Position numbers and translations under genes: made by a program
Assembly: GCA_030295235.1 (NCBI GenBank)
Contig: AP026126.1
Coordinates: forward strand, 1,302,001-1,366,000
Source: Fistulifera solaris
Taxonomy: Eukaryota > Bacillariophyta > Bacillariophyceae > Naviculales > Stauroneidaceae
DNA length: 64,000 nucleotides
Direction of reading: 5' to 3'
Notes under the pieces: generated by a model
What the model was told of the DNA's origin: nothing
The model's input: the letters and a program-made list of their open reading frames with translations, nothing else
Database searches by the model: none
Part shown: piece by piece, positions 1-64,000 of the stretch
Position numbering within the stretch: position 1 is the stretch's first letter
Layout of the letters: each line of letters starts with the position of its first letter

Positions 1-2
1 CT

Positions 3-209
3 TTGGATTTGGCGTTCCTGGAAGAACCGGCTCGACGAGTGATTATTGACCAGTGTCCTTTGACTAACGAGAAAGTACGCCATTCACATGTTGTTCCAAC
101 ACCGTGGAACCTTTGGGATGGATATGCTTCTTCTATACGATTACCTTCCTCGTTTCCTTCCTACACGTCAGATGGTGTTGTGCCAATGTGGGCGAAATAT
201 ATATTATAA
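3..209 (+). CDS. Possible 3' end of an unrecognised gene running in from the left edge
   Basis: This frame is open from the window edge to a stop at 207-209 and gives about 68 residues of ordinary composition (for example the segment VVPTPWNLWDGYASS). I do not recognise a family. It has no internal ATG near the edge, so it could only be the tail of a gene starting outside the window. It lies tail-to-tail with coronin on the other strand. It could equally be a chance open frame. Confidence 0.2.
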   Translation: MDLAFLEEPARRVIIDQCPLTNEKVRHSHVVPTPWNLWDGYASSIRLPSSFPSYTSDGVVPMWAKYIL

Positions 210-343
210 GCTCCGGAAAATAGAAGCAAAATTGGGGTGTAAACTACGAGTGGTTCGTTACGTTTTCGTGTTTCGCGATGTGTTGTACTCGGCATACCTC
301 GCAAGTCGGATGGATGGAAAACATATGTTAATAGTTTAGATGA

Positions 344-1737
344 TCAATATTCAATGCCAGCTTCCTTTAGTTTCTCTTCCAAATACTGAATTCGTTCATT
401 TGCTTCGGCCAAACTCTTTTGGGTCTTATCCAGATCTTCCTGAGCTGTCTCAAGACTCTTTGTCTTTTCATCCAAGTCTTTTGTGCCCCTTCCAATTCTT
501 TCTGTACGGCAGCCGCCGGTTTGAATGTTTTGGTGGGCTTGGAGACGGCGGCCGCTGTCTTGCCTCCATCCTTGGGGTCCAGCGACATTTTGACCGGCTC
601 CTTCGACGATCCCTCCAGCCACTCCGCGAATGAGTGCGATGGCACCGCGGCTGCCGTATCGGGGAAGATGTCGTCTTGGAAGGCGTCCGACTTGCGTGGG
701 ACTGTGAAGCTGAGAGGATGTACACCGGTGCTATTCGTTACCTTCAAAATACGTGTTGTTTCACAGTTCATGATTTTCAACCCACGTTTCGGCACCATGC
801 AGTATCCCTTACCCGGAATGTTCGAGCGGAATCCATCATTTAGCTTGAAAATGAAAGGACTCTTGTCTTCGTACTCATACAAACGAACGATACCATCTCC
901 CTTACCGCAAAGGTAAAGAACGTTGGTGTCTCCGTCCCAGAGAGGAATCATGGCACCCGCGGCTGTATCCACAGGTTCCGTGTGAATCGGCTTGTCAAAG
1001 TTTCGGATATCAAAGACTTTGATTTCTCGTGTGGATTGTTTGGAAGCACCAAAGAGAAGAGCTTACCCGAGTCGTTCGCATACACCACTTTGACACTTTT
1101 CGCTCCGTCATGCCCCAAAGTCTCAGCGGCCGTTTCCGCCGATCGCGGGTCGACGAGTCGAATTTGCTTGTCTTTACAAGTAACCGCGAACATGTCACCC
1201 GTATAATCCCATACAATGTCGTGAATGATATTGTCACATCCGGAATACTTGCGAGCTTCCGAGCCGGTCTCGACGTCCCAGATTCGGACCGTGTAGTCTC
1301 CACTGCTACTCATGAGTGAGTTGGCGGCCGTGGGATGGAATCGCAGCAACGTGACCTTCTTTCGGTGTCCGACAAGATCCACCACGCTTTCACTGAGTCC
1401 TTGTCCGGCTTTCTGTACACCATTCTCGTCGGTGGGTTCCCAAGTTTCCGGAATTTGCCAGATTTTAATTTTGGTGTCTTCACTACCGGTGGCCATCATG
1501 CTGTCATCAAAGGGATTCCAATCAAAGTCATTGACTGCACCTTCGTGTCCATGAACATATGGCCCATCGGCGACATCGAAACGACCGGGACGGTCGAGTC
1601 GATTGACGTAGACAGGGCCACCTCCGCCGGCCATGCCGACGGCAAAGTATTGGCGGATGCCTTGATATACTGTTGATCACCCGTGACGGTCGAGAGACGG
1701 AACTCTGTGAAAGTTTCCTGAAAAGAAGAAGAAGAAG

Positions 1738-1769
<32 letters not shown>

Positions 1770-1895
1770 GTAGTGTAAGCGACCGTTTCTGTGAAACAAA
1801 GCTCAATCTTGAAAGGAAGCTATACAAGTACTCACTTCTACTTTCGGCTGGTCACAGAAAACATGACGATATTTGGATGTGCGGATTTTAAACAT
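344..1895 (-). CDS. Coronin, WD40-repeat actin-binding protein
   Basis: Coronins bind F-actin and Arp2/3 and regulate cortical actin turnover. Exon 1 (1895-1836) encodes MFKIRTSKYRHVFCDQPKVE, the typical coronin N-terminal signature; a GTGAGT donor follows. The intron is 1718-1835 (118 bp) and exon 2 runs 1717-344. Visible parts in order are the AVGMAGGGGPVYV blade, HEGAVNDFDWNPFDD, the WD repeats with SGDYTVRIWD and SGCDNIIHDIVWDYTGD, the C-terminal extension around KGYCMVPKRGL, an Ala-rich linker, and a final coiled coil (about 40 residues) ending KLKEAGIEY. The frame is interrupted three times by one missing base in a short homopolymer (near 1650, 1052 and 480); each side continues recognisable coronin sequence, so sequence error is likelier than pseudogenisation. 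The intron has a (TTC)n tract directly at its acceptor. Confidence 0.88.
1727..1770. repeat. (GAA)n/(TTC)n microsatellite in coronin intron
   Basis: About thirteen GAA triplets on the + strand. On the coding strand this reads (TTC)n and ends a few bases before the TTTTCAG acceptor at 1718, so the microsatellite itself serves as the polypyrimidine tract of the coronin intron. Confidence 0.9.
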
Positions 1896-2307
1896 GGTGT
1901 GAAGATTGGTTAGATCAAATGACACAAAAGAGCAACGTCTATGTTGTACCAGGTATATTCTTTGAATGAATGAGTTGCCGAAGTGACTTGTGACTTCGAA
2001 GGACACGAGACAAGATAGATAGATACTAAAGTACTTGTAGAAGTATCATGTATGTCTTGTCTCGTTTTGGTTGGGAGTTCAGAGGACAGCAAGATGGGGG
2101 CGGGGACGACGCGACGAGGGATGCATGCCGTTTTGAAGTGAGAGTAGGTCATTATTATTTTGTCTTGGTTGACGAAAATGACCCATGGACGCTGCTTACT
2201 GTTTGATGGATAGTAATGTGAACCCACACCCAACACAATTTTCGTCTGCTCGTTGTACGTACATACGTTAGTCTCAAAACTCAAAACGGACAACAGTGTC
2301 AGACATT

Positions 2308-2546
2308 CTGCAATAGTCGGACATGTTGCCATAGTCAAACATGTTGCCATAGTCAAACATGTTGCCATAGTCGGACATGCTGTTGCAATAGTTGGACATG
2401 TTGTACATGTAGCAATAGTCGGACATGTTGCAATAGTCAGACATGTTGCAATAGTTGGACATGTTGCAAAAGTCAGACATGTTGCCATAGTAGGACATTT
2501 TGCAATAGTCAGACATGTTGCAAAAGTCAGACATGTTGCAATGGTG
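2308..2546. repeat. 18-bp tandem array, left copy (unit ACATGTTGCAATAGTCGG)
   Basis: About thirteen variable copies of an 18-bp unit (variants with GCCATAGTCAA, GCAAAAGTCAG, GTACATGTAGC). Its 12-bp core TGCAATAGTCGG is the reverse complement of the core CCGACTATTGCA of the adjacent 17-bp array. Since 18 is a multiple of three, it reads as a six-residue repeat (HVAIVG) on the + strand and as CNMSDY on the - strand. Copies are much more diverged than those of the 17-bp array. Confidence 0.9.
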
Positions 2547-3357
2547 CACACTTCCGACTATTGCACACTTCCGACTATTGCACACTTCCGACTATTGCAC
2601 ACTTCCGACTATTGCACACTTCCAACTATTGCACACTTCCGACTATTGCACACTTCCGACTATTGCACACTTCCGACTATTGCACACTTCCGACTATTGC
2701 ACACTTCCGACTATTGCACACTTCCGACTATTGCACACTTCCGACTATTGCACACTTCCGACTATTGCACACTTCCGACTATTGCACACTTCCGACTATT
2801 GCACACTTCCGACTATTGCACACTTCCGACTATTGCACACTTCCGACTATTGCACACTTCCGACTATTGCACACTTCCGACTATTGCACACTTCCGACTA
2901 TTGCACACTTCCGACTATTGCACACTTCCGACTATTGCACACTTCCGACTATTGCACACTTCCGACTATTGCACACTTCCGACTATTGCACACTTCCGAC
3001 TATTGCACACTTCCGACTATTGCACACTTCCGACTATTGCACACTTCCGACTATTGCACACTTCCGACTATTGCACACTTCCGACTATTGCACACTTCCG
3101 ACTATTGCACACTTCCGACTATTGCACACTTCCGACTATTGCACACTGACCATTGCACACTTCCGACTATTGCACACTTCCGACTATTGCACACTTCCGA
3201 CTATTGCACACTTCCGACTATTGCACACTTCCGACTATTGCACACTTCCGACTATTGCACACTTCCGACTATTGCACACTTCCGACTATTGCACACTGAC
3301 TATTGCACAACACTTCCGACTATTGCACACTTCATTGACACTCAGACTATTGCACAC
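2547..3357. repeat. 17-bp satellite array, block 1 (unit ACTTCCGACTATTGCAC)
   Basis: Roughly 47 head-to-tail copies, the first ~35 almost identical (one CTTCCAACT variant near 2625); a few shortened units (CTGACCATTG, CTGACTATTG) occur from 3146 onward, mostly toward the right end. Near-identity over 600 bp points to recent expansion. The unit has no stop codon in any + strand frame, so all three + frames are open across the array; these are not genes. Confidence 0.95.
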
Positions 3358-5063
3358 TGTCATGAGAAGTGAGATGAGAAGGAGATGAGACGTGACTGAG
3401 ATGAGTGAGATGAGAAGTGAGATGAGAAGTGAGATGAGAAGTGAGATGTAGAGAAGTGAGAAGTGAGAAGTGAGATGAGAAGTGAGAAGTGAGATGTGAG
3501 AAGTGAGATGAGATGTGAGAAGTGAGATGAGAAGTGAGATGTGAGAAGTGAGAAGTGAGATGTGAGAAGTGAGAAGTGAGATGTGAGAAGTGAGAGAAGT
3601 GAGATGTGAGAAGTGAGATGAGAAGTGAGATGAGAAGTGAGAAGGAGATGAGATGAGAAGGAGAAGGAGAAGGAAGGAGATGTGAGATGAGAAGGAGATG
3701 AGATGAGATGAGATGAGATGTGAGAAGGAGAAGGAGATGTGAGAAGTGAGATGAGATGAGAGAGGAGAGATGTGAAGTGGAGATGTGAGAAGGAGATGAG
3801 AGAGTGAGAAGGAGAAGAGATGAGAAGAAGGAGAAGAGAAGGAGAAGAGAAGTGAGATGAGAAGAGATGAGAAGGAGAAGGAGATGGAGATGAGAAGGAG
3901 ATGAGATGAGATGAGATGTGAGAAGGAGATGAGAGTGAGAGGAGAAGGAGAAGGAGATGAGAAGGAGAAGGAGATGAGAAGGAGAAGGAGAGGAGAAGTG
4001 AGATGAGAAGGAGAAGGAGATGAGATGAGAAGGAGAAGGAGATGAGAAGGAGAAGGAGAAGGAGATGAGATGAGAAAAGAGATGGAGATGAAGGAGATGA
4101 GAAGAGATGAGAAAGGAGATGAGATGGAGGAAGGAGAAGAGAAGGAGAAGGAGATGGAGATGAGAAGGAGAAAGGATGGATGGAGAGTGAGAAGGATGGA
4201 GAAGGAGATGAGAGAGAGATGAGAGAGTGAGAAGGAGAAGATGAGAAGGGAGAAGAAGGATGAGAAGGAGAAGGATGAGAAGGAGATGGAGAATGAGATG
4301 AGGATGAGAAGGAGTGAGAGAGAAGAGAATGTGAGAAGAGATGAGAAGGAGATGGAGAAGGAGAGAATGATGAGAGAGATGATGGAAGAGAGATGAGAGA
4401 TGAGAAGGAGATGAGAAGTGAGGAGATGAGAATGAGATGAGAAGAAGGAGATGAGATGAGATGAGAGAGATGAGAAGAAGAGATGAGATGAGAGAGAGTG
4501 AGATGGAGATGAGAATGAGATGAGATGAGATGAGAAGGATGAGATGAGAAGAGAGATGAGACAGATGAGATGAGAAGGAGAAGTGAGAAGAAGGAAGGAG
4601 AAGAAGATGGAGAAGGAGAGTGAGAAGGAGAAGATGAGAAGTGAGAGGAGAAAGATGAGAAGGAGAGATGAGAAGTGAGAAGGAGATGAGATGAGAAGGA
4701 GATGAAGTGAGATGTGAGAAGTGAGAAGGAGAGGAGAAGGAGATGAGAAGGAGAAGTGAGATGTGAGAAGTGAGATGAGAAGTGAGATGAGAAGTGAGAA
4801 GTGAGATGAGAAGTGAGATGAGATGTGAGAAGTGAAGTGAGAGGAGATGAGAAGGAGAAGGATGAGAAGGTAATGAGAAGTGAGAAGTGAGATGTGAAGT
4901 GAAGTGAGAAGTGAGATGTGAGAAGTGAGAAGTGAGATGTGAGAAGTGAAGTGAGATGTGAGATGAGATGAGAAGTGTTAAGTGAGAAGAGAGAAGTGAG
5001 AAGTGAGATGTGAGAAGTGAGAAGTGAGATGTGTGAAGTGTAATGTGATGTGAGAAGTGAGAT
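3358..5063. repeat. GA-rich, nearly C-free degenerate minisatellite (GAGATGAGAAGT-like)
   Basis: 1.7 kb made of shuffled GAGAAGT, GAGATGA, GAGAAGGA and GAGATGT motifs. The + strand has almost no C (I see only a handful, for example near 3390 and 4561), a strong strand asymmetry. It sits between two blocks of the 17-bp satellite. On the - strand it produces Ser/Leu/His-rich open frames of 575-585 codons, which are composition artefacts. Confidence 0.93.
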
Positions 5064-5424
5064 TGCACACTTCCGACTATTGCACACTTCCGACTATTGC
5101 ACACTTCCGACTATTGCACACTTCCGACTATTGCACACTTCACACTCCGCTGCACACTTCCGACTATTGCACACTTCCGACTATTGCACACTTCCGACTA
5201 TTGCACACTTCCGACTATTGCACACTTCCGACTATTGCACACTTCCGACTATTGCACACTTCCGACTATTGCACACTTCCGACTATTGCACACTTCCGAC
5301 TATTGCACACTTCGACTATTGCACACTTCCGACTATTGCACACTTCCGACTATTGCACACTTCCGACTATTGCACACTTCCGACTATTGACAGACTATTG
5401 CACACTTCCGACTATTGCACACTT
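5064..5424. repeat. 17-bp satellite array, block 2
   Basis: About 21 copies of the same ACTTCCGACTATTGCAC unit, in the same orientation as block 1, with small irregularities near 5140-5155 (TTCACACTCCGCTGC), 5312 and 5390. It resumes right at the end of the GA-rich block, as if that block had expanded inside, or been inserted into, one original 17-bp array. Confidence 0.95.
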
Positions 5425-5510
5425 CATGTTGCAATAGTTGGACATGTTGCAATAGTCGGACATGTTGTTGCAATAGTCGGACATGTTGCAATAGTCGGAC
5501 ATGTTGCCAT
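5425..5510. repeat. 18-bp tandem array, right copy
   Basis: About five copies of ACATGTTGCAATAGTCGG, in the same orientation as the left 18-bp array, so opposite in core orientation to the 17-bp arrays between them. The pair of 18-bp arrays therefore brackets the whole 17-bp/GA block. Confidence 0.9.
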
Positions 5511-5592
5511 CTCACTTCTTACTTCTCACATCTCACTTCTTACTTCTCTCATCTCACTTCTCACTTCTCACAGCTCACATGTCACTTCTCAA
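5511..5592. repeat. CT-rich repeat, inverted relative to the GA block
   Basis: Short run of CTCACTTCTTACTTCTCACAT-like motifs. These are reverse complements of the motifs filling 3358-5063. This marks the right edge of the compound satellite. Confidence 0.85.
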
Positions 5593-5628
5593 TATCCTTC
5601 GATAGCAGATGTACTTTGGTCTGCAAGA

Positions 5629-5952
5629 ATGTGCAAGATCGAGTCTTACATTGAGTCATGGGCCTCACATTTTCTCACCAAAATCCAAGATTGGCCTATT
5701 GTGCAATTGTGTCTGCAAACTCAGGTGAGGTCAGGCTTGTACTGCAGGAAACTTTGGTGGAAGCAGAAGAAGGTGCATAGATTTTTCAAACATTTGGATG
5801 GAGATGGAGATATTAGTGCAAGTGAACAAGAAGAAAAGGATGGGTCTGATAGTGATGATGACTCACGATCAACCTCAAGTAGAAGAAGCAACAGAGAAAT
5901 TGAGGAAGTGGACAGTGGTAGTCACATTAATGAAGTAGATAATGTTGGTTAA
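5629..5952 (+). CDS. Unrecognised small acidic ORF next to the satellite
   Basis: A 107-codon frame from an ATG just right of the satellite. It encodes a basic/aromatic segment (KLWWKQKKVHRFFKHL) followed by an acidic, Ser-rich tail (SEQEEKDGSDSDDDSRSTSS). The composition is protein-like and, unlike the repeat frames, not periodic. No family is recognised. The DGDGDIS stretch resembles part of an EF-hand loop but lacks the conserved Gly at loop position 6. It could be a fragment of a larger gene or mobile element. Confidence 0.25.
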   Translation: MCKIESYIESWASHFLTKIQDWPIVQLCLQTQVRSGLYCRKLWWKQKKVHRFFKHLDGDGDISASEQEEKDGSDSDDDSRSTSSRRSNREIEEVDSGSHINEVDNVG

Positions 5953-6352
5953 TAGAGAAGTGGCTAGATGGGTCTATGGAGAATGGAGACAGACGACAGA
6001 CTCTCTTCGGAGGGTCTGGCATCGCCCGTTGGAGCCAATAGTTGACACACACAACGGACAACGGACTGTCGATCAGCCGTGGAGTTTTTTAGCGTTCTCA
6101 ATGTGTCAGAACGGTATTCGGTGTACGATGTGGCAATTTATGACGTCTGCGAAGAGCGGACGCACAACAACAGCACAACGACAACAACCCAAATAAATTT
6201 CGTCCATCATCGATCATCGATCAAGGATGATGAAATCATTATTATTTCTTGGCCGTCATTTGTATCGTCGCCAATAATCTGTTTACGTCGTACCCATTCA
6301 ACGTTATACCGAAGTAGAGAAAGATCATTGTTTTCTATCTCCTTTAACAGCA

Positions 6353-7498
6353 ATGAGGCTCCAGCTGATAGTGTGTGCGGCCCTAGCTGCTTTCTTTCCT
6401 GTTGATGCACTACTCTCGACGCATCCGCAAACACTGTCGACCAAACAAACGTTTCATACTCGCCAATCTCCTCCTCTTTTTCGGCGGCGGCGGCGGCGGT
6501 AGGATCGGATGAAGTTGATGTTTCACCATCAGTCAAGGAAAGCAAATGGGACCGCGTCCGAAGGGAAGGAGGCATGTTTTCGATCCACACGAAATACGGT
6601 GGTTTGAATCCGTTCGGACTTTGGTATGGTGTGGTGGCTGTCACTCTCGGTATACCGTGGTATATTGCCATGACAATCTGTCAAATTTTTACAAGTTGAC
6701 TGGAGAGCGCTTCGATCGACTGCGACGCATTCCGATTTTTATTACACAAATCTGGGGGACACTGTTGTTGCGATTGACACATTGTTATCCCAAAATGGAA
6801 GGTTTGGATATTTTACGAAAATTCTACAAAGAGTACGTACTTGTATGTTGGTAAGAACCGTGCTGGATTGGCGCAGGCGTCTCATGGTGTCTTTCTCTTA
6901 GGGGTCGTTGTGCCATGTTTGTGGCGAATCACAGCTCATGGATGGACATTCCCTATCTGGGTGCGACCATCGGCTGGAGAAATTACAAACTCATTAGCAA
7001 AAGGAACTACAGCGTGTCCCTATTCTCGGTAAGGCCATCAAGGTCGGCGGTAATATTCTAGTAGATCGTCAAGATCGTAAGTCGCAGCTCATGACCTTGA
7101 AGAAGGGAATTCAATACTTACAAGACGGTGTGCATTTGTGCACGTATCCAGAAGGAACACGTACGCGTACGGGAAGACTCATGCCCTTTAAAAACGGTGC
7201 TTTCAAAATGGCGCACAAGGCGGGTGCACCGGTCATCCCCATATCGATTGTAGGTGCCGACAAATCCATGCCCATTCATTGGATGTTCCCTTTCCGACCC
7301 GGTCACCCCGTATCACGCGTGGTCGTCCATGAACCGATTGAGTCTAAGGGAAAGACGGAAGAGGAGCTGGCGGAGGCTGTTCGTAGTGCTCTGATTAGCG
7401 GATTGGACGATTACCAAAACCACTCGACAAGTGAGACACATCAACTGTCATTTAAGGAGTCTATGAGCAACAAATATAATTTCGTAGAATCCGCTTAG
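6353..7498 (+). CDS. PlsC-family 1-acylglycerol-3-phosphate acyltransferase (lysophosphatidate acyltransferase)
   Basis: It transfers an acyl group to lysophosphatidate, giving phosphatidate for membrane and storage lipid synthesis. Conserved blocks are block I ANHSSWMD (NHx4D) just after the intron, the LISKKEL region, block [11 protein letters not shown], and block IV near [11 protein letters not shown]. Exon 1 is 6353-6832, the intron 6833-6901 (GTACGT...TTAG, 69 bp), exon 2 6902-7498; splicing gives [14 protein letters not shown]. The N-terminus ([18 protein letters not shown]) is a signal peptide followed by a Thr/Ser/Arg-rich stretch, so a plastid or ER location is possible, but no Phe directly follows the likely cleavage site. 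A membrane segment lies near [18 protein letters not shown]. Three single missing bases in runs (near 6479, 6688, 7000) break the frame; each flank fits the family. Confidence 0.85.
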
Positions 7499-7599
7499 TC
7501 CTTAATTTAACAGCAGTAGGTATTTATATGAGTATTATTCAAAGAATTTCATTGCTGTTCATGACAATCCACCATTTACAATGTTTGTGACCGAAACGA

Positions 7600-9304
7600 T
7601 TACGGTGTATGCCACTGAACCAAAAAGAACACATAAAAGACAAAACCGATCAACGCACTTCCGGAATAGGGCATTTTAGCTAGCTCTTCGAGCTCTTTTC
7701 GTCCATGAGGAAGTAACCCGACAAACAAAATGGGTGAAATTTGAATCAGCGTTGTGACAATTGTGAGATTAAACATGCCATTCAGGCCGCCTTCTTCCAG
7801 ACGTTCTTTGCTAACGTCATAAATTCCGAGAAGTGAAGAAGAGAGAGCGGGAGCTATCATTTGCGCGACATTGAACACAGTCCTAAAGCAAGGAATCGCC
7901 GGAATCCGTGTGAGCGAAAGTATCAAAGGTTGAAATCGAAAAACGAAAGCATTACAAATACGCACGTAAACATAGCATAACTGGCTCCCTCGGAACCCGT
8001 AGGGCAGAGACTGACCATGACGATCATCGTTGGAAGAAATTGAATTCCCACAATGAATTCGGCAAAAGCATCGTCACCCAGAGCGAACCAATAGGGAGGA
8101 ATGCCAAATGTTTTGTGACGGATCAGTAAAAGTTGCAAACTGCTCAATATGCAGTTGATACCAATCGAGACTTGATACAGGCGTCGCCAACTCAAGTGCA
8201 AGAAAAAGCATTTGTACGTCAGCGTTCCAATGTATAAGAATATGTACGACACAACCAGAAGAATGTTAAGTTGTGAGGCACCAAACGACAATCTCGTCGA
8301 AAGAAACTGACGCCACGCCGCGTTGGAGACCTGGAGTAGATTGAATATGTAAATGAATGCCATCGGCTGCCAAACGGATCTTCGGCAGACAGTTCTCCAG
8401 ATTTCCTTGCATTGTTTCTGGAAGCGAGGCTGGACAGAAGTGTCTTCGTCCATCCGAGCGATCAATGGAAGCAATAAGAGAGGGACCACCATAAGAATCT
8501 TCAAAATAGACGCAGGACCGTATGTACTGTACATATAGGTGGAAGCAGTCGCCGCGATCATGAGTCCAAAGAAGCGGATCACATAGCACGTGGATTGCAA
8601 TTGCCCGCGTCGCTCTTCCGATTCTATTTTTACCTTTTGTACAACGACCGAGTCGACCATGACATCGGCGCACCACAATCCGGCGCCGTAAAGAACAAAA
8701 GTAACACCCAAAAAGTGAGTGGCGGTTTGTCCTTTTCCGTAGGAGACTGACTTTGGTGATGGTCATCCGTTAGTTGATAGTCATGAAGAAGCCGAGCAAC
8801 TATGTATGAGCAAAGCAACCAGCCAAGCACCATGTAAGGTTTCCTTCGACAACCTGCAATCGGAACATTATCACTCCAAAATCCAAAAATGATTTTGCAA
8901 GCTGCCGGCAGCGTCGCGATCTGAGCCAAAGTCGTCTGCTGAGCTTCGGTGGCACCCAAATCGAGGGGCCATACGTTCATTAAAGGCCGTAACATTCCCT
9001 GTAGTATCCCCACCACCAAGTAACTTGCAGGAATTGCAATATTCTCGTAGCGGAACAATTGTAGAGCTCTAGGAGTATTTGTTGGGAACCAGTAATTTCG
9101 CCAGTAAGACAGGAAAATATGGACGAAACCCTTTGACATGGGTGACATCTCACCCTCCTCATAACAATCGAAATCCGCTCCATGAGTATGCGGATCTTCC
9201 TCTAATTCGCTGCTATATGTTGAAGAGCGTTGAGATTCCTGTCTTTCATTTACCAAATGAAGAGGCTGTAACTCCCTCGTTCTTGTTTCAATGTCAATTG
9301 TCAT
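7600..9304 (-). CDS. Folate-biopterin transporter (FBT/BT1 family, MFS superfamily)
   Basis: A predicted polytopic membrane carrier of the BT1 family, whose known members move folates or pterins. The hydrophilic N-terminus (~70 residues) is followed by about twelve membrane segments. Family hallmarks are ILQGMLRPLMNVWPLDLG, KIIFGFWSDNVPIAGCRRKPY, and GLWCADVMVDSVVVQ with EERRGQLQSTCYVIRFFG. Exon 1 is 9304-7966, the intron 7883-7965 (GTGCGT...TTTAG, 83 bp), exon 2 7882-7600. One missing base in an A5/T5 run near 8712 interrupts the frame between TFLGV and the next helix. The ATG at 9304 is the first in frame. It is divergent from Nup155; substrate not determinable here. Confidence 0.85.
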
Positions 9305-9838
9305 TCTTTGACTTCAGTATCTTTAGCGGCCTACTCGGTTCTTTTCTACGAAGGATTTCTTATCTGTCCACGGTCTCGCGACTTCAGAACAAATTATATG
9401 ATAAGGTAATAGGATGATTGTTGGTACATAGTATTGTAAAGGTTTCACAAGCAGGAAAAGAGGTAACGTCGAAAGAGGAAGTAAAATGTCTTTGTTGCCT
9501 TTTTGTTTGTTTGTTTTACAACAACAAATCTTTGCATCGAAATACGTAGAAATACGTAGCTTCCTTCTACGTAGTACCCTCACTACTTGTAGACAGTTAA
9601 AATTATCGTGAGAAAAATTGACGGACGGGTGAACAGACAACAAACGCGGCAATGATTTTTTGCATCTGCATCACCGATCACCGCAGCCACCAAGCAAGAC
9701 GGCGGCGAGCGTTTCCGATTACAAGGATCATTCATCATTTTAGCCTTTCATTTACGTATTGAGTAATCAATCATTGAAATCAATTCGTTCTTTCTTTTAA
9801 AAAAACGAAGATCAGTGTTGAAAGAAGCATCAGAGCAA
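9305..9838. promoter_or_regulatory. Intergenic region between divergent FBT and Nup155, with a TACGTA cluster
   Basis: 534 bp between divergent start codons, so it holds both promoters. At 9538-9576 two direct copies of AAATACGTAG are followed by CTACGTAG, each with the palindrome TACGTA; this could be a binding-site cluster (inference). Homopolymer-rich T stretches near 9490-9520. No gene seen. Confidence 0.4.
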
Positions 9839-12800
9839 ATGGCATCTACCCAAGGCCAGTTCGCGGCGCAGTTGGCGGACTTTTGGAAAGATGACTTTGC
9901 TCCCCTGGAAGCGGCCGGCCGTGCCGTTTTGAATTGTCTTCGTGAAGACGAAGCTGCTTCGGATGCCGATCTGTATCGTCGTATTGCCAACTCTTCTACC
10001 GGATCTCATGCCTACTTTGAAGACGACGATTCGAAAATTGCGCTGCAGTGGAAACATGTGCAATCCGATCCGCTGCCCGTATTGCTGTCGCAGCAATTGT
10101 CTACGGTACAAAGTCACTCGTTGATGGGATTGTTGGCCCCTGCATCACTGGCGTGGATGAGTGTTGATCACAAACTGTATTTGTGGTCGTTTCAGAGAAA
10201 CGTGCCGAACGAATCGTTGCTGTGCTTTGAAATTCCGAGTCAACAGTGTGTGGTTAGTGTCGGATTGGTGCAACCCAAAAAGGTGCGTACACGAAATCAT
10301 CGAATTAGGGATTCTAGCCAAAAGCGATCGGGTGCTCATGTTCTATTTGTCACCAAAGGTGTCTTTAAGGATGATGTCAAATGGGGAATCGTTGTCACAA
10401 CACCCGAAGAAATATTCTTTTGTGCATTAGTTCACTGTAACCCATCAAACCCCGATTTCAGCGGCGTGGCGTGGCGATTGGTCCCCACCAGCTTTACCTT
10501 GCCGACGGATGGAGTGCGTATTTTATCCATTGCGGGTACACAGTCGGGACGCATTTTTCTGGGTGGGGATGATGGGTGCGTATACGAAATGTCGTATGAA
10601 GGACGTATTCCCGACAAAAACAATCCAGTGCTCGTGATCTCGAAATCTATTTAGATCGGTTTTATGAAAATGGCGAGAAATTACCCAATGTGGTTATCAC
10701 AGACGCGGAAGACAGGGTTCTCCAAGAGAATAAGGCGGAACCGCTCTCTTTTGGGAAACGCGCGTGGAGTGCGATCTCCGGTGATGATGAAGCTTATGAG
10801 AAGCAACCACGCAAGGTCCGAAAACTCAATCGCACTTCCGACTCTTTTCTGCGAGCCATACTTCCTGATTTTATCAGTAATCAAGCGGCGGCTTTGTTTG
10901 GCGGGAAGAATGCTACGGGTGGTGGAGGTATCGTACAAATTGCGGTGGATGAGGAGCGACAAACGCTCTACACTTTGGGGGTCAAGGGTTGGATTTGTGC
11001 CTTTGATTTACGATCTCAGTCATCGAGTGGCGACATTCGGTTGGCTTCGGTAATGGACACCGTAAAAACTTCTCGATTATATTTGGAAGCGGTGTCTCGG
11101 GGGCAGGTCATCCCACCGAATACGTTACATTCTTCTGTGCTCGGGACGTTGGTTTTCCCCGGGGGTAGCCAAGCAGCCCAAAGCGGCGTAGGAGGTATGG
11201 ACGGAGCGCGCAATATTTTGAAAATTGCTATTTCCCCGGCAGATAGGTCCAGTGCAAGTTCATGTGTTGGTGAAAATGTTTTGAAGCCTGTATCCATACA
11301 AGTGGTTGCACCATCCGAAAGTTCTCGTGTCACTCTTGTCGCTATAACACAAGGGGGCTTGCGACTCTACATATCTTCGTTAGCCCCCAGTGTTTTTAAT
11401 CATGGAACTGCGTCTGCTTTACAAAGTAATGGAATGGTCAGGACCATGTCGAACATATTAGCGCCTCACACACGGTTGACTTTTTGCCACATGCGAGCAC
11501 CGCCTATGAAAAACTCAGAAAAAGGAGTTTTAGATACATCTAGTCCAGTAGAAGGAGCAATTCTGCCACGGTATTCATCGCCTCTCAAAATCAACGCTGC
11601 TTGGTATGAAAAGGGAAACTTTGTCGCCGCTGTTGAAGGAAACTACTCGGCATCGAAGGGCCGAATGGATGAAAACCCATCGAACAATCAAAAGAGAGGC
11701 GACATCATTGTTGCAACTTCTCCTGATGCTTCACGCCATCTTGCTACGTTGTCCCGTTTATCCGGTGAGAATGGAACCAAGGAAAATAGCGATGACAAAG
11801 AGCGTTTTCTTAGTGTTGGCGGAATTAGCGAGGCTGTCTCGTTTCCGATGTCCATGGCTCTCGGAATTCGAGATAGGGATTCAGTGACACCCGGGGGAGC
11901 AATATGGCAAATCGCTTCACTTCAAGAAGGTCGCTCACCATTATTCGAGTTGCTGGTAAATTCCATGACACCATCCGAATCGGAGCTTGGTATAGGACCG
12001 CCCCCGCTTTCTATCCGTCTTCAAGGACGGGTAAGACAGGGAATGACACAAATCAGTCGAACCATAACTCCTCGACTGATCTTGTTGATTTAAAACTTTC
12101 GTCAGCAGCTCTTTCTGTTGTTGGAAGCGTTCTGGGTAAGCTACTACTTGCGAGGCCCATTTCGATGAACGGCATGCCAGCCCAAATTGCGTCAACTTCG
12201 ACCGGTGAGAACGCGATTTCACGAGGAAAACACGATTGCTATAGAATCTCCTCGCGTGATGCTTCCAATGGCTTCAGTTCGACTGCAGAAGAAAGATCTG
12301 GTGCTGTGAGCAACATTGCGTATACTGCAGGTAGTCAATCTCCTCTAAGATCAGCTAGGTTGCGACAGGGTTTACTTAAACCTCCTGCAACGTCGTTAAA
12401 CTTATTTTCGACGCAACATCTTGACCATCGTCCAAGGGAAATTGTCGCTGTTAATGCTGGCGGACTTCATTACTTTCAATTAGAGGGACATCTGCACCAA
12501 CTTGCCAATGCTATTCTATCTGCTAGAGAGCGAGTTAGGGATGATGCCACCGTTACGAGATTCTTTTCAGGGTTTGGCTACAAGGAAGGTTGTGCCATGT
12601 GCATCACGTTGGCAATTGGATGTGTTGAAGTAAGCAATGCGGATTTGAGGCGTCTTGCAATGGATGCTGCTTTCGCAAGGGCGTTGGCACCGAGACTCAT
12701 TCCATCAGAGGAATTCAATACGAAAAATAGTTCCAGCCGAAGTGTTGTTACAACTGGAACATCTGATCCCATAGTTCCTAAAGGCTTCGAATTCAAACCA

Positions 12801-15428
12801 TCTGCCCTTTGCGAGTCTCTTTATTCAACGCTTTCCCGTCTTGTTCGTCCAGTTTGGAACAAGCCAGTCGTTGTGGTAACGGAGGGGCCTTTCATTAAAC
12901 GCCAATGGTCAAAAATAGCTTTGCAAGCTCCGGCTAAAGTCGAAATACTACTTAATGAAACAACACTTGAAGAGATCAGTCGTCCTCTCCGAAATCTTCA
13001 GTGTGAAGTGCGATCCAGGTTGTTTCGGGCTGTGGCCTCTATTCCTGGAAGCGCTCAGCCGAATTCAATGGAAATCGATGCGATGGACGGGTGGTCAGAT
13101 GATAGTCAATACTTAACAAGGGCATTACAATACCACAACCAGTCCCGCACAATTCAAAATGGAACGGTAACGAGCCTTTCAGTCGAAGAAGCTGAGAGTA
13201 TTGCACGGCTAATCGAAGAGAAGAATATCCATTCGTTGTACCGATTACTTTCTCGCGTCGTTCAGCTTTTAAATCTTCTTTTTTTGCTTCGTCGTGCTCA
13301 GATATCGACTGAACTTCATGAAGTCGATTGGGGTATGCTGCATGGATTTACTTTCTGGCAACTTGTGGGCACGTTGGAAGGCCAAGATCGTTTGGAATCT
13401 ATGCTCAATGCACTTGTAACTTACTCCGCATCGGACGATTCAGGGACAAAGAGCTTAACTGCTCAAGCTGATGATTTGGTTGATAAGCTAGGAGATCAGT
13501 GCTATCTCTTCTTTCACCTGGATCGCGACTTGCATACTCTGGGCTCAGAAAGGCAGCTCAAGCTCTCAACTGCCACCCCGAGTCCGCGCTTCGTCGCGAG
13601 CTAAAGCAAGCTGCAAAGTTTAAATTTAAGCAGGCTGCTCAACATTGGCGAAGTGCAACTCTTGTCACAGGTCATGCCATTCATACGAAAGAGAAAGAGA
13701 GCTACAAAGTAATTGCCCAGCGTGCTATACAATACGGCAGTCCTCTTGCTATGGCCGTTGCCAAACTTATCCAATTGGAAGATGTCGACACAGCCGTCGA
13801 TGTGTGTCTTAGTGTGGCTTCGAATTTCCGTAGAATTGGTGGAGGCAGAGAGACGACTGGTTTTGAACTTCAATCGATTGCGAGCCAACCGACTGACAAA
13901 CTTAGTTGGGAACACTATCTTTACCATAAGCGACCTGATCAAGTCGAGACCGGTGTGAGCCAAAGTACAAGTTCTAAAGGATCTCGTCATTCCGCTGCTT
14001 ATGGAACAGATGTCAGCTCTGAAGATGTTGTGGCGACGTGCTATGCCTTGATCTTTTACCACCTTTCATTTCTTTTGAAATCCCCTCATCAGTTGCTGGC
14101 TCGGTCAATGCTTGAGGTGTGTTCCTCGTCTACAGATAGCAAATTTTTGGAGGCCTTCTACTCATACATGTTGGAAAGTGGCAATGAAGATATTTTGCTA
14201 AGAATTGTCAGCACGGATCTGGAAGAGTGGCTAAGAAAGAAGGAGGATCAGGATTTGCTTTGGCGTTACCTCAGTATCCAAGGACGACAACTAGAGGCGG
14301 GTCAAGAATTATTCTTGAGAGGATGCGCCAAAGACTTGAAACTTCCCTTGAGTACCCGAATCGAGTATCTATCGAAAGCTTTAAGTGCGTTACGCATAGC
14401 GATGAAGGACGCCCATGGAATGGGCGAGATAGGTCACAAGGTAGACGAAGTCGACGAATCTCTTCAAGTCGCACGCATCCAAAGTCAAATCTTGCAGGCC
14501 ATCGAGTCGTCTACGAGTGATTGGCGTTCCGAGATATCTGAGGAGAAGATTGATGCGCTGAAATTCAGCCTTGTAAATGTGTCAGATCTTTACAATGACT
14601 ATGCGGTAGCGTTGGAGCTCTACGAATGCTGTTTACAGATCCGACATATTTGCCGACACGATGACCCCGACGCTACTCGCTTTTTGTGGAAGCACATTAT
14701 CTGTAAGGAATTTCTCCCGTGTGCCACACGTAGTGACGAAATCTGTCAGTTCCTTAAGGGCTGGGTGGCGGAAATCGGACGAGATGCTGAGGTTGTCCCT
14801 ATCTCAATCGTGAATAACGGATCCGGGTCCAACTTTTGTGTGTTTGAAAACGGTGATTGGATCAAGCAAGTCGAAGACAAAGTAGTTGACCTAGGACAAC
14901 AGCTGTACGGGAAAGGAAGAGACTATGTCGCTCCGCCGAAATTGCTCTTGTCGTATTTGGATGGTAGGTAATGTTCATCTTCCATCTTTCGCTTTTCCAA
15001 AAAAGCTGGCACTCACTCTCTCTCTGAATCTCTCTGAAACAGAACTGTGCGGTGCGTTACCCGATATTCTTCGTCCGGAATGGCCCCTGATTATTCTGGC
15101 TCGAATTGGAGTTCCTTATCTTAGTATCTTGGACACCTTTGAAACGTTGAACCGTTATGAAATTCACGGTTTTGTAAGGGAGCAGGATGACGAGAGATGG
15201 AAAAGAGAAATGCACGCTATCATTGAGCTTTTGCGACATTGGGTTGCTTCCGCGCGTTCAGCAGCGAAAGACAGCAAAGCTTGGCAAGAACTTTTCCGTT
15301 CCCTGACATCTGGGAAGCTCATGCCTAAAATTGACGACCTACGGATCCAACTTGAAACCCATTCCAATACAGCCGCCTTGCAAGAAAGTATCCGTGTTAT
15401 TGCGCACGAAATCCAAAGTATAGCGTAG
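9839..15428 (+). CDS. Nucleoporin Nup155/Nup170, inner-ring scaffold of the nuclear pore
   Basis: A structural component of the inner ring of the nuclear pore complex: N-terminal beta-propeller, then a long alpha-solenoid. Family-like segments are GLLAPASLAWMSVDHKLYLWSF in the propeller, LEIYLDRFYENGEK, AVNAGGLHYFQLEG, FFSGFGYKEGCAMCI, SRLAYSGLRKAAQALN, CYALIFYHL and the C-terminal GALPDILRPEWPLIIL. Length after joining, about 1830 residues, is somewhat longer than the animal protein (~1390), mostly from Ser/Asn-rich loops. One intron at 14964-15042 (GTAGGT...ACAG). The first ATG in frame is 9839 (MASTQGQF). Three one-base shortfalls in runs (near 10618, 12003, 13513) split the frame. Confidence 0.85.
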
Positions 15429-15835
15429 ATGTTTGACGACTAGCCTTATGCTTTTTCCTTTCCTTGTGCATCGAACTTCCTTTGCTTCTTCTTTTACTTT
15501 GCACAGCAAGGGGCTCGCCTTACAACAAATGTTGTGCTGTCATGTGGAACACAAACATGATACGAAACTCTTGTCTTTTTCATTCCATGATGTAGTCCCT
15601 TTAAATAATGGCAGATTACGGGACTGAAATCTAATTGAATCACATATTGCGTTAACCAACACTTTACCGTATACTTCGAGAAACAGATTCTACCTGGTGG
15701 GACGGAAAGACGAAGCCCAGAACCAAGGAAGTTTTTAGCACGCAGAACGCAGAAGCGGGACGACGATGATGATCTCTCTAGATTTTCCTCTTTCCTCATC
15801 AGATTCTTGCAAATTAAGACACAAAGAAAGGAAGG
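15429..15835. other. Intergenic, no gene seen
   Basis: About 400 bp between Nup155 and the desulfurase-TtcA gene, presumably the terminator of the first and promoter of the second. I see no RNA gene or repeat. Confidence 0.5.
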
Positions 15836-18800
15836 ATGAAGCTTGAAGAACACCGTGTTAATAGTCAAAGCACTGGAACCGACAACCTCATTCTTGAATG
15901 CGGAACTAGTCTCGCCGAGCGCGAACATCGTGCGGAGAGCGAAAGCGCAAAAACCGACCGTAGTTCTTTTGAGTCCATTGCGGCACTCCGCGCTCATGTT
16001 GCAAATGATGTCGTAACTTCCCAGCAGCGGTACACGACCTTTGCTTCTCCGTTCGAACTGGTTCGTGACTCAGCAACATCGGGGAGCCACAGGTTCTTGG
16101 ATGTCCCTCTCGTGTACGCCGATCAAACCGCTTCCAATCGTCCTCTTGAAAGCATCGAGAACTACATCCAACAAACTTGTTTACCACTTTATGGAAACAC
16201 ACATACAAACACAAGCATCACTGGAAGTCAAAGTACTGCTTTTGTCGCAGAAGCTCGCCAAATTGTGGCCGAAGAAACGAATGCCAAGGTGACAGGGAAA
16301 GCGAGTCTAGATGTAGTTCTTTTCGCGTAAGTGGCAGTCGATTCTCGTCGTCCGTTCCGATCCGTGATTCTCATACAATTGAATTTATACAGGGGGGAAT
16401 GGAGCAACTGCAAGTGTCGAATTGTTAATTGACTGTTTGGGTGTTCGACATGCTTGTCAGGAACGGTCCACGCGTCCCGTCGTTTTTATCGGCCCCTACG
16501 AACATCATTCGAATCTTGTTCCGTGGCGTGAGACTGGATGCGAAATTATCATGGTTCCTGAATGTTCGAATGCTACTGATATCGACTTTGATGCTCTCGA
16601 CCGTCTACTCGCTAGGCCGGAATACAATGGACGCTTGAAAATGGGAACCTTTTCCGCGGCGTCCAACATTACCGGGAAGATCAGCGATGTTGACCGCATT
16701 GCCGCCACGCTGCACAAATACGGGGCATTAGCGTTCTTTGACTATGCTACGGGTGCTTCCTATATGAAGATGGACATGAATCCACCGCCATCGGAAAAAT
16801 ACCCATTCCCTGCTTCTACTGCCAAAGACGCGATTTTTATCAGTCCACACAAAATGATAGGAGGAGTCGGTACTCCAGGTGTTCTGATCATTAAGAAGCA
16901 TCTTGTCAACCAGAGTAATGCACCGCATAGGTCAGGAGGTGGAACTGTCTTTTATGTCACTAGCGAGCATCACCGCTTTCTTGGCAACAGAATTGAGCGT
17001 TATGAAGGCGGTACTCCAAACGTATCTGGAATCATTCGGACGGGACTTACTTTTTGACGAAAAGAAAGATTGAGAAGGAATACGAACGTTTGGTTTCTCA
17101 AAATGTCAATTTGCCCCTTACAGTTGAAGACTTCGACTGTGCCGAATACGAACGCATTTCGACGTTTTTAGCCCAGAATGCGCCGAATCTTGTGTTGTTG
17201 GGAAAAGGCACCGGTTCGCGACATCTCCCTATCTTCTCGTTTCTTATTCGTTTCCAAGGTAGATTTCTGCACTTCAACTATGTCTGTGCAATATTGAATG
17301 ACGTCTTTGGAATCCAGACCAGAGGTGGTTGCATGTGTTCGGGACCATTTGCACAGAGTTTGCTTGGTTTGACTTACAAGAATGCAAACGGAGTCGATGC
17401 TCCCAACGAATTCAACAAAGAGATTGAGGATGCATTGATAAAGCATAAAGAACGTGCCGAACTTCTTCGTCCCGGTTTTACAAGACTGAGCCTTCCGTTT
17501 AAAGGATTGCTTGACTTTGAAGTTGAATACATCTTGAATGCTTTGGTTTGGGTGGCTAAACACGGTTGGGCGTTGATGTGCCAATATCGGTGCAACCACC
17601 GCACTGGAGAGGTACGATTTTCTCATCTTTGCGTTGTGACTCATCGTTTCTATTTACTCACACACACATGACTTGTAGTGGCGTCACTCTAATCGTCAGG
17701 GGAAACCACTTGGACGGGAAGAGAGAAAATGGCTGAGTCATTTTGACTTAAAAAGCGACAAACAAGTTCGTTTAATGAAAGATAACACGGACGAGTATGC
17801 CACTTTGTTAAAACATACGTTGGCAAATGCCAATACATTGCTTGATGTTGCAGTGACAGATCAGCGGAGCATATCACAGGCATTGAAAATGATGGATTCC
17901 GAAATTATTAAGGGGGAGGATGATAACATGAACCTAGAGAGTCTGCGATGGTACGCTTATCCTAAGGAATGCGCAATGCTTCTATCATCTCGCAAATATG
18001 ATGAAGCCGTCCAACTGGAAATGCCTTTGCTGGGTGCCATGAAGCCAAATTGCGTGAAAAATCGGAGGCTGTCGCCGAAGCGAGGTAATGAGGCTAGTTT
18101 TGATTCTGCGAACGAATCGACCTCCAGTTCTGATGTAAGCGCTAAGAAGCAGAAAGTAGAAAAAAATCCAGATCCTTTTGCTACGGAAATAAACAATGCG
18201 AACGTCAAAGAGAAGAAAACCCCAAGAGATTGTTCCACGTGGGGCAAAGGAGAAATGGTACCTGTCCTCGCAAACTCAAAAGAACAGACATCTACTTCTG
18301 CGTCTATGTGTCTTGGTAAAGAGCCAATAGTTGGGAACAAAAGTTTCAGCACATCAAACCTCCTGCCAAGATGATGCGGCTGATTAATCAAGCGATCGTC
18401 CAATGGGACATGATAAATGAAGGAGACAAACTTCTTCTCGGTTTATCGGGAGGAAAGGATTCGCTCAGTCTCTTACACGCATTACTTGAAGTCAGGAGAA
18501 AGCACCCGGTGAAGTTTGAACTTGAAGTTTGCACTATTGATCCAATGACTCCCTCTTTCGATCCATCATCGCTCATTCCCTATGTTGAATCTCTGGGACT
18601 GAAGTACCATTACATTCGCGACGACATCGTCTCTAGGGCTAGCTCGTCGGGAAAGGACGGCAAGATGGTGTGTATTCTTTCATGTTCACTGCTTAACTCT
18701 TCTACAATTGCTTTGCTTATGTTCTTTATTTAGGTGTCTTCGCTATGCGCATACTGCGCAAGGATGAAAAGGGGCAACCTTTACTCCTGTGCTCGGAAGA

Positions 18801-19447
18801 ACAACTGCAACAAGCTAGTCTTAGCCCAGCACCTCGATGATTGTGCTGAGTCATTTATGATGAGTGTAATGCACAATGGTTTTCTGCGGACGATGAAAGC
18901 AAATTACAAAATTAATTCTGGGGATCTTTCGGTTATACGTCCTATGGTATACTGTCGTGAGAGTTTAATGACAGAATTTGCGAAATCCGTTAGTCTCCCT
19001 GTCATTAACGAAAACTGTCCAGCTTGCTTCGAAGAACCAAAAGAGCGGGCGCGCATCAAGAAGTTGCTGAGCCGAGAGGAGAATCTTTATCCTAATTTTT
19101 ATGACAACATACGGCGGTCCCTCCTTCCCTTGATGCATGATGATGCGACGTCTATACTGCGGTGTTATACTGATGAAGTTGTTTCGAAAAGTCGGAAAAA
19201 TGCTAAGGTTGCTACCCGCGCCGTAGACGATGAAGATATAAAAATTTCAACTGACTCTTTGACGAAGGTATCAGAAGAAGAGCTCGTCAAAGAGCTGGCA
19301 AGGAGGAAAGCTGATCGTTTCCGGCTTTCTGGTTCAATGAAACGAGTTGACGACAGCGACATGTCGGGAATTCCTGATCCAACTGGTCAGATGTGTTCGT
19401 TAAATGGAGGGAACGGCACCATTCCATGCACAGAGCTCATGGAGTAA
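15836..19447 (+). CDS. Fusion: class V aminotransferase (cysteine-desulfurase-like) + TtcA-type tRNA thiolation domain
   Basis: The N-terminal half is a PLP-dependent class V aminotransferase: YADQTASNRPLESIE, LPLYGNTHTN, AFFDYATGA, the PLP lysine in SPHKMIGG (~16845) and a candidate persulfide cysteine in RGGCMCSGPF (~17330). The C-terminal half is TtcA-like: PP-loop SGGKDS (~18450), CAYCARMKRG and CPACFEEPKERAR (candidate Fe-S cysteines), VLAQHLDDCAESF, VIRPMVY. TtcA makes 2-thiocytidine in tRNA and needs sulfur from a desulfurase. Introns: 16327-16392, 17612-17678 and 18668-18733, all 66-67 bp. A 250-residue low-complexity linker joins the halves with no intergenic space. One-base run discrepancies occur at 16393 (one G too many), 17051 and 18345 (one T short each); the last lies just before the TtcA start, so the fusion rests on it being an error. 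Alternative: two overlapping genes with a second ATG at 18371. Confidence 0.8.
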
Positions 19448-19465
19448 CTCATGTAACGCGAATGT

Positions 19466-22400
19466 CTAGTCAAAGCTATCAACTTCACCTCGTCTTGCAA
19501 GAGACTCAACCTCTTCATCTAAATGTTCCGTTTCCCGAGCGGCTTCGAGTAGTTTTTGAGTCCGAGAGCGCGATTCCATCAGTTTTTCCCGCTGCCTTCG
19601 CGCCCATTCGTCGGCATCTCTACTCATTAACGCTATCCTTTCTTCGGGGAGTAGTTCTTTCATATCCCGGCTTAGTTGAAGTAGCTTGTTTGTCATGTCT
19701 CCAAGGACGTTAGCCCCAGCAAAGTTGCCCCGTACGCTATCACCGAGAGATCCGACGATGTTGTCGACAACCTGTACGAACGGGCGAACGTCCAGTGAAG
19801 GCATCACATCTATCAATTGCTTGAGAAGTAGTCTCCTCTCAACAGCGGTTTCCATCCGTAAAACATACCCTATGTGATCAATGTACCTATTTATACCTCG
19901 GGCCAATTCAGCATAAACACCTTGCTGTACAATTTTTAGCACATGCAACCACTGATTGTGCTCGGGATCATCGAGAAGTCCAGCGCGAGCAAGTTTTGCT
20001 TCCTCTTCGGCAACTGCGTATTTCAAATACGCGACAAATGCATCATCAAACAACGGTCTCATTTCTCTCACACCGTCAGTCAAAGCTTGTGCTGTCTCTT
20101 CTTCCGTGTTGTGTTTGGGGTCCATAGCTATCTTGCATATCGATCTAATGACTTCCAATTGTTGAGCCTCTAACTGAGCACCAAGAGCCCGCGCCTCTTT
20201 TAGAAGCAGCTGAGCAGCAACAACTAATCCTCCAAGAAGCTGACGCTCCCGCGAACTAGTTGTTTCGATGGAATCGTCGCCTCGGCGCATAGCTTCCAGG
20301 TCACGATCAGCCATCAGGGCGAGTCTCTCTTTCACAAGTGTCACAAAATTGTCAGAGAGCAACAAATCTTTGTAGTTGGAAGTAATTTCATTATGCCTCT
20401 CCTCTGGTTGATCCCATAACTCATCTAAAAGCATCTGTAGCTGCGAAGATTCTTTCATCTTTAACAAAGGATTGTCAATGAGTCCGATATCCACTGCTTC
20501 AGCCATAAGCGTTCGCATATTTTGCACTTGCTTGTCAGTTAACTGTCGATTCCCAACAAAATAAGTCGTCAGGCTGGTCCCGTCAAGCAATTCCTCTTTG
20601 ACTTCTTTCATTTTCTGGAGTACTTCCGATGCGAATTGCGCTTGTCTTAAAGCTTCGTCTAATTCTTTTGGCAGCCGTATCGTGCCTGTTCCTGGTGAGG
20701 CCCCAGGCCAGTTCACTGCGGTCTCCGGATCCACATTCGGATTGTAGACTTCTGGGCCGGAGAAAATGTCAAAGAGCGGTGCCTTCAAAGGTCCATCCAA
20801 TTCTTCATCGGGAGACTTGTTGATACGAATCTCAAGTTCCGCCAACTCGTCATCTAATATACGGGCGTGACTAGATATGGAGTTTTCGAGTGCAATGAGA
20901 TTATCCACCTCGTTCTTATTTTCCATATTTTCTTCTTCGCTGAAAGCCCCTGATGTTTCAATTTTACTAAGACGACCGTCTGCAATGTTTTCTCCCGCCT
21001 CAAACATGCGCCGAAGCTCTTCTTCAATTGTCATCGTCTTAATATTTATTGTTTCAGCAGTTCTCGTCCTCACCTCTACGGCAGCTTTATCGGCCACATC
21101 GGACATGAGACGATCTTCGCGCCTCTGCCGTTGTTCCCGAAGTAAATCTTTTGCCTTCTCAAAAGCCCCACTAACGAATCCAGCGCCTAATGTACTTTCA
21201 TTGTCCTGCTCGTCGCCAAATTTCATGACCTGATTCAACAATTCCTCAGGTGTGAGTTCTTCGCCTTGTTCTGACATCTCCAACAACGCGTCCTGAGCTG
21301 CTTTGATCATTTCCTTTTGCTGCGGATCTGTAATGTCATTTGGGTCATTCACCAGGTCCTGATCGGAAAAAACAGCATCACCACCCGCATCCTGGCGAAT
21401 ATTCAGGTTGAGGTTTCGTGCCATCGGTTCATTTAGTGAACTCTCTTCGATTGCTGACGACTTTGCCTGATCCTTTAAATAGTCGGCCGGCCTTGAAATC
21501 GTTTGCATGAATGCTCGCGGCTTTCCAGTTGCAGAGCGATCTAAACTTGCAGGTCTGTAAGACAACACATCCATCCCTATTGGCGAAGCCTTGTCGCCAT
21601 CAAGTCTTTCTGGTTCGTTGTCCTCCTCCTCCGGTATTCGAATGAGCCCAGATTCATACGTATCCTCGGGTAAGCTGGTACTTCTGGCGCTCTTTTCCCG
21701 CATTTTCTCAGCAGCTCTTTTGGCTGCATCCACTGCGTGATTCCCACTACCAGTTCGTTTGGCATTACGCTCAGCGGCCAACTTGGCTTGCTGTACAGCG
21801 AAATCGAGTCCAGGCGGATTCGCTCTACTGTTTGTTGATGACGAAGAGGATGCCGTACTTTTCTTCACTTCTAAAGTCCGTTGAACGGTAGCTTGTTGCC
21901 GTTTCGAAACGATTTCAGCGTCTGTAAAGCCTGGTTTGGGAGTCGATTGTTGTTGTGATTTGTCATCATCATTGCCCAGTATTTCCGCTAGAATCGATTG
22001 CCGACCTTCCAAGTACGAGTTCGACTTTGTTGATCCAAATGATATTTTTCCCGACATGTATTTTTCTAACCCTCGATCCAGAGCTTTCAAAATCTGTTTC
22101 TCTGAATCCTCAAAGAGGTTCCGTAAGAGCGGAGGCAGCGACTTTCCCGTTTGTGGTCGCTTCCCTACAACGACCATGGCCAAGTTGGTAGTCGTTGATT
22201 GATCTTCCGGAAAGACAGCGACCACTTGAACTTCTAAACATGTCTGATCTGATGAAGGCGAAAGGGACGAGTCCCACTGAACAACACTTTTGAGTCCTCG
22301 ATCGTCTTCGCCTCGTATACCATGGGAAGCCGAGGAGGAAGTTGAAAATGATCTTGTAGGTATTCGACCAGCGTACTCAAAAAAAAGATGTGAATTGATG

Positions 22401-22621
22401 TTTGATGGAGATCTAACGATCTTTTGATACATCACAGACAAGTCTTCCGTTTTGTACGTTCCATCCGAGGCTTGGTATTGGAGGGCGGATGATCTATCAG
22501 GATGAAACGAAGGAAGAGTCACAGAACGCAACATTACTCTCCTTCCCGTTAACAAGGAAATAAAGCCACAGCTCGGAGTTATAAGCAGAAGTGTAGTAAA
22601 TATGAATTTAGATGATATCAT
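19466..22621 (-). CDS. Unrecognised 1051-aa protein, probably plastid-directed
   Basis: An intact single-exon frame. The ATG at 22621 is preferred over an upstream one at 22765 because it starts a clean signal peptide (MISSKFIFTTLLLITPSCG) with Phe directly after the likely cleavage site, the diatom plastid presequence pattern. The rest is hydrophilic and charged, with Ser-rich stretches, Ala/Arg/Glu-rich helices (AAKRAAEKMREKSAR), a run near ELAELEIRINKSPDEE, and a helical C-terminal third (VERRLLLKQLIDVMPSLDVRPFV; EEVESLARRGEVDSFD). No catalytic motif or named domain is recognised. It ends 18 bp from the convergent TtcA fusion gene. Function unknown; a plastid stroma or thylakoid scaffold is only a guess from targeting and helicity. 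Confidence 0.75.
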   Translation of the reverse strand: MISSKFIFTTLLLITPSCGFISLLTGRRVMLRSVTLPSFHPDRSSALQYQASDGTYKTEDLSVMYQKIVRSPSNINSHLFFEYAGRIPTRSFSTSSSASHGIRGEDDRGLKSVVQWDSSLSPSSDQTCLEVQVVAVFPEDQSTTTNLAMVVVGKRPQTGKSLPPLLRNLFEDSEKQILKALDRGLEKYMSGKISFGSTKSNSYLEGRQSILAEILGNDDDKSQQQSTPKPGFTDAEIVSKRQQATVQRTLEVKKSTASSSSSTNSRANPPGLDFAVQQAKLAAERNAKRTGSGNHAVDAAKRAAEKMREKSARSTSLPEDTYESGLIRIPEEEDNEPERLDGDKASPIGMDVLSYRPASLDRSATGKPRAFMQTISRPADYLKDQAKSSAIEESSLNEPMARNLNLNIRQDAGGDAVFSDQDLVNDPNDITDPQQKEMIKAAQDALLEMSEQGEELTPEELLNQVMKFGDEQDNESTLGAGFVSGAFEKAKDLLREQRQRREDRLMSDVADKAAVEVRTRTAETINIKTMTIEEELRRMFEAGENIADGRLSKIETSGAFSEEENMENKNEVDNLIALENSISSHARILDDELAELEIRINKSPDEELDGPLKAPLFDIFSGPEVYNPNVDPETAVNWPGASPGTGTIRLPKELDEALRQAQFASEVLQKMKEVKEELLDGTSLTTYFVGNRQLTDKQVQNMRTLMAEAVDIGLIDNPLLKMKESSQLQMLLDELWDQPEERHNEITSNYKDLLLSDNFVTLVKERLALMADRDLEAMRRGDDSIETTSSRERQLLGGLVVAAQLLLKEARALGAQLEAQQLEVIRSICKIAMDPKHNTEEETAQALTDGVREMRPLFDDAFVAYLKYAVAEEEAKLARAGLLDDPEHNQWLHVLKIVQQGVYAELARGINRYIDHIGYVLRMETAVERRLLLKQLIDVMPSLDVRPFVQVVDNIVGSLGDSVRGNFAGANVLGDMTNKLLQLSRDMKELLPEERIALMSRDADEWARRQREKLMESRSRTQKLLEAARETEHLDEEVESLARRGEVDSFD

Positions 22622-23220
22622 GATGTAAACTTCGAATTTGTTAGAAGGCATCGAATGGTTTTGGCAATGATGTTTTGGAATTTCGACAAAGAAGAACGAA
22701 AACAAAAATGCAACCTTGTCGCACGCGAAGGTTCGATGGTGGGGCGTTGTGACGGTTGATGACAAGACGGATAGTGCTACGACATCCTACGACATCCTGT
22801 GCATAATCTATCTCATTTTCGCCTAGACTAATAAAACAAATGATTCATGCCTTCAACAGCAGTGATGAAAAGATTTAGTAGTGCTTTATCTATTATTTCA
22901 GCTTGCGATGGTTCAAACACAGGCGGAAGCTGGTGAGCATGGACTCAAACTCGGCTTGAGAAACGAATTCATGACTGAAATGCAGTCGTGGTCAAGTACA
23001 GAGTACAGTTTGGGTTATAGTAGTGGGTCTTGTTAAGGATTTTTCGTTTAATTGATACGAGGGGAGCTTTGATTTTTTCTCGTTTTGTACGTGTTCGGTG
23101 TTCGGTGATGTAACAGTTCGAAACGTCAATGGGCGCAAACAGTGTAGCTGATGGCACGGATGCCTTCAAAAATAGCACTACAAGAGAGAACAAAGGGAGA
23201 CAACCAATTATTTTCTGACC
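22622..23220. other. Intergenic between divergent genes
   Basis: 600 bp holding the promoters of the 1051-aa gene (-) and the SulP-like transporter (+). I see no RNA gene, repeat array or clear TATA box. Confidence 0.5.
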
Positions 23221-25193
23221 ATGAGAAGTATTGCAGAGGATAAAAGAGATCTTAGGCGGCTTGCTGAACAGCGGAAAAATCCCCCTGTACGATTAGTAAC
23301 ATCGTCCGGTTCCATGACTTTACGAAGACGGAGATCTGACAATGATGTCAAGTCATGTTGGGAGGTAGAGGCGACAACGCCAATGACTTCAAGACCGCAT
23401 TTCTCGTCACCGCGAAGTAGTTCACCTCGGTATGAGCATTCTCGGCTGAAAAAGCCGAGGGCTGTTTCACTGGGGTCAGCCCTAGAACAAGAACGCCTTC
23501 TTGACACGACAACATTTTCTGGTTATTTGAGCGTGCCCTCTTATTCCCAATACCAGGCTAGAGCAGACCGAGCGGAAGAGGAGTCAACAACGGCAGTTCC
23601 TCAGATTCTGCGTTTCCCGGAAAGAACATATTCGCAACTGATTATTGAAACAACAGAGGAGAGTCCATTCTTGGCCGTTCACGATGAGTACATTGAAGAG
23701 TTAAAGTGCAATTCGCTTGCTGATGCGACAAAATGGTTCGAAGATTTCGGTATCAACGTACTGTACGGCATGATTAACGCCACAATTGTTCTACCGGTTC
23801 TCCTTTCGTTCGCATCTATCATTTACCAGGACGCCTTTTTCTCGCCCTTCATGCCAGTTCTTGTCAAACTCACTCTGACGTCTGGTATCATTCATCAAAT
23901 ATGCTTTTCATCATTCTCTTCACTTCCATTTGCTGTGGGCCAGGTTCAAGATGCCGGGCTGATCTTTCTACACTCAATGGCGTCGTATATCGTGATTTAT
24001 TGCCGGCAAAACGTCCCAAACTGCGATGACGAAACCCTCTTGGCTACAGTTACAATTATGCTTGCTTTATGTACGGCATCCTTGGGTTGTGGTTTGATCT
24101 TGATAGGGAGATGGAAACTCGCGCAATACGTCCAAATGCTACCGACGGCTGTGATGGGAGGCTATTTGGCGTTCATAGGCTATTTCTGCGGTCTAGCCGG
24201 ATTGAAATTAATGGCAGGGTCACCGGCTGAATTCACGCTTTGTACCATTCTGGATAAATGGCCCTTTATACTTCCTGGAGTTGTAGGAGGCCTGTTTCTC
24301 TACGTCTCGGTTCGGAAACTGAGGCACATGGCCGTTCTGCCGTCTTGCATTCTTCTCTTGCTGTGTATTTTTTACACCGCGTTAATAATCAGTGGCACGA
24401 CAATCGAAGAGGCAACTAGAATGGGATGGATTCGATCGATGGAACGTCCTCCTTCTTGGTATCACACGTGGGATTACTTTCGGTTCGACAAGGTTGTCTG
24501 GTCTGTATTTCCAAGACTCTTTCCGACGCTATTTGGAATGATCTTCGTCGTAGCGCTTTCAAGTTCTCTGGATGTCGCAGCAATCGAGCTAGAGCTGAAG
24601 CGTCCGCTGGACTACAATAAGGAACTTCGAATGGTTGGGATCAGCAATTTAGTTTCTGGCCTAACAGGTACGTTGAAATGCTGCTGATTGCTGTTTTTAT
24701 TTTCTATGCCTTACAATTGCTACCCCTATCGCCAACACAAAAAGGTGGATACACAGGAAGTTACATCTTTAGTCAAACGATTTTCTCCCTCCGCGCTGGC
24801 ATTCGATCGCCAATAGCTGGATTTGCACTAGCAGCATTTCAGGGAATTATTTTCACCTTACCATTTCCGGTCCTCTCTTACATTCCGAACTTCTTCTTTG
24901 GCTCTTTGCTGGTTATGATATGTGTTGATCTCATGAACGAATGGCTTTGGGAAGTTCGGAATCGCGTGAAGCCAGCCGAATACTACATTTGCATATTTAC
25001 CTTTGCGTGTTGTCTCTTTCTGGCCGTGGAGACAGGCATTTGTTGCGGAGTCGCTGTGTTTATTGGATGCAAGAGATTTAGCGTTGACGTCGGAGAAAAT
25101 CACGAGCACGATGATGGGCACTCGGTTAAAGGAACGTGTCACACAAATGCAGATGAGTATGCAATCATGAACCCATCCGAAAACTATTCTTGA
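23221..25193 (+). CDS. SulP/SLC26-like membrane transporter lacking a STAS domain
   Basis: An anion- or amino-acid-type carrier of the SulP superfamily, closest by eye to the fungal YGR125W/Vsb1 branch (vacuolar). A hydrophilic N-terminus of about 150 residues (Arg/Ser-rich, then FSGYLSVPSYSQY) is followed by about ten membrane segments. Hallmarks are NVLYGMINATIVLPVLLSF, the internal VMGGYLAFIGYFCGLAGL, LDVAAIELELKRPLDYNKEL, and GGYTGSYIFSQTIFSLR across the splice. Intron 24668-24744 (77 bp, GTACGT...AAAAAG). The C-terminus ends shortly after the last helix, with no room for a STAS domain, although fungal relatives carry long C-terminal domains. The frame is intact. Substrate cannot be told from sequence. 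Confidence 0.8.
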
Positions 25194-25661
25194 TTGTGAG
25201 CTGGGCTTGTGAAGGATCACGACATTGTTTTAAGAAATCAAAGCAACATAGATCAACTAGACCAGAGTAAAGCACTTCAAGCAAACGACAGGGAATGCAA
25301 AGATTCTCATAAATTGGAGCATTTCTGAAACAAAGAGCGACATTTCTGTCAAGAAGTTAAATAAATTGACAAAAATAACGATTGTAGCTAGAAAAATTTA
25401 ATCCGATCGGTGGAGGGGTGGGTTTGTGTTTGTGGGCTTTTGCAAGACCTTAGGAAATCAATCGTGAAGTTCAAGTCGTACGGAATGTACGACGTCCGTC
25501 CAGGTAAAATGCTCCTCTATTACGTACGGAGTAGTATTCTTGCTTCTTGTTATCGCGCCTTCTTATTTGAACACTTCCACCTTTCCAAGAAGGGGGTTCG
25601 AGGTTACATAGCACACGTAGCTTGATACAAGTTGAAGTGGAAATCATCGTAGCGTTGCAAC
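25194..25661. other. Intergenic, no gene seen
   Basis: 468 bp between the SulP-like gene and MCTS1. A small inverted repeat GTCGTAC...GTACGAC lies near 25475-25492, and TACGTACGGAGTAGTA near 25520. No gene is supported. Confidence 0.4.
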
Positions 25662-26386
25662 ATGTTCAGAAAGTTTGATCCAACTACGGATGTTTCGACG
25701 AGCACGCAAGTGAAAGCTTCCGTACAGCGTGGGCTGAAGAGTCAATTACTCGACAAACACCCGTTGCTGACAGAAGACATTCTTGATGCTTTCATTGCGA
25801 AAAAGTCTCCTCTTGTTCAGTACAAAATTGGTCCCCACCTTATGCTGTACTGTCGCAAGATAGATCATGAGAACAAAAGTCCGACACAAGAACCAATCCT
25901 GTTTCAACACAGGGACGGACCCATCATGCCGGCCCTTCGTCTCGTTCACCAATATCCCACGCTGGAATTCACGAAAGTAACCGTAGACAAAGGAGCTATT
26001 CCGTTTCTTTTAGGTGGAGCGAACGTAATGTGTCCTGGTCTGACGAACCCGGGGGGTGAAATGCCACCAGACGGAGTCGAACAGGATGCGAACGGATTTG
26101 ACAAACCTGGTCTAGAGAAAGGTGACGGCGTTGTCATCTACGCCGAAGGAAAGGAGTTCGCTTTGGCGATTGGTGTCATGTTGATGAGCAGTGTGGATGT
26201 GTAAGTTTGTTGCTCTTCAATCAAAACTGTTCTTGATGAGTTTGTGTCCATGTTCTAATTCTCTTTCTTTCGATCTGTGAATCTCTATCTTGACGTCTAA
26301 ATTACAGTCGATCGAAAAACAAGGGTATCGCAATTGAGCTATTACATTATTTGGGTGATGGTTTGTTTCAATCGGATGAAATATAG
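25662..26386 (+). CDS. MCTS1: MCTS1/MCT-1 (Tma20) translation re-initiation factor
   Basis: With its partner DENR, MCTS1 recycles 40S subunits and promotes re-initiation. The ~205-residue product has the MCT-1 N-terminal domain (MFRKFDPTTDVSTSTQVKAS, LVQYKIGPHLMLYC) and a C-terminal PUA domain (VTVDKGAIPFLLGGANVMCPGL, GDGVVIYAEGKEFALAIGVM). Intron 26201-26307 (107 bp, GTAAGT...TTACAG) falls in a Val codon; exon 2 adds SKNKGIAIELLHYLGDGLF and a stop at 26384. One acidic/Gly insertion (GGEMPPDGVEQDANGF) sits inside the PUA domain, longer than in animals. Frame intact. Confidence 0.92.
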
Positions 26387-26425
26387 TCAGAGAACAAAAC
26401 TAAGCTTGCTATAGCCCCGCGTAAC

Positions 26426-26769
26426 TTATTTCTTCTTTGTCTTTTGTCGATCAAGATATTGTGATAAGTAATACAGCGTACTAGCTCGGCCTTTGCTGTC
26501 CTCTTTGTCATTTCGATCGTAGCAATCTTCCAAGTCTTTCACATATTTCCAAAGGGGTCGAATATCGTAGTCGGCTACTTCCATAGCGTTTGTGATTCGC
26601 TCAATTTCCGTGTAGCACGGGTTCACTTTTCTCGAAGCGCTCTTAGAGTAGAAAATAGATGGTAAGAAACGGACGCGTTGCTTGTTTGAAATCATGAGTT
26701 TTGTGAGCAACTCACCCTGGCTGCCATTCGGAGCTGATCAAGCGTAATTCTGTACTTGATTGGAGGCAT
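26426..26769 (-). CDS. Small unrecognised 89-aa protein, two exons
   Basis: Exon 1 is 26769-26716 (MPPIKYRITLDQLRMAAR), the intron 26642-26715 (74 bp, GTGAGT...TCTAAG), exon 2 26641-26426. The product is basic and helical with a Tyr/Lys-rich C-terminus ending DRQKTKKK. The clean GT-AG intron, the phase-0 junction and the good composition argue that it is real. No family recognised. It is tail-to-tail with MCTS1, with 39 bp between the stops. Confidence 0.6.
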
Positions 26770-27226
26770 GACAAGAACTCTGATTTGTGCTGAGTCAAGC
26801 AGTATAAGGAGAGCTTCTATAGTGCTAACTTCAAAAGAAAGAAGGGACCACAGAGAAGAGCAGAGGCAGCGATCACCATGGGGTCTATTTATTTGCGGTT
26901 CCGCTTTTCTCGTGTCATCATCTCATTACCAATTACCAGGTATTCTCAAGCGCTCTTTGTCTGGCGATGTACAGACGAAATAAAAAATGTGGCGTGTGAT
27001 AATTTCACGTATCCAGAAAATATGGGGGTGCGGTAATTTCAAGTTTCCAGAAGATGATAATCTCGGAGAGTAGATTTTTCGACCTCACATCAGAAAATGA
27101 GGACGAGTGCATTGCAGTGTGATAAGTTGAAAACATCAAATAATTAAAGAACGAACGGAGGTTCAACAGTATAGTCTCTAGCGAGTAAAAAAATTTGAGT
27201 GGAAAGGAACGCGGAGGAGCAAAAGA
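26770..27226. other. Intergenic between divergent genes
   Basis: About 450 bp between the small 89-aa gene (-) and the AlkB-like gene (+). Nothing else is supported. Confidence 0.4.
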
Positions 27227-27268
27227 TTGATTAATGATTACCGAGTATGTATTTTTCTTGGAGCGGCC

Positions 27269-28531
27269 ATGAAAGACTCTAAGAAACAAAAAGCGGTTTA
27301 TTTCTTAGGCCAGTTGAGAATATTCGCTGTTATTTTGCTTTCACTGGCAATCGCCCACACGAAAGCAATTAGCCCAGCGTCATTCACAAGGTCTGACTTG
27401 ATACAGAACCTACAAACATGCCACACAGCTGAAGACCTTCTCGAGCGCGTTGGCGAGCACCTTACTAAAAAGGTCGATGCCGACGGGAGTATTACTAGCC
27501 TTGTTTTAGTACGCATGGGAAAAATCCTCATGAACAAGGATAACGAAAGGAGGGAGCAACAGCTGGAAATGCCTCTCCTTCGCAACCGGCACCAGAATGC
27601 GTTGTTATCCGTGGTGAACCGTCTTTGCAGCATCAACGATCTAACCGATATAGAATCTGCAGTCGAAGGAACAAAAGCATGTGCCTCGATCTCGCGTATA
27701 GTCAATAATGAACTCTCGGATGACATAGTTGCTGCCATGAATGATTTCTGGACTATGAAGAGCGACAATTTACTACTAGATTCAAAATTTGAACCACATC
27801 ATCTTTCGGGATTATTTTGGTCTTTTGACACCTACGACTATGTAAAGAGTCGATGTGCGGGCGAGGTAGTCCTTCCCCTGAATTTGAAACAAGCATATGA
27901 CGACTTGAAACTACCATTCCGCATTATACCGGGGTTTTGCGATCACGTTACGGAGCTTTCCGTTCCAGATCTTGCATCCCACGTCAATTTCCGAATCGAC
28001 AGCGTGCACACATCAACCCAGAAAGTAGTCAAAGAACGTCGCGAAACGGCGTGGGAAGGAGATGAAGGGGTCGAGCCATTCAAATATTCCGGCAAGTCTA
28101 TGCCGAGAGATGCATTCTCCCCTACCGTTAGAAGAATCCGAGATTTGCTCGACGAACGGATGGATCAGTACTTCGACTGTTGTCTTTTAAACTTGTACCC
28201 AGACGGCAAAAGTGCTATGCGATATCACATTGACCCAGATCAGGGCTCGTTATGGGACTTCGACACGGTCGTTGTTAGTGTGGGTGCTTCGCGAAGATTT
28301 AGCTTTCGACGCAACAATTCTGAAAGCGAAAAGCCTCATACCTTTGTCGTTATGCACGGTGATGTAACGTTCATGTACGGTGACTGCCAAGATACTTTTC
28401 AGCATGCAGTGAAGAAAGCTGACATAAAATCGGAGCAATGCGCTCGAGCAAGCATGGTGTTTAAGCGCAGTTGGGGCTTGAACCGAAAATCCGATGAGAC
28501 ACTGCGTTGGTCGTCAAGAGAGGCCGTCTGA
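27269..28531 (+). CDS. AlkB-type Fe(II)/2-oxoglutarate dioxygenase with hydrophobic N-terminus
   Basis: AlkB enzymes oxidatively remove alkyl groups from nucleic acids. The C-terminal domain shows the fold signature: NLYPDGKSAMRYHID with the HxD metal pair (~28230), VVSVGASRRFSFRR, HTFVVMHGDVTFMYGDCQ, QHAV with the second metal His (~28402), and the arginine-bearing ARASMVFKRS that would bind 2-oxoglutarate (~28445). This resembles ALKBH2/3. About 170 residues before it (TAEDLLERVGEHLTKK... CSINDLTDIESAVEG) are helical and unassigned. I chose the ATG at 27269 (upstream ATG at 27227) because it leads into a signal-like helix (LRIFAVILLSLAIAHTKA), suggesting an organelle or ER-derived compartment. 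Frame intact. Confidence 0.82.
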   Translation: MKDSKKQKAVYFLGQLRIFAVILLSLAIAHTKAISPASFTRSDLIQNLQTCHTAEDLLERVGEHLTKKVDADGSITSLVLVRMGKILMNKDNERREQQLEMPLLRNRHQNALLSVVNRLCSINDLTDIESAVEGTKACASISRIVNNELSDDIVAAMNDFWTMKSDNLLLDSKFEPHHLSGLFWSFDTYDYVKSRCAGEVVLPLNLKQAYDDLKLPFRIIPGFCDHVTELSVPDLASHVNFRIDSVHTSTQKVVKERRETAWEGDEGVEPFKYSGKSMPRDAFSPTVRRIRDLLDERMDQYFDCCLLNLYPDGKSAMRYHIDPDQGSLWDFDTVVVSVGASRRFSFRRNNSESEKPHTFVVMHGDVTFMYGDCQDTFQHAVKKADIKSEQCARASMVFKRSWGLNRKSDETLRWSSREAV

Positions 28532-30268
28532 CGAGTTTATTTAATCCCAGCGCTCCGCAGTCAACGTAATATTGTGCTGCGAAAACGTTTCATAGCTTTC
28601 ATTTGAGCGATTCCTTGAGTCCAGTTGCAATGTATTATACATGAACCTTTCATGCATTTCATTGTGGACAATGCAATACCCTTGCCTTTCCCAAAATAAA
28701 CCTGTTATGGGTTGCGCGTCGCGAATCGAAAACGTCTAACATTCCCAACAAAGTCAACCTCGATTCGTCGCCATGAGTCTTGAAAGATTCGTTTACCTAT
28801 TGGCAAGACCGACCAGAAGGGAACTTATACGAACCAAAGATGTTTAACACCGTAGATACTAGACTTTGTGCAATCCGAAAGGTTTGCTTTGCTGTCTTTA
28901 TATTCTCCTAATTGAGCGGTGATAATGCTACGACTCCTGCTACGACGTTGTTAGTAGCGTCATATTTTTGTAAATGTATTAGACAGAAATCGCCAATTGA
29001 AGCCTGTAACTTCCATGTATCTCATTCTATGATTCAAGTACTAGCCTATTTTACGTTCTATCAAACGAAGTAGCTCATCAATCACTCACATTTGCAACCA
29101 ATTCTCTTCTCTCATTCATGGTAGCATATTCTCTCCAGTCTTCGGATATTGGTGAGCATCTTGGTCCTCAGTATATGTTTCCGACGTAAAGTGAATCTTT
29201 CATTGCTAGTTCGATCTGTGTTCACGGGTCATGTTTTATCACTTAGCCGAATGAGTACCCTATCGTATCTAATCATGACTCTGCACGAAAACGTATCTGC
29301 TGTCTGCTGCGCATTTCTTCATTTAGCGCGTTATCCCGACGCGTACATAGGACCTCATCTTTTTCTAGACGCCGGCAAAGCGAAACACTAGGCGAATCCA
29401 GATCTAAGGAGAGGTCTCAGCTGAACGATTATAGCCTAATGCGAAGCCTGCATTCGTGATTTATTAAACGCCATTTGTCATTGCAGAAAAAGGAAGATCG
29501 CTTTGATAGTGCGATATGCAGTTGACGTTTGGAGTGCATTGAGACGAGAATCCAAGACTATAATGTCGCACTTCTTCGCAGCCATCGATTCGTCAAGAAG
29601 ACATAATCCAGTAACATTTTAGTAGACAAAGGATGCTTTGACATGCTACATGACCAAGGAGTCGTTAAGCACCACGAATTGCAAATGAAAGCGGTTGATC
29701 ATTGTAAAATGTGCCGTGACCAGAAAGATCCGTCAATGATCACCGACGACACAGCGTCACGAAAATAGGAAGAAAGGGGAAACCAAGAGGGTTTCGGGTC
29801 ATTTTTCGCATTTCGCACCCTCTATCCTCCATGTGTCTCATACAATGGTGGATAGATAGCCATCCATACATTTTCATGAAATTGGAAAAATATCCGTTTT
29901 AAGGTCATCGATGGCCAGAAAGTGGCAACAAATAATGAGCCAACAGTCGTTTTCATACGTGGTCAGTGGTCAGTGGTCAGCATTTTTCGGCCCAAGAACA
30001 CGGTTCGGTCACAATAGGGTTTCAAAGTATAGGGTAAGTCAGACTATCTTCATCAATTTGACGACGTCGCAGTTGTTTGTAAAATGTCGTCGAGGGTACA
30101 CGGACAGACTGGACCGTTAGAAAGGACTCATGACTAAAAGTTCAAATCGACCTTTCATGACTCCTCAGGTACTATACATTATCCACTATCTTTTCTACGT
30201 ATGTCGCAACGTCTCTCTTTTCCATTTGATGTTTTTAGTGCAACTAATTGCTATGATATAAAGAGTAA
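28532..30268. other. 1.7-kb gene-poor stretch
   Basis: Frames here are short and lack protein-like features. I see no tRNA fold. A triple GGTCAGT near 29960-29980 is the only short repeat noticed. It may hold long UTRs, promoters or an unrecognised RNA gene. Confidence 0.4.
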
Positions 30269-30316
30269 ATGAGGACTTTTTTTTCTCACTCACTCGCGTG
30301 TTTTTGCCAGCGCAAC

Positions 30317-30946
30317 ATGACGACACCTCCTTTGTCAAGCACACAACAATTCATTCGCAATGCGCAAAATGTAGTGAACTCTCTGATGACGCTTACTAAT
30401 CATACAACAAGTTGCAGCTTTCCACGCAAAGAAAAAGTCAGTGAAAGGCAGCCGAGCGTCTTCGAAAGGGTTTTAGAAAGAATGTTACAGGCATGGTCAA
30501 GGTTCACTCGCGAACAACGAAGACCGTGGAATTTTGTTCTTGGTGCGTTGGCAGTAGGCACTGTAGTCAAGGTGAGACGACTAACGAGGCTTTCCCCTGC
30601 ATCATAATTTCGACTTACTATAATGGCTCAAACTCAAGGTCGCGTACTTTACGGTTTCGCGGAACATGATGGTCCGAGATGCGGAGAGAATTCACAAAGA
30701 AGGGATTGAACATTTGCGCGAAGCTCGCGAATTCGCTGAATGGAGCCAAAAGACCGAGACGCACGTTTACCAAAGCTGACAGAAGAGCAGCATCGGCAAA
30801 TGCAAGAGTACTTGCAGCTGGTTGGAAAACACGGACTGAGCAAAACGCTTACAGAAGATGGAGCTAAGGAATGCCTTGATTGCCCAATTATGACACGGGT
30901 GAAGCAGGCTGTAGGCGGACCTTTCAGTGCTGCTGCCAGACGATGA
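30317..30946 (+). CDS. Small protein with one predicted membrane helix, unrecognised
   Basis: Exon 1 30317-30571 (an in-frame upstream ATG exists at 30269), intron 30572-30638 (67 bp, GTGAGA...CTCAAG), exon 2 30639-30946. About 185 residues: a Ser/Thr/Arg-rich N-terminus, one hydrophobic stretch spanning the splice (WNFVLGALAVGTVVK with VAYFTV), then charged helices (RDAERIHKEGIEHLREAREFAEWS) and a tail with ECLDCPIMTRVKQAVGGPF. One base is missing in an AAA run near 30773; both sides read as one helical protein. Topology suggests a small inner-membrane or organelle membrane protein; family unknown. Confidence 0.55.
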
Positions 30947-31578
30947 GTTTGATATGTATGGAGTGACAATGAAATGACCTTGCTAAATTCATGCGCACTT
31001 GGGTGATTTTGTTCATATTGTATCATTATCAATGACAATCGTTCTTTCAAACTTTTTCGCCGTCTTACCCTGGCCCACTGTTTTTAAATATTCTACAAAT
31101 AATCCCCCCTTAAAGTGAAACTGAAACCGAAACGAAGACTTGTCTCGTGCTCATGCAAACTAGCAAGGCGACGTGCAATCGGCGACCGGCTGTTGTTTGG
31201 CAATCTTGTTTGGGTACATTCCAGAAGTAATCCATTTTCAACCAGTAGCTTTGTGCAACGACCACGATTAATGCTCTTTGGGTATGTCTCTTGCGACGAG
31301 ATGAAATGAAGGTACCAGGTTATTTTAGTAAGCCTAGACTTCTAAAGTGTTTACTTTTCTTTTGTCACGACAGAACAGAATTATTTAGTCACGAGTCAGG
31401 CATTTTTCACCGCATTCATTCTTTTTCTTCTTGAAAGGCATTCTTTTATTTGATAGTTGTCCATCCAATCTGAGCAATAGGGTCCGCCATTTAATTTTAG
31501 GACTTTTATCGCTGACGTGATACTGCTGTGATATTCGATTCTGAAGGATAACGCGAGGTCCATCACTTCCATCCAACA
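30947..31578. other. Intergenic, no gene seen
   Basis: 632 bp upstream of the chloroplast sensor kinase gene. Short frames on both strands (for example - strand 31385-31603) have no protein-like features. Confidence 0.4.
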
Positions 31579-33385
31579 ATGAAGCCACACCACAGATTTT
31601 CAAAACTCCTCCACATTGCTTTTATCGTCAAAATGATTGATGTGTATGGGTTTCTTCCGATAAGAATGAAAGTAAGATCATGGGAGACACGACCACAAAC
31701 TTATTTCTCGTCTCTCTGGTCGGCAGCGAAGGCGGATTTCGAAAGCAATCGACCATTTCCAATGATGCCATCGCAGCTTTTTTCAGCAATTGACGCTCTC
31801 CCAGCTAGAATTTCTAGCTAGCTCACTTACAACGACAGAAGGGAAACAAAAAATTAAATCAATGGCTTTGTATCTTCCACAGGAAAACCCACGATCCGGA
31901 CAGCTCGAATTCATGCCTGCTGTTATCTTTCCTCATCCCAGTAGCGATCGCATTTTCATTGCCAATCAGGCCAAGTCGGGGCTCGCCCCAAGACTTCCAA
32001 CAACCTTAACGACATTACCCGGGTTCGAACACGCTACCTCCTTGCTTCCCGACTACCCAATGGTCGCAGGCTCGACTGAAGTAGGCGTCGGTGTTGTTGA
32101 AGAAGTCTTGTGTGATGTCGGAGGAGGTGGCGCGGCGCTTTCGGTTCCACTCTTTGCAGGATCGCAGACCGTTGGTGTGTTGCTGGTGTCACCCGCTGTT
32201 CGGCCGACGCAGGGAAGCAGTAGCGTGTGGACTTCCCATGACCGCGAACAAGTTTCCCGGGCGGCTCAGAGCCTTTCTATAGCTCTCTCTATGGACGCGG
32301 AAAAGTCTGTTCTTCAAGTAAAACACAAAGAGGTACAAAAAGCTTTATCGGACAGCTTGCACCAAGTGAAGAATCCGCTACAGGCGCTACGAACATTCGG
32401 AAAGCTGTTGCAACAACGGATCGCTGAAAGCGAATCCGGAGGACAAACTTCAGGTCCGCAACTTCTGGAGCTTGTCGACCTAATGATGGTTCAAAGCGAT
32501 CGACTGATTGATCGCTTGAAACCCGTGGATGGCATTGTTGACACCATGGCGGGCGAACCGTTGCTACTTCCGTTTGCCAGCACTCCTTCACCTTCTAGTG
32601 CGCTCGTACCGTTCAAGATTCCTCTTGTGACAGACCAAAAAGGTGACGTTATTGAATTTGACAACAACGTACTCGAATTCGGTAGAAGAAGTGCCCGAAG
32701 AACTGGTTCCGTTCGAGCCTCGTCGATTAATAACGCCGACGATGACATCTATGGAAACGCTATCGTCTTCCCATCGACTTACTCGAATTCCAGTAATAAC
32801 GAGGTGGTTACTGAAGGCAGAGATAGCGTCAAAACACTCACATTCAAAACGAGAATAGAGCTCGAAATGGCCTTTATTGACGATGTCCTCGAACCTGTAC
32901 TTAGTGCCTTTTCTGTGCTTGCCACTGAAAATGATATCGATTTTCATGTTGATAGCTCCGATGATTTGCCTGGAACACTAGTCGCCCCCGATGCTTTACA
33001 GGAAGCTGTTACCAATCTGCTTGACAATGCGTTCAAGTATGTTCTAATCCCAAAGAAAGATGCGGATGAAAAGGTGAACCCTTCTCCCAAAGTACGAGTT
33101 CGGTATCTTTCGAATAAAGATGCTTTTGAACAAGGTGTGACGATACTCATTGAGGATAATGGGCCCGGTATTCCAGGAGAAGAGCGAAAATCCATTTTTG
33201 ACCGAGGCGTACGCGGGCAACTTACGAAACGAATAGAGGGCTCCGGCATCGGCCTGAGCATCGCTAGAACACTTATACAGCAAATGGGTGGTACTTTGAA
33301 AGTCGCCGACAAAAGACATTACAAGGGAGCACTAGACGGCACAGTGATGGAAATACAAGTTTTTCGAAACCCCGTGATTGATTAG
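31579..33385 (+). CDS. CSK: Chloroplast sensor kinase (CSK), nuclear-encoded plastid histidine kinase
   Basis: CSK is the nuclear-encoded descendant of a cyanobacterial sensor kinase; in plants and algae it couples plastoquinone redox state to plastid transcription. A signal peptide (MKPHHRFSKLLHIAFIV...VYG) is followed by Phe, the diatom plastid pattern. Next come a GAF-like sensor region (~90-235; VSRAAQSLSIALSMD at its end), an H-box with the phospho-acceptor His kept (SDSLHQVKNPLQALRTF, ~32355), and a catalytic domain with N box (NLLDNAFKYV), G1 (EDNGPGIPG) and G2 (GSGIGLSIARTL). Plant CSKs often lack the His, so its presence matters. A 6-T run at 31778-31783 is one base too long for the frame. 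Length is about 600 residues. CSK rather than a generic hybrid kinase because no receiver domain follows and the H-box context (HQVKNPLQALRTF) is CSK-like. Confidence 0.8.
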
Positions 33386-33393
33386 CATCTTAT

Positions 33394-34617
33394 CTATCTG
33401 CTTTTGGGTTTTTGTACGGTTTTTGATCGAAGTGAAATTGGGAAGATTACTTCCTTCCAATTTTCAATGAAGCCACGATTGTAAATATTTTGAGGCTCAG
33501 GACCGGGATGCTCAACTACATTCGGTGATTGAGTTGCTTCTCTATCAGTTTTGTGATCTATCTCCACATCCGGAACGGACGAAGCCGACGTACAGGTGAC
33601 ATCCTTCTCGCGAAGTTGTGGCTTGGCCTGATGCCTCGAGTCGGACACCGGTAGACCTAGTTTAACGGCTTCATTGTATTGCTTGAGCTCAAAGTTATAC
33701 CACTTTCGAACATCGTCCCATTTATACGATTCGTTCGTTGTCATCCCTCGACTGGTGAGCCAAATGTGATACGCAAGGAATAATCCCAAAGCTATTGACA
33801 TGACGCCCATCAAAATCGCCACAGCACATTGTAGAGTAAATCGATCAAAAAGGTATTGAAATAGTAGATAGTTTGTCGCCGGTACTTCTTGGCCGGTAAA
33901 ACGATCCACAAAGACGGCTTGTAAAAGATTCCTTTGTAGCAAATGCCCATAAAAGAGCGCTGCAATAATCGCAGCCCCGTAGCCGCAAGCCACCACATGC
34001 ATCAAAAGGAAAAGAAGGAAGAATCGATAATTTTCTTCTCCAATGGTGTTGTACACCCATCCACAGAAGTGATCGAACCGGGGGACGTTGCCGTTGTATC
34101 TGTGTCGATCGAATTTGCTACGGGCTGGTCGGAGGATCGACGTCGTTTTACATGTTTGCGGCACAAACAACACGTTATCGTAAGGGAAATGATTGTAGCG
34201 GTGTATATTGCTGGCAGTAATGATTCCCGGACTAGTCGATGAGGCGTAGCGCCAAGAAATTATGCATGCCGCAAAGAAAAACAAGCCGATGGCTTTGTGA
34301 TATGAAGCCACGTATTCTTGTTTATCCACCATGGGAAAGACGAAAAACCAAACGATACTCCATCCTCCGTAAAACAATGCCAGGTAGAACATCATGAGAA
34401 ATCGATCGACAAAGAACTGAATACTATACAATACATTTTGTGGAAGTAGTCGATGCAACAGTCCCCACGTTTTCTGCGGAAGCGTTTCCGTGACAAAGAA
34501 GGCCAACTTGGATTCATGCGGATCGGCAAAGAAAAATACGTATATAAAGAGGACAAGTGAGATTGCGTAGATGCCAACAACTGCGGCGAATGCAGCTGTA
34601 GAAAAGGAAAATGCCAT
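33394..34617 (-). CDS. Divergent zDHHC-family protein with DHFC motif
   Basis: zDHHC proteins S-palmitoylate membrane proteins. Two membrane helices precede and two follow the cysteine-rich core, as usual (FAAVVGIYAISLVLFIYVFF; WSIVWFFVFPM; FFLLFLLMHVVACGYGAAII; VAILMGVMSIALGLFLAY). The core reads KTTSILRPARSKF...RFDHFCGWVYNTIGEENYRFFL: the active-site Cys is present in DHFC, but most Cys/His zinc ligands of the CRD are gone (RSKFDRHRYNGNVP where RS.HC..C..CV is usual). The family call is good; full zinc binding is doubtful. The frame is intact, so this is divergence, not error. Its ATG lies 75 bp from the left LTR of the Copia element. Confidence 0.8.
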   Translation of the reverse strand: MAFSFSTAAFAAVVGIYAISLVLFIYVFFFADPHESKLAFFVTETLPQKTWGLLHRLLPQNVLYSIQFFVDRFLMMFYLALFYGGWSIVWFFVFPMVDKQEYVASYHKAIGLFFFAACIISWRYASSTSPGIITASNIHRYNHFPYDNVLFVPQTCKTTSILRPARSKFDRHRYNGNVPRFDHFCGWVYNTIGEENYRFFLLFLLMHVVACGYGAAIIAALFYGHLLQRNLLQAVFVDRFTGQEVPATNYLLFQYLFDRFTLQCAVAILMGVMSIALGLFLAYHIWLTSRGMTTNESYKWDDVRKWYNFELKQYNEAVKLGLPVSDSRHQAKPQLREKDVTCTSASSVPDVEIDHKTDREATQSPNVVEHPGPEPQNIYNRGFIENWKEVIFPISLRSKTVQKPKSR

Positions 34618-34692
34618 GATATATGTATGATAGAGAGATAAATGTTACTGATAAAATTGAGCTGCACCCGTGGTCGAATAGAATATACAATG

Positions 34693-35081
34693 TGTTGGAA
34701 ATGAAGATGGCTGGAGGGTCGTCCGTCGTCGGAGACACGAGGGACGAGACGTGCACACACGGGCAACGAACGGAAATCAGAGAGAATTCCGTGTCGGCCA
34801 TCAACATCAAAGGATGACCCGCCCTGACCACGAAATCGACGAACGTGAAGAGACACACGGCAAATGACTTCAGTAAATCAATTAGCAGCCACAGGAAAGT
34901 GAACACGTCAGCCACGCTGCATCCTGTTGTGACCAGGGGCATAACGACGACGGGCTGAAGTGCTCATTCTTTTGCGTGAATCTAAAGTAATACGAAAGTT
35001 ATCTTTACTCGGTGTTCATAACAATATTCATCGCTGTCTTGATTGGACGCGATTATTGTTACAGAAACTGTAGTTTCAACA
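34693..35081 (+). repeat. 5' LTR of the Copia element
   Basis: 389 bp, TGTTGGAAATG...GTTTCAACA, preceded by target duplication CAATG. No convincing tRNA primer-binding site was recognised immediately after it. Confidence 0.93.
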
Positions 35082-37999
35082 TTCACGCAAAAGAAAAAAA
35101 CTTCTTGAAACAAGATGTCCAGCGACAGCGGTGGAACAAAGAAGCCAGACCGCGTGGAGAGCTGGAGGAGCGGAAAATATGCAAGGGCAAGGTCGCCGCA
35201 ACAGGAACCGCAACCGTACACCTCGCAGCCGGAGAGCCATTCATAGGGAAGGTGGAAGATCTCAAAGGAGTTATCTACGATGTGGTTGCGGGCAAAGAGA
35301 CCTTCACAGAAACCACAAAACAAATTGCACTTTATGTAAGCAGGGAATTTCCGACGCTGGAGAATATCGCGTGGGAATGGTGGAGTTGAGACTGGAAGAG
35401 CTGGTGCGACCTGAACCACCTGCAGATAGAAATGACCCGGTTGCGCTGGAGCTTTGGAAAGATGAAAAGGACGCTGTCCGGAAGAAAATGGAGAAAAGAG
35501 AGAGAGCATCAGGTCAGGTCTTCTCAACAGTTATGGACCAATGCTCGCCAGCACTCATAAACCGGTTGGAGGCTCACACGGATTGGACAAGGATTCATCG
35601 TGAGGGAGATGTTATAGAGCTTTTGAAGCTCATTCGGTCAAGCATGACTCTCGGGCAGACACGACAATACGATTACCATTCATGGGTGACAGTTGAAGGG
35701 AAGCTGCGGGAGTGCAAGCAGACAAAATATATGTCCAACCACGAGTATTACGAGAAATTTAAGGAATGTGTGGCAAATGCGGAGAGACTCGGGACCGAAG
35801 TCGGATATTCTGAGCTCGGGTGCAACAGGAACTGGACGAAAGCGCGGCTGATGGCGGGAACCCTACAGAAGAGGAGCTGTCTGCAGCAAAGAAGAAAGTG
35901 AAAGAGAGCTTCCTTGCGGTTATGTTTCTTGTCAATAGTGACCAGCGCAGATACGGCGAACTGCTACGAAACATCGAGAACGACTACACCCTCGGGACCC
36001 AAAAATACCCATCGACACTCAGCGCCGCGCATCGACTGCCTTATGAACTACAAGGTTGTCCCCATTGAACGTGGAAGAGACGAAGGTGGTGGCCTAGCAT
36101 TCTACAATAATGGACAGGAAGGCCGCGGGCGGTCGAGCAGGACGCGGGCAAGGTGGCCGGGACAGCAACGGCGGACGAGGGACGTGGCCGCGGGCGTGGC
36201 GGTGGACGCGGGGATGGAGATACAAACAACTCATCGGGCGGCAAAGTATCTGAAAATGGAGATGAGGAGGCAGATCACTCGCAATATCTCTTGGATCAAG
36301 CCGATAACAATAATGATGAAGTTGCTGCGCACACCATTGACTATGTAGACCGATTAGAGACTTGCTTGCAAGTGTTGGGCCACAATGGGATGCAGGCCGA
36401 GACTCTACTCCTAGATAGTTGCTCGACAGTGTGCCTTATATCAAACGGAAGGCTGCTACATGACATTCACGACGTAGATCAGCCAATGCGCAGCGATGCA
36501 ATGCTGGAGTCCGGGCAACAAGCAAAATGGGATACTTGGGCTCTTTCCCTGAACCGGTGTGGTATGATCCTGGGGGAATAGCAAATATCCTGTCCCTCTT
36601 TGTCGTGCAGAAATATTATCATGTTACTTTTGACAGCTCGAAGGACAACAGCTTTAAGGTTCACCTGGCGAACGCAAGCCTCTGCTTCCAACCAACTGCT
36701 AAAGGACTATATGCCATGGACAAAAACGCAAGTGACAAATACGACTGGGCTATGGTTACAACTGTTCAGCAAAAGATGTCCGGATACTCAGCACGAGCAT
36801 ACAATGCTGCCGTACGCCAGAACCATACAAAACATTATGATGTACCCCAGCGACCGACAGCTTGAGGAAATCGTTGACCACAACCTGATTAAAAACTTGG
36901 GCGTGACGCGTTCAGATATACAAGCCGCGAATGATATTTTTGGTCCCAACGTTGGGTCATTGTATGGTAAGACTGTGCGTGAAAGCGTCACCTCGCGTGC
37001 AGAGCATGGCCAACGGTATCCCCGCAGACATTCAATCCAAATGCAAAAACATTGTTCTCGGTATCGACATACTATTTGTGAACAAAGTTCCGTTCTTTAT
37101 TACCACATCCCGTGACTTACACTTTGGAACTGTGGAAGACCTCAACAATCGACAAATTCCCACCGTCTCCAGCGGCTCTTGAACAGGTTGTTAAACTATA
37201 CGAACGCCGAGGGGCTGAAAGTGGTCACCATCAACGCCGACCGTGAGTTTGCTCCACTTGAAACTGACTTCCCAAAGGTGACATTCAACTTTGCTTCAGC
37301 CGATGAGCATGTACCCGAAATTGAACGCTACATCCGAACCGTCAAGGACCGAGTGCAGCCGCTACAACACATTGCCTTTCACGCCGGATCCCTCGCCTCA
37401 TGCTGGTTCGCCTTGTTGCCAATGCAGTGTTCTGGCTGAATGCCTTTCCCCACAAGGACGGGCGTGTCCACTACTCTCTCTCCCCGATATTTATTAACTG
37501 GACAGCACCTTGATGCCTCCAAGCATGTCCGATGCGAATTTGGGAGCTATGTACAGACACACGAGAAGCATACATCTGACATGCAGCCACGAACCACTGG
37601 GGCCATCTGTCTTGGACCCACTGGAAATGAGCAAGGTGGACACTACTTCTTGTCTCTGAGCACCGGCGAAAGCCTACATCGGCAGTATTGGACTCCCATG
37701 ACAATGCCCAATGACGCGTTATTGCCCGTGTCAGCCAGCTTGGTGCCAAACAGAAAATGCCCAAAACTCTCACATTTGCCAATCGCTTCGGGTTAGAACT
37801 CCCCGATTACCCCCGACGATGCAGATGACGATCATGACTCTTCTTATTCTCCAAGTGATGATGACGACTCTTCCGTCGACACGTCTTTCTCCCCACGACT
37901 CCGACTCCGATCCCGACGACCCACTTGTTGGTCCTCCCGCCCCTTGCAGGAGTGAGCCCGCCCATCGTGATCGATAATCGGAATGTTGAACCGTTCAAT

Positions 38000-40044
38000 G
38001 ACGGAATGGACCACCCAAATGATGTCCCTCACGATGCTGAAAACAACTCTATCGGAAGCACAGGACCGGGGGGATGACGAATCTAACTCTGTTGGGAGTG
38101 ATACACATGAGGACTCTGTCGAGACCACAGGAGTGGAAGACTCTGTCGAAAATGCAGGAGTGGGAGACTACGTCGAAAATGCAGGAGTGGAAGAAATGGA
38201 AGACACACCGAGCGAATCAGATCAAATTGCCGCTGAAATGGACACACGATATGGACCAAGAAACCACGGGATTAATCTCAGGCCCCGGAAACCGCTGGCA
38301 GCTGACCACCTTCATGCTTATCTTGCAGACCAAGACCCAGTACTGTTACAGGAATGCGTTCAGTCGGTCATGGACTCGCTGTTTATGACCGAACAACTGC
38401 CCCTTAATCGTGGATTGAAACTGTTTGGAAAGGACGGAGCTGACTCGGTAGTCAATGAGTTGAGGCAACTGGACCGAATGGATGCCATAATCCCACGAGA
38501 TCGAAAGTCTCTGAGCCGAGAACAATTGAAACGGGCTCTGCGGTACCTTATGTACCTCAAACAGAAAAGATGCGGTCGAATCAAGGCGGGTGCGCCGATG
38601 GACGTCTCGCGACTTTACAAGAGCAAGGAGGAGACCAGCTCGCCGACGGTGGTAACAGAGTCTGTGTTTCTCACGGCGCTAGTGGCAGCTCTGGAGAGGC
38701 GCAAGTCAATGACACTTGATATCCCAGGAGCGTTCATGCATTCAAAAATGGATGAGCTCATACACATGAAACTCGAGGGGCCGATGGCGGAATTGCTAGC
38801 CAGGGTCAACCCAGGGAAGTATCGAAAGTATATTGTCACAGAGAATGGAAGGCCAGTAGTGTACGTTGAGCTTGCAAAAGCTCTATACGGGACATTACAA
38901 GCCGCCTTTCTTTTTACAAAAACATTTCATCCTTTCTGGTGGACGAGCTGGGGTTCACAATCAACCCATACGACAGCTGTGTTGCGAACAAAACAATCGA
39001 CGGAAAACAATGCACCATCTGCTGGCACGTGGACGATCTGATGATCACACATGTCGATCAAAAGGTGCTGGACGACATTGCAGAAAAATTCAACAACAAA
39101 TACGGTTCTCCCGAGGCACCGGTGACTGCAACTCGCGGGGAAGTTCACGATTATCTCGGAATGACACTTGACTTTTCTGAGGACGGGAAGGTTCAGTTCC
39201 GGATGGATGATTACGTTGAAAACTTGTTGAACGAAGCACCAAGCGATTTTGAAGGAACCTCTGTGACTCCTGCAACGGCCAACCTCTTCACTGTCAACGA
39301 TCAAGCAGAGAAACTTCCACCGGAAAAAGCAGAACTATTCCACCGGTTCACTGCCAAGCTCCTTTACTTGTGCAAACGCGTGCGAATTGATATTCAGACT
39401 GCGGTTGCATTCCTCACCACGCGAGTGAAACAACCCGATGTGGACGATTGGAAGAAGTTGGCGAGATGCATCCGATATCTTCGAGCAGATCCAAAACTCC
39501 CACTGACCCTCGAGATGGCTGATTGTTGTAAAATCGAATGGTGGATTGATGCGTCGTTTGCCGTGCATCGCGACATGCGAAGTCACACGGGGCTGACGAT
39601 GTCTTTAGGAAAAGGGTCAGCAATATCGAGCTCGACCCGACAGAAGATCAACACGAAGAGTTCGACAGAGGCCGAGTTGGTCGGAGTGGACGACGGAATG
39701 CACTTGATAACCTGGACTCGGAATTTTTTAGAGGCACAGGGGGTGAAATTAACCGACAATGTTGTCTATCAAGACAATCAAAGTGCCATTCTGTTAGAAA
39801 GGAATGGCAGGGCTTCGAGCGGGCGACGCAGTCGACACATCGACATCCGGTATTTCTTTGTGACAGACCGAATAAAAAACAAGGAGCTCCGCGTCGAGTA
39901 CTGCCCAACAACCGAGATGCTTGCAGACTTTTTTACTAAACCACTCCAGGGAAGCTTGTTCCGAAAGATGCGACAACGCGTGATGAACCTTGGATCGAGA
40001 GATGTGGATGATGCGATTCTGTGTCAAGACGGTTCACAGGAGTG
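38000..40044 (+). other. Reverse transcriptase and RNase H region of the Copia element
   Basis: Recognisable Copia pol segments: SMTLDIPGAFMHSKMDE (RT motif with catalytic Asp), WHVDDLMITH (the VDD motif), then RNase H (EAELVGVDDGMHLITW, DNQSAILLERNG, SRHIDIRYFFVTDRI). The last pol frame runs past 40045 into the 3' LTR and ends at 40309, so the LTR codes the tail of the polyprotein. Treated as a fossil; not reconstructed. Confidence 0.85.
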
Positions 40045-40432
40045 TGTTGGAAATGAAGATGGCTGGAGGGTCGTCCGTCGTCGGAGACACGAGGGACGAG
40101 ACGTGCACACACGGGCAACGAACGGAAATCAGAGAGAATTCCGTGTCGGCCATCAACATCAAAGGATGACCCGCCCTGACCACGAAATCGACGAACGTAA
40201 GAGACACACGGCAAATGACTTCAGTAAATCAATTAGCAGCCACAGGAAAGTGAACACGTCAGCCACGCTGCATCCTGTTGTGACCAGGGGCATAACGACG
40301 ACGGGCTGAAGTGCTCATTCTTTTGCGTGAATCTAAAGTAATACGAAAGTTATCTTTACTCGGTGTTCATAACAATATTCATCGCTGTCTTGATTGGACG
40401 CGATTATTGTTACAGAAACTGTAGTTTCAACA
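40045..40432 (+). repeat. 3' LTR of the Copia element
   Basis: 388 bp, nearly identical to the 5' LTR, followed by target duplication CAATG. No long polypurine tract is visible just before it. Confidence 0.93.
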
Positions 40433-40437
40433 CAATG

Positions 40438-40800
40438 TCGACTGAATCTTTCTTGTTGCCTGCACAAAACATCATTAACACCGTTACAGTTTAGGTTCAT
40501 GGTTCACAGTCTGTCTTGTCAATTTTTTCCACTTTCCATTGGAGTTACATGTTATCCCTATCCCTGAGTGAAAAGGAAGATGCAGGTTCGGTGATAAAAT
40601 AATGAAAAAAGCGAAGAACTTCGCACCTCGTCCGCCGCGCTTATCATTCATTTTTTTCGTCCATTGTTGTCTTTATCAAAAAACAATAAGAACCCTGACA
40701 GGAGTTCAAAGTTCTACGAAACGAAACCATATGGTGTTTCATCCAATAATTTTAAAACTGAATAGAGACAAACTGCATTGAAGAGGAAAATCTTATTAGA
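40438..40800. promoter_or_regulatory. Remainder of the original zDHHC/two-pore-channel divergent promoter
   Basis: 363 bp right of the Copia element and upstream of the channel ATG. Together with 34618-34692 it would have been one ~440-bp divergent promoter before the insertion. It is A/T-rich with several T and A runs; no gene. Confidence 0.5.
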
Positions 40801-43628
40801 ATGAGTCGCGGAGAACAGCGACCTCTACTACCACATCGGGAGATCCAAGATGAATCTGAATCTTCTGGATGGGAATCGCTCCACCATGAATCGCAATGCT
40901 CTTCTGCAATAATACACACCTTGAGAGGATCGTGGAATAAGCCTCATGTAAGGGCTCGTATAGGCCCTGCCGCTCATCTGGTACGCGATGCGGCGATGGA
41001 CTTGGATGCCGAGAATCCCTCGGAAGGAGCCTATGATCCGTACCATGCTCGTCACAAGAATGATACGTGGCGCAACGTCGTATCCCTATTATGTCACCGA
41101 GTGTGTGCTTATCCGCCCACGGTGAATCTATTCAATTTGGTGGCGTGGGTCATGCTGTTTCTGACATTCATTGAACCTCCCTATTGGTGTCTGGCGAATG
41201 ATGAATACCCAGAGCGATCATGCGCTGGCCTATTGTCAGCACGAGGGGTACCCGCTGGTGCCGAGGGAGACGAGATCGTGAGTGAGGTGGAGTACTATCC
41301 GAATGCACACGCTGTGCTCCTCGATGAAGCCACGTCTCGCCAAATCGAATCCGTTTTGGTTGCCATTCTTTTCGGTGTCATACTTCTACGGATCGGTCGT
41401 GATGGGCTCAGTTTGACACGATACTTACGCAAAGGCCCTGCACAATGGAACCGCCTAGCGCAGTTGGCGTCTTTGAGTTTTATTGCTTACGGGCTGTGGA
41501 CGGATCATGCCGGTTACTGTCCTTCTGCACGCTTGGCCATTGTCATGTCGCTGGATAATTTCGGCTTTCAGCGCGAACTGCGGGATCTAGTCGAAGTGCT
41601 TCCTCGTGTTTTTCAGATTTTGGCATTGTTAAGCTTGCTCATACTCTTTTACGGTTGGTTTGGTACTCTTCTCTTTGCAAACACGATGGAAGGGAAGACC
41701 TCGTTCTCCAACATAGTCGAAGCCATTGTAAGAATCGTCACAGCTGCGTTTTCAAACTCAGAGGGATATCGCATGGCTCATCTTTTCTTTTCTTTTCCAG
41801 TGGACGCTATGGATGTGTGTTACAACAGGTATGTGTTTAACGATGATTTACTGTTTCCATCAATTGTTACTAAACGCTGCAAACCCCCAAGTCAATTATC
41901 CGGATGTCATGATGCCCGCGTATAACCGGAATCGCTGGGTGGCATTGTATTTCATTTCGTTCATGGCAATTGCTTTTTTCTTTCTAATGAATCTTATTCT
42001 TGCCGTGATTGTTAACCAATACAACGAAGCTGCTACACAGCGATCGAAGGATCACCGTGCATTATCGAAGGATTGTTTAACGAAAGCATACAAACTTCTG
42101 GATCCACATGAAGTAGGCTGGATTGATCGCAGAACTGTCATGGAATTGTTTCGTCTTCTGAAGGAAGATTTTCCAGAATTTCGACATCTGTCGGAGGAGC
42201 AAGGGAATATTATTTTTGGCTTGTTGGCAAGAAGCCATCCGTCCAAGATATCAAAGGAAGAGTTCATGAAGCTATCAACCCTTTTGTTACTTGAATTTGT
42301 TCGCGAAAGTGACTATTCGACTTGGGTTGAGCGCCGCTACCCAGAGTACTTTCAGAGCAGCCAACATCAAGCATTTTGTAGCCATGTCAAATCGGATCGC
42401 TTCGAGTATGCAATTGACTTCATTCTGTTGATGAACGCAATAGTAGCCGTCATGCAATCGTATCCTGAATTGTCAGGAAGCACCGCCTCCGGTAAGTTTC
42501 TGTCAGCTAGTTTAACAAGATCCTTCGGTGCCTGACTCTTGCCTTCTCGTCTAGATCCGCTTTATATCGGTGGTCCCATCGATACCACTGAAGAGATTGT
42601 TGGCACATTTTTTACCGCCCTTTATGGGGTGGAGGTCTTCACTAAGATAACCGTGTATGGTCGGAAATCATACTTTGAGGATCAAAGAAATGTTTTTGAT
42701 TTCACGATGACGATGTTAGCTTTCGTACGGGTCGCACTGATGTTTTCTCCAGAAAGCGTACTTTTCGATATTCAATTGATTCGTTTGATTGTGATGCTCC
42801 GTGTGCTTCGTATAATTCGCTTTCTTCCTGGAATCAACGTACTTCAGTTACTTTTTCGAAAAGAAGCGAAAATATTGAAGTACGCAGTCAGCATTCTGTT
42901 GCTGCTGTTCTTTGTTTTCTTTCTGTTCAGCTCGGTAAGCCCCGTTGCAACGATACAATGCTTCTCTATCGAATCCTAACAAGCATTTCATGAATACGCC
43001 GTGAACCCCTCGATCAGTTCGGTGTTCATCATTACGGTGGACTAATTTCACGAGATCCATCCAATCGACTTTCCGAACTAGTGCTGAACACAGTCTTTTC
43101 TGAGAGCGATTACTGGGCCAATAACTTCAACGACATGATCAGTGGCATGAATGTAAGTAACGCATCATCGTTTCCATATTAAATCCTTACTAACGAATTA
43201 CTCTATTTACAAAGGTCTTGTTCAACTTGCTCGTTACAAATAATTGGGATGAATGCGAGATAGGTTTTGAAGCAGTTACTGAAGCGAAATGGGTCAGATG
43301 GTTCTTCCTTTTCTTCCACTTAACAGCTGTGGTTTTAGTCAACAATCTCGTTGTGGCGTTTGTCATTGAAGCGTTTTTTGAGCAGCTAGCTTTATCAAAC
43401 AATCAACAAAAGGAAGAAGCCGAACGATACGGAGAAGTTATTCTAAATGGCGGACACATAATTCTGAAGACCGCCATTTTTGGCAGCAAGGTAGCCCCCT
43501 ACACGGGGGCTTATCGCGTCCGTTTACGTTATGCGGGCGGCGACATTACAGGCAGTAAACGTGATCATCAAGATGTCGAAGAGAATCTGACAATGTTGCT
43601 GTCCCAGCCAGTTAGCCCCTATTTGTGA
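40801..43628 (+). CDS. Two-pore cation channel (TPC family)
   Basis: TPCs are two-domain voltage/ligand-gated cation channels of endolysosomal or vacuolar membranes. Domain I ends in the filter segment WTLWMCVTTVNYPDVMMPAY, then FFLMNLILAVIVNQYNEA (S6). The linker carries an EF-hand-like pair (LLDPHEVGWIDRRTVMEL; SKISKEEFMKL) that lacks several canonical Ca ligands. Domain II has an arginine-spaced S4 (LIRLIVMLRVLRIIRFLPG) and filter LFNLLVTNNWDE, then FFLFFHLTAVVLVNNLVVAFV. Five short introns: 41728-41800, 41829-41891, 42492-42554, 42935-43017, 43153-43214. The exon at 41801-41828 is only 28 nt and encodes half of the domain I filter. All junctions keep frame and the gene looks intact. The N-terminus is cytosolic and hydrophilic (~95 residues). 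Confidence 0.9.
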
Positions 43629-43844
43629 ATATAGTTGTAGATTACTCCACATTTTTATCCGCCAACAATGCCCCTCGACAATCAACATCGATTGAAGTTT
43701 CTTGAAGCTTCAGACGCTGACAGGCCAGACCCTGTAATCCGCCTACGTACAACGTGCAGGGAGTTAATGATCTTCAGTCATGGCACTGGAATATCCCTGC
43801 TGCACAGAATAAGTAGTAATCAAGTGATTTTCCTCGAGGCGATT

Positions 43845-45419
43845 CTAAGGACGACTGCTATCACCCCACAACTTCCCGCCCGCTATATGCTCTCGCATAG
43901 ATTCTTGCCCAGTAACTCCTTTCTTCTTGCGAACAGTTCGTTTCCTGTTTACTGCTCGGTATTCAAGAGACTCTGAGCCATCCTTATCGTCTTCCGTAAA
44001 TTTCTCCAGATCCTGATCATTCAACTGCCCGCTCTGCATAATGCCCCGAGCGATTGGCAGTTGCCACCCATACGCTAGAACTGTAGTTGTACCTTTTCGA
44101 CCTGCTCGAGCCGTACGTCCTACCCGTCGAATGTATTCCGCAGGATCCTTCGGAAAGTCAAAAATGACTACATGATCGACGGGCGAAGCCGCAAAATCCA
44201 CCCCACGGGCAGCACGATCGGTGCATATCAATAGAGAGTCTATATCCTGTTCTTGCCGGACAAACTCCGCTAGGTTTTCACGTCGTGCTTCAGGAGTCAT
44301 AGCGCCATGATAAGTGTAGATCTTATTGACGCGTTCGCTTCTATCTTTTCTTTTCAACAAGTTTTCCACCTGTCGGCAGCTTTCTACCGTATTGCAAAAG
44401 ATGAGTGTGCGTCTGCACCGGTTCTTGCGAAGCGCCGCCATAAGTTCTTTCGCCTTTACCTCAAAGCAATATTTGGGATCACGATTATACTGAGGTGGCA
44501 CTGACACATCAATCAAACGTTCCTCTACAGTCATTGCAACGCGATGTAGGCCTGGCCCTTTCACAACTTGTACATCAGGGAACTCTCTTTGCACAGTTTC
44601 GATAACGGAATTGGGCAAAGTCGCAGTAACAAACACAAACTGAGGAGTGGTCTGCAAAGCTGCACCCAGTGTCCGAAGCTGAGGTCCAAACGTTTCATCC
44701 ACTAGCAGAATATCCACTTCGTCCAGCACGACAGCCTGTACGCGACTTAAGTCAAGTCCTGCTTGTCGTGTCCTTAGAATAGTTGCTATTCGTCCTGGAG
44801 TCGAAATCAGAACATCATAGCTTTTCTTCTGCTGCAGCATTCGAATCTGATCCCGGATGTTTGTAGCATACTGACCCGTTGCCGTTAGTACCACCGATGG
44901 TACCGTAAGCTTGTCACACACCACCTTGATTTGATCCGCTAATTCGGCCGTCGGGGCGAGAACAATTATAGCCGGTGATGCTTTGCTATTAAAGGATCGG
45001 TTCAATAGCGGCAGAAGGTATGCTAACGTTTTTCCACTGCCTGTTTGATCGGCGATAATCGCATTCTTTCCTTGAAACAAAACGGGCCACGCGAGATTCT
45101 GTATTTTGGAAGGGCGCGTGATTCCTGCGTCGCGACAAAGTTTTCGAAATAAGGGTTTGTCTGCCGCGAAGGACGCCAGAGAATTGCGACTGAAAAAGTG
45201 CGATTGAGCGTGATTTGTGTTTCCACTGTCACCCACACGATATGTTTGTTCTGTTGGAGACTTGTTGTAGAAGATATCATCATCGTCTGCATCGTGAAAT
45301 GAATGACTGATCGCGGTCGGACGAGCCATGCGCGACGAACATTTTGTTTTGACGTTCGTCTGAAAGGCCTTCACAAGCGGAATCAGCCACAAGCAGTAGA
45401 TACTCAAAGACGATCTCAT
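43845..45419 (-). CDS. Plastid-directed DEAD-box RNA helicase (DEVD variant)
   Basis: An ATP-dependent RNA helicase. Motifs in order: Q-motif region ([17 protein letters not shown]), [10 protein letters not shown], Ia PTAELADQ, Ib TPGR, II DEVD in [13 protein letters not shown] (DEAD is usual), [42 protein letters not shown]. The N-terminus is a signal peptide with Phe after the likely cut (LWLIPLVKA then FQTN), so plastid import is expected. The ~85-residue region before the Q motif is acidic and variable; the C-terminus is Lys-rich (KRTVRKKKG). The frame is intact. Likely role is plastid rRNA maturation or ribosome assembly, inferred from family and location only. Confidence 0.87.
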
Positions 45420-46373
45420 ATTGCATAAATGGTACAGAAAACGAAATTGTTGGCAGCTCAGAGGAAAATAGGGATGATTATTTCTGGGGTAAAAGGTGAC
45501 TGTAGTTGTTTTGAGTTTCTTGTCAATGAATGGTTCGAGGGAGTGATGGAAAAACTGCTGCCTAGGCCACAGTCGTACAGGTATACAGATGATGAAAACA
45601 ACACATATATATTTTATTCCTAATTTTTTAATCGTCAGAATCTAATCTTGACATTCGACTGAATTTTCCACTTTTCATTCACATATATTTCAGTCTGACA
45701 CTTCAATGAGTAAGCTTTGGTTGTAACTCCCTAGCCTTAGTGCGCTAGTAGAGGGCCAGTCCCGAGCCCGTTTCCCAATGAGGGGGATTCCGTTTTGGCA
45801 TTCCTTCTCTTGGATTTCGCAGAAGCATACTAACTGACCTGACCAGGGAAAGACTCATGCGCGCCCGGATGAAGCCACAGATCTCGGAGTATGGCTTGTT
45901 CCACTTCCGCTGAAGTTTTCTTGCAAGCTGTCTCGATGCTGAAATAGCCTGTTGTCCCATCATTCCGTCAATGGAAAAGACCAGGGGAGTGAAGTCTCGT
46001 CTGCGTTCGTGGCAAGGGGGTCCGTACATGCTACGCTTTTCACGATGATGATGATTTTCATTCTATCACAGTTGAGATGCGATCAGAACCGAGTTTCACT
46101 TTTAATGCAAATACTACTAGATGGTGAATTGTGTAAAGCATTAGAGTAGAGGGTGAAGGACAAAAACCAGACGCGCGCAAAATTCGTCCGCGCGGCATAG
46201 CCAACGAAATTCAAACTCGAAGACGAATGCATAGATCACGAAACAAACATGAGAACCACGTTTTCATCAACATTTCTCCCTGATCGACGCCACTAGCTTC
46301 GTAGTAACACATTCCCGACTTCTTTCCTGAAACAATAAAAGAGGAAAGCTATCGGAAGTCACAAAGAAAGAGG
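45420..46373. other. Intergenic, no gene seen
   Basis: 954 bp between divergent genes. Short frames at 45429-45623, 45745-46029 and 45952-46149 have no protein-like features. A GC palindromic stretch CGCGCAAAATTCGTCCGCGCG lies at ~46177-46197. Confidence 0.4.
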
Positions 46374-48117
46374 ATGGCGGCGACAGCCGTTCTAAATAAC
46401 ACAAACATGGAACCGCAGTGTCGTGCTTGTCATTCGACGGCCCTCTATACAGACTGGTCGCAAGGAGACCGTATTTGTACATCATGCGGGGTCGTTGACG
46501 AAGAACATATAATGGATAGAGGACCAGAATGGCGAGACTATCAAGATGACCCAGAGTCCACCGCACAACGGAGCGGTATGGTCCCCGTCAACGAGGATTT
46601 ATATTTAGGCGGCTTACAACCAACACTCGTGTCAAGTTATACGTTCGGCGATCGCAATCCATCCATACGGAACAGGCTGGCGTCAGCGAATCATAAAATT
46701 GACTATCTGATGCAAAAACAGCACGCTAAAGCGTTGTCGTCGGCGCATTTGTCGCATAAGATTAGGAGAAAGCACAACACCGAATTGTCACATCAAGACG
46801 TGCGACCCGAACTGGAACAGCTCATTGTAAAGGAAGAAGACGATGCCAACCGATTACGTACCGCCATGTACGCTGAAAAGTGGTCACTGCAACGTGCTAT
46901 TCGATGGCACGAAGGACACGAGGTTGAACAAGCTCAATCGGATAAAGTTCTACAGAAGGCTGCTCACGATCTTTATGCAGCGTACTCGATGCTCTTGGAA
47001 AGCGCCGATGCTTTGGATCTAAATGAAAGAGTGAAACAAGAGGCATCAAATTTGTTATGTAAATATGCTACTCTGCGGGATGGCTTGCTGGTTCGAGGCA
47101 TAGCCATTGCGAGACGTAAAAGCGCAGTGGAGCCTGTTCAGGAACCGGATGTTTGCAAGAAAAGACGGCTGGTACCAGCGCAAAGGCAACGTGTATTAGA
47201 ACAGGCAGCAAAAGATTCACTCAATGACTACAACAAAGTGAAACAGCATGGAGCTCTCTGTGCCGCAATCCTCTTCTTGACGGCCCGAAATTTGAAACAA
47301 CCTCGGCCGCTCGCAGATGTCTGTAACAGCATACAACCACCAAAAATCGATTGCCGACACGAATTCATATTTGTTAAATGAAGATATATTCATTAAGAAA
47401 AGACACTGTTCTCGAGCTTTTCACGAAATCAAAGAGACTTTTCCCGACTTTGCACAAGCGGCGTCATCAGCAGACGGTATCACGACAATGGAAGATCCGA
47501 CTGGTGAAGATGCTATTCACAGCCTGATAGAGCATACGCTTCGCAAACTGCACTTGCCTCCCGTGGCTGAGACATGTGTGCAGTTCTTGATGCAACTGTT
47601 ACAAGGATCGAAGGAGACGAAGGTTAACATTGCTGCTATCACACTTTTTGTGTGTCATGCTGGCAGCACGATGCAGCGTCTCGCACAGCAGTCACGGCAA
47701 CAAAGCCGCAGCTCACCGTTCTGTAGGAAACGAACGTTCAATTACACCAAACAATTGTCCAATGAAGCAAAAAGTGGTCTCGATTCCAGTCAGCTGGTAG
47801 AAGAACAACGAACGTACCTGATGCAAAGGATGTGGGACGCATGGAATGAACAGACGGAGTGGGCCCGTAGTGTCATCGAAGTTGAGAATTGTTGCGGGGT
47901 ATCTAGCAAGCTTATCTCGGAATTCTACCAGACGAATCTCTATCCGAAGAGACATGAGCTACTGCTGTCGCTGCAGGATGCAGTTAAAATAAGTGGACAT
48001 AGCGATCTCGTCTCTGGAGGCACACAGCAACGTGTATCCGAAACGCCGCAGGCCTCAATTCTCTTGACGCGTTTGACCGCAGCAAGTCCACTCATGAAAC
48101 CCTCGTCAAAGTTGTAA
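46374..48117 (+). CDS. TFIIB-family transcription factor
   Basis: TFIIB bridges TBP and RNA polymerase II. The N-terminal zinc ribbon has C16-x2-C19...C35-x2-C38 (CRACHSTALYTDW, ICTSCGVV), followed by a B-reader-like MDRGPEWRDY. Two cyclin-type helical repeats follow (for example HGALCAAILFLTARNLKQPRPLADVC; VAETCVQFLMQLLQGSKETKVNIAAITLFV). The linker between ribbon and core is long and charged (~residues 100-170). At ~580 residues it exceeds the ~320 of animal TFIIB, so it may be a divergent paralogue; a Brf-like pol III factor is the alternative. One A is missing in the A5 run at 47342-47346. Confidence 0.75.
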
Positions 48118-49091
48118 CCTTCTGTGATGGCGAATCCAGACCACTTGAACCTCTACAAAAGCTACTCTTTGGGGGAGGTCAGGGTCAATCGCCCTAAGAG
48201 GCATTTTTGTTTGGACGAGGGTTGCTTTCCGTGTTGTTGACAGCGCGACGTCAAACTTTGCGACGCAGATTATTTTCATGATGGGTAGGTAAGCACAACT
48301 CCCTTCGTCAACCACGATTGATCGCGATTGATAATTGATCGTAGTGCTTGGTGCTTGATCTTGAATCTTGATTTTAGCTGATGTCATTTAGACCCTAATT
48401 TAAGTTTCAAACTTATCAACGACCATTTCTTGGCCTTCTTTGGTGACCTGCTGCGATCTAGTGAAATTAAGAATTACTGTGTCAGGTATTTTAGATTGAC
48501 TCCGTTTCTCGTTTCTAAAAGCCCGTTTCTCGGTCCTTTCGCCCTAGTTTAGTTTCTCATAACCGCCCCATGTAAATGGTGACCGGTAACGGATAAGTTA
48601 TAAGTTATTGTCCAAGACTTCCCAGTCCGATAGTTTTTTGTACATCCCTATTCAATTAATGACCTGTTGTACATCCTAGTATGGAAAGGATTAAACTAGC
48701 TCCACTTTAAGGGTATATATATTTTCTCAAATGTTTGTCTGTGCATCATTGACAGCCAATCAGACTAATCTATTTCTCTTTCCGTGTATAACGCTAGAGT
48801 ACTTGCTGTATCCATTATCGTTGAAAATGTCTTTGACGTCCGACTTTTTCGTGAAACAAAAACCAATTGCCCATCGCTATGGCCTACAGCGAACCCAGTA
48901 CATGATCAACGTAGTGAAAATGAATAAATTGTTTTCGCGCTCACACGGTCAAATTCGGAGATGAGTGCTTGCCGAATCCCAGACTATAAAACACCTTCTC
49001 AGATCGAACAAAAGAACACAACACACAACACTCGGCGTCGATTGTTGATACAAAATTCAATTCATAGTTCGCTGAGAAACGAATAGCAAGA
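48118..49091. promoter_or_regulatory. Intergenic with TATA-like box before the small ORF
   Basis: 974 bp with no gene seen. CTATAAAA at 48984-48991 lies 107 bp upstream of the ATG at 49092 and could be a TATA box. Weak support otherwise. Confidence 0.3.
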
Positions 49092-49343
49092 ATGTCGTCG
49101 TCCAACATCGATTGCGCACACACGAGGTCGCTCTCTGACCACCAGCCTTTACATGCCATGCTTCGACGTGCGTCTCCGTCGTTGCAGCCATTCTCCCGGT
49201 CCGATTACGATCATCACGATCGTCATAGCACGAACAATGACTTTCTGCGTTCCATTCTCGAGCAAGCTCTTGCTATTACATCATCCATTCCAATGGAAGA
49301 TTGGGAATCTGGCAAGTCGCCCTCTGAAAAGAGACCGCAGTGA
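49092..49343 (+). CDS. Small hypothetical 83-aa protein
   Basis: A Ser/His/Asp-rich 83-residue frame starting MSSSNIDCAHTRSL, with a helix-like FLRSILEQALAITSS segment and a Lys/Pro tail. The TATA-like box upstream supports transcription. No family recognised. It could be a chance frame. Confidence 0.4.
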   Translation: MSSSNIDCAHTRSLSDHQPLHAMLRRASPSLQPFSRSDYDHHDRHSTNNDFLRSILEQALAITSSIPMEDWESGKSPSEKRPQ

Positions 49344-49578
49344 TTGCATCAGCACCACAATTTCAGAAGTTGCTGACATTTGAGTTGAAGACTCTTCAAT
49401 GAAGATCGACGGATGCAGGAAAAGGCGATTTATCAACAATTTTATATACTTTTTCATTTTAGCAGGAATAATTTCAAACTCTAGCTTCCTCCCCTAAAAT
49501 ATGCACCCTCATAAGCATTCTATTAAGTAGTAATAAGTAGAGCTGTGGTCTCCATTCGCAGCTACTCAGGGTATGTAC

Positions 49579-50989
49579 TCAAAGAGGAATCAAATTTGGA
49601 AAGTCTGCATAGAGATCCTCATTGGTGATACGGTCTCCAGGCACTTCGGGTGACCAGAGAACTTCTCCCGACAATAAGCATGTGCCCACTTGACTATCAG
49701 CCGCGATCTGTGACAGCGCACGAATCAGATCTTCACGAGAGCGTACTTCCGTTGACGCCAAAGATTTGCCTTCAATTGACATATTAATCGAAACAACAGC
49801 CATAGTGGGATCAGAATCGTTCTCCGACAGGGTGCTCACTAGGGTCTCATCAGTAAGCAGCTGGTCACCAAACTTGTTTACTTTTAGCGTTAAGGAAAAC
49901 AGGCCAAAATTAAGCTGCAAGCGTGGTGTTTTCATAAACCGGAAGTGCATTTAAATCAAAAATGACTTACCAACTTCTCTGTCAAACTTGCTCCTGCTTC
50001 GAACAGATTGTGAGCGGAATTGCCGCTCGGCAAACTCTGGATTGTGGAAATGCTTTGCTTTTGCGGAAGCCGATACAATACTTTTTCCTGGCGTAGTAAC
50101 TCAAGCGACACTGATGGAAAAAGCTTAGTATATATTTCGAGGCTGTTACTTTGTCATAAAGGCGCTTACCCTCGGAAATGAGATCTTGTACACCTTTTCG
50201 ATTCGAAGTATCAGCAGCTAAGGAAAGTTTCCGTAATCGTTTCATGATCGAGTTAGGATCTCTTCGGTCGGAAACATTCATTGCTACTGTAAGTGTAACA
50301 ACTGTCGTGCCAGCACCCAAGGGACCAGCCATCATGTCTCGTTTGTTGTTATTTATAACGCCTTGAATCAGAATAGCAATAACCGTCACTAAAACTGTCA
50401 TTTCCGTTATCGTCAAAGTTCTGCGAGCCGCAACAGCACCCGCTGAACCGTAATGCCAGCCTGTTGCCCCATGCACAATAAAGCGGGGACTGCCGAGAAG
50501 TGCGCTGTGGGGTTGCCGGCTATAGTTCCAAGTTCCCGACGATCGATAGGGTGTCGATACCGAAGTGCGGTGAGACGCCGACTTGAACAACCCTCCCGCC
50601 CGACCACTACTTGGTGCAGCTCCCGCCATTTGAAGAGGAGCAAACATGATGGCGAGTGCGAGACAGGCAGCAAATAACTTTTTCCGAATCGGAGTCAAAC
50701 TTGCTTTCACTTTTCGAAACAACGACGTCAACTTCGGTTGAATAGTATTCAGTGTTTGTTGGAAGTCGAAAGGGCGCAAGTAAAGTCTAGAAGCAGAATA
50801 TTTTGAATGATATAACAAGTAACGCGGATGCGAAGCAGGGAGCTCTGCAAAAGCAATTTTCGACTTGTTTCTTTCGACTAAAGACATTATGGGACTCAAA
50901 AGTGAGCGCCTTTGAGCCCCTTGAAAGGCTTCACTAGCCGCCAATAAAACAAATATCAACGCCAAACATCGTTTTAACTTTCTTTCCAT
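49579..50989 (-). CDS. DUF1517 plastid (thylakoid-type) protein
   Basis: Exons 50989-50170, 50110-49971 and 49914-49579; introns 50111-50169 (59 bp) and 49915-49970 (56 bp). I start at 50989 rather than the upstream in-frame ATG at 51079 because MERKLKRCLALIFVLLAASEA gives a signal peptide cut before FQG, the diatom plastid signal. A second hydrophobic segment (KLFAACLALAIMFAPLQMAGAA) before PSSGRAGG looks like a thylakoid signal. The mature part fits DUF1517: a Gly/Ser/Tyr-rich start, a membrane helix (TITEMTVLVTVIAILIQGVI), TVVTLTVAMNVSDRRDPNSIM, ADTSNRKGVQDLISEG, then VNKFGDQLLTDETLV and a C-terminal AVVSINMSIEGKS. Function of the family is unclear; plant members affect light acclimation. 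Frame intact. Confidence 0.8.
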
Positions 50990-51114
50990 TTTTGTTGGTT
51001 GGAATGATGATTTAATAAAAAAAAGGACAGTTACCAGTGCTGTTGTTATTGTATTCGAAGAAGAAGAGAAGCAACACATGGTAATAAAAAAATTTGTTTG
51101 TATGTACCAGTACT

Positions 51115-51700
51115 ATTTCACGTGTCCCGAAAATCTCGGGGAGTGCTGTTCTCACGTGTCCCGAAAATCTGGGGGTGTGCTGTTCTCACGTCTCCCGAAA
51201 ATCTGGGGGTGTATTGTTATCACCTGTCCCGAAAATCTGGGCAAGTGTTGTTTTCACCTGTCCCGAAAATCTGGGCATGTGCTGTTTTCACCTGTCCCGA
51301 AAACCTGGGCATGTGCTGTTTTCACTTGTCCCGGAAATCTGGAAAGGACGTTAAATTCTGCCTCTCAGTACAAATTTCTACGAAGCGCCTACGGCGAGGC
51401 AGAATTTTAACGTCGTTTCCTGGGCGAGTGATGTTTTCACGTGTCCCGAAATCTGGGTGGGTACTGTTTTCACCTCTCCCGAAAATCTGGGGATGTGATG
51501 TTTTCACGTGTCCCGAAAATCTAGGCATGTGCTGTTTTCACGTTTCCCGAAAATCCGAAAATCTTGGAAAGTGGTATTTTCACGTTTCCCGAAAATCTGG
51601 GTGTGTATTGTTTTCACGTGTCCCGAAAATCTGGGAAAGTGGTATTTTCACGTCTTCCGAAAATCTGGGCGAGTGGCGGGACGAGTGTGATGTTTTCACA
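51115..51700. repeat. 34-bp minisatellite upstream of the DUF1517 gene
   Basis: About 13-14 copies of a ~34-bp unit, consensus TGTCCCGAAAATCTGGGNATGTGCTGTTTTCACN, the first seven near-regular, later ones with indels. It begins ~125 bp upstream of the DUF1517 ATG. Several copies carry CACGTG across the unit boundary (TCACGTGTCCC). All three + frames stay open through the early units, giving repeat-coded frames that are not genes. Interrupted at ~51340-51421 by an inverted repeat. Confidence 0.9.
51340..51421. repeat. Inverted repeat (hairpin) inside the 34-bp minisatellite
   Basis: Arms at 51340-51364 and 51396-51421 match over ~25 bp with a few mismatches (core GACGTTAAATTCTGCCTC against GAGGCAGAATTTTAACGTC), with a ~31-bp loop. 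The 34-bp periodicity is interrupted exactly here. Confidence 0.8.
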
Positions 51701-51957
51701 AAGTGTTGTCCGTATCGCCACGGCTACTACTTTGTACAGTACTGTATGCACTTTCAGTGTGCGCGAGCGCGACGAGGATAACTAATTTTTGGCGATAATG
51801 TTTTGTTTATAGTTTTTTTTAAGAAAACAAAAGATCGCATCATGTTCAGCATAATACATTGGATGAAATAAGGCTACAAGCTACAACGCTCAAAAATCAT
51901 TGGGTGACAAAAATAAAAAGGAATCCATTATATTGCAAAATCGAACGATGATGTAAG

Positions 51958-52030
51958 TTTCCCATAGTGTAGTGGTTTAGCACCCCACACTTTGAATGTG
52001 GTAACCTGAGTTCGACTCTCAGTGGGAGAA
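51958..52030 (+). tRNA. tRNA-Gln (anticodon UUG)
   Basis: A cloverleaf can be drawn: acceptor TTTCCCA pairs with TGGGAGA (one G-T), D arm with AGTGGTTTAG, anticodon stem CCACA/TGTGG with loop CTTTGAA giving anticodon TTG, T arm CTGAG-TTCGACT-CTCAG, discriminator A at 52030. It resembles eukaryotic tRNA-Gln. No intron. A short TATTTT run follows at 52031, a likely pol III terminator. Internal A and B boxes are present (TAGTGTAGTGG; GAGTTCGACTC). Confidence 0.92.
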
Positions 52031-52798
52031 TATTTTGGATTAGGGTTCGGGTTAATCGCCCGATTCCATTTTGGTGTTTTTGGTGCCTCTAGCTCGAGCT
52101 GAAGCATCAGAAAACCAACGTTCGGGACTGAAATTCATTTGTGTCATGAATAAAAGAGCTCTGGTACAGTTTGATTAACAGTGCAGATGGGGTACTACGT
52201 ATGATAGTGTCAATTTTCGCTGCGACAAGAAACCGCGTTCACCGCGCCGCGCAGATCTGTGACCTTTCGAAAACGAATTCGTGATTCCACATAAAGCGCA
52301 AAGTACATTTTGAACTTATACTTTTACTCTGTGCGGAAATTCTATTCACACTCTGCAGTAAGAGATGACTTTAAACACTACTGGTATTATTTATTGTTGC
52401 ATTATAAAATGTCGTTGTTCTTGAATTCGGAATTCCACAAGTCATTAGTCGTCACAATCATCAAAGAAGTACTCCGGGCGTTAACGCAATGGATCGACGC
52501 GATGATCGACCGGCGACAAGACGAGCGAGCGAGCAATGCATTGTTCCTCATTGACAAGCAACGCGAATCAACATTTCATTGCATTAGAAGCTTATTCGAT
52601 TCCGTTTCATCTTCCCCTTCCGAAACGAGGACCTCAGACTGACTACAAAAGAGGGCAAAGTGATCGCAGAAGCGAGTTGAAAGTATCCTTTGCGGTAAGG
52701 GAATCGCGCGCCTCATGTCAATGCACAATACATGAACAACAAGCTAAATACGATCGTTCTCTCTTTCTTTCAGTCAAACCACACGCTAGCGTTTCATC
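52031..52798. other. Intergenic, no gene seen
   Basis: About 770 bp between tRNA-Gln and the coiled-coil gene. Frames at 52310-52642 and 52536-52910 overlap the next gene's promoter and start and look like chance. Confidence 0.4.
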
Positions 52799-53414
52799 AT
52801 GTCATCGAATGATGCTAAACCTCCGCCTCGGAATGGTCGTCGAACGAGCACGAATCACCAGTCGAATTCAAAACCCGCTGAATCACGGGATCCCGACGAA
52901 CAACCCTTAGAGAACGTTGACAAAGACGGGTTAAAAATTCAAGGTTTAGTGGAGCAGTCAAAAATCATAAGTCAAGAAAGCAATGTAAGACGGTCCCCTT
53001 TGATCCCCAGGATGAACAATCTCGAGCAGACGCGCTAGCCAGGGCCGTGGAAGAAAAAGAAGACCACGTAGCTTTTGTGAAAAAGCTGCAACAGGAGCTA
53101 GCGGACGAGTTACTACATGGAAGAACCATGTTGGCGGAAGCGGACCGTGCTATGTACAACGATGGGTTTGATAGTGGAACGGAAAGTGTTTGCGAGGAAG
53201 GAGAGGAAGAGTTAACGTTCGAAATCGATGGGAACTACAATCCAAATGAAATCATCAAGGGTTTGGAATTTCACACGCCAAAGCCTTCAAAAAGAAGACC
53301 AACATTATTCAGAATGGGCCTAGAAAGCGCCGCAAGCCTCCACCCACGGCGACTACTATCTCGGGTTCATATTTGGACGAAAATTTGGATGAGAATTCGA
53401 CACCTGCTTTGTAA
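52799..53414 (+). CDS. Unrecognised ~205-aa coiled-coil protein
   Basis: The product starts MSSNDAKPPPRNGRR, has a low-complexity N-terminus, a charged coiled coil (RAVEEKEDHVAFVKKLQQELADELL), an acidic patch (ESVCEEGEEELTFEIDG), a basic NLS-like PRKRRKPPPT, and a short acidic tail ending NSTPAL. Two missing bases (TTT at 52999-53001; A5 at 53289-53293) interrupt the frame. The coiled-coil segment and the NLS-like tail appear only when the reading passes across both. Family unknown; a nuclear location is suggested by the basic patch. Confidence 0.5.
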
Positions 53415-53705
53415 GATTTGTCGAATCGGACGTCTATCGACTGACTGATGTGTACTCACAGAGATAACATTATTAGCAAGATGTAGCATTTGAAGTTCAT
53501 ACTAGTTGTGACGAGCTTCTTCAGTTCATAGCCTAAGATTTACATCTCCGTTGGATACACCATAGATTGCTTCAAAGCTAATTTGGCTGTCGCGACCTTT
53601 ATTCCATTTTGTTCCAGCCTTACTTACGGAGTAGTGCGGTTAATCAAACAACTTTTTAACAGAGTTTTTCCTATATTTATTAATTAACCGATGTCTATTA
53701 AAGGA

Positions 53706-54716
53706 CTACTCAAAGATAGCACGCTGGGCAAACGCCGGCAAGACGAACGATGCCGAATGCATATCCGCCGAATAGTATTGCAATGCCTTTTGAGTTTCTT
53801 CGTCCGGTTTGCGAGCAGCTGTCTTGCATGAACCACGGTCTTTCGTAGCCAAAATCAAACCAATCTGTCCCGACGGGTAAGAAGGAATGCACGTGTACGC
53901 AAATTCCACAGAGCTGTATTTTTCTTTGATGGAGTTGACCAATGGTTTGATCACATCCAACAACAGCCAGACGCATTCTCCTTGGGTACAAACGATACCT
54001 CCTTTACGAAGACTACTGTACATGGAACTGTAAAAAGGAGTTTCGAAAAGGACAGAGTTCGGTCCGATTGGATCGGAAGAATCGGTAATGATCACGTCGA
54101 AACTTTCTTGATTTTCCTCCATGAATTTGGAGCCATCTCGGATATGGACCGTGACACGGGGATCGTCGTAGCCCTTGGCCAGACCAGGCAAATACTTTTT
54201 AGAAACTTCAATGACATCCTTATCAATCTCACAAATGGAAATTTCTTCCACTCCCGGGTGTCGTGCCACTTCACGAAGGACACCACCATCTCCGCCTCCA
54301 ATGACGAGAACTTTTTTCGGATCGGCATGCGCATACAACGGCAAGTGCGCAATCATTTCTTGATACGCGAATTCGTCTCGCTCTGTCACTTGGATGATGC
54401 CATCGAGGACTAAGACATTCCCGAAGGATTCTGATTTGAACACTAAGATGTCTTGGTATTCGGAACGTTGATTGTAAAGAATTTCCTCCACTTTGAGTGA
54501 AAACGCTTGACCCGGCCACAGAGTGCCGCGTTCATGGAACCATCCGTCAACGATAAGATCTGCGCATCTGAGTAGTAAAGGAATGGAGCAAGATTACGGA
54601 GTATTATTTGTCAGTGCATGATTTCCGGATGATCTTCGAGAAACGGCTTCGACTTACTTGATCGGTGCAGGATCGCTCTCTTCCGTCTTGGGCTTCTTGT
54701 TTTCTGGTTCTGACAT
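53706..54716 (-). CDS. Spermidine synthase
   Basis: It transfers the aminopropyl group of decarboxylated SAM to putrescine. Exon 1 54716-54658 (MSEPENKKPKTEESDPAP), intron 54568-54657 (90 bp, GTAAGT...CTCAG), exon 2 54567-53706. Features: VDGWFHERGTLWPGQAFSLKVE at the start, LYNQRSEYQDILVFKS, LVLDGIIQVTERDEFAYQEMIAHLP, the SAM-binding GGGDGGVLREV, and the catalytic Asp in DSSDPIGP, followed by YPSGQIGLILATK. About 306 residues, a normal family length. The frame is intact and no plastid presequence is present, so it is cytosolic. Confidence 0.93.
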
Positions 54717-55069
54717 GATGATAGGATGGATAGATGAAGCTCCGTATAAATGAAGAAGCGTAAAATTAGAAGCTTTATGATGTTTATTGGAATGCGAATG
54801 GATGTCGAGCGATGGGTCGATTGGACAATAAATAAATGAATGGAGGTTGTGGGTTAACCCGTGGACTTTTTAGTCAATAGTCAACGATCGAAATCTTCTT
54901 CGGCACTATATTCCAGATTGTCTTCAGAAACGCTACGACACCGTTCGTGCCACATCACAAGTACTGATTTCGCCCTTCACAAGAAAAAACCGCGCACCAT
55001 GACGAAACACGACAAACGAGCTTTCCTTTATTTACTGACAAAAGGAACTCAAAGCAAGTCACCATCGTG
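54717..55069. other. Intergenic between divergent genes
   Basis: 353 bp holding the promoters of spermidine synthase (-) and the serine hydrolase (+). Nothing else seen. Confidence 0.5.
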
Positions 55070-56133
55070 ATGCAGAAATTAGCTTTTCTTCCGACTCTTC
55101 CCATTATCCTTGCTGTACGCAGTTATGCTTTTGTCGCGACAACATTATTTGTAGGAGCCTTACCGTCGCCCAAGTCATCCTGCCTTTCACAACAACAAAT
55201 ATCCGACGTCGAGACAGCGCACTTTGATTTATCCAGTGGAGTATCGATGCTTGTTGAATCCTCGAAACCAAAGCACTTGACGAAGAAACCGCCTATACTC
55301 TTTCTACACGGTTCCTTTCATGGAAGTTGGTGTTGGTCGGAACATTTCTTTCCGTTTTTCGTCGAACGAGGCTTTCCAGTGGTAGCACTCAATTGGCGGG
55401 GGACGGGAGGAACCAAAGCTGGTGACGGAGTCAAAAAGTGAAAATCATGGAACACGTAGCGGATCTCAGTTCATTTCTAGAACACGTTCTCCCTCGATTG
55501 GGTTACGCCGACGTCAAACCGATTGTCGTGTGTCACTCATTTGGTGGACTGGCTGTAATGAAGTACTTGGAACAGAACCCAGCATCCAAGTTCAGTGGTA
55601 TCGTCATGATGTGTTCTGTTCCACCCAGTGGGAACGGTAAAATGACCATGCGTTATTTGAAACGATCACTCATGGATAGCTGGAAAATTACAGCGGGCTT
55701 TGCCATGAAGCGCGTTCTAAAGAATGATGTTTTGTGTCGAGAGCTATTCTTTGGGGGCAAGATAAAAACTCGAGAAGATGGATCCATTGAAGATTATGGC
55801 ATCACCGACGATGATATTCATCGCTATCAAGCTTATTTCGCTCGAGATTCCAATGCTACCATTGATCTTTTTGATCTAGCCAAGCAGCTACCTTCTTCGT
55901 CTACTATATCTGATGGCAGAGCTTCGTTCGTCGCACAACTGCCTCCACGTCTGGTAATGGGTGCGACAGACGATATGGTGGTGGATAGAGAAGGCGTAGA
56001 AGAAACTGCCAAATACTTTGGGCTAGATGACTATAAAATGGTCGATTCTCCTCATGATGTCATGCTGGGGGCGAAATGGCAGAATGCAGCTGTAGCCTTA
56101 TACGAATGGATCAATGAAAAGGTAAAATTATAG
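55070..56133 (+). CDS. Alpha/beta-hydrolase (lipase/esterase-like), probably plastid-directed
   Basis: N-terminal signal (MQKLAFLPTLPIILAVRSYA) then FVATT, the ASAFAP-like plastid pattern. The hydrolase core shows LFLHGSFHGSWCW (oxyanion loop), LNWRGTGGT, the nucleophile in CHSFGG, a candidate acid in GATDDMVVD, and the catalytic His in DSPHDVM. The lid region (~DSWKITAGFAMKRVL to DLFDLAKQLP) is long. About 355 residues. One A is missing in the A5 run at 55435-55439, after GDGVKK. Substrate unknown. Confidence 0.75.
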
Positions 56134-56351
56134 CACCTTGTAAGAAATTGCTAAATTGTCTTTGATTATTACATTGTTGGAGGATGGCTTGCCCATTGCC
56201 CTATGCTGATCAAAGGCATACCAGATCAATCCGCGAATGCGCAAACGCTGAGTTACTGTGCCCCTGGTCTGGGAAAAGATAGTACTATCGATATAAAGGG
56301 CATCATTTAAAGCGACCACCAGAAGGTACCGGTCCATGACAAGACTTCCAA

Positions 56352-58144
56352 TTAGAATCGGGGAGACTTCAAATGAGGGAAAGCCACAGAAGGAATGACT
56401 CCCACTGTCCAGCGACTATCGTATAATTGGACCGAATATGTAGCAAGATTGTCTCGAAACAACGGTTGGGGTGTTCCTTGATCATGTTCTCCGACCTCTT
56501 GGGGTTCTATCTCGGGTGTGTGCTTCCAGAAGAACAAATATCGTGCTCGATCGTTTGCTTCATTGGCTGTTTCCCAGCTCGAGTCAAACTGCTCGTCCGA
56601 ATAGCATCCCTGATCGTCGTGGTCCTCTGCGCTCCAGACAACATACTTGTGCCCTTTTGAAAAGCACTTGTTCTTAGCGGGAGGTTGAATCGCAGCTGGA
56701 CTGAACTGCTTCTCTGCATTCCACTCCTCCTCGAAACTACGCGTACTGAGCTGACGTGCTAGTCCCATGATATGCTTAAAGTCGACAGCATTGTTTCCTT
56801 TGCGAATCGTTTCGTTATCTTTCAAATGAGGAAAAGCCACAGTCGGAACTACTCCAACTTCCCAGCGACGTCTTTCTAAATCAATCGCGTAGGTGACTAA
56901 ATTTTCTCGATATTTTGGCTTAGGCGTTCCTTCAACCTCGTCTAAAACTTCGTCAGGCAATATCTCGCATGGGTTCTTCCAGAAGAACAAGTAACGTGCT
57001 CGATCGTTTGCTTCTTCGGATGTTTCCCAGGATGTATCAAAGCGCTTAGAAGGGTCGCCATCATAAGCGTACTCATCAGAACTCCAAACAACATATTTAT
57101 GTCCTTTGGTAGTGATACTTTTATTCTTGACGGGGGGCTCAAGGATAGTCGCCGTGAACTGCATAGCGGCAATCCATTCTTCCCCGGGTTTCAACGCATG
57201 CTGCTTACGCGGATGTTCTAATTCTTTCTTTTGAACATCTTGTCGAAGTTTCTCTTGCTTTTTGCGACTTCTCTCTTCTCGAGCTTCCTTTACCTCTTTG
57301 GTTGCGTTCTGCACTTTGAAACAATCTCCGCATATGTCAAAGTCGCATTCTTCACACGAAAAGGCATTTTCCAGACGATAGCGCTGACGACCGCAACCTC
57401 TGCAAGTTACCTGATCTCGAGGACTACCATGAAGTTTCAGCAATAAAGTGCACGCCAATTTATGGGGATGCACCAACGGGTATGAAATGTTGTGATAACA
57501 CTTTTGAAACTTGACTTCAGCAGCACGTGCGGCAATGATGTCTGATTCATGTTTTTGTGGAATTTCTTCTACAGTTTTTTCTGTCGGAACACGTTGGTCG
57601 CCATTCTTTTCTTGCGGCTTCTGCTGACGATCAAACTGATTGACCTTTTGCTCCCCTGAATTACAGATGCCGTTTGAATAAGCTTTGGGCGTTCACTTTC
57701 TATCATTGTCAGGATTTTCATGTACTGTTTGTACTCGCTGGTTGCTTTCAAATGGATTGAACCATCCAGCAACACAGAATTCAGGATATCCGACTTTGTT
57801 TTTGGTATACTTTCAGGGTCAATGTTTCGAGCAAGCGCCTCTTCACGAAGCTCCTTTAAGGTCAGCTTATTACTGACTCGAGGAATAGAACCATGATTAT
57901 TGCTTTTATGAAGCGCAGACGATTTAGCCTTTGCACTGGTGCTTTGCTTCAAACCCGGAAATGCCGCGACTGGATTCTCGTTTTCACCGTCAGAATCATT
58001 CAAAGTAAGATCAACATAATCGTCTAGAACGCGTCCATGCGCAGTCGCCTTCGATGTAGTTGTCCGCGCTTTCTCCTGCGTGGTGGGACTCTCACCAGTA
58101 CCGAGTTTTGCAGTGATCTTTTTACTCGAAAGTTTCGCTCTCAT
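56352..58144 (-). CDS. SAP / DC1-like zinc-finger protein with two copies of an unnamed module
   Basis: Order on the ~600-residue protein: an N-terminal basic region; VDLTLNDSD (residues 44-52), a SUMO-interaction-like motif; a SAP-like helix pair (92-129: LTLKELREEALARNI); a Gln/Lys-rich linker; a DC1/C1-like zinc finger (HPHKLACTLLLKLHG, CRGCGRQRY, CEECDFDICGDCF); a charged coiled stretch; and two ~85-residue repeats, each with KGHKYVVWS, a D/E-rich loop, SWET, EANDRARYLFFWK and ending GV(V/I)P(T/S)VAFPHL. I do not know the module. One base is short in the C4 run at 57653-57656. A decayed copy lies upstream. Likely a nuclear protein, inferred from SAP plus SUMO motif. Confidence 0.65.
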
Positions 58145-58699
58145 CTTCTACTTGTCGATTTAGAGTGTAACGATTCTTGACTCGGATGATATTCAAAAAA
58201 TCTTGTGTTTTGCGAGTTTGTCAAGGCGCTTTTTTATTTTTCTGGTGATGCTTTTGTATCTTTTGTTCTTCTTTCTAGCAATGAGAAACACGGTTCTTTG
58301 AAGGAAACGTGAGTGAAATGCATGAAGATTACATGGAACACAGCCCGGAGAGCGTGAAGAAAGCGCCGGTCGCTTCAACGGATGTTTTTGCTCTGAGTAT
58401 TTAATAAAATAATAGCGGAGAACGTTTACCTGGGACTACAAAATTAACGGCAAATCCTTCCCTATCTCAGTATTGGTGCGACAGAGTCTATGAAGCTTGA
58501 AAGGACATTTACCGGGGGTACCGGTAACACAGTCTAGATCGAGGAAAAAGTATTGTTAAAGTATTCTCAAAAGAAGTTAAGCCTAGTGTTTTAATTGCAA
58601 ATGTTTCGGGAGGCTGCCTTCACATTTCTCCACGCTGTTTTCCAATCAATTGAGATCTAATAGGCAAGGCCGCAATAATCTGATGATTCATTCCGTGAA
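58145..58699. other. Intergenic
   Basis: 555 bp between the SAP/DC1 gene start and the end of its decayed copy; presumably the promoter of the former. No further gene seen. Confidence 0.4.
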
Positions 58700-59555
58700 T
58701 TCATCTTCGTCAACTAACCGGGGAGATGTCAAATAAGGGAACGCCGCAGTGGGCACACTCCCACTTTTCAACGGTAGCTAAACAATTTAATTGAATAATT
58801 CACGAGGTCTTGTCGGAAGGACTCTTCAATCGAACCGTGGTCACAGCCTTCACCAAGTTCCTGCGGTTCAATCCCGGAACACGATCGTTTGCTTCTTTAG
58901 CCGTCTTCCAACTGGAGTCAAAACGCTGCTCGAAGGTTCCAACATAAATCTCGTCATCGGCACTCCAAACAACATACTGATGGCCTTTCGAAGTGAAACT
59001 TTTATTTTTAGAGGAGGATTGATGATATTCGCAGTAAAACTGCTGCTCGGCATCCCATTCAATCTCGGATTCTAGCTCCATCTCCCGACGATGTCGTTCC
59101 TATTCTTTCTCTATAATTTCGTGTTCTTTACGAAGCTTCTCTTGTTTCTTGCGGGACTTCTCTAATTTAGCTGTCCGTTCTTCCGGTGTAACGTTTCGTT
59201 CCTTGAAACAATCCTCGCAAATATCAAAGTCACAAGCATCGCATGTAAAGGCATACTCCAGCTGACAGTTCTGGTATCGACAATAGTTGCAAGTCACTTG
59301 GTTCCTACTCTTACCGTTGACTTTCAAAACTGCGGTGCATGCCAACTTATGAGGATGTACCAACGGGTATGAATGCGAGTGAAAACATTTCTGAGCTTCT
59401 ATTTCGGCAGCACGAGCGGCAACTTGTTCCGCCTCTTGCTTCTTTCGAAGATTTTCGGTTGCTATCTCTCTGGCATTACGTTGCGCCTCACGCTGCTCAC
59501 GCTGTTTTTGTTGACGCTCCTGACGCTTGCTTTCTTCCACTTTTTGAAGAAGTAA
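58700..59555 (-). pseudogene. Decayed, truncated tandem copy of the SAP/DC1 protein
   Basis: It carries the linker, the DC1-like finger (SHSYPLVHPHKLACT, CNYCRYQNC, CDACDFDICEDCF) and one KGHQYVVWSADDEI repeat. The SAP end is absent, no ATG is found in frame upstream, an in-frame TAG sits at 59100-59102 before ERHRREMELE, the frame shifts around 59030-59045, and the RARYLFFWK segment is lost to a deletion. A degraded end matching the parent's VAFPHL region lies near 58735. These are multiple independent lesions, unlike the one-base run errors elsewhere, so this is a real pseudogene. Confidence 0.7.
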
Positions 59556-59978
59556 GTTCGCTATTGATCACATAAAAAATATCAAGGCGTGTAATGTAAA
59601 CGCCGCTAAAGACTATTACATTGCAACAAGGACAAATGAAGCTCAAGCAAATTTGTAACGAACAAACTGTTGGTAACATTGTCGCTACCAGGTAGCCTTA
59701 TCGAAAGTATATTGATTCATGATTGAAGTGCAGTCGTGGATAAGTTGAGGAAATACTTTGGACTATAGTAGATACAGGGATTTTATTTGAGGCAGACGGA
59801 ATTTCTGAAGTTTTGTTTATTTGATCCGTAGTTGAGACTTCCATGCGTTTTGCCCGCCTTTGTTGTTGATTGTATTCAGCAATACTTTCGGTGCCATTCT
59901 GTTTTAATTACGTGTAATTCGTTCTTATAACTTCGCACATTACATCGCTACCAAGACGGTTCCTCTGCAAAAGTTAGC
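59556..59978. other. Intergenic, no gene seen
   Basis: 423 bp upstream of TRAPPC12. Nothing supported. Confidence 0.4.
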
Positions 59979-61643
59979 ATGGCCTCAAAAGATGACCAAA
60001 ACCAGCAGAGAGAGACCGGCGGCCTCGGAAGCCCGCTCGTCAAGCTTCCGGCCGCACCCGTCATTACAGGCGCTCGTCCGGTAGCAATGCAACAAAGCTT
60101 AGCGCCCCCATCATCTGCTAAATCAATTATTGATCATCCACTGGCAGATATTCCAGCGGGCACGGTCGTGTCTGTGCCTCCTAGTACTGCCCCGTCGCCT
60201 CGATCTTCTACGACACCGGCTGCTGCAGACATCTCACGCGCAGGGCTTGCATTGACGCAAAACTGACAACACCGCCCGTACAAACAATGGTTGCACCGTC
60301 GCATTACATTTCTATGAATCTGGATGAAATGGCGGATAGTCTTTTGTCGGTTGCTTCTCTTCGAACGGAGAAGGGATTGCAGCCGCTGTTGCAGCCAGCG
60401 CCTGTGCCAACGGATTTTTCCGATTTGGAACGCTTAAAGTTTTTTTGTGAAAAGGAGGTCATGGGGGGATGCGTGTCTTCTGGCGGAAAAGCTACTCAGG
60501 AGTCAGAGCAGTCATTACGCTCCCATTTACAATGCACTGATCACCAACTCGTTCGATCAGAAGCTGCCCATCTTAGATTCTCAGCAAGACGAAATGGTAC
60601 AGATCATGATGACTCAATGCGAGGCGTGGATTAAACTAAGTCGATACGCAGAATTAGGTCTAGAGGTTGAGCGTTGGTCGTTTTGTCATCACAACGACAA
60701 TACTGCCCCTTCGTGGATTCCATGGCGGCTTCACATCATGGCTGCGTCCAGTCTTCTTTATACGTCCGAAGATCCCAGCGGCATAGAGGCAATAGATGCA
60801 CTTTGGAAAATACATCAAGATATTCCAGCTGAAGATTTCCTTTCCCAACTTCAAGTCGAACATGCACTTTCAAATTCATTTATACGGTTAAAAGATTGGC
60901 GTATGGCACTTTCCTGTCAAGAACGAATGCTTGACCTACTTCCTAATGCGTGTCAACAACAAGCCCAACTATCCGCGGAAACGACGAATCCTTTGACAGA
61001 GAAAACTGCTGCTGCTTTTCAGGGCGCTTATCGATGCGAAATCCTTTCTCAGCAAGGGAGAATCTTTTTGCAATTAGGTGCCACACATGAGGCACGGCAA
61101 ATATTTGACATGGCAAGAGACGCGGCGACTCATGTCTCTGTTACTGAAGAGACCGTGCAATTAATGCGGCACTCTATTGTTCCGTTCATCCCCGCGCATA
61201 TCTCTCTCAATAATGGCTTGCTAAAATTCTCCGAAGGTCAATACAACGAGGCACTGGAATGCTTTCGTCACTGTGTCGACTTGATTAGCCAAAGGATTGA
61301 AATGAAGTCGGCGGTTGCGTCTCTCAACAGTTCCGAAGTAAAAGTCTTGATACCCATGCCCACAGGAGCAGCACCGGAAGAAGCGCTTTATAGTGAGGCA
61401 ATCAATAACATGTCTTTGTGTGCGCTATACACGTGCAACTTGCATGAAGCCATTCTATTGATGGAATCTTTGATTCGAGAAGACCCCACAAAATTTCTGA
61501 CCGAGCGAGTTTGCCTCAACCTTTGCATATTGTACGAGCTGAGTAATGAGACATCCATGGCTGCCAAGAAGAAAAAGGTTTTGCAAGTGATTGCGAAACG
61601 TTTCATGCTTCACGATATCGGGCCATCTAGCTACCGACTGTAG
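59979..61643 (+). CDS. TRAPPC12: TRAPPC12, trafficking-complex subunit (TPR-type)
   Basis: TRAPPC12 is a subunit of TRAPPIII in metazoa and other eukaryotes, acting in ER-Golgi and autophagic traffic. A disordered N-terminus (~95 residues, Pro/Ala/Ser-rich) is followed by RRSWGDACLLAEKLL, the helical repeat region, and the family C-terminus: AINNMSLCALYTCNLHEAI, then SLIREDPTKFLTERVCLNL and CILYELSNETSMAAKKK. Two one-base shortfalls in A runs (60259-60262, 60450-60453) split the frame. About 555 residues, shorter than the human protein (~735), mainly at the N-terminus. Confidence 0.8.
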
Positions 61644-61744
61644 ATTCGCAATAAACTGCATAGTAGTATCGAAAGGGGAAAAGAATCATTATAATAGTCT
61701 GAACAATGTGTCTAACTTTACCACAAAAGTGATTCAACTGCTAC

Positions 61745-62582
61745 TTATTGCACGTGGCAAGCAGCCAACGCGAGATCCGCATCCGATGCACACATCTTCA
61801 TATTCGTTCCATGTGAAGGCATCACCGCATCACCATGATCCAACGCATGCTTTCGCTTTATCACCGCCTTCCACATATCCGCAGGATCCGGTCTCAGGGG
61901 ACCTCCTTTGTTACCCGGCTGGTCACAGGCATGCGTCCATTCAAATACCGGTGCAGCCTCGTGGTGGCCATAGCACACAATGCCTGGCATCACAATTCCA
62001 TTCGGGTACGAGCCAGCTTCGACTAAATCGCTCACTCCCGCTTCTTCAGGAGACATGATTTTCAAGTGTTCTAGGACAACATCGTCAATCAAGTAATTCG
62101 CTAATGCATTGGAGCTGTCTCCCACGACTTCCGAGAAACCGCACTCTTTCGTCAAGCCCCACTCTTCATCTGCTTTCTTAGCGCCAGCCTCACCTTCGCT
62201 CGTCCACCCAATCAACAAGCATTTTTCGTCTTCTTTTTGTTGTGCTTTGAGGAAGTTTCCCAAGCGTTGAAGATAGTATTTGTCGTACTTACACCAGGAA
62301 CCACGGAAGATGACTAAACAGAGAATATCCGGCTCTGTGGCTTTTTCAATTATCCACTATAATTAAAAGTGCGGGCGATAAAGGAATAAAGAGAGGTTTT
62401 AGACGATGTAATGAATTAAAATAATGCATCGGTAATTCTTCAGCCGTTCAACATTAAAATTAACTGTGCTCTTCGCAACGGGACACGAAGAATCTACCTC
62501 GCGTGCTTCGAAAAAAAACGGTGACGAAAGGCATGAAGTTCCTTACCTTTTCCGGGTCGGATACAAACGTAGCTTCAGACAT
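61745..62582 (-). CDS. Peroxiredoxin-like (AhpC/TSA-type thioredoxin-fold) protein
   Basis: Exon 1 62582-62547 (MSEATFVSDPEK), intron 62357-62546 (190 bp, GTAAGG...TTATAG), exon 2 62356-61745; about 215 residues. The thioredoxin fold shows DILCLVIFRGSWCKYDKYYLQRL, where a peroxidatic-like Cys is followed by KYD rather than the usual PFC/PYC, so only one active-site Cys is present. Later SYPNGIVMPGIVCYGHHEA and GGPLRPDPADMWKAV resemble the redoxin C-terminal half. It is divergent from the cyclophilin gene. Enzymatic activity is unsure without a resolving Cys at the usual place; other Cys residues could serve. Frame intact. Confidence 0.65.
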
Positions 62583-63134
62583 GATTAAAGACGTGATTTA
62601 CGATGACAAAGCTCTTTCTTGTTGATTCAATTGTGATGATTGCGTTGCAATTGCACTGCAGGTGCCATCAACATCAAAAAAGTAGTGAGAGGCGGTGTTT
62701 GTGTTTGCGGGCTGTTGGTACCATGCAAAGGAGTACCAGTATACTCCTTTGTACCATGCTTCGATCATTACCAGCTACCGGTCCCTGGTACAGTACTAGC
62801 TAGTACTTGTACAAGTATTATCGCATCGATCATCGACCGCCGTGATGTCCGAGAGAAGGCCGCAAGCCGCAAAGGACTGTGGCTTGTGATGTACACTCTA
62901 TTTGATACAGGTGAGTTAGACGAAACGTATTACACGGATCCTAAATAGGAACGAAAGAATTTTAGCGATACGAAGTACCCGAACGCGACTAACCGTAGTC
63001 GGCCAGACGAGTGATGAAAAGAAATAATAATAATAACAAAAACACGTCAAATCCGAAAAGCGTCATGTCTCCTTGCATTCTATTCGAACTCAAAAGTCTT
63101 TAGTGAGCGTCTTTGATTATTTTTAATCTATAAA
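62583..63134. promoter_or_regulatory. Divergent promoter with strong palindromes
   Basis: 552 bp between the Prx-like gene (-) and cyclophilin (+). CAAAGGAGTA (62726-62735) and TACTCCTTTG (62742-62751) form a perfect 10-bp hairpin. AGTACTAGCTAGTACT (62792-62807) and TACTTGTACAAGTA (62804-62817) are adjacent perfect palindromes. They could be binding sites or structured RNA; no gene seen. Confidence 0.45.
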
Positions 63135-64000
63135 ATGAAAGCATATATGACATTTCAGCATGGCAGCCAGCCGCTGGGGATATTGTACATGGAATTGGAA
63201 CCGAAAGTCGTTCCCAAAACAGTGCGAAATTTTGAGACATTTCTTCGAAAGGGTTACAAAGGAACGAATGTGCACCGACTGATCAAAGGCTTTATGCTTC
63301 AAGCGGGTGATATCACAGCAGGCGATGGAACAGGAGGATATTCTATTTACGGGAAAACATTTGCGGATGAAAATTTTATTCTTCGACATGATCGCCCCGG
63401 GCGTTTGAGTATGGCGAATGCGGGGCCGAATACAAATGGAAGTCAGTTTTTTATTACGTTCAAACCGACTCCTCATTTAGACGGGAAACATGTTGTGTTC
63501 GGCAGCGTAGACTTGCAGAGAAGTGGGGCGTTGTTGAAAACTCTGGAGCAAATTAAAACGCTATCAAACGACAAACCAAAACAAGAGTTGACAATTGTCG
63601 ATTGTGGTATCCTAGAGGAGGCCTCCAACAGCGCAAAAACGACAGCGGTCGCTGAAGCTGCTGATGTTGATGCAGATGAAATCGACTTGGAAGAAGAAGA
63701 GGATGTTGAGACTGGAAACGATGTTGTAGAGGAAGTTGTTGAACCGGAGGAGGAGGAGGAGGAGGAGGACTCGAAACCGTTAAGTAAATCAGAAGCGTTG
63801 AAGAGGCGATTAAGGAAGCTCAAACAAAAGGTCAACCAAGCGAGACAACTTAATAAACAGGCAGTGAAAGACGAAGGAGAACGGTCGACTGACGAGGGCA
63901 GTGCGTCTGCTCGGAAGAAATTAGCGGCTTCGAATAAAGAGGGCAAGAATTTCATCTGGGCACAACAGAATGCTAAGGCTTTGTCCATTGCCAACGAATC
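63135..64000 (+). CDS. Cyclophilin-type peptidyl-prolyl isomerase with acidic/coiled C-terminal extension, cut by window end
   Basis: The frame is open from the ATG at 63135 to the end of the window. The N-terminal ~155 residues are a cyclophilin domain: [14 protein letters not shown] (with the catalytic Arg), [30 protein letters not shown] (the Trp that contacts cyclosporin in many cyclophilins is His here). Then comes a long acidic stretch ([14 protein letters not shown]; an E-rich run near 63750) and a Lys/Arg-rich coiled region ([20 protein letters not shown]). The tail suggests a nuclear or spliceosome-type cyclophilin. The 3' end is outside the window. Confidence 0.85.

Follow-up and report, generated by a model that had tools for sequence, protein, structure and literature searches.

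The locus at positions 15836-19447 (forward strand) of a 64,000-nucleotide stretch of Fistulifera solaris DNA (assembly GCA_030295235.1, contig AP026126.1, positions 1,302,001 to 1,366,000; this whole stretch is termed the window) raises the question of whether one eukaryotic polypeptide may both draw sulfur from cysteine and insert it into tRNA. Cysteine desulfurases convert the sulfur of cysteine into a protein persulfide. Reviews give no settled route by which persulfide sulfur is passed to TtcA and other [4Fe-4S]-dependent tRNA thiolases, and a natural fusion of donor and acceptor would allow this transfer to be tested directly in a single purified protein. The window possesses eukaryotic traits, namely short GT-AG introns, a Nup155-like gene, a gene for a DHHC protein and a weak reverse transcriptase match.

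Homology-guided splicing of the locus gave a single gene of five exons that codes for approximately 1,106 amino acids and terminates with a stop codon at 19445-19447. Exon 1 (15836-16326) is an open frame with a canonical donor (GTAAGT); it codes for an acidic N-terminal extension, in which no typical targeting peptide was found by eye, followed by the start of the desulfurase-like module with the motifs YADQTASNRP and YGNTHT, with alignment to bacterial relatives beginning at approximately residues 75-92. Exon 2 (16394-17611) holds the core of this module, identified by homology and by Pfam Aminotran_5, with motifs EHHSN, SPHK (containing the PLP lysine, K317), GGG, EGGTP and RGGCMCSGPF (C477 and C479). 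Alignment showed that exon 3 (17679-18257) encodes the C-terminal part of the desulfurase-like module, running to a LRWYAYPKE segment common to relatives from Rhodococcus and Sagittula, and then a low-complexity linker. Exon 4 (18350-18667) encodes the N-terminal half of the TtcA-like module, with IKPP and the PP-loop SGGKDS (NF007972 match and clade alignment), while exon 5 (18734-19447) encodes its C-terminal half with SLCAYCARMKRG, QHLDD, VIRP and ENCPACF, followed by a C-terminal tail. All four introns are canonical GT..AG introns: intron 1 (16327-16392; 66 nt, GTAAGT...TACAG), intron 2 (17612-17678; 67 nt, GTACGA...TTGTAG), intron 3 (18258-18349; 92 nt, GTACCT...TTTCAG), which lies between the two modules and restores the frame, and intron 4 (18668-18733; 66 nt, GTGTGT...TTTAG). 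On the spliced protein SPHK, RGGCMCSGPF, SGGKDS, CAYC and CPAC are all in frame and in this order, as expected from the original prediction of one gene with a desulfurase-like module followed by a TtcA-like module. At the level of sequence, the two modules thus form a genuine fusion.

The reading frame is broken by single bases at two positions. Homology (FAGNGATAS) requires a frame for which the G run at 16392-16397 has one base too many, and the T run at 17051-17055 (T5) has one too few. Both breaks were read as indels of the assembly because their flanks were found to match bacterial relatives in frame on both sides, and these homopolymer slips (G6 at 16392 and T5 at 17051) are thus probably assembly errors. 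An intron at 17011-17123 spanning the T5 run was considered in place of a slip and rejected, as it would delete residues conserved in all relatives. These frame breaks could also indicate a decayed gene, but such a reading is very unlikely given that both lie inside homopolymers and that all catalytic residues and splice sites are intact. In addition, the neighbouring Nup155-like gene is also found in several frames, as would be expected from assembly indels, although introns are possible there. This upstream nucleoporin gene (9767-15428) possesses the Nucleoporin_N and Nucleoporin_C domains in several overlapping frames, and its split state is consistent with either assembly indels or introns.

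Three further elements were identified in the window. A mirror-like repeat block (2298-5591) consists of 17-bp units (TGCACACTTCCGACTAT) in approximately 47 and 22 copies, which flank a 1.7-kb purine-rich array on both sides, the array itself being bounded by repeats of approximately 18 bp. A probable remnant of a copia-like retrotransposon (35074-40309) shows a weak RVT_2 match and several broken frames. Lastly, 34-bp tandem repeats (TTTCACCTGTCCCGAAAATCTGGGGGAGTGCTGT) at 51116-51669 are situated just upstream of a tRNA-Gln(TTG) gene (51958-52030).

The join between the two modules is the part of the gene model on which the fusion depends. An extra T near 18345 had previously been thought necessary for a continuous reading frame; this is not needed, as the sequence reads AAAAGTTTCAG and the frame is regained with an intron 3 whose last bases are that CAG. 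This intron has a weak pyrimidine tract, and use of the alternative acceptor at 18370 would likewise keep the frame. Intron 3 by itself is not proof of continuity, because frame-restoring GT-AG pairs easily arise by chance. More telling is the peptide HIKPPAK, which is encoded directly after the acceptor at 18349 and upstream of the first in-frame ATG (18371), and which corresponds to the conserved [IV]KPP[KR]SL start of a bacterial TtcA-like clade. The TtcA-like module is therefore read from upstream rather than begun at 18371, although conceivably from an unseen alternative first exon. An arrangement of two separate same-strand genes or transcripts, of which the downstream one begins at this ATG, would be in keeping with the first open reading frame, if unspliced, stopping at 18372-18374, right at the ATG. 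This arrangement is nevertheless highly improbable, as it leaves no intergenic space and places outside the second gene the HIKPP segment that the bacterial clade conserves, while canonical introns connect the reading frames.

With the fusion preferred, the identity of each module can be considered, beginning with the C-terminal one. TtcA is reported to require ATP and a [4Fe-4S] cluster bound by three cysteines (C122, C125 and C222 in E. coli), with the sulfur proposed to be carried on the cluster iron (PMC5372745, PMC5372739). The spliced TtcA-like module was matched by Pfam ATP_bind_3 (7.7e-14), and its best family match was the TtcA family NF007972 (193.7 bits, 4.2e-57), which lies below the curated cut-off of 272 bits for this family. 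The PP-loop SGGKDS is kept, and CAYC and CPAC align with both CxxC motifs of canonical TtcA. These are the sole two CxxC motifs of the module, which lacks zinc-finger domains; group II proteins (TtuA/Ncs6) are defined by five CXXC(H) motifs/zinc fingers (PMC3980101).

A scan of 299 Pseudomonadota genomes identified two proteins with 49-52% identity to the module, compared to approximately 33% for canonical TtcA. Within one order, 30 proteins of this stand-alone clade were then found among 150 genomes, with 45-52% identity to the window module and scores of 196-238 bits on NF007972. The window module and this clade are placed apart from canonical TtcA with support of 100/99 and a branch of 2.75, in a tree to which warnings of long-branch effects apply. 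The clade is also marked by QHLDD and ENCPACF, where canonical TtcA has HHRDD and PCNLCGSQ. The structure predicted for one bacterial member of the clade has a fold like that of TtuA and NcsA (TM by query 0.74-0.80), both of which are [4Fe-4S] tRNA thiolases. The assignment of the second module to TtcA made in the original prediction thus holds for the PP-loop and the CxxC pairs, but not for canonical TtcA itself, the module belonging to a sister clade under the family cut-off. Five matches examined in Acidobacteriota lacked the clade hallmarks, and DsbD was rejected as a conserved neighbour of the clade genes, being present at 3 of 30 loci only.

The distribution of this clade bears on its function. 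Among the 150 genomes of the one order, canonical TtcA over the cut-off was found in 114 and the new clade in 30, with no genome possessing both and six possessing neither. The naive probability of this zero overlap is 6e-26, a value to be read with caution because the genomes are related and the independent events are far fewer. Such mutual exclusion suggests replacement, with the clade and canonical TtcA doing the same job, and would in turn support 2-thiocytidine at position 32 (s2C32) as the product. A second TtcA-like clade would thus seem to replace a textbook tRNA modification enzyme in many bacteria. It is also conceivable that self-supplied sulfur transfer is real and that its target is another tRNA base (for example at position 33 or 34) or another substrate, given the wide separation of the clade from canonical TtcA, its scores under the cut-off and the occurrence of s2U33 in eukaryotes (PMC5372739). 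Complete mutual exclusion with canonical TtcA across the 150 genomes is however what would be expected of enzymes with the same role, making a different target rather improbable and s2C32 the preferred product.

The N-terminal module (residues 1 to approximately 670) was matched by Pfam Aminotran_5 (2.1e-28) and is 35-44% identical over most of its length to bacterial relatives. These relatives form a large family, found in many phyla, whose only annotation is "aminotransferase class V-fold PLP-dependent enzyme". K317, H201/H202, D280, R474, C477, C479 and R528 are identical in the window protein and in 102 of 102 relatives, as are the E, H, H and N of the EHHxN motif (EHHSN in the window), and the CxC loop (GGCxCAGP) is invariant in the 102. 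Agreement of this extent is far beyond chance. When aligned with SufS, K317 of SPHK falls on the lysine of SGHK, C479 on the catalytic cysteine of RAGHHCAQP and R474 on the SufS arginine. In SufS the glutamine of the D-x-A-Q motif contacts PLP; this residue is replaced by threonine in the window protein and by alanine in 97 of 102 relatives. Scores on the SufS model TIGR01979 (curated cut-off of 475 bits) were 80.7 bits for the window fragment and 100-146 bits for four full-length bacterial relatives. The structure predicted for a bacterial relative, rather than for the window protein itself, has a SufS/Nfs2-like fold (TM by target 0.84-0.89), superposing on SufS-like structures with Z of approximately 32-34 and an rmsd of 2.4 over approximately 400 residues. 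A tree of 41 relatives places the window protein inside the family, where its branch is long and no nearest group is well supported. The module is not IscS-like; its family is nearest SufS/CsdA, lacks the PLP-contacting glutamine and scores below the family cut-offs. It would be expected to act like a group II desulfurase, and is not called SufS because of the replaced glutamine and scores that fall far below the cut-offs.

At 18 of 46 bacterial loci for this desulfurase-like family the upstream gene encodes an Lrp/AsnC regulator, often divergently oriented, and transporters, an MBL-fold hydrolase and an ATC hydrolase are also found nearby. No repeated partner was seen among the downstream neighbours. 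Adjacency to Lrp/AsnC hints at an amino-acid-responsive, perhaps catabolic, role, which resembles the breakdown of amino acids more than the modification of tRNA, and suggests that the function of the GGCxCAGP family is under amino-acid control; no description of a substrate for this family was found in the literature. A viral relative of 442 amino acids (L088:4941-6269), 28% identical to the window module, was found with the desulfurase-like alignment on IMGVR_UViG_3300035665_000001 (306 kb), probably a jumbo phage contig, and keeps the CxC loop as RAGCSCAGPYG. No relative turned up when viral contigs were searched with the desulfurase-like or the TtcA module of the window, or with the TtcA clade alignment.

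The possibility that the two modules had been partners in bacteria before their fusion was also examined. No TtcA gene was found within 6 kb of 80 bacterial desulfurase-like loci (a positive control was run), no fusion of both modules was found among the 119 Planctomycetota genomes searched, and TtcA was absent from eight Myxococcota loci with long desulfurase-like open frames. In 19 of 20 genomes bearing the TtcA-like clade, the desulfurase-like family gave no hit at E<=1e-20, and in the remaining genome it gave a partial, weak one. With neither clear co-occurrence nor adjacency of the modules, no ancestral bacterial partnership was seen. An origin from a bacterial operon was not supported, as neither fusion, adjacency nor clear co-occurrence was seen in this partial bacterial sample, and the two modules seem to have come together within the eukaryote or one of its ancestors, not to descend from a ready-made operon. 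The same lack of co-occurrence can be explained if the fusion is real and its first module is a lyase of cysteine or a related sulfur amino acid with a catabolic or regulatory role, the TtcA-like half then being fed by the general Fe-S machinery. The gene neighbours described above and the missing glutamine would also fit such a lyase. The persulfide cysteine and the substrate arginine positions are nonetheless invariant, and the fusion itself favours a coupled step, so that this alternative is judged unlikely.

The preferred explanation is thus a bifunctional protein in which a desulfurase-like enzyme is fused to a TtcA-type thiolase with its own sulfur supply, most likely making s2C32; it is the best account of the sequences and predicted models, held with evenly balanced confidence. 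The replaced glutamine, the TtcA score under the cut-off, the two frame breaks, the lack of a clear bacterial co-occurrence and the Lrp/AsnC neighbours count against it. In its favour, every residue expected to be needed for PLP chemistry, for forming a persulfide, for activating ATP and for binding the Fe-S cluster is retained. The single nuclear gene would give a protein that is probably cytosolic. Its N-terminal PLP enzyme, of SufS-like fold, would most likely desulfurate L-cysteine and carry the sulfur on Cys479 in persulfide form, with the neighbouring invariant Cys477 as a possible relay. The C-terminal group I TtcA-type half would adenylate the tRNA base with ATP via its PP-loop, with sulfur inserted through a [4Fe-4S] cluster on the two CxxC motifs. 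By analogy, the Cys479 persulfide would deliver sulfur to either the cluster or the tRNA of the fused thiolase half, and 2-thiocytidine at tRNA position 32 would be the most likely product. Through the fusion, the thiolase would therefore have its own sulfur source, and self-supplied tRNA thiolation within one polypeptide is plausible. The analysis established the structure of the gene, the identities of its domains, its conserved residues, the folds predicted for bacterial relatives and, in the bacteria sampled, the exclusion between the clade and canonical TtcA; the activity of each half, the passage of persulfide from one module to the other, the tRNA target and the cell location are inferred. 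A wider proposal, which would combine a eukaryotic protein that makes 2-thiocytidine from cysteine to tRNA in one polypeptide, an origin from two bacterial genes that were not partners, and a clade that replaces canonical TtcA in some Pseudomonadota, is put forward more tentatively and is somewhat doubtful as a whole. A review table assigns s2C32 to bacteria and archaea alone (PMC5372739); the proposal, if true, would place a TtcA-type modification in eukaryotes.

A literature search for papers naming such a fusion found none, in agreement with the original prediction, which knew of no eukaryotic protein of this architecture. Comparison with known systems can nevertheless be made for each part. 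The window family shares with the group II desulfurases SufS and CsdA the fold, the PLP lysine, EHHxN and the positions of the loop cysteine and arginine, and differs from them by its GGCxCAGP CxC loop, alanine or threonine in place of glutamine, a C-terminal extension of approximately 100 residues and scores far under the SufS cut-off. Members of the bacterial GGCxCAGPYG family resemble the window module but are unfused, have no TtcA nearby and are often situated beside Lrp/AsnC. The second module has the SGGKDS and two CxxC motifs of canonical TtcA (NF007972) and likewise no zinc-finger extensions, but is approximately 33% identical to it, scores under the cut-off and carries QHLDD and ENCPACF as part of a sister clade. 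The stand-alone Pseudomonadota clade has the same hallmarks, including the N-terminal KPP, and is unfused. As an arrangement of domains, the closest comparison is with the CD-rhodanese fusion of Pseudorhodoferax, which is active and carries out bifunctional sulfur transfer, and with plant ABA3 (CD-MOSC), both of which, like the window protein, join a desulfurase to a sulfur-accepting or cofactor-related domain (PMC8931425). In contrast to these two, the partner domain of the window protein is, judged by its sequence, a tRNA thiolase.
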